This document shows, piece after piece, positions 1-20,128 of a stretch of DNA of 20,128 nucleotides; position 1 is the stretch's first letter, and each line of letters starts with the position of its first letter. The stretch is from a virus, in the IMG/VR virus record IMGVR_UViG_3300027865_000053, positions 1-20,128 of that record; one strand, written 5' to 3'. A program made the translations under genes and the position numbers. The notes under the pieces were generated by a model, which was given only the letters and a program-made list of their open reading frames with translations, searched no databases and was not told where the DNA came from.

Positions 1-635
1 GCAAAGCTCGCTTGCCGCTGTGACTCTCGACCCGCCTTGGGCTGCGAGCAGAATACGCCGCGGGCGTCGCCATCGGCATCTATCACGACAACCCCATAAT
101 GGTGAGCGCACGGATCGCCCGTCAGGCTCGGATTCTGAGCCATCGCCCGTATCGGGTGAGCCGATAGGGTCTCGAAGTCACCGGGCTGGAAATCGTCGCG
201 CCCTCGCTCATCACTGGGGCCGGTAGGTATGTGTGCCTCAGGTCGGACGGCGGGATCAAACACGGCATTTTGACACAGATTCGGGTCCCACGGTAGCCAC
301 CCTGTAGGCGCCTGGTCCGGTCCCGCCTCTTGGCAATCGTCGGGCGGTGGCGGAGGAGGCTCATCACACGGGAATTCCTCGCAATAAACACCTGGGCCGG
401 CAAAGGCTTCACCTCGCTCCAGGCACGGCATCATTGTGAGCAGTTCGCACGATCCGTCCGGCATGCAACAGGCGCCCCGAAAAACATCGGTGGCGCCACA
501 TTGTATCATCTCGCACGGCCAGCCCTCATAGTAGTGAGTACCGCCGACGTTATTACAGCCCGTCCGATCGAGGGTGACGCCGCATTGCCAAAGCTGTTCC
601 TCCTGTCCTGGTGGTATACAGCATGCACCTGGCAT
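1..635 (-). CDS. Cysteine-rich repeat protein, cut by the left window edge
   Basis: An open frame runs without a stop from ATG at 635 to the left edge (211 codons visible). The ATG overlaps the TGA of the upstream gene (TGATG), and GGAG lies 6 bases before it. Two six-cysteine repeats are visible, at residues 3-46 (starting GACCIPPG) and 54-90 (starting GACCMPDGSC). Both end with a Cys-x13-Cys-x4-Cys spacing. A run of prolines follows at about 93-98, then a region with more scattered cysteines, Trp and Asp. No signal peptide or membrane segment is seen at the N-terminus. Repeats of the GACC-PDG-C kind are, as I recall, common in extracellular or unknown proteins of Planctomycetota. As the last visible gene after the tail genes it may be a virion tip or fibre protein, or an accessory protein; the function is unknown. 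Two other ORFs in this stretch (122-412 minus, 330-839 plus) are out of frame and look like shadows. Confidence 0.8.
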   Translation of the reverse strand, partial: MPGACCIPPGQEEQLWQCGVTLDRTGCNNVGGTHYYEGWPCEMIQCGATDVFRGACCMPDGSCELLTMMPCLERGEAFAGPGVYCEEFPCDEPPPPPPDDCQEAGPDQAPTGWLPWDPNLCQNAVFDPAVRPEAHIPTGPSDERGRDDFQPGDFETLSAHPIRAMAQNPSLTGDPCAHHYGVVVIDADGDARGVFCSQPKAGRESQRQASF

Positions 636-1531
636 CAGCCTCTCCTCTCGAATAGTGAGGTCAAGCCTTTGGCCAAGAAACTCACAAGGGAACAGTCGGT
701 GGTTCTCATGCCGGCCGGCACATTCCTAAGACGCCAGCGCGGCATCTGCTGTACGTGCCAGTCGCCCCACATACGTATCGCGGGCAGGATGTGGGTCTCT
801 GACTCAATCTGCTCACCGAGCCAAACATGCCCTTCGTAGTGATAAGAGAAAAACCCCGGCCAGGTGAGCATCGGAAACGCCGCGCCGGAAATCTGATAGA
901 CCCGGCGCTCATCGATGAAGGCCGGACGCACGGCCTGAACGGTAACCACGTCGCTTTGACCGTCCAAGATGTCTCGGATAATGACCGCCCCGGTATCCGG
1001 CGTCCGCTCGCCAAAATAAAAATGTGAGGTTCCGTCGGGCGACAGCACCATATGTACGCGAACAATCACAGAGCCGTCGGTACCCAGCGCGTGCGATTCC
1101 ACTGCGTTCGGATCGGCCCGCCACTCCGCAAGGTTAGTCGCCGTGAACTGACGAGTGGGATAGACATCCTCGTTTTCCGGATCTTGAATCATCTCCTCGA
1201 GCAGGAGCCTGTCATCGACGTGCGAAGTCTCACCGCCGCCCTCGAATAACTCCAAGGCCCAGTATCGAGAATCGGCGTAGTCAGACTCACCCGCCGGCCC
1301 GGACGATACCAGTTTGCCGAGAAAGGCGTCGCCCCCGAGCCGCCCTTCGCCAAAGGCATACGATCGCAACGCTTGCGGAGAAATCAATATCCCGTGCTCG
1401 GTCGCTGCGCCAGTCAGGCCCTGTCCGACCTCGAGCTGATACGAACGATCGGCGGAATCGAAGAACGCATTTACATCCCGCGCCTTCAGGCTATCACCGG
1501 GTTGCATTCGATTGCCGCGAAAAAGCGTCAT
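635..1531 (-). CDS. Conserved phage structural protein, unknown function
   Basis: 298 residues. The ATG overlaps the stop of the upstream gene as ATGA, so translation is probably coupled. The N-terminus (about residues 8-30, with MQPGDSLKARDVNAF) has the 'proline-glycine, then ARDVNAFFDSA' style seen in tail-tip and baseplate-proximal phage proteins, but I do not recognise a named family. The middle and C-terminal parts are rich in aromatic and beta-type segments, with no membrane segment. The position downstream of the tape measure and a second conserved protein suggests a distal tail or adhesion component. This is inferred from gene order only. Confidence 0.8.
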   Translation of the reverse strand: MTLFRGNRMQPGDSLKARDVNAFFDSADRSYQLEVGQGLTGAATEHGILISPQALRSYAFGEGRLGGDAFLGKLVSSGPAGESDYADSRYWALELFEGGGETSHVDDRLLLEEMIQDPENEDVYPTRQFTATNLAEWRADPNAVESHALGTDGSVIVRVHMVLSPDGTSHFYFGERTPDTGAVIIRDILDGQSDVVTVQAVRPAFIDERRVYQISGAAFPMLTWPGFFSYHYEGHVWLGEQIESETHILPAIRMWGDWHVQQMPRWRLRNVPAGMRTTDCSLVSFLAKGLTSLFERRG

Positions 1532-2472
1532 TGCTGTTCTTGTATCTCACAGGGCGTACCGCGCAGCGGGATAAACGTATCCCAGTTTTCCGCACTTGTA
1601 TCGTAGATCGTCCGCGTCATCATCACCGCTTCGCGGGCTGTTCTGGAATTATCTGCCGGGCGCCGCGGCTTGAACTTGTTGGGACCGCTGCTATGTAATC
1701 TCACCCACCACCACTCATGGTGCCTATCGGGATCTCCACGCCAGTGCACAGTGATTTCCCACGCTGAACGCCCCACCTTGGGATCGCCGTAGAGCAATCT
1801 GCCCTGGAGGCCGGTGAGTAACCAGAAGCCGGCGGGATGTCCCTCCCATGTCGCTCCGCTCACCTTGCCGATTTCTTGGCGGATCTTGACGCGTTCCGTC
1901 GCAGTGAGAAAGACCTTGGGATAATGCCGCTTGTAAATGGGTACGGGAATCAAGATCGTCGCACCGTCGCGCGTGTCTTTGAGTGACCGCGGATGGGCTG
2001 AACGATCGAACCACTCCAGACGGCCGATCAGGGAGACCCCATAGTCCTCCTCCCATTTCCCCGGGCACGGTCGCTGCTGATAGGTGACCGTCATCTTGGT
2101 GTAGGCAGCGGAATCCCGCGCCGATGTCGGTGTACTTGTCGCGGTATTGGGATCAGGACCCGGGATATAGTGCTCAAATCGCACGTGCACGACGTAGAAA
2201 TCGGGCTCGCTGTTATGCGGTGACCCGATCGTTATCCCACCCAGAAGCTGGCTGCGCGCCGCCTGTTCCGGCCGCCCTTGGACGATGTACACATAGATCA
2301 TCGTGACGCGCTGCAGATCCTCCGCTTGGTTGCGACTGTCCTTCCATTCGATGCCAAAGGCGTCTGCGTTTTGGAGAACGTCCACCGCCGGGATGACGGG
2401 GATCGATGTTGCACGCGGCGTTAGTATCGCGGTTTCCGACGGTTGAACTGGTGGTGCGGGTGGTCGCCCCAC
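1528..2472 (-). CDS. Conserved phage structural protein, probable tail-tip component
   Basis: 314 residues from a GTG start that has AGGAGG 7 bases upstream, which decides the start. The first 30 residues are proline-rich. A beta-rich body follows, containing a MTVTYQQR segment at about 127-134, a proline/glycine loop region, and a C-terminal part with a WEITVHW strand, a WWWVR tryptophan cluster and a final IYDTSAENWDTFIPL stretch. This resembles a family of roughly 300-residue proteins found downstream of tail genes in environmental phages, recognised from general pattern only. It lies 3 bases after the tape measure stop and overlaps the next gene by 4 bases. A virion role is inferred. Confidence 0.8.
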   Translation of the reverse strand: MGRPPAPPVQPSETAILTPRATSIPVIPAVDVLQNADAFGIEWKDSRNQAEDLQRVTMIYVYIVQGRPEQAARSQLLGGITIGSPHNSEPDFYVVHVRFEHYIPGPDPNTATSTPTSARDSAAYTKMTVTYQQRPCPGKWEEDYGVSLIGRLEWFDRSAHPRSLKDTRDGATILIPVPIYKRHYPKVFLTATERVKIRQEIGKVSGATWEGHPAGFWLLTGLQGRLLYGDPKVGRSAWEITVHWRGDPDRHHEWWWVRLHSSGPNKFKPRRPADNSRTAREAVMMTRTIYDTSAENWDTFIPLRGTPCEIQEQQ

Positions 2473-2475
2473 GAA

Positions 2476-3585
2476 CTATCCTCCTAACCTTATTGCGTCG
2501 ATTGCATCCAACGCACTGCGCCGGTCTTTCGTCTCATTGCCCAATTTGAGTTCCTCCAGTATCTGCTCAAGCACGCTGATAGAGCTGTCGGCGCCAATGC
2601 CGGCCGGAGCCGGTGGCGCCAGCGGTCTGAATCCAAAAAACGAACTCGGTGCTCCGTCTGGCGGTCCAAACGTCTTATTCATGAACCGCTGTCCGCGTTG
2701 GCGCAATTCCTCATCTGTAAGAATTCCCCCTTGCCCGGGCTTCAAGAGGCGGCGGCGGGCAATTTCTTCCGAAGTCTTCGCCGTCTCGGCACGCCTGGCT
2801 TGCGCTGCGGCATCGGCAATATTCTGCAGTTCATCCATGCTTGGCGACTTACCCAGCAGGACGCCGATCCCCAGCCCAAAACGGCCCGCCACATTACTTA
2901 TGATGGCGGATGTCTGTTTCAGCAGTCCGGTCAATGAGTCGAGTTTTGCTATTTCTGCAGGAAAGCGCTCCAGTCCAATGTCCCTAACGGCCGCCGCCTG
3001 GGCAAGGGCAGGAATACCGGGACTAATAGGCGCCTTGAACAGATCGACGGCATCTGCGCCTTTCTGGGCAACCGCCGCGTACCGACGAGCCGTTTCCTCC
3101 AGGGCAATGTTGAGCTGTCCGGAATGGCCAACTAGAGCCTTTACCAGTTCTGTGAGATTGTCCAGCGGCACACCCGCCTCTTGGAAAATGCGGACCACGC
3201 GCTGAATCTCTCTCGTGCTAAAAGCGCCTTTGGTCGCCGTCTTAATCGCCTCTATTTGGTCGTGAACTTTCTGCAATTCGGGCAACGCTTGATCTGCTCC
3301 AAAACCCCTAGCCAGCTCGCTGATCATATCTTGCACCGCATCTTGCAAGTCGGCCCCGGCACTTAATCCCGTTGTTATAGCTGCTCCGATGCTACCCGCC
3401 CCAACGGCACCGGCCGCGACTTTGCCGACCTGCAACAGGGAAGAGCCCAGCCGATCAGACATCTTCCCCATTTCGCTAAACGCGCTGTTGGTCATGCGCT
3501 TCGCATCGTTGAGGTCCTTGCGCAGAGCGTCCTTCTTACCCCCGAATTCTACGAAAGCCTCGCCTATTTTCTCAGCGCCCGGCAT
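2476..3585 (-). CDS. Tail tape measure protein (short)
   Basis: 369 residues. The N-terminus (AEKIGEAFVEFGGKKDALRK, residues 4-23) and the following helical stretch have the look of tape measure N-termini that begin with a 'VEF/VEI...KDL..AK' pattern. Residues 50-80 form an Ala/Gly-rich hydrophobic helix (VGKVAAGAVGAGSIGAAITTG). Long helical regions and a small second hydrophobic stretch near residue 235 follow. GGAG lies 7 bases before the ATG. The gene starts inside the end of the chaperone frameshift extension, the classic position for a tape measure gene. At about 0.15 nm per residue the tail would be only about 55 nm long, short for a siphovirus, although accessory use of the C-terminus could alter that. 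Assignment is firm on context and moderate on sequence. Confidence 0.75.
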   Translation of the reverse strand: MPGAEKIGEAFVEFGGKKDALRKDLNDAKRMTNSAFSEMGKMSDRLGSSLLQVGKVAAGAVGAGSIGAAITTGLSAGADLQDAVQDMISELARGFGADQALPELQKVHDQIEAIKTATKGAFSTREIQRVVRIFQEAGVPLDNLTELVKALVGHSGQLNIALEETARRYAAVAQKGADAVDLFKAPISPGIPALAQAAAVRDIGLERFPAEIAKLDSLTGLLKQTSAIISNVAGRFGLGIGVLLGKSPSMDELQNIADAAAQARRAETAKTSEEIARRRLLKPGQGGILTDEELRQRGQRFMNKTFGPPDGAPSSFFGFRPLAPPAPAGIGADSSISVLEQILEELKLGNETKDRRSALDAIDAIRLGG

Positions 3586-3697
3586 TCACGTACTCCACTA
3601 ACATCCGGTATTGTGGATAGGTACAGTTGCCCGCCTCTTCAAAGCTCATCCCGACATGAGTAACCAACCAACAGATCATCTCATCCATCTTCAAGTA
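3572..3697 (-). CDS. -1 frameshift extension of the tail assembly chaperone (GT-type)
   Basis: This short frame has no convincing ribosome binding site of its own; its first ATG (3688) lies 2 bases past the TGA of the upstream frame. It is in the -1 frame relative to the chaperone and can be entered at the heptamer at 3697-3703. The slip would add 41 residues (beginning YLKMDEMICW), giving a fusion of about 193 residues. The extension is helical and ends VEYVNAGR, and its stop lies inside the start of the tape measure gene. In phage lambda the G and GT proteins are made this way and act on the tape measure and tail tube during tail assembly. The alternative is an independent 38-residue ORF from 3688. 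Confidence 0.65.
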   Translation of the reverse strand, partial: YLKMDEMICWLVTHVGMSFEEAGNCTYPQYRMLVEYVNAGR

Positions 3698-4152
3698 GGG
3701 TTTTCCGGGGATACGCCTGCCTCCTCTGTGCTCGCATCTTCGATCGGTCCGCAGTCCGCTATCTGCATGATGTCGGCCAGCGCCTCGCGCCATTCGTCGT
3801 TCGTGAGCAGATCATCAACCTCTTTCTCGGTGATAGCCGGGTGGGTCTTCTGTAGCGCCAGTCGGAACTTGAAAGGCAACGTATCGAGATTGTCGCTGGC
3901 GAAATCTGCCTTCAGCGTCGGCCGACACATGATGCCGTTCATGTCCTGGATGCGCTGGCCGCGTGAGCGAGCTGCAGACCCCGGCGCCAGCAGGTAGGCC
4001 GCCAGCGCCTGCGATTTGTTATAACCAACGATCTTCGCATAGTCACAGAACGTCAGCGGGGAAATCGTGTATTCCCTGCCGTTGAACGGTACAACGGCAC
4101 CCACGGCAAGCGCCTGATCAATGCCCAACAAATGCCGTGTGCTGATATCCAT
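3691..4152 (-). CDS. Tail assembly chaperone (G-like)
   Basis: 153 residues. The N-terminus carries FNGREYTISPLTF (about residues 23-35), the beta-hairpin typical of small phage proteins of this kind, followed by a helical body and an EKEVDDLLTNDEW segment. The family helps load the tape measure and tail tube during tail assembly and is not found in the finished virion. The ATG overlaps the upstream TGA (TGATG). It sits between the tail-tube-like genes and the tape measure, and has an out-of-frame extension, which together give the call. Confidence 0.75.
   Translation of the reverse strand: MDISTRHLLGIDQALAVGAVVPFNGREYTISPLTFCDYAKIVGYNKSQALAAYLLAPGSAARSRGQRIQDMNGIMCRPTLKADFASDNLDTLPFKFRLALQKTHPAITEKEVDDLLTNDEWREALADIMQIADCGPIEDASTEEAGVSPENPT
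3697..3703 (-). promoter_or_regulatory. Probable -1 ribosomal slippery site (A AAC CCT)
   Basis: Read on the minus strand in the chaperone frame, the heptamer is A AAC CCT, which fits the X XXY YYZ pattern with X=A and Y=C. It is followed by ACT and then the zero-frame TGA. Re-pairing of AAC on AAA and CCT on CCC is possible. The heptamer is not one of the strongest known slippery sequences, so efficiency would be modest. Confidence 0.55.
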
Positions 4153-4550
4153 CAGAAGGTTCTCGCCAGAGTGCCGGTGCCTCGCACGACAAATAGCGCC
4201 CGCGTCGCCTCCTCGACCGACAGCTCGATTCTGTTCGCCTCAATCCAGCAGGGGCCGTTCCATCCGTCGCCGAAACCGCTGGACGTCAATAGCGTGACCG
4301 TCGCCACCAGCTTGTTGTGAAACCCCGGATTGACATCCGAGTGCATAAGCGTATGTAACTCTGCCCGCCACTTGTAGGCGCCGGGCAAGAACTCCTGGGC
4401 ATTCCACCCCAGCGGGGTAGCGTCGTGCATTTTCCGATCGGTCTCCAGCTTCCAACCTTCGACAAAAAGAGTGTTGACCGGGGCGTTGGGCTCCGAACCG
4501 TCCGCCGACCAGGTAAGGCTGCCGCCGAAACCGTGGTACAAGATACCCAT
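4152..4550 (-). CDS. Tail-tube-like protein 2
   Basis: 132 residues. The beta-rich sequence has a conserved-looking layout: an N-terminal small strand (MGILYHGFGGSLTW), an aromatic central part (GAYKWRAELHTLM), and a C-terminal IELSVEEATRALFVVRGTGTL stretch, with the closing pattern of the tail-tube fold. It resembles the upstream neighbour in length and strand order, so the two may be distant paralogues. The ATG overlaps the upstream stop as TAATG and no clear ribosome binding site is seen, so translation is probably coupled. It could be a tube subunit, a tube-tip variant or a minor tail protein. Confidence 0.6.
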   Translation of the reverse strand: MGILYHGFGGSLTWSADGSEPNAPVNTLFVEGWKLETDRKMHDATPLGWNAQEFLPGAYKWRAELHTLMHSDVNPGFHNKLVATVTLLTSSGFGDGWNGPCWIEANRIELSVEEATRALFVVRGTGTLARTF

Positions 4551-4927
4551 TACGTTATGGCATGGACCAGTGCACTGTTTCCATCGAGCGTCAATGTTCC
4601 GATGATCGCACCGTCGGCAGCAACATCGAGTTCTGAGTCACTGATTACGACGGTACAAGTCATGGTATCGCCCGTTGCATAGGTCAACACCAGTTCGCCC
4701 GCTGTCCCGACTTCCAAGTCATCCTGCGCAAGTCCATCATCCACAGCTATATCGATCGTATACTGTGTGTGGTAGGCGCCCGTCACGGTATTGGCGAACG
4801 TCTGACCCAATACCTTGAGTTGCACAGACGACGCTGTCTGTTTCTGGCGCAGTCGGGTAATGTCGCCGACCCAGGTAGTAACTCCTGCCAGCGTCAGTGT
4901 GGCGCCGCTGCCCGCTAAATATGCCAT
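4550..4927 (-). CDS. Tail-tube-like protein 1
   Basis: 125 residues with the order strand (GATLTLAGVTTWVGDITRL), middle strands (HTQYTIDIAVDDG), an ELVLTYATGDTMTCTVVISD region and a final DVAADGAIIGTLTLDGNSAL stretch. The last part matches the 'DG...GTL.GNGAL' ending common to phage major tail proteins of this size. GGGAG precedes the ATG at a normal distance. The position between the tail completion gene and the chaperone is the usual place of the major tail tube gene, so this is the better candidate for the main tube subunit. Confidence 0.65.
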   Translation of the reverse strand: MAYLAGSGATLTLAGVTTWVGDITRLRQKQTASSVQLKVLGQTFANTVTGAYHTQYTIDIAVDDGLAQDDLEVGTAGELVLTYATGDTMTCTVVISDSELDVAADGAIIGTLTLDGNSALVHAIT

Positions 4928-4941
4928 ATCTCAGTCTCCCA

Positions 4942-5373
4942 TCAGGAGGGTTGTACAGTCAACTCGTATTCCGATACCGCGTCCCAGCCCGTCTCGACCT
5001 CATAGGGCATGGATTCGACGACGAGCAAACTCATTACGACCACGCCGCCGGTAAACGTTACAGTCGATACCGCCGCATCCATCACATCCGCTACAGCCGC
5101 TTGGATCGCAGCGACCTCCGACGCCGACGTCTTCAGCGAAAAGGCGCTAAATTGCGTGTTGGCCGTGCGAATCCACAGCGGCCCGCTACCGCTTATCACC
5201 ACAAACTTCGGGCGGTTGGGAATGCTGTCCACGCGCAGCCACGGATAGGTCACGTGACGCGGCGTCCGGGTATAGACGCGCGGCGGATTGCCTATGAGCG
5301 CGGTTACCGCCGCAGCGTTAGTCAGCGCCGTGATGATCCCCACATTGATATTGTGCCGGTTAACCGCCGCCAC
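4942..5373 (-). CDS. Tail completion / terminator protein (gp17-like, DUF3168 type)
   Basis: 143 residues from GTG, overlapping the end of the upstream gene by 14 bases; GGAG about 9 bases upstream supports it. The start has the helix pattern of the family (IITALTNAAAVTALIG), followed by RVYTRTPRHVTYPWLRVD, the 'VY...YP' signature, then a mixed alpha/beta body and a final EYELTVQPS strand. These proteins cap the tail tube at the head-proximal end. Gene order (after the gp10-like gene, before the tube genes) agrees. Confidence 0.7.
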   Translation of the reverse strand: MAAVNRHNINVGIITALTNAAAVTALIGNPPRVYTRTPRHVTYPWLRVDSIPNRPKFVVISGSGPLWIRTANTQFSAFSLKTSASEVAAIQAAVADVMDAAVSTVTFTGGVVVMSLLVVESMPYEVETGWDAVSEYELTVQPS

Positions 5374-5803
5374 GCTTCAACTCTCCGATAATGATCGACG
5401 TCAACCGGTCGGACCATCGGCGCAACGTCACCCGAAAATACGGACGCGGCCCCATTTTCCGAGTGCCCCACTCCAAATGCCGGGCGTAGGCCAGTGCGCT
5501 GCCAATGCGCTGAATCAGGCCGTCAAGGCGGGCCACGTGCGTAATGCTGCTGCGTAGCGTGCCTCGACGCTTTCGCGGCGGTTCGCCCTCGACGCTCGCA
5601 CGGCGTTCCTCGCCCGCCGCCTCCAGGCGCCGACGCTGACCCGCTGTCAACTTGGACTTCAGCGGTCCGGGCTTACTGATCACCCGCTTGAGTTCGCCTT
5701 CGTAGAAGATGGCCGCCTTCTCCAGTCCGCTGCGCAGACCTGCATCGGTGCTGCGCAACAGCCCTTCAGGCGTCCACTTCATGATGAAGTTCTTGTCGGC
5801 CAT
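5360..5803 (-). CDS. HK97 gp10-like head-tail protein
   Basis: 147 residues from the ATG at 5803, which overlaps the upstream TGA (TGATG); an ATG at 5848 would overlap the neighbour by 46 bases and is less likely. The body shows the gp10 layout: an N-terminal helix (GLRSGLEKAAIFYEGELKR), a basic linker (residues about 50-85, many Arg/Lys), a LRSSITHVAR strand, and the typical 'YARHLEWGTRKMGPRPYF' signature near residues 107-124. The family is a neck or tail-attachment component of HK97-like phages. Confidence 0.8.
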   Translation of the reverse strand: MADKNFIMKWTPEGLLRSTDAGLRSGLEKAAIFYEGELKRVISKPGPLKSKLTAGQRRRLEAAGEERRASVEGEPPRKRRGTLRSSITHVARLDGLIQRIGSALAYARHLEWGTRKMGPRPYFRVTLRRWSDRLTSIIIGELKRGGG

Positions 5804-6207
5804 CAAGTCGCATCCAAATGCCCAACGGGCATGGGGGTCTCGACGCAATCGACGAATAACACGTTCGCCATCGTATCGTGTATACCGTGACTCGGCTGAA
5901 TGACCCCCACGATAGTCAGCGTCCGCCCGCGAAAGAGCAGACGGAACTGTTCTTCGTCCGCCGCATAGAGCAGCTCGCGCATACTCGTCTTGGTCAGCGT
6001 CCGTGGAATGCTGTCGTCCAACATGACGCGCTCAACGTTCTCGAATCCCTCGCGCTGATACACCACCTTCTGGCGTCCTGTGACCGACGACACTCGCGCC
6101 GGCCGCGTGAGGATCGGCGTCCAGGTTTCATTCTGACCGCCGCCGCCATCAGGCGTCTGCACAGACTGCTGAATGGTCACGCTATCCCGAAGGTAGTCGT
6201 TAAACAT
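5803..6207 (-). CDS. Head-tail joining protein (SPP1 gp16 / head closure type)
   Basis: 134 residues. It has the head-closure pattern: a RDSVTIQQSVQTPDGGGGQNETW opening, an RVSSVTGRQ segment after it, an internal region (YQREGFENVERVMLDDSIPR) and a final strand set containing RGRTLTIVGVIQPSHG. These proteins seal the connector and receive the tail. The ATG overlaps the last codons of the connector gene by 8 bases. Position between the gp6-like and gp10-like genes agrees. Confidence 0.8.
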   Translation of the reverse strand: MFNDYLRDSVTIQQSVQTPDGGGGQNETWTPILTRPARVSSVTGRQKVVYQREGFENVERVMLDDSIPRTLTKTSMRELLYAADEEQFRLLFRGRTLTIVGVIQPSHGIHDTMANVLFVDCVETPMPVGHLDAT

Positions 6208-7435
6208 CCATAAACTCCGGGAAGGGCGGTAACGATCGATGGGCGTTCAGGCGTTCCCGAAATCCATCGGTCATCCACAGCGCACCGCTGGCGCTGTAGC
6301 TGTAGCCGGCCCCAGTCTCCGATGTAAGAGCGGAATCGCGGGCGCCGGCGCGCATTATCGTCGCCGCCAGTTCGTTACACAGCATCTCCAGGTCAAAGGG
6401 GATCGTCGAATAGCCCGCCGTGTAATCGACGAAGATGTTCAACTGACCCTCAGGCCAGATGTCACCGCCAAGAGCCGCGACGTACGGAATGTGCGCAGGG
6501 AGATGTGTCCGGCGGCGGCGCTGGAACCACGGCTCAGTCCCGAATCCGCGGCGCAGCAGACCCGCTGTTCCGTCCAGCCGAATGTCCTCTTCAGCTTCGA
6601 CCGGTGCATAGAGACTGACCGCTATACGCAGACAGCCGCTGCTCTCGATCTTGAAAAGTTCCGTTCCCTTCCAGGCGTCCGAACCACCGGAGGCCGTCGC
6701 AGTCCAACCGTTGCCCAGCGCATTAATCAACACCACAAGCTGGGCAACAGTGTTGCTGCCGATCGTGACGGTGTCGGGCGACGATTCAGTATCATTCGTG
6801 CCGCCGTAGACCTTAAACGTCAGATTCGTCAGGTCGTTACTGACCGTCGCCTCTTTGGCATCACTGGAACTATTCGAGACCGAGAACGCCGAGATTCGCC
6901 CAACGGATACTCGCGCGACGGACGTCACCGGGAAGTTGCGCAAGCGCAGAGTGTCGCGCCCACTGCCGCTGTACAGCTGCTGATGTTTGCCGCTGGCAAA
7001 CGTCCGACCGCAGTAGCGCTCTATGGCATCGGACGCCGCGTTGATATTCTGCTCGTAAGCATAGGTGTCGACCCCTTGGAACCATAACTCATTGGCCGAA
7101 CCAAATGCGCTGGTTGCAGTCCGCACCTTCAGCCGCTGCGGATCTGCGTTGCCCGAGCCGAGTACACGAACGACCCAGCCCTCGGAAAGCGCATCAATAG
7201 CCGTCTTCAGTGCGGTCATCGTTCCCGATGCCGACAGGGTGAGGGTGTCCGTTCCTGCATTGCCACCGCCGGTGATGACCAGCACGAGCGTCGTTTCCGT
7301 CACCTCGACGGTGGCCGCCGTGGCCGACGCCGACTCATCGTGATAGATCGTCATCAGGTCCGAGTCGGGGATCGGACGACGTATGTAGGCCTCCAGACTG
7401 GCTACGGTGGTGAGCGCATTGGATGCAAGGGCCAT
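6200..7435 (-). CDS. gp6-like head-tail connector with two inserted related domains
   Basis: 411 residues, about twice or more the usual size of a gp6-like connector. The connector parts are residues 1-33 (LTTVASLEAYIRR), about 119-185 (INAASDAIERYCGRTF, then RLRNFPVTSVARVSV) and about 285-411 (RLDGTAGLLRRGF, then DYTAGYSTIPFDLE). Two insertions split them, at about 34-118 and 190-276. The insertions resemble each other: ATV, then a Leu/Ile strand, GG-N, DT-T, a helix with AL and IxAL, and GW at the same distance (45 and 47 residues after ATV). A GGGA stretch 7 bases upstream of the ATG is a possible ribosome binding site. The family forms the ring below the portal. The insertions are probably surface-exposed beta domains; their role is unknown. 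Confidence 0.8.
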   Translation of the reverse strand: MALASNALTTVASLEAYIRRPIPDSDLMTIYHDESASATAATVEVTETTLVLVITGGGNAGTDTLTLSASGTMTALKTAIDALSEGWVVRVLGSGNADPQRLKVRTATSAFGSANELWFQGVDTYAYEQNINAASDAIERYCGRTFASGKHQQLYSGSGRDTLRLRNFPVTSVARVSVGRISAFSVSNSSSDAKEATVSNDLTNLTFKVYGGTNDTESSPDTVTIGSNTVAQLVVLINALGNGWTATASGGSDAWKGTELFKIESSGCLRIAVSLYAPVEAEEDIRLDGTAGLLRRGFGTEPWFQRRRRTHLPAHIPYVAALGGDIWPEGQLNIFVDYTAGYSTIPFDLEMLCNELAATIMRAGARDSALTSETGAGYSYSASGALWMTDGFRERLNAHRSLPPFPEFMDV

Positions 7436-7439
7436 GACA

Positions 7440-7844
7440 CTATCCCGGCTTCCAGTAGATGATGATCTGACCCTGTGTCGAGTTTCCGGCGGCCGTTACC
7501 GCGATGGTGAGCTTGTCGCAAATGGACGGATATAACGCGATGCCCACTGGCGTGTCGTTCTCCATGATGCAGTAAATCACTTCCGTGTTGGTCGTGTGGC
7601 GATCAATCAAATCATCCTCTGTCCGCGCCAAAACATTGACACTCTCTTCGTCGGTTATGACGATGTCGTAATCGGCGGTAGGTGGACCCGTGCCCGGATC
7701 GGTGACTATCTTAATGATGCTGCCGCTGATCTTCTTTGTGGTGCCGGAGACCGCACCCGTCGCATCATCACTCGTCCAGGCGACGATAGCTTTCTTGATC
7801 GGACCCAACTCATCGTAGGTAAAGGTCATTGCCGAGCCGGCCAT
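7440..7844 (-). CDS. Small phage structural protein, unknown function
   Basis: 134 residues from ATG at 7844, with AAGGAG 7 bases upstream; a TTG at 7850 is too near the ribosome binding site. The sequence has an IVAWTSDDATGAVSGT segment (about 20-35), SGSIIKIVTDPGTGPPTADYDIVITDEE in the middle and a final beta strand with IIIYWKPG. This 'AWTSD..GAVSGT / PT.DYDI.ITDE' pattern is familiar from small proteins near capsid and fibre genes of environmental phages. It may be a capsid decoration or fibre-base protein. No enzymatic motif is seen. Confidence 0.7.
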   Translation of the reverse strand: MAGSAMTFTYDELGPIKKAIVAWTSDDATGAVSGTTKKISGSIIKIVTDPGTGPPTADYDIVITDEESVNVLARTEDDLIDRHTTNTEVIYCIMENDTPVGIALYPSICDKLTIAVTAAGNSTQGQIIIYWKPG

Positions 7845-7856
7845 AAGCAAGCTCCT

Positions 7857-8771
7857 TTATGTAGCGATCGGATCGAGAATGGCACTCAGGTCCTCGGAAA
7901 TCACCCCGTAGTAGTTCTCTGCTATTGCACAGGCAGTGGCAGTAACGCCGTTCGCCTGGGCAGCCGCTCCACCACACAAATTGCGCATGACCATCCCTGT
8001 CGCGGTTGCCGCAAGATTGATACAGCCATCGACGGTCGATGCCGCGTTGTAGATGACGTTATCGTTGATCACGCAAAAAGTAATTACACCGGCGCCGCCG
8101 ATGGCCATCGTCCCCCAATCGCCTAACAGGGTATTGCGCCGAACGATACAGCCCTTCGGCGTACCCGCGAAATTGATGAAGTGGGTGTTGGCCGCATCGT
8201 CCTGCAACGCGTAACAGTCCTCGACCGTAATCCGGTCTGAGGCGTTCGCCGCCGCATCCTGAACGCATACCAAGAAGTTCTGATTGTTTGCAGCCTCGGT
8301 AAACCGGCAGCGCCGACAGGTGAAATCGGTCGCATTCACGTCGAGACACACCGCAATGTCGGCAAAGCCCGCTTTGAAGTGAATGTTGTCCACAGTCACA
8401 TTTGCCGCATCTACATCCACATCCGCCGTATCCGCAGTATCCAACGTTACGGTCGGCGTGTCGGTTCCCGCGCCAAGACCGATAATGCTGATGCCGGCGA
8501 CGTCGAGAGCCAGACCGGCAGCGGCACTCACAACCTCCGCATGGCCGGGCATCACGTAAATGCGATCGCCATTGTTCGCCGTGCACTGACCGACCGCGAA
8601 GTCAATGGTCAAAAACGGTGCATCGGGATCATTCCCGAAGCCGGCGGTATCACCGCCGTTTGCAGTGTTGCCGCTGTCGACGAAGAACAGATTTCCCGTA
8701 GTGGACGTCACATCGACGATGCTGAACAGTCCACCGGGTCGGCTGTTTCCGAACAATGCTGTACGTACCAT
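7857..8771 (-). CDS. Beta-helix virion protein, possible head fibre or spike
   Basis: 304 residues. After a short N-terminal region with LFFVDSGNTANGGDTAG, the protein has a 'DPDAPFLTIDFAV..C...NGDRIYVMPG' segment, then repeating short strands such as GISIIGLGAG, ANVTVDNIHFKAG, FTCRRCRFTEA, RITVEDCYA and GCIVRRNTLLG. This periodicity is that of right-handed parallel beta-helix proteins of the pectate-lyase-like fold. No catalytic set can be named. An AGGAG lies about 10 bases before the ATG. Its place just after the capsid genes, not at the tail end, suggests an appendage on the capsid or neck. Cys residues recur along the helix. Confidence 0.7.
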   Translation of the reverse strand: MVRTALFGNSRPGGLFSIVDVTSTTGNLFFVDSGNTANGGDTAGFGNDPDAPFLTIDFAVGQCTANNGDRIYVMPGHAEVVSAAAGLALDVAGISIIGLGAGTDTPTVTLDTADTADVDVDAANVTVDNIHFKAGFADIAVCLDVNATDFTCRRCRFTEAANNQNFLVCVQDAAANASDRITVEDCYALQDDAANTHFINFAGTPKGCIVRRNTLLGDWGTMAIGGAGVITFCVINDNVIYNAASTVDGCINLAATATGMVMRNLCGGAAAQANGVTATACAIAENYYGVISEDLSAILDPIAT

Positions 8772-8802
8772 CTCAGGGTTACTCCTGTGTAATGGTGGCG
8801 TA

Positions 8803-8828
8803 GGGGCAGCCGGTTTCCCGGCTGCCCC
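8803..8828 (-). terminator. Strong hairpin after the capsid-associated gene
   Basis: A perfect 11-bp stem (GGGGCAGCCGG with CCGGCTGCCCC) closes a GAAA loop on the minus strand. It lies between the stop at 8854 and the beta-helix gene. No T-run follows, so it is more likely an attenuator, mRNA stabiliser or processing site than a full terminator. A smaller stem (GCCAA/TTGGC) lies just before it in the transcript. Confidence 0.55.
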
Positions 8829-8853
8829 CGCGCCAAGGGGTTTTGGCTAAAGT

Positions 8854-9324
8854 TTATCCAGCCACTGCGTGGTATGCCGACGTCAGATCGTCGTGCGCAT
8901 ACCTCGGGTGGTAGCGAATCCCAACAAGCGTCACTGTGTCGACGCCAGTGTTGTCATCTTCCTCGACCTTCGCCGCTACATATCGGAAAAGGTTCGCATG
9001 GTCGAGTGCCGCGGCATGGACGGTGATCACATAGGTGTCGGCCGCTGTACCGGTCGTCGGGGTGATCGACGTATCGCCGGCACCCGCAATGGCCTTTGCG
9101 TCGGCACCCGCCGCACTCGTCGCCTGCAACACCTGGAAGGTGTCCAGTTTGTCCGCCGCATCCCAGCCGTCGACCGTACCTTCGAGGGTGGTGCCGAGTG
9201 TGACAACGAAATCAACGGCACCGAAGTCCCGCATGTCCAAATACTTACTTGTCGCGGCGGTTCCACCGATATCAGTAGCATCGAGCACGACTTCCATCGC
9301 CGCATTTTGATGTAGTGTATGCAT
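8854..9324 (-). CDS. Small capsid-associated protein, possible decoration protein
   Basis: 156 residues, 9 bases after the capsid gene stop, with AGGAG 6 bases before the ATG. The sequence is beta-rich and acidic, with DFGAVDFVVTLGTTLEGT, TFQVLQATSAAGADAKAI and a final FRYVAAKVEEDDNTGVDTVTLVGIR stretch. This resembles a family of 150-residue proteins next to major capsid genes in environmental phages. A decoration or capsid-stabilising role is inferred from position and size. Confidence 0.7.
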   Translation of the reverse strand: MHTLHQNAAMEVVLDATDIGGTAATSKYLDMRDFGAVDFVVTLGTTLEGTVDGWDAADKLDTFQVLQATSAAGADAKAIAGAGDTSITPTTGTAADTYVITVHAAALDHANLFRYVAAKVEEDDNTGVDTVTLVGIRYHPRYAHDDLTSAYHAVAG

Positions 9325-9333
9325 CGGTTTCTC

Positions 9334-10695
9334 CTACGCTCGCGCCGCGAGAGTGACGACGGGCGCCACCTCCCAGCTATTGTTGAGGGTCAACGTCGTT
9401 CTCCACCACGGTTGCCCGTCGATGGTCTTGACGTAACGGAAGGCCGTTTCGTTGTAGTCGAAACGGATGTGAATACTGGTGTCGACGCTGGTGTACGTCG
9501 TCTCGCCGATCAGATAGTTAGGCCACGAGACGAGCGTCAGGTCGCCGACCGTGCCGATGGCTTTCGCATGCTCGGTATAGATCAGCGGACGACCGAGAAT
9601 GCGCTCGATGCCGTCTTCGGCGATCCGAACGAGCGCGACGGGTGCACCGCCAGTACCGACGTCGATGGTCAGCAGGTTGAGCTGCTCCATACAGCTCAGG
9701 GACGCGACCCACACAGCACCCGAGTACTCCTCAGGTCGCATGTGAGAGCGCATCTTGAGCACGTTCGACGTGACGATCGTCGCCGCCGCTTGACCGGTTT
9801 CCTTCGCCTGCGAGTAGGTCGCCGGAGCGTTTAGCACACCCAACGGCTCACCGGCACCCTTGCCGTTCATAAACAGGCCCATCTCTTTCCAGACGATGGC
9901 ATCGCGGAACTGCTGTCCGATGAAGCTGCCCATCGACGGAACGTGGTGAATCTGGTTGTCGGTCAAATAGGCCAAGCCGGTCAGCATCGTGGGCTTGATC
10001 TCGATCTGCTCAAATTCACCGCGGGCCGACGTCATCTGCGCCCGTTCCTTTTGCAGAAAGACCGCGATACCGCCGTACAGATTGACTGTACGCGTGGTAT
10101 CGGTCACCGCGTTGATGACCATCATCGTGGAATTCAGGGGCAAGAGCTGGGCGCCGTTGGCACGAACGAAATCGGCTTCAACACCCTTTGTGAGAATATC
10201 CGAGCGATATTCCGGGGGGATCAGATAGCCACCGATGCTGTCTTCAACCGTCGTGTACTCGTCCGTTCCGACGGCCTTGGTGACCGGTGGGGGCGCCTTG
10301 CAATAGTCCATCCGCTTCGACGGACTGGCGCCGGGTGTACCGGCCAGGCGGATATCCTCGAAGAAGTCTCCGACGCGGGAATACCCCCTCTTGGGGTCGT
10401 CGTCGATCAGATCCTTGGTTTGAATTCGGACGGGTCGGGCGTTGCCCGATTTGCCGGCCGCCTTCGCGACGGCTGCGGTTACGACCTCTGTGACCTGTTC
10501 AAGAGTGACGCCGGCGGCGCCCGTCTCGCCTTCTACGGCCTTTACGCTTCGCTTCTCGTCCTCATCGCACAGCTCGGCGATCTTCGCCTCCACCAGATCG
10601 GTGGCGGTCTTGGCGTCAACCGTCAGTAGCTGTCCGATGGGATATTCGGTCCCATCGTAGCTCCACTTCTGGAGCAGACGGATAGTCTTGTCCAT
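9334..10695 (-). CDS. Major capsid protein, HK97 family
   Basis: 453 residues. Residues about 142-200 contain the family start of the mature domain (VGTDEYTTVEDSIGGYLIPP, then EYRSDIL). An EFEQIEIKPTMLTGLAYLTD strand and QFRDAIVWKEMGLFMNGKGAGEPLGVLN follow, the latter being the conserved spine helix and 'G.G.G.P.G' segment. A late ILGRPLIYTEHAKAIG and a closing IRFDYNETAFRYVKTIDGQPWW also fit. The N-terminal part (1 to about 135) should be a delta-like scaffold removed by the neighbouring protease. Residues 1-45 (LLQKWSYDGTEYPIGQLLTV) look like a small separate domain fused to it. The ATG has a GGGA stretch 9 bases upstream. Confidence 0.92.
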   Translation of the reverse strand: MDKTIRLLQKWSYDGTEYPIGQLLTVDAKTATDLVEAKIAELCDEDEKRSVKAVEGETGAAGVTLEQVTEVVTAAVAKAAGKSGNARPVRIQTKDLIDDDPKRGYSRVGDFFEDIRLAGTPGASPSKRMDYCKAPPPVTKAVGTDEYTTVEDSIGGYLIPPEYRSDILTKGVEADFVRANGAQLLPLNSTMMVINAVTDTTRTVNLYGGIAVFLQKERAQMTSARGEFEQIEIKPTMLTGLAYLTDNQIHHVPSMGSFIGQQFRDAIVWKEMGLFMNGKGAGEPLGVLNAPATYSQAKETGQAAATIVTSNVLKMRSHMRPEEYSGAVWVASLSCMEQLNLLTIDVGTGGAPVALVRIAEDGIERILGRPLIYTEHAKAIGTVGDLTLVSWPNYLIGETTYTSVDTSIHIRFDYNETAFRYVKTIDGQPWWRTTLTLNNSWEVAPVVTLAARA

Positions 10696-10813
10696 GCGGA
10701 CAATCCCACCGTCGGCCTGATTTTTTCACTTCTGTCGGCTAATCCCAACGTCCGAACTAATTGCCCCAGCGAGATTCACCCGCCTGCAATCCCCATTCGG
10801 TCACCTACTAGCT
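10696..10813 (-). other. Gap between protease and capsid genes
   Basis: This 118-base stretch holds no ORF I can support. It has a run of six A (minus strand) and the ribosome binding region of the capsid gene. I see no clear promoter or terminator, although a promoter for late capsid expression would fit here. Confidence 0.4.
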
Positions 10814-11518
10814 CTAGGGCCGGCCACAAGCCAGCCGTACTTCACGATCGACCACACGCGATACTTCGCCGACTGAAAGCACTCGTCGTTTGACCGACCG
10901 GACGGGACACACCTTGCGTATAGGCGTTACCCGTCGCTCTTCATTCTGTGTCTCATCCCCCCCGCTGTCAAGTTCGATCCACGGGCGTATCGTCTTGAAG
11001 CGCCCCTCGCCGTAAGCCTTGTTCATCGCATCTGGGTTGGCCGGCACCGAACACGCGGAGTATTCGATGACTTCGGCCGACGTTATGAGGCTCCGGGCGC
11101 CCGCCCAGTCGGGGCGTTTCTTAAGATCCGCCGTCTTGAGTTCGCGGCGCATGATCGACCGCCAGTCCATGCCGAGCGACCAGCCTTTCAGGAAACCGCC
11201 GGCATACAACTGAAAGACGTCCTCCGCCATATCGGTCTCGGCAAACCGCGTCTTGGCGATCACCGCGCCCTTTGTTACTTGCTGCCACAGGCTCTTGCCG
11301 ACGACGGTCCACATATCGTGCATGAACAGGACGATCGGATTCTTCTTAAAGCGGCCGAACTTCAGCCCCGATGTAATAACTACCTCCTGATCGCTGTCGA
11401 CACGGTCGGTGGTGATCTTGGCTTTGATCGTGCGTTCCTGCTCGTTCACGTCCAGCACTTCGCCGTCTTCGGCCTTCGTGAAAATCGGCAATCGCGTTAT
11501 CGTCGGATGATCAGGCAT
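10814..11518 (-). CDS. Prohead protease, HK97 gp4 type
   Basis: 234 residues; GGAGG lies 6 bases before the ATG. The opening TIKAKITTDRVDSDQEVV resembles the family start. Candidate catalytic residues are His67 (in VLFMHD), Ser114 (in KGWSLGM) and Glu149 or Glu152 (in SAEVIEYSACSVPANP). The last segment is the familiar 'E..E.S.VSVPANP' motif. These serine proteases remove the capsid delta domain during head maturation. The C-terminal about 50 residues are basic (RRVTPIRKVCPVRSVKRRV) and may be a scaffold-binding or self-cleaved tail. Confidence 0.9.
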   Translation of the reverse strand: MPDHPTITRLPIFTKAEDGEVLDVNEQERTIKAKITTDRVDSDQEVVITSGLKFGRFKKNPIVLFMHDMWTVVGKSLWQQVTKGAVIAKTRFAETDMAEDVFQLYAGGFLKGWSLGMDWRSIMRRELKTADLKKRPDWAGARSLITSAEVIEYSACSVPANPDAMNKAYGEGRFKTIRPWIELDSGGDETQNEERRVTPIRKVCPVRSVKRRVLSVGEVSRVVDREVRLACGRP

Positions 11519-11519
11519 A

Positions 11520-14117
11520 TCAGTCCTCCACTACCGGGACAATCGTGCACGTGCAGTTGGGATGCAGCGTAGGATGCAGAACGTCTCCCATTTTCGCCGT
11601 GTACGTTCCACCATCGACACCGCGGATAGAGGCGCCGTCCTTCAGGAACGGCTGCCCGAGCTTCGCCCTCTTACCGTTCATTGCGGTACAGAACTCACAG
11701 GCGTCGACCGATGCCAGCCACTCGTTCTCTTCGATGCCGGCCTTGACCCAGGTTTCCTGCACTCCGGCATTGAGCGCCCGGTTCAACTCCGTGCGGGCGA
11801 TGCGTTCGGCCGAACTGTCCTTTTTCTCGCCGTAGACGGCGGCTACGCGCTTACTGATCCCGTCGACGTTCTCTCCAGCGTTCAGCCCTTCGCTGATGGC
11901 GTCAAACACATCGTCGCCCGTTACATCGACGACGGTAGAGGCGAACCCGTCGGTCAATCGTCGGACGTGCTTTTCCACCTGATCGGGTGGCAGGATCAAC
12001 GACACCTCGAATGCCACACCCGCGTCTCCCAAATCCCGTATGCCCAGCGCGCCACCCTTCTCGAATGCGCGGACCATGAAGGGATAAGCGACGTCCGAGA
12101 CCTTCTCAGTCCACTCGCTGCGCTCAAACAACACGGCCAGGAGCTTTTCCTTGACCAGCCCTGCGACATCCTCTGCACTTTCCAGAACCTTGACCAGGCT
12201 CTCCCTGACGCTTGCGCTGAACTGATCGAGCAGCGACTTGAGACGACCGATAAACGCCTGGTCTTTCGAGTCGTCGTCGTCCATCTGATCGAGGTTCACT
12301 TTCGTCGCGCTCACGTCGGGTCGGTCTCTCAGCAGAGTGTCGACGCCATTTTCGTCACCACACTGACACTCTTTCCCGTCGACTGTGTCACCGCCCTCGC
12401 CAGATCCGCCATCGTCGCCCGGACCGGCTGACTTGGTGGTATCGTCTCCGGTATCGTCGCTTCCTCCGGTTTCTTTTTCTTTTTCTTGCTCTTGCTGCCC
12501 TTGGTTCGTTCCATCGTCGTCACCTCCATCTATGGCCTCAATGTCCTCTTCATCCGGGTCTACGATACCCACGGTACCGCTTGTGGCCGGCTTGATTTCT
12601 GCGATGGGCGCGATTGAATCCTCACCCAAAAGTTCCGCTATTTTCTCGCGGAGGATGTTGGCCAGGGCCTCATCCTTCATATCGACCGCCTGTTTGAGCG
12701 AACTCATCAATTCCCCAACCTTGAACTGTGCCTCGGTGTTGTCGCCCACGCTCTCACCGTCGACCATCGGCCCGTCCGGGAACTGGGCACCGGCAATAGG
12801 CTCCGACGGCCGGCGCACGCCACCGGGGATGAACGGCTCGTCTCCCCAGTCGACGGCCTCGCGACCGAGTTCCGCACGGGCTTCGTTGGGCTCCAGAAGA
12901 GGAATGCCACCGCTCAGCTTGACCAGACGTTCGGCATCGGCATCCACGTCTTCGGGCACCGGATTATCGAATGCGACAAACCAGGGCGCACGTCTGCGCA
13001 AGCCCACTTCACGCTCGGACTCCCCGCCGTACATCGGCATCATCGTCGTGTTGAGCTGCTCGCAGATAAGGCGCTGCAACGGCTTGATCGTGTTTCGCGT
13101 CCACAACTGCAAACCGTGGCGCATGTTATTGAACGTGATTCCGTCGACGCTAATCACGTTCATCGGCACGCCGAAACCTGCGGCGATCTCCTCGAGGACG
13201 ACCTTACGCCCCTTATCGAACTGAAGATCTTTCGCCGTCAACATCAACTTCTCAACATGCAGATCGAACGGGGCGACCGCGAACTTGCCGCGATTGCGCC
13301 AGCCGCCGTAGGTGTTCGTCCAGTCCGCCTGAAGCTGCTTCTGTTGCGGTTCGCTGATATCACCCTTGGGAGCAATCAGAAGGTCGGGCACCGCGAAGTG
13401 AGTGAAGACCGCGTTTTCCCACTCGCGCATCCGCAGATTCGTTTCCGCCGCCGTGAGTATCCCGCGCAGAGGAGCCATGCCACTGACCATATCCAGCGGA
13501 GAGGGCTTGCGGAAATGAACGATCTCGTCCGATGGGAAGTCGGTCGTCCGACCACCGAAGCGCAGTTGATATTTGTCGATCACATTCTCGGGACCGAGGA
13601 CGGGCCAGACAAACTGTGCGGGCAACGGCCATATCTCGATCGGCATGCCCAGCCCGTTATACGTCAGGTGCCAGTAGGCGTTGCCCTCGAGCAGCAGGTA
13701 CGTCGTGGTCAGCCACCACAGGCCGGAGATGTCGAGAATGGGATTGACGTAGTCCAGAACATCGAGAAACGGATGGTCTTCGATCTCGACCGCCTCGCGC
13801 GTCGTGCGCCGCGGGCTGATGTCCTTCAGGTACAGTCGCTGTTTACTCGAGAGAGCTTTCGTCGTCTGGGCCACCTCTTTGTCCGTGCTGTAGAGGCGCA
13901 GAGGGTGTTGACTGACTTCCGTGGCGTTGCGATCGACGCAGATGTAGATCCAGGAGGCGAAGCGTTCGATCAACCGCCGGCTGTCGAGCAGCGGAGAAAT
14001 GTAGGGCCGGCCGCGCCCATATCCGGTCGCCACATCAACAATGCGACGATCTTTCGCCCGCTTCTGTCCATTACGGGCATCCGATCGAACTATGCCGTCC
14101 AAAACGCGCAAGAGCAC
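11520..14117 (-). CDS. Portal protein fused to a MuF-like minor head domain
   Basis: 865 residues from GTG, 9 bases after the terminase stop; the ATG at 14127 leads to a short dead frame. Residues about 44-430 are an HK97-type portal: RRLIERFASWIYICVDRNA, the LLEGNAYWHL segment, FPSDEIVHFRKPSP, then EEIAAGFGVPMNVISVDG. Residues about 518-620 are an acidic low-complexity linker with a CQC pair. Residues about 770-865 are a MuF domain: ERIARTELNRALNAG, then WLASVDACEFCTAMNGK, and HPNCTC near the end. The Cys residues (CEFC, CTC) with the HPN motif may bind metal. Portal forms the packaging ring and MuF proteins are minor internal head proteins; fusions of the two are known in phages. No clear ribosome binding site is seen. 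Confidence 0.9.
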   Translation of the reverse strand: MLLRVLDGIVRSDARNGQKRAKDRRIVDVATGYGRGRPYISPLLDSRRLIERFASWIYICVDRNATEVSQHPLRLYSTDKEVAQTTKALSSKQRLYLKDISPRRTTREAVEIEDHPFLDVLDYVNPILDISGLWWLTTTYLLLEGNAYWHLTYNGLGMPIEIWPLPAQFVWPVLGPENVIDKYQLRFGGRTTDFPSDEIVHFRKPSPLDMVSGMAPLRGILTAAETNLRMREWENAVFTHFAVPDLLIAPKGDISEPQQKQLQADWTNTYGGWRNRGKFAVAPFDLHVEKLMLTAKDLQFDKGRKVVLEEIAAGFGVPMNVISVDGITFNNMRHGLQLWTRNTIKPLQRLICEQLNTTMMPMYGGESEREVGLRRRAPWFVAFDNPVPEDVDADAERLVKLSGGIPLLEPNEARAELGREAVDWGDEPFIPGGVRRPSEPIAGAQFPDGPMVDGESVGDNTEAQFKVGELMSSLKQAVDMKDEALANILREKIAELLGEDSIAPIAEIKPATSGTVGIVDPDEEDIEAIDGGDDDGTNQGQQEQEKEKETGGSDDTGDDTTKSAGPGDDGGSGEGGDTVDGKECQCGDENGVDTLLRDRPDVSATKVNLDQMDDDDSKDQAFIGRLKSLLDQFSASVRESLVKVLESAEDVAGLVKEKLLAVLFERSEWTEKVSDVAYPFMVRAFEKGGALGIRDLGDAGVAFEVSLILPPDQVEKHVRRLTDGFASTVVDVTGDDVFDAISEGLNAGENVDGISKRVAAVYGEKKDSSAERIARTELNRALNAGVQETWVKAGIEENEWLASVDACEFCTAMNGKRAKLGQPFLKDGASIRGVDGGTYTAKMGDVLHPTLHPNCTCTIVPVVED

Positions 14118-14126
14118 CCTCGCTCA

Positions 14127-15494
14127 TCAGTTACCGGACCACCAGCGATCGTCCGATACGTCTACGGTGACCGGGCGCCGAATATTAGCCATCGCCTCGA
14201 ACTCTTGCAAGTACAGTTCCGCAGGACTCGCCTGGCCGGCCACCAGGAGACGACCGATCTTACCCGACGCATCGACCTCCATCATGGCATACCGATCGGC
14301 ATCACACGCATCGTCCTTTTTCTTCGACGGCGTCTCGTTTATACAGCCGGGCTTCCAGGAGTAGGACATATACTCCTCAGTTCCCGCCAGCCCGGTCTCA
14401 AACGTCAGGCGCGGGCGACCGTCCACCACATCGGTCAAAGCCGACCCGACACAGCGGATACCGGGTATCACGTCGTTGACCGCCGGCTTGGCAGACAGCC
14501 CCCGGCGCCGCAACTCCTCGATGATATCGGGCGCCGCCGGATCTACGACGAAACTGATTCCCTGATACTGCAGGGCGACCTCAACACACATCTCGGTTAA
14601 ATCCGAGCGCGTGATGTTCGGCTCGTAATACTCAGCCACAACGTGCGACATCGGACGCTTCAGGCCTTGGCGTCGGACGGCATGCACCCGGACGGACGTC
14701 CTATGGGTAAACCCGTAGTCAACGCCCGCAACGTGATACTCCCACGGGCCCGGATCGTGATACTCATGGACCCCCCGTGCGAACTGCGGGTAGATCGCAC
14801 CTTCGAAGGCAGCCCAGATTCCGTAGAGGTACCGCAGCTTCGCCGCACCCGGCAGATGGGCGAGGTTCAGCTCAATGTAATCCTTGGGCAGATGCCAGTT
14901 ATCCAGGCTCGAGGTTTTGATCAGATGCCGAACGTGCGACGGGTGCTTCTCCTCAAAGAAGAGCCGATGCAGGAAATGCGTAGGCGGGCCCGGATTCGTC
15001 GCCGTCGCCATCGTCCGCTTATTCTTCGATCCGTCGGGCATCGTGAATTCGAGAGAGCAACGGGTGGTCAGCATGTTCCACTCGGGCTCATCCAGCTCGA
15101 TCCCCTCATCGATGCAAAGGTCCGACAGCGTGAGCGAGCCCACCTTTTCCGGGTTGTCACAGCCGAAGGGGATGATCTCGCCACCGCCGTTGAGTGCGAT
15201 TCGCTCCTTGCCCGGGCTCTGCAGGAACGTGTAGCTCCCAGCCGGCAGCACCGGAGGAAGGTCGCCGTCGGCCTCCAGCAGCGTCCGCAACGTCGTCTGC
15301 TTCAATGCTACCAGCGTCTTGCGACAGAGGCCCACCTTAGACTTGGGGGGCGTCGCCTTGCGGATCGCCCGATAACACAGCGCTCGCGACTTACCGGCCC
15401 GCACCGCCCCGCTGTAGAGGATCTGAAGAGCGTCGCTCATCACGAACTCGTACTGCTTGGGCATCAGAGCGATGGATTGGTAGGGGGTGGGCAT
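14127..15494 (-). CDS. terL: Terminase large subunit
   Basis: 455 residues, the motor-nuclease that packages DNA into the prohead. The ATPase part has a Walker A at residues 29-36 (GAVRAGKS), a Walker B with LCIDE at 126-130 and a TATNPGP coupling segment at 164-170. The nuclease part has Asp259 (in GVDYG), Asp318 (in VVDP) and Asp398 (in DACDADRYAM), the usual acidic triad. The ATG is weakly supported because no ribosome binding site is seen, but an in-frame TGA lies 9 bases upstream of it. The small subunit is not adjacent: a plus-strand cassette and several small genes lie between this gene and the best candidate at 18544-19047. Confidence 0.95.
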   Translation of the reverse strand: MPTPYQSIALMPKQYEFVMSDALQILYSGAVRAGKSRALCYRAIRKATPPKSKVGLCRKTLVALKQTTLRTLLEADGDLPPVLPAGSYTFLQSPGKERIALNGGGEIIPFGCDNPEKVGSLTLSDLCIDEGIELDEPEWNMLTTRCSLEFTMPDGSKNKRTMATATNPGPPTHFLHRLFFEEKHPSHVRHLIKTSSLDNWHLPKDYIELNLAHLPGAAKLRYLYGIWAAFEGAIYPQFARGVHEYHDPGPWEYHVAGVDYGFTHRTSVRVHAVRRQGLKRPMSHVVAEYYEPNITRSDLTEMCVEVALQYQGISFVVDPAAPDIIEELRRRGLSAKPAVNDVIPGIRCVGSALTDVVDGRPRLTFETGLAGTEEYMSYSWKPGCINETPSKKKDDACDADRYAMMEVDASGKIGRLLVAGQASPAELYLQEFEAMANIRRPVTVDVSDDRWWSGN

Positions 15495-15563
15495 TGTCTT
15501 ACGTCATCTCATTGAGCCAAAGGCTCCCTTGTTATGCCCAGTCAACCCTAGTCGTTGCGTGGG
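15495..15563 (-). other. Gap upstream of terL
   Basis: 69 bases with no ORF. A 5-bp inverted repeat (GAGCC-AAA-GGCTC) is present without a T-run. I see no clear promoter. Confidence 0.35.
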
Positions 15564-15782
15564 TTATCGGACCTCCAAATCGGCGTCGCGAAACCACTCC
15601 ACTTTGACCTCGCCTGTTTCCAATACGTACTCTATCCGACAAGACTGGGTGAAGTCCCGATCGATCCACAGGCCGGTCACGATCCCGAGCCGATCCGAGA
15701 CCTTTATCGTGACCTGCTGCTCAAGAGCGAACGTAAACTGTACGCCGAAGCCCAAGGCAGGGTCGGTAGTCGCCGTTTCCAT
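15564..15782 (-). CDS. Small phage protein of the VTG-EWF-LE type
   Basis: 72 residues from the ATG at 15782, which has AAGGA 8 bases upstream; a start at 15812 is less likely. The sequence reads as a small beta barrel: FTFALEQQVTIKVSDRLGIV, then TGLWIDRD, RIEYVLETG and VKVEWFRDADLEV. A family with the pattern 'F.LG..V..KVT...G.VTG...Y.....EWF....LE' is frequent in phage genomes, and this fits in order and length. Function unknown. A 6-bp inverted repeat (GTTGAG/CTCAAC, 3-base loop) is 16 bases upstream of the start and may be an operator. Confidence 0.75.
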   Translation of the reverse strand: METATTDPALGFGVQFTFALEQQVTIKVSDRLGIVTGLWIDRDFTQSCRIEYVLETGEVKVEWFRDADLEVR

Positions 15783-15872
15783 AATCACTGTCCTTTCTGT
15801 TGAGTTCCTCAACGTCCGATATTATCCGCGTTCCAATCGCCCTACGCCCGAGATCGCGGCGGTGTCCTAAGT

Positions 15873-16127
15873 TCAAGGCAATAGGTCGGCCATTGTCCAG
15901 GGCTGCGAAACCAAACCGGCAGCAACGGCGGGCACCGTCCGTAAACTCTGGTGCGTCCGGACAAAGTTAAACGCCGCAAAGTGCAGTTGAAGCGCCGCAA
16001 GCAGGTTTTCCCATTTCTTGCTGAAGCAGAGCGTCAGCCTGGCTAGTCGTTTCGTATGCGTCCGCAGTCCGGCATTTTGCGCCTCAACGTGCGATGTGCA
16101 AGCCCGATCACCGCGAGGCGAGCCCGT
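15873..16127 (-). pseudogene. C-terminal remnant of a DDE transposase (IS1-like)
   Basis: Read on the minus strand, the frame from about 16127 carries GSPRGDRACTSHVEAQN, then LTLCFSKKWENL, LHFAAFNFVRTHQSL and PAVAAGLVSQPWTM. This is the familiar end of transposases with 'STSYVERQN...LT.AFSKK.EN....ALHF..YNFCR.H..LR.TPA.AAG'. The Glu in HVEAQN would be the last residue of the DDE triad. The first two Asp and the N-terminal DNA-binding domain are missing, so the element is broken. The open frame continues to 16238, but the part beyond about 16127 does not resemble the family. No terminal inverted repeats were found. The IS family name is uncertain. Confidence 0.75.
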
Positions 16128-16151
16128 GTGCATAAGCAAGAGGCCGAAACC

Positions 16152-16319
16152 ATGAGTTTCTGGACCTGCGTTCAGTGCGGCTGCCCGTCGGATTACGACT
16201 TCTGCCCAGAGTGCGAAGCGGCCGTTATCGCAGCTCACGAGTCTGCGCAGACAGAACGCGAGCGATACGACGAGGATCTAGAACGACAACGACAGGGTCA
16301 ATACGACCCTAGAGAATAA
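16152..16319 (+). CDS. Small zinc-ribbon protein
   Basis: 55 residues from the ATG at 16152, with AGAGG 8 bases upstream; upstream ATGs in frame have no ribosome binding site. CVQCGCPSDYDFCPEC holds two Cys pairs (CxxC and CxxC), a zinc ribbon or zinc finger. A charged helix rich in Glu/Arg (HESAQTERERYDEDLERQRQ) follows. It is the first gene of a plus-strand cassette on the opposite strand to the virion genes, and starts about 25 bases from the transposase remnant. Role unknown; a small regulator or adaptor would fit. Confidence 0.75.
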   Translation: MSFWTCVQCGCPSDYDFCPECEAAVIAAHESAQTERERYDEDLERQRQGQYDPRE

Positions 16320-16324
16320 CAAAA

Positions 16325-16350
16325 CCCCGCGCGACTGGCGTTACGCGGGG
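16325..16350 (-). terminator. Hairpin between the zinc-ribbon gene and the next gene
   Basis: A 7-bp perfect stem (CCCCGCG with CGCGGGG). On the minus strand it is followed by TTTTGTTATT, so it would terminate minus-strand transcripts. On the plus strand it has no T-run. It separates two plus-strand genes and is more likely an insulator against minus-strand transcription. Confidence 0.5.
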
Positions 16351-16382
16351 CGTATCAACACCTAAATGGGAGGCATTGACAT

Positions 16383-16697
16383 ATGAACAGCATACCAAAA
16401 ACTCGCCCGATGATCTACTGTCCCGGACCGGACAAGTGGCTGACGCTCGGCCAGTACGTTCAAGTAGTCCGAACGGCAAAGGCAAACCTTGACCGCGAAT
16501 TCAAGCAGGGCATCACCTGCTGGTGGCCATGTACCGGCCGCGACGTCGTCAAGCAATTTGTCGGCGGTGTCGAAGATCGCATCAACCAAGCGCGCCCCTA
16601 CCTGGAACGCATGATCGACTTCACCCACCCGTCACCCCAGCGTGAGGCCGTTGTTGACGGGCTCATAGCCGATCTGAGAAAGGACGGTGAACAATGA
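16383..16697 (+). CDS. Hypothetical phage protein
   Basis: 104 residues; GGAGG lies 9 bases before the ATG, a clear start. The sequence has a MIYCPGPDKWLTLGQYVQVV segment (residues 10-29), a helical LDREFKQG, then ITCWWPCTGRDVVKQFVGGVEDRINQ and a final helix. I do not recognise the family. It has Cys residues in CPGP and WWPCTG, no membrane segment and a soluble look. The stop overlaps the next start by 4 bases (ATGA). Confidence 0.75.
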   Translation: MNSIPKTRPMIYCPGPDKWLTLGQYVQVVRTAKANLDREFKQGITCWWPCTGRDVVKQFVGGVEDRINQARPYLERMIDFTHPSPQREAVVDGLIADLRKDGEQ

Positions 16698-16891
16698 CAA
16701 CCAGCACAAAACCCAGACTTCAAGCGGGCACAATTACTATGATGTGCGGAAACGGCACGATCAAGCGGGCGGGCCACGCATGCCGTGGCCTTGGGCTCAG
16801 TCGCGCGGCAAGTGCAATGCCCGAATTGTCGAATGGCTGCGTCAATTGGGCCGCCATCGCCGAAGCAGAGAAGCCCAATGCCCAGCCCTGA
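16694..16891 (+). CDS. Small hypothetical protein
   Basis: 65 residues from an ATG that overlaps the stop of the upstream gene (ATGA), so translation is probably coupled. The sequence (TITMMCGNGTIKRAGHACRG, then AASAMPELSNGCVNW) is not recognised. A 16687 start in another frame would give 70 residues with less natural composition. Moderate confidence that it is expressed. Confidence 0.5.
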   Translation: MTTSTKPRLQAGTITMMCGNGTIKRAGHACRGLGLSRAASAMPELSNGCVNWAAIAEAEKPNAQP

Positions 16892-17087
16892 AGCCCTGAG
16901 GCGTCAAGCCCGACGTAAGAGCATCAAAGTCGATCAGACGACACACATGCTGCTACACGTCGTGGCCGTCGCGCACGAGATGACGATCGGCACGCTGATT
17001 TGGGAGTTGGTCCAGGCGGAAGCCGAGCGCCTCAAAGAAGATGCGCGAGAGGCCGCTTGCTCTGCGACGAAAAAAGCCGTAAACTGA
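16878..17087 (+). CDS. Ribbon-helix-helix-like small protein
   Basis: 69 residues from the ATG at 16878; it overlaps the end of the upstream gene by 14 bases. A basic N-terminus (ALRRQARRKS) precedes a strand (SIKVDQT), helix 1 (HMLLHVVAVAHEM) and helix 2 (TIGTLIWELVQAEAERL), then a charged tail. The strand-helix-helix pattern and the turn at HEMTIGT fit the RHH/CopG DNA-binding fold. As the last gene of the plus-strand cassette it may regulate the cassette or another phage promoter. An antitoxin role is possible, but no toxin-like neighbour is seen. Confidence 0.65.
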   Translation: MPSPEALRRQARRKSIKVDQTTHMLLHVVAVAHEMTIGTLIWELVQAEAERLKEDAREAACSATKKAVN

Positions 17088-17126
17088 ACTTGAAGGTGTC
17101 CTAGCCGGCTTATTCGTCTAGGTGCC

Positions 17127-17156
17127 GCCCCGTGGCAGTTCGCGCTGCCTCGGGGC
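17127..17156. repeat. Hairpin 1 of three, imperfect inverted repeat
   Basis: GCCCCG then GGCAG pair with CTGCC then CGGGGC, with one T-T mismatch and a 6-base loop (TTCGCG). No T-run follows on either strand. It starts 39 bases after the RHH-like gene. Confidence 0.55.
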
Positions 17157-17168
17157 TCATTGAAAACT

Positions 17169-17185
17169 CGGCCCGTGTCGGGCCG
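17169..17185. repeat. Hairpin 2 of three, perfect inverted repeat
   Basis: CGGCCCG and CGGGCCG form a 7-bp stem with a TGT loop. It lies 12 bases after hairpin 1 and 23 bases before hairpin 3. Confidence 0.55.
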
Positions 17186-17202
17186 CCGCACGGACGTATG
17201 TA

Positions 17203-17448
17203 TCAGGGGCCAGCGGAATCGTCCGCTGGCTCTTTTGCGTTTTCGCCTAATCTTGACGCGGGCATAACGGAAGCCCCCAAAGTAGAACGCTTGGATCGGC
17301 CCGCCAGTTTCGCCCGCATCTCTTGGAGCGTCGCCAACCTAATCCGCAAGTCCCGCATGGCCCCTTCGGCCTTTGCGATTTCCGTGTCAATCTCTGATGA
17401 TGTGACCCGCGAAAAAGAGCTAATTTGCGAACTGGCCCCGGCCTGCAA
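17203..17448 (-). CDS. Small coiled-coil protein, start uncertain
   Basis: 81 residues if translation starts at the TTG at 17448, immediately after an in-frame TGA. The stretch SEIDTEIAKAEGAMRDLRIR followed by LATLQEMRAKLAG has heptad-like spacing of a coiled coil. The end is polar. The next Met (residue 31) would cut the coil, so coding probably extends upstream of it. No good ribosome binding site precedes the TTG. The frame is the same as that of the upstream gene, so either TTG initiation by termination-reinitiation, TGA readthrough, or a broken longer gene is possible. Confidence 0.5.
   Translation of the reverse strand: MQAGASSQISSFSRVTSSEIDTEIAKAEGAMRDLRIRLATLQEMRAKLAGRSKRSTLGASVMPASRLGENAKEPADDSAGP
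17209..17236 (+). terminator. Rho-independent terminator of the plus-strand cassette
   Basis: A perfect 9-bp stem (GCCAGCGGA with TCCGCTGGC), ATCG loop, followed by TCTTTTGCGTTTT. This is a good plus-strand terminator, third in a row of hairpins. It overlaps the last codons of the minus-strand gene 17203-17448, so those genes converge here. Confidence 0.75.
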
Positions 17449-17736
17449 TCAGCGAGTTGGGTGACTGCAACCACAACCCGTACCGTCAAAGCGGCCCGAG
17501 AGGCGGTGGAAGTAATAATCACGGCCGTTGACCGAAATCAGGGTGAATCTCGGCGTGGTGCGAATCTTTAGGGATTGCCCGCTGAGATCATCCTCGATTT
17601 CGCAATTGCGGACTGCGCCGGCTAAGCCGGCCCGATTACAGAGTGCGCCGAACGCCGCTACCGCGCGAGAACGCCAGATTTGCCAACGCGTGGCGCCGAA
17701 CTCGGCAGGTCTCGGCATCTGTAGAATCACGCTCAT
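17449..17736 (-). CDS. Hypothetical protein ending in a CGC motif
   Basis: 95 residues from the ATG at 17736 (MSVILQMPRPAEF). GGAG lies only 2 bases before it, which is close. An upstream ATG (17811) would read through the terminator hairpin, so I prefer 17736. A basic amphipathic stretch (WQIWRSRAVAAFGALCNRAG), an acid segment (CEIEDDLSG), a strand pair and an end with GTGCGCSHPTR are visible. The family is not recognised. It is in the same frame as the gene after the TGA. Confidence 0.55.
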   Translation of the reverse strand: MSVILQMPRPAEFGATRWQIWRSRAVAAFGALCNRAGLAGAVRNCEIEDDLSGQSLKIRTTPRFTLISVNGRDYYFHRLSGRFDGTGCGCSHPTR

Positions 17737-17763
17737 TGCTCCATTGTATCGGCGATTCAGGTC

Positions 17764-17791
17764 AAAAAAGGACACCGCCGCATCCGGCGGT
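17764..17791 (-). terminator. Rho-independent terminator after the 63-residue gene
   Basis: On the minus strand a perfect 7-bp stem (ACCGCCG with CGGCGGT, 4-base loop) is followed by GTCCTTTTTTGACC. It begins 12 bases after the stop at 17804. Any downstream expression would be by readthrough or from another promoter. Confidence 0.75.
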
Positions 17792-17803
17792 CGGAATCTT
17801 GTA

Positions 17804-17995
17804 CTAGACATCCTTGGCCTCTACCGTCCTTGCAGCGGCTACGGCTCTCAACTCGGCACACGTGTAACCGGCCATCAACAACTCACCATCGGCACGCTGC
17901 TCGTACGTGCTGACGCCCTCACAGTGGTCAAACCACCAACCAGTAGGCGACCCATCGCCATTGAAGCCACCAACGTGAACAATGTGTGCTTTCAT
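17804..17995 (-). CDS. Small hypothetical protein
   Basis: 63 residues. The sequence begins MKAHIVHVGGFNGDGSPTGW, then WFDHCEGVSTYEQRADG and a C-terminal helix (AELRAVAAARTVEAKDV). The mix of aromatic, acidic and glycine residues looks like a real protein. No strong ribosome binding site is seen, but the terminator just after the stop supports it. The family is unknown. Confidence 0.6.
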   Translation of the reverse strand: MKAHIVHVGGFNGDGSPTGWWFDHCEGVSTYEQRADGELLMAGYTCAELRAVAAARTVEAKDV

Positions 17996-18230
17996 GTCAG
18001 TTCAACTAGCACTGCAACACCCCAAATGGGTTGGGGAATATGAGGGAGGGTAAGGCGCCCCACCACAGGGCGCGAAAGTATGGGACCCAATTGAGGCCCC
18101 CCATGCCCCCGCACGACCGATAATCAATCTTATGTTGCACGGCCCGAATGACGTAAGTGCTTGGAACATAGGGACTTAGCGCTTTTGTTCCACGTGAAAC
18201 ATCACACACCGCCGGTGCTTGGTGTGATTG
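17996..18230. other. Non-coding stretch with inverted repeats and a parS-like site
   Basis: No ORF here is convincing; a minus-strand frame at 18006-18209 (67 residues) has an odd composition and no ribosome binding site. The stretch has a CCCCAA/TTGGGG hairpin at 18019-18035, a parS match at 18186-18201, and a CACACC/GGTGTG inverted repeat at about 18205-18226. It could hold a promoter region for the 63-residue gene or a small RNA. Confidence 0.4.
18186..18201. promoter_or_regulatory. parS: parS-like ParB binding site
   Basis: The plus strand reads TGTTCCACGTGAAACA, an exact match to the bacterial chromosomal parS consensus TGTTNCACGTGAAACA. ParB clamps load at such sites and spread over the DNA. 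No parA or parB gene is in this window. Chance occurrence of 15 fixed positions in 20 kb is very unlikely. Whether the site is functional here is unknown. Confidence 0.75.
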
Positions 18231-18554
18231 TTACACATTTCCGCCAGTTCTCGCAGCCTCACTGGACCTCAGATGGTCGCTCGGTTGGCGCGTAGCGGCT
18301 GCAGCGCCTCTTATGCCTCTCCCATGTCCTTGCGTCGCCTCCACCAGCACACCAGATACATCGTACACACCATAACCAATGCGGTGCCGAGCATGACGAG
18401 TCCCGTGTAGATGCAGAGTACTTGGGTTGCCCTTAGCGTGAGCAATAGCACTGCCGAGCTGCCGACTGATCTTTCCACAGTTGGAGCTTCCGCTCGTCTC
18501 AAACCACCTCTGAGCCAGCCTGCACGCGGCCAGTAGCACCTCTTCACTGGTCAT
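18231..18554 (-). CDS. Small hypothetical protein, C-terminal half doubtful
   Basis: 107 residues from the ATG at 18554, which has AGGAGG 9 bases upstream; the start overlaps the stop of the upstream gene by about 11 bases. The first 43 residues (MTSEEVLLAACRLAQRWFET, then CGKISRQLGSAIAHAKGN) look natural. The later part (GRGIRGAAAATRQPSDHLRS) looks like shadow sequence. In the same place another frame encodes a hydrophobic membrane segment, so the true gene may be a frameshifted or overlapping arrangement. Confidence 0.55.
   Translation of the reverse strand: MTSEEVLLAACRLAQRWFETSGSSNCGKISRQLGSAIAHAKGNPSTLHLHGTRHARHRIGYGVYDVSGVLVEATQGHGRGIRGAAAATRQPSDHLRSSEAARTGGNV
18311..18450 (-). CDS. 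Overlapping ORF with a membrane segment
   Basis: In the +1 frame relative to the gene at 18231-18554, an ORF that begins nominally with GTG at 18547 contains a 20-residue hydrophobic segment (QVLCIYTGLVMLGTALVMVC), then TMYLVCWWRRRKDMGEA with a basic flank. This fits one transmembrane helix with the C-terminus in the cytoplasm. No good start with a ribosome binding site lies just before it, so the start given is approximate. It may be a small holin- or spanin-like partner, the C-terminal end of a frameshifted gene, or chance. Confidence 0.4.
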
Positions 18555-19047
18555 CCTTCGTCGCCTCCTCAATCACCTCTGCGTCGATCGCCTGCTGTAC
18601 CTCAGGATCGTTCATCGCGCTGAGGTCGGGCGGCTTCCATCCGTCTGGTGGCTCTTGCGGATGGCAGACTAGGACTACTTGGGTGATGACATGGTCAACC
18701 TTCAGATCCTTGGGCTCGAGCTGGGCACGTATCTTAAGCACCTCAAGCGGGTTCTTGTCGATAGCCGTCTTGATCAGGGATGTGCCAGTCTGTTGTTCGT
18801 GGGCAGCGAGTATGACGTCGATCTGATCTCTGAGCGAAGGCCGATCCCCAATCTTGCGACGGCTACCCTTCTTGGACTGCTTGTTTCCTTCGGCGAAGTG
18901 CCCGTTGGCCTTGCGGTCCTTGGCGAGTCGGTCCCTGGTCAGACAATAGGCGTCCAGCGGCTGATCGGCCTTACGCATCGCCTGCTCCAGGAGCGAAGGC
19001 CGACTCTCTACCGTGTTAATACAGTCACTCTGTACGTCTTCACTCAT
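18544..19047 (-). CDS. Possible terminase small subunit (DUF5681-like)
   Basis: 167 residues from the ATG at 19047, overlapping the upstream stop by 8 bases; an ATG at 19110 is less likely. A basic N-terminal half has RDRLAKDRKANGHFAEGNKQ, a 'G.F..GN....G' pattern followed by KKGSRRKIGDRPSLRDQI, as in DUF5681-type phage proteins. A helical middle and a short acidic C-terminus follow. DUF5681-like proteins often lie upstream of the large terminase and some are small-subunit candidates. Here about 3 kb separates the two. Assignment is moderate to weak. Confidence 0.5.
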   Translation of the reverse strand: MSEDVQSDCINTVESRPSLLEQAMRKADQPLDAYCLTRDRLAKDRKANGHFAEGNKQSKKGSRRKIGDRPSLRDQIDVILAAHEQQTGTSLIKTAIDKNPLEVLKIRAQLEPKDLKVDHVITQVVLVCHPQEPPDGWKPPDLSAMNDPEVQQAIDAEVIEEATKDDQ

Positions 19048-19243
19048 TAGTGCTAACCCGCCGAAGAACGCCTTGGGCCTCCGAATCTGCAATGAGGCCA
19101 GGACACTCACGTTCTACGGACGCCCGTGCTTCAGGGTCAACGAGACTCCCGCCATCACCTGCGACGTCGGTGTCCTTGCCCGCCCAGAAGATCCCCACGA
19201 CCGCAGCTACCGCCCGTTGAAAGAAATTACGTCGGCTTATCAC
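19040..19243 (-). CDS. Small protein with a twin-arginine-like N-terminus
   Basis: 68 residues from a GTG at 19243; GGAG lies 9 bases upstream, which decides the start over ATGs at 19279, 19297 and 19327 that would overlap the neighbour by more. The N-terminus is MISRRNFFQRAVAAVVGIFW (with the GTG as Met). It has S-R-R-x-F-F followed by a hydrophobic stretch, the layout of a Tat signal or an N-terminal membrane anchor. The rest is polar. It overlaps the upstream gene by 17 bases and the downstream start by 8. A secreted or membrane-anchored phage accessory protein is inferred. Confidence 0.6.
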   Translation of the reverse strand: MISRRNFFQRAVAAVVGIFWAGKDTDVAGDGGSLVDPEARASVERECPGLIADSEAQGVLRRVSTNE

Positions 19244-19529
19244 TGGTTTGCTCCACGTCGCAACTGTAATACTGCCCATGCCTGCGATCGGTGCCATTCT
19301 CGGGCGATTGGCTCTCAACCGGCTCAAATCCCTGAAAGACGCCCCTGACTTCAGGCAATTTGCATTCCAGTACTATCTCTGCCAAGGATTCGCTCTCAAG
19401 CTTCAAACAGAGCCTGTCATCACACAGGCCATCAAATGCCTGCGCAATGGCTACGATTCTCACGTGATCCGGCAAGCCAAGCGCATGCCTCACAAAATCG
19501 AACTGAACTCGCATGATCGCTTGGCCCAT
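19227..19529 (-). CDS. Hypothetical phage protein, paralogue of the upstream gene
   Basis: 100 residues. The start (MGQAIMRVQFDFVRHALGLP, then DHVRIVAIAQAF) aligns with the upstream 145-residue protein through R..FD....ALGLPD-VRI. The strand LCLKLESESLAE also aligns with IYLEIEGGQLPE. The C-terminal part differs. The ribosome binding region and ATG are identical to those of the upstream gene over 15 bases. Short phage proteins with an ALGLPD motif are known to me as hypothetical. Function unknown. Confidence 0.75.
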   Translation of the reverse strand: MGQAIMRVQFDFVRHALGLPDHVRIVAIAQAFDGLCDDRLCLKLESESLAEIVLECKLPEVRGVFQGFEPVESQSPENGTDRRHGQYYSCDVEQTSDKPT

Positions 19530-19541
19530 ATCACTCCCTCA
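19527..19541 (-). repeat. Duplicated translation start region, copy 2
   Basis: On the minus strand it reads TGAGGGAGTGATATG, ending in the start codon of the 100-residue gene. It is identical to copy 1 at 19966-19980, and the similarity continues a few bases upstream (AAAGGGTTT versus GAAGGGGTTG). Confidence 0.8.
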
Positions 19542-19968
19542 AAACCCTTTCAACGTCATTTCCAAGCTCGGGATCAGTCGGGCCGCGCTTGCGCATGCCC
19601 ACTTCCGCCAACAATTCACAGATTTTCTCCATCTTCGCAGCATTGCCGTAGAACGTATGGGCCAGCGTCCCCACGGCGCCCCGCACGAGCAGGACGGTGT
19701 TCTGCGCAGCCATCTCGGCATATTGTTCCTGCCTCTGCTGCGCGTGGGGTTTGCCGTCTTCAGTCGGCGTTAGTAGCTCACTATCCAGTCTCAGCACGTT
19801 CATGCAGCAGTTATCACCAAGGGCTTCCGGCAACTGTCCGCCCTCAATCTCAAGATAGATTGCGTGTTCGCCAAGCTTTAGCGTGGCGCTCATAATCCGC
19901 ACGTCATCCGGCAGACCGAGCGCCTTCGCCAGTTCATCAAACCCGATTCGCAGCAGGGCGCATCTCAT
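19531..19968 (-). CDS. Hypothetical phage protein, paralogue of the downstream gene
   Basis: 145 residues; the ATG overlaps the CsrA-like stop by 4 bases (ATGA). The N-terminal 70 residues contain LRIGFDELAKALGLPDDVRI, then EHAIYLEIEGGQLPEAL, shared with the next gene. Residues about 75-145 (EQYAEMAAQNTVLLVRGAVG, then KMEKICELLAEVGMRK) form a helical extra domain that the paralogue lacks. No enzyme motif is seen. Confidence 0.75.
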   Translation of the reverse strand: MRCALLRIGFDELAKALGLPDDVRIMSATLKLGEHAIYLEIEGGQLPEALGDNCCMNVLRLDSELLTPTEDGKPHAQQRQEQYAEMAAQNTVLLVRGAVGTLAHTFYGNAAKMEKICELLAEVGMRKRGPTDPELGNDVERVLRE

Positions 19969-20128
19969 ATCACTCCCTCACAACCCCTTCTTTGCGCCTG
20001 GACCTCTTCACGGTCGACAGCGATCTCTCGCGGGGCATCTATGCCAATCCTCACCGTCCCCTTGCCGAGCCTACATGCACAGTCGGGGCATTGTGCACTC
20101 ACCCGCACAACCGTGACTTTAATATCTG
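19965..20128 (-). CDS. csrA: CsrA-like RNA-binding protein, cut by the right edge
   Basis: 53 residues are visible, the 5-prime end being outside the window. The sequence DIKVTVVRV, then GKGTVRIGIDAPREIAVDRE, then EVQAQRRG fits CsrA from its second strand to its end; the typical form is [30 protein letters not shown]. The Arg after AVD corresponds to the RNA-binding Arg44 of E. coli CsrA, while the preceding His is Asp. Between strands 2 and 3 there is an extra loop of about 12 residues, SAQCPDCACRLG, with three Cys, not present in the standard protein. CsrA binds GGA motifs in mRNA leaders and represses or stabilises them. It is first in the visible operon, so it is probably encoded by the phage. 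Confidence 0.8.
   Translation of the reverse strand, partial: DIKVTVVRVSAQCPDCACRLGKGTVRIGIDAPREIAVDREEVQAQRRGCEGVI
19966..19980 (-). repeat. Duplicated translation start region, copy 1
   Basis: TGAGGGAGTGATATG on the minus strand, ending in the start codon of the 145-residue gene. Same sequence as copy 2 at 19527-19541, 439 bases away. Confidence 0.8.

Follow-up and report, generated by a model that had tools for sequence, protein, structure and literature searches.

Genes and features at the locus

The window, by which we mean the whole 20,128-base virus record analysed here, comes from an uncharacterised tailed phage. Profile searches showed that its late block is encoded on the minus strand. 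From left to right, this block includes a capsid protein (9334-10695), a head protease (10814-11518), a single 865-aa ORF in which a portal is joined to a MuF-like head morphogenesis domain (11520-14117), and the large terminase subunit TerL (14127-15494; phrog_2, E 2e-31), together with neck and tail genes. TerL is only 27-28% identical to its best matches among named phages, and the phage therefore belongs to a remote lineage. No close TerL was found in Zixibacteria genomes. A probable small terminase (TerS) gene lies at 18544-19110 on the minus strand. It is so named from its position and appearance only, as profile searches gave no credible family match for it.

Between TerL and the probable TerS gene, four ORFs are found on the plus strand at 16152-17087, oriented against the TerL, portal, protease, capsid and tail genes, as the original prediction had described. 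It had also stated that this cassette splits the terminase gene from its probable small subunit; the position proved correct, with TerS itself recognised as above. ORF1 (16152-16319, 55 aa) contains a zinc-ribbon-like CxxC-x9-CxxC motif and is of uncertain coding status. ORF2 (16383-16697, 104 aa) has no recognisable family. ORF3 (16694-16891, 65 aa), likewise of uncertain coding status, overlaps the ORF2 stop in an ATGA, and ORF4 (16878-17087, 69 aa) is ribbon-helix-helix (RHH)-like. ORF2, ORF3 and ORF4 thus overlap in an operon-like manner. The GC content of the cassette is the same as that of the phage, and the plus strand is A-rich between 16001 and 17000 (AT skew 0.15-0.21).

Two further observations were made near the ends of the window. 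At the right, two adjacent small minus-strand genes, 19227-19529 and 19531-19968, are paralogues with 30% identity over 93 aa (E 1e-7) and have an identical 15-base stretch in common at their starts; their sequences indicate a tandem duplication. At the left end, the minus-strand ORF 3-635 encodes cysteine-rich GACC...DGSC repeats, which we take to resemble Planctomycetes proteins; no plasmid match was found for it.

Coding potential of the cassette ORFs

ORF length was not informative, since an ATG-initiated ORF of at least 100 aa occurred in 39% of dinucleotide shuffles of 16000-17250. A codon model was trained on 17 virion genes, in which a score of 0.15 bits/codon was reached by 75% of true 70-codon pieces and by none of 43 spurious plus-strand ORFs. 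The scores were 0.15 bits/codon for ORF2 and 0.17 for ORF4 in its short form. ORF3 scored −0.04, the highest of the six frames yet not supportive, and ORF1 scored −0.20, lower than any true gene piece. A self-trained gene caller called ORF2 and ORF4 and left uncalled the other plus-strand ORFs to the right of TerL.

Each cassette gene had been predicted to possess a good ribosome binding site or an overlap. This was outstandingly so for ORF2 (Shine-Dalgarno GGGAGG, −10.2 kcal/mol) and ORF3 (−13.2 kcal/mol, the strongest in the window), whose sites match or beat any tested in the window; only 4% of background ATGs have a site of −7.5 kcal/mol or better. The site of ORF1 is moderate (−5.8 kcal/mol). 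At ATG 16878, which is preceded by AGAGAAG, ORF4 lacks a good site of its own, but its first codons overlap the last ones of ORF3. The listed start of ORF4, GTG 16785, is probably too long, as its 31 extra codons show poor codon usage, and ATG 16878 is probably the better start.

Taken together, codon usage, the self-trained calls and the ribosome sites indicate that at least two of the cassette ORFs are genes. We infer that these are ORF2 and ORF4, by codon usage and, for ORF2, by its ribosome site, while ORF1 and ORF3 are possible genes. ORF1 may be a foreign gene or no gene; its zinc-ribbon motif arose in 6 of 500 shuffled regions.

Similarity searches with the cassette proteins

The profile matches of ORF4 were weak yet agreed in pointing to RHH and segregation proteins, all of them under the curated cut-offs where such are set. 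These matches were to phrog_4113 (E 0.0018), NCBIfam PrgO (E 0.0066, 16.7 bits against a cut-off of 100), which is an RHH-type protein, and Pfam RHH_10 (E 0.059, 14.1 bits against a cut-off of 27), so that no RHH profile matched ORF4 above its cut-off. A single-sequence fold prediction gave one long helix and not an RHH, by a method poorly suited to an obligate dimer. No homologue of ORF4 was found among named phages, in an exact-word scan of viral contigs or in 16 whole records with a related TerL. The exact-word scans detect close relatives only, and proteins that are small and divergent easily escape detection. The codon score and the NCBIfam, RHH_10, named-phage and word-scan searches for ORF4 were run from 16881, one codon inside ATG 16878.

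The same three collections, and plasmids as well, yielded no homologue of ORF2. A search of 132 Zixibacteria genomes gave matches at E 0.004-0.006, as expected by chance, and these were discarded; the predicted fold of ORF2 was not usable (mean pLDDT 53.5). ORF3 matched viral contig L031 (E 8e-4), but antisense to the capsid-like gene of that contig (5120-6079), and the match was rejected. A PADLOC search found no credible defence-system match.

Terminators, hairpins and promoters

The strong plus-strand terminator that had been predicted at the end of the cassette was confirmed at 17205-17234. It has a 13-pair stem and a TTTT tail, and its folding (z −6.0) was equalled by none of 200 shuffles. 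It overlaps the end of the minus-strand ORF 17203-17448, which itself has no codon support. Two successive plus-strand hairpins lie ahead of it at 17095-17156 (z −2.4 for the fold of 17085-17175). Three consecutive hairpins thus extend on the plus strand from ORF4 through the end of the terminator (17095-17234), with z −4.7 for 17095-17240 as a whole. The series may form a structured RNA; it gave no Rfam match above the threshold.

On the minus strand, the predicted hairpin with a T-run inside the cassette was likewise present. It occupies 16325-16350, is followed by TTTTGTTATT, and resembles a terminator for leftward (late) transcription (−21.4 kcal/mol, z −2.3, with 7 of 200 shuffles as good). 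A weak terminator-like hairpin facing the cassette was found by pattern scan at 17169-17185, with a fold no better than shuffles in context. Another with a six-T run lies at 17774-17791, near the 5′ end of the minus-strand ORF 17449-17811, whose start may really be at 17736. The hairpin at 17774-17791 suggests that the interval from TerS to TerL is divided into small, separate transcription units. A candidate Rfam toxic sRNA at 16317-16381 (minus) was rejected, as it scored 23.6 bits where the cut-off is 50.

Judged from their sequences, the three minus-strand hairpins might cut late transcription ahead of TerL. If any of them works, it would end transcripts from the TerS side before TerL, so that TerL and the head genes would need a promoter of their own left of 16320 or antitermination. 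Terminators within phage late operons are known, and their role is unclear (PMC8022706).

No sigma-70-like promoter was found in 15000-18500, though the host may use promoters of another type. The best relaxed plus-strand match (9/12) is at 16376 and overlaps the start of ORF2.

Transposase remnant at the left border

The left border of the cassette had been predicted to be a transposase remnant, and our analysis confirms this. The minus-strand segment 15876-16127 encodes the 83 C-terminal residues of an IS1-type transposase whose 5′ part is missing. By tblastn, it corresponds to residues 190-272 of a 273-aa Zixibacteria transposase (51% identity, E 8e-22); it also matched Pfam DDE_Tnp_IS1 (E 2.7e-4), below the curated cut-off. 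The match ends at about 16127, 24 bases ahead of ORF1, and the remaining parts of the transposase were not found in other frames nearby. Compared with IS1-type transposases from a Zixibacteria MAG, Mesorhizobium and Acidiphilium, the remnant represents the C-terminal third, is 41-51% identical and keeps a single frame open to its stop, whereas the N-terminal two thirds are absent.

A complete IS1-family element has an entire transposase and terminal inverted repeats, neither of which was found with the remnant. Neither the window nor the surroundings of the intact transposase relatives showed matching element ends. A 13-bp inverted repeat (15856-15868 and 17769-17781) was rejected as near chance, occurring in 5% of shuffles, with a second repeat of equal length elsewhere in the window. 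The inverted repeats flanking the intact relatives, of just 8-9 bp, were also at chance level.

Comparison with related phages

Single-protein searches of viral contigs with TerL, capsid and portal found no close relatives. Pairwise and family alignments of TerL gave ten viral contigs with 35-47% identity. The nearest, L043 (47%), starts inside TerL and is thus uninformative on the cassette region. Six others, with TerL 35-42% identical, have sequence upstream of TerL (L011, L012, L013, L045, L046 and L048). All six have upstream of TerL a TerS-like gene, labelled so from our reading of the sequences and not from a family match, along with between zero and four further small genes; these genes are co-directional with TerL and mostly overlap by a few bases. 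The gap between TerS and TerL is below about 1.2 kb in these six, against 3.05 kb here. No convincing opposite-strand genes were found upstream of TerL in them; L013, L045 and L048 do have opposite-strand calls, but these are either weak or placed over co-directional genes.

The cassette is therefore not carried at this place by all relatives, being absent from these six, and this absence fits an insertion as far as sequences at such a distance can show. No empty site alignable with the window was found, the relatives being distant and several of them fragments, and comparison with related phages thus gave absence of the cassette but not its exact borders. In L015, L016, L018, L030 and L041, which are more distant (TerL below 29%), genes on the opposite strand are present upstream of TerL.

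Interpretation of the cassette

We consider it probable, at roughly 0.6, that this is a moron-type accessory cassette inserted in the packaging region between the probable TerS and TerL. This moron-type reading, put forward in the original prediction, is the best supported one through the opposite strand, the terminator, the broken transposase at the border and the lack of a counterpart in six distant relatives; no promoter was found. The codon usage and ribosome sites and the A-richness of the plus strand in 16001-17000 also speak for it, and the missing codon signal of ORF1 and ORF3, the one-helix fold of ORF4, the unchanged GC content and the opposite-strand genes of more distant phages speak against it. 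Transcription of the cassette would run rightward, opposite to the late genes, as a single unit ending at 17205-17234, a terminator recognised by sequence and folding. Judging by the broken transposase at its left edge, the block may have arrived with, or beside, an IS-type element.

The ORFs might instead be ordinary core regulatory genes of the lineage, in which case the packaging region would switch strand for a small regulator operon and hold no recent insert. The codon usage of ORF2 and ORF4 and the GC content, which match the phage, and the opposite-strand genes of the five more distant phages agree with this, but the truncated transposase at the border and the absence from the six nearer relatives make it unlikely. 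A decaying insertion scar, in which a transposase remnant and passenger DNA have left ORFs that are mostly non-functional now, would account for the broken transposase, for the missing coding signal in ORF1 and ORF3 and for ORF lengths within chance. We think it quite unlikely, as codon bias is retained in ORF2 and ORF4, ORF2 and ORF3 retain the best ribosome sites, and the strong terminator is intact. Antitoxins often have an RHH fold, as do Arc and Mnt, and the overlap of ORF2, ORF3 and ORF4 as one operon would suit a toxin-antitoxin or superinfection module in which ORF4, the antitoxin or repressor, is paired with ORF2 or ORF3; with no match to a toxin or defence family and a weak RHH match in ORF4, such a module appears highly improbable.

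Returning to the inserted accessory cassette, small inserts at such places often carry superinfection, regulatory or anti-defence genes, and a role of one of these kinds had been proposed. Regulation is slightly favoured here by the weak RHH match of ORF4, and no particular sign of defence or counter-defence was seen. Given this match, the lack of a usable ORF2 model and the absence of a credible PADLOC match, the most likely form of the cassette is an accessory unit in which a small DNA-binding protein would act on the cassette itself or on a nearby promoter. ORF4, if it is an RHH DNA-binding protein, may repress locally, either the cassette or phage promoters close by, and ORF2 may be an effector with an unspecified action. 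A more elaborate form is a regulatory moron of an uncharacterised lineage, in which an RHH repressor, two small proteins and the minus-strand terminators uncouple the expression of TerL and the head genes from that of TerS, providing a switch directed at superinfecting phages or at late expression; this we regard as very unlikely.

The finding would contribute one accessory cassette for whose proteins the searches returned no relatives, and its phage has less than 50% TerL identity to the closest relatives recovered here. ORF2 and ORF4 would be sensible choices to study first.

Like known morons, the cassette looks inserted when set against relatives, at the low resolution of six phages with TerL 35-42% identical, and has its own transcription terminator at 17205-17234; a sigma-70-like promoter of its own was not found in 15000-18500, and its borders are not set by close relatives. 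A comparable layout is found in the P22-like immI region or 'ant moron', where the RHH repressors Arc and Mnt control an antirepressor (PMC2629481, PMC8022706). The 'ant moron' lies between genes 16 and 9, whereas the present cassette lies between the terminase genes. An antirepressor is present in the former and none was recognised by profile searches in the latter, whose weakly RHH-like ORF4 is a putative repressor. The likeness drawn is one of layout rather than of sequence. The cassette most likely fits the established pattern of phage morons, being of an ordinary kind with unfamiliar genes.
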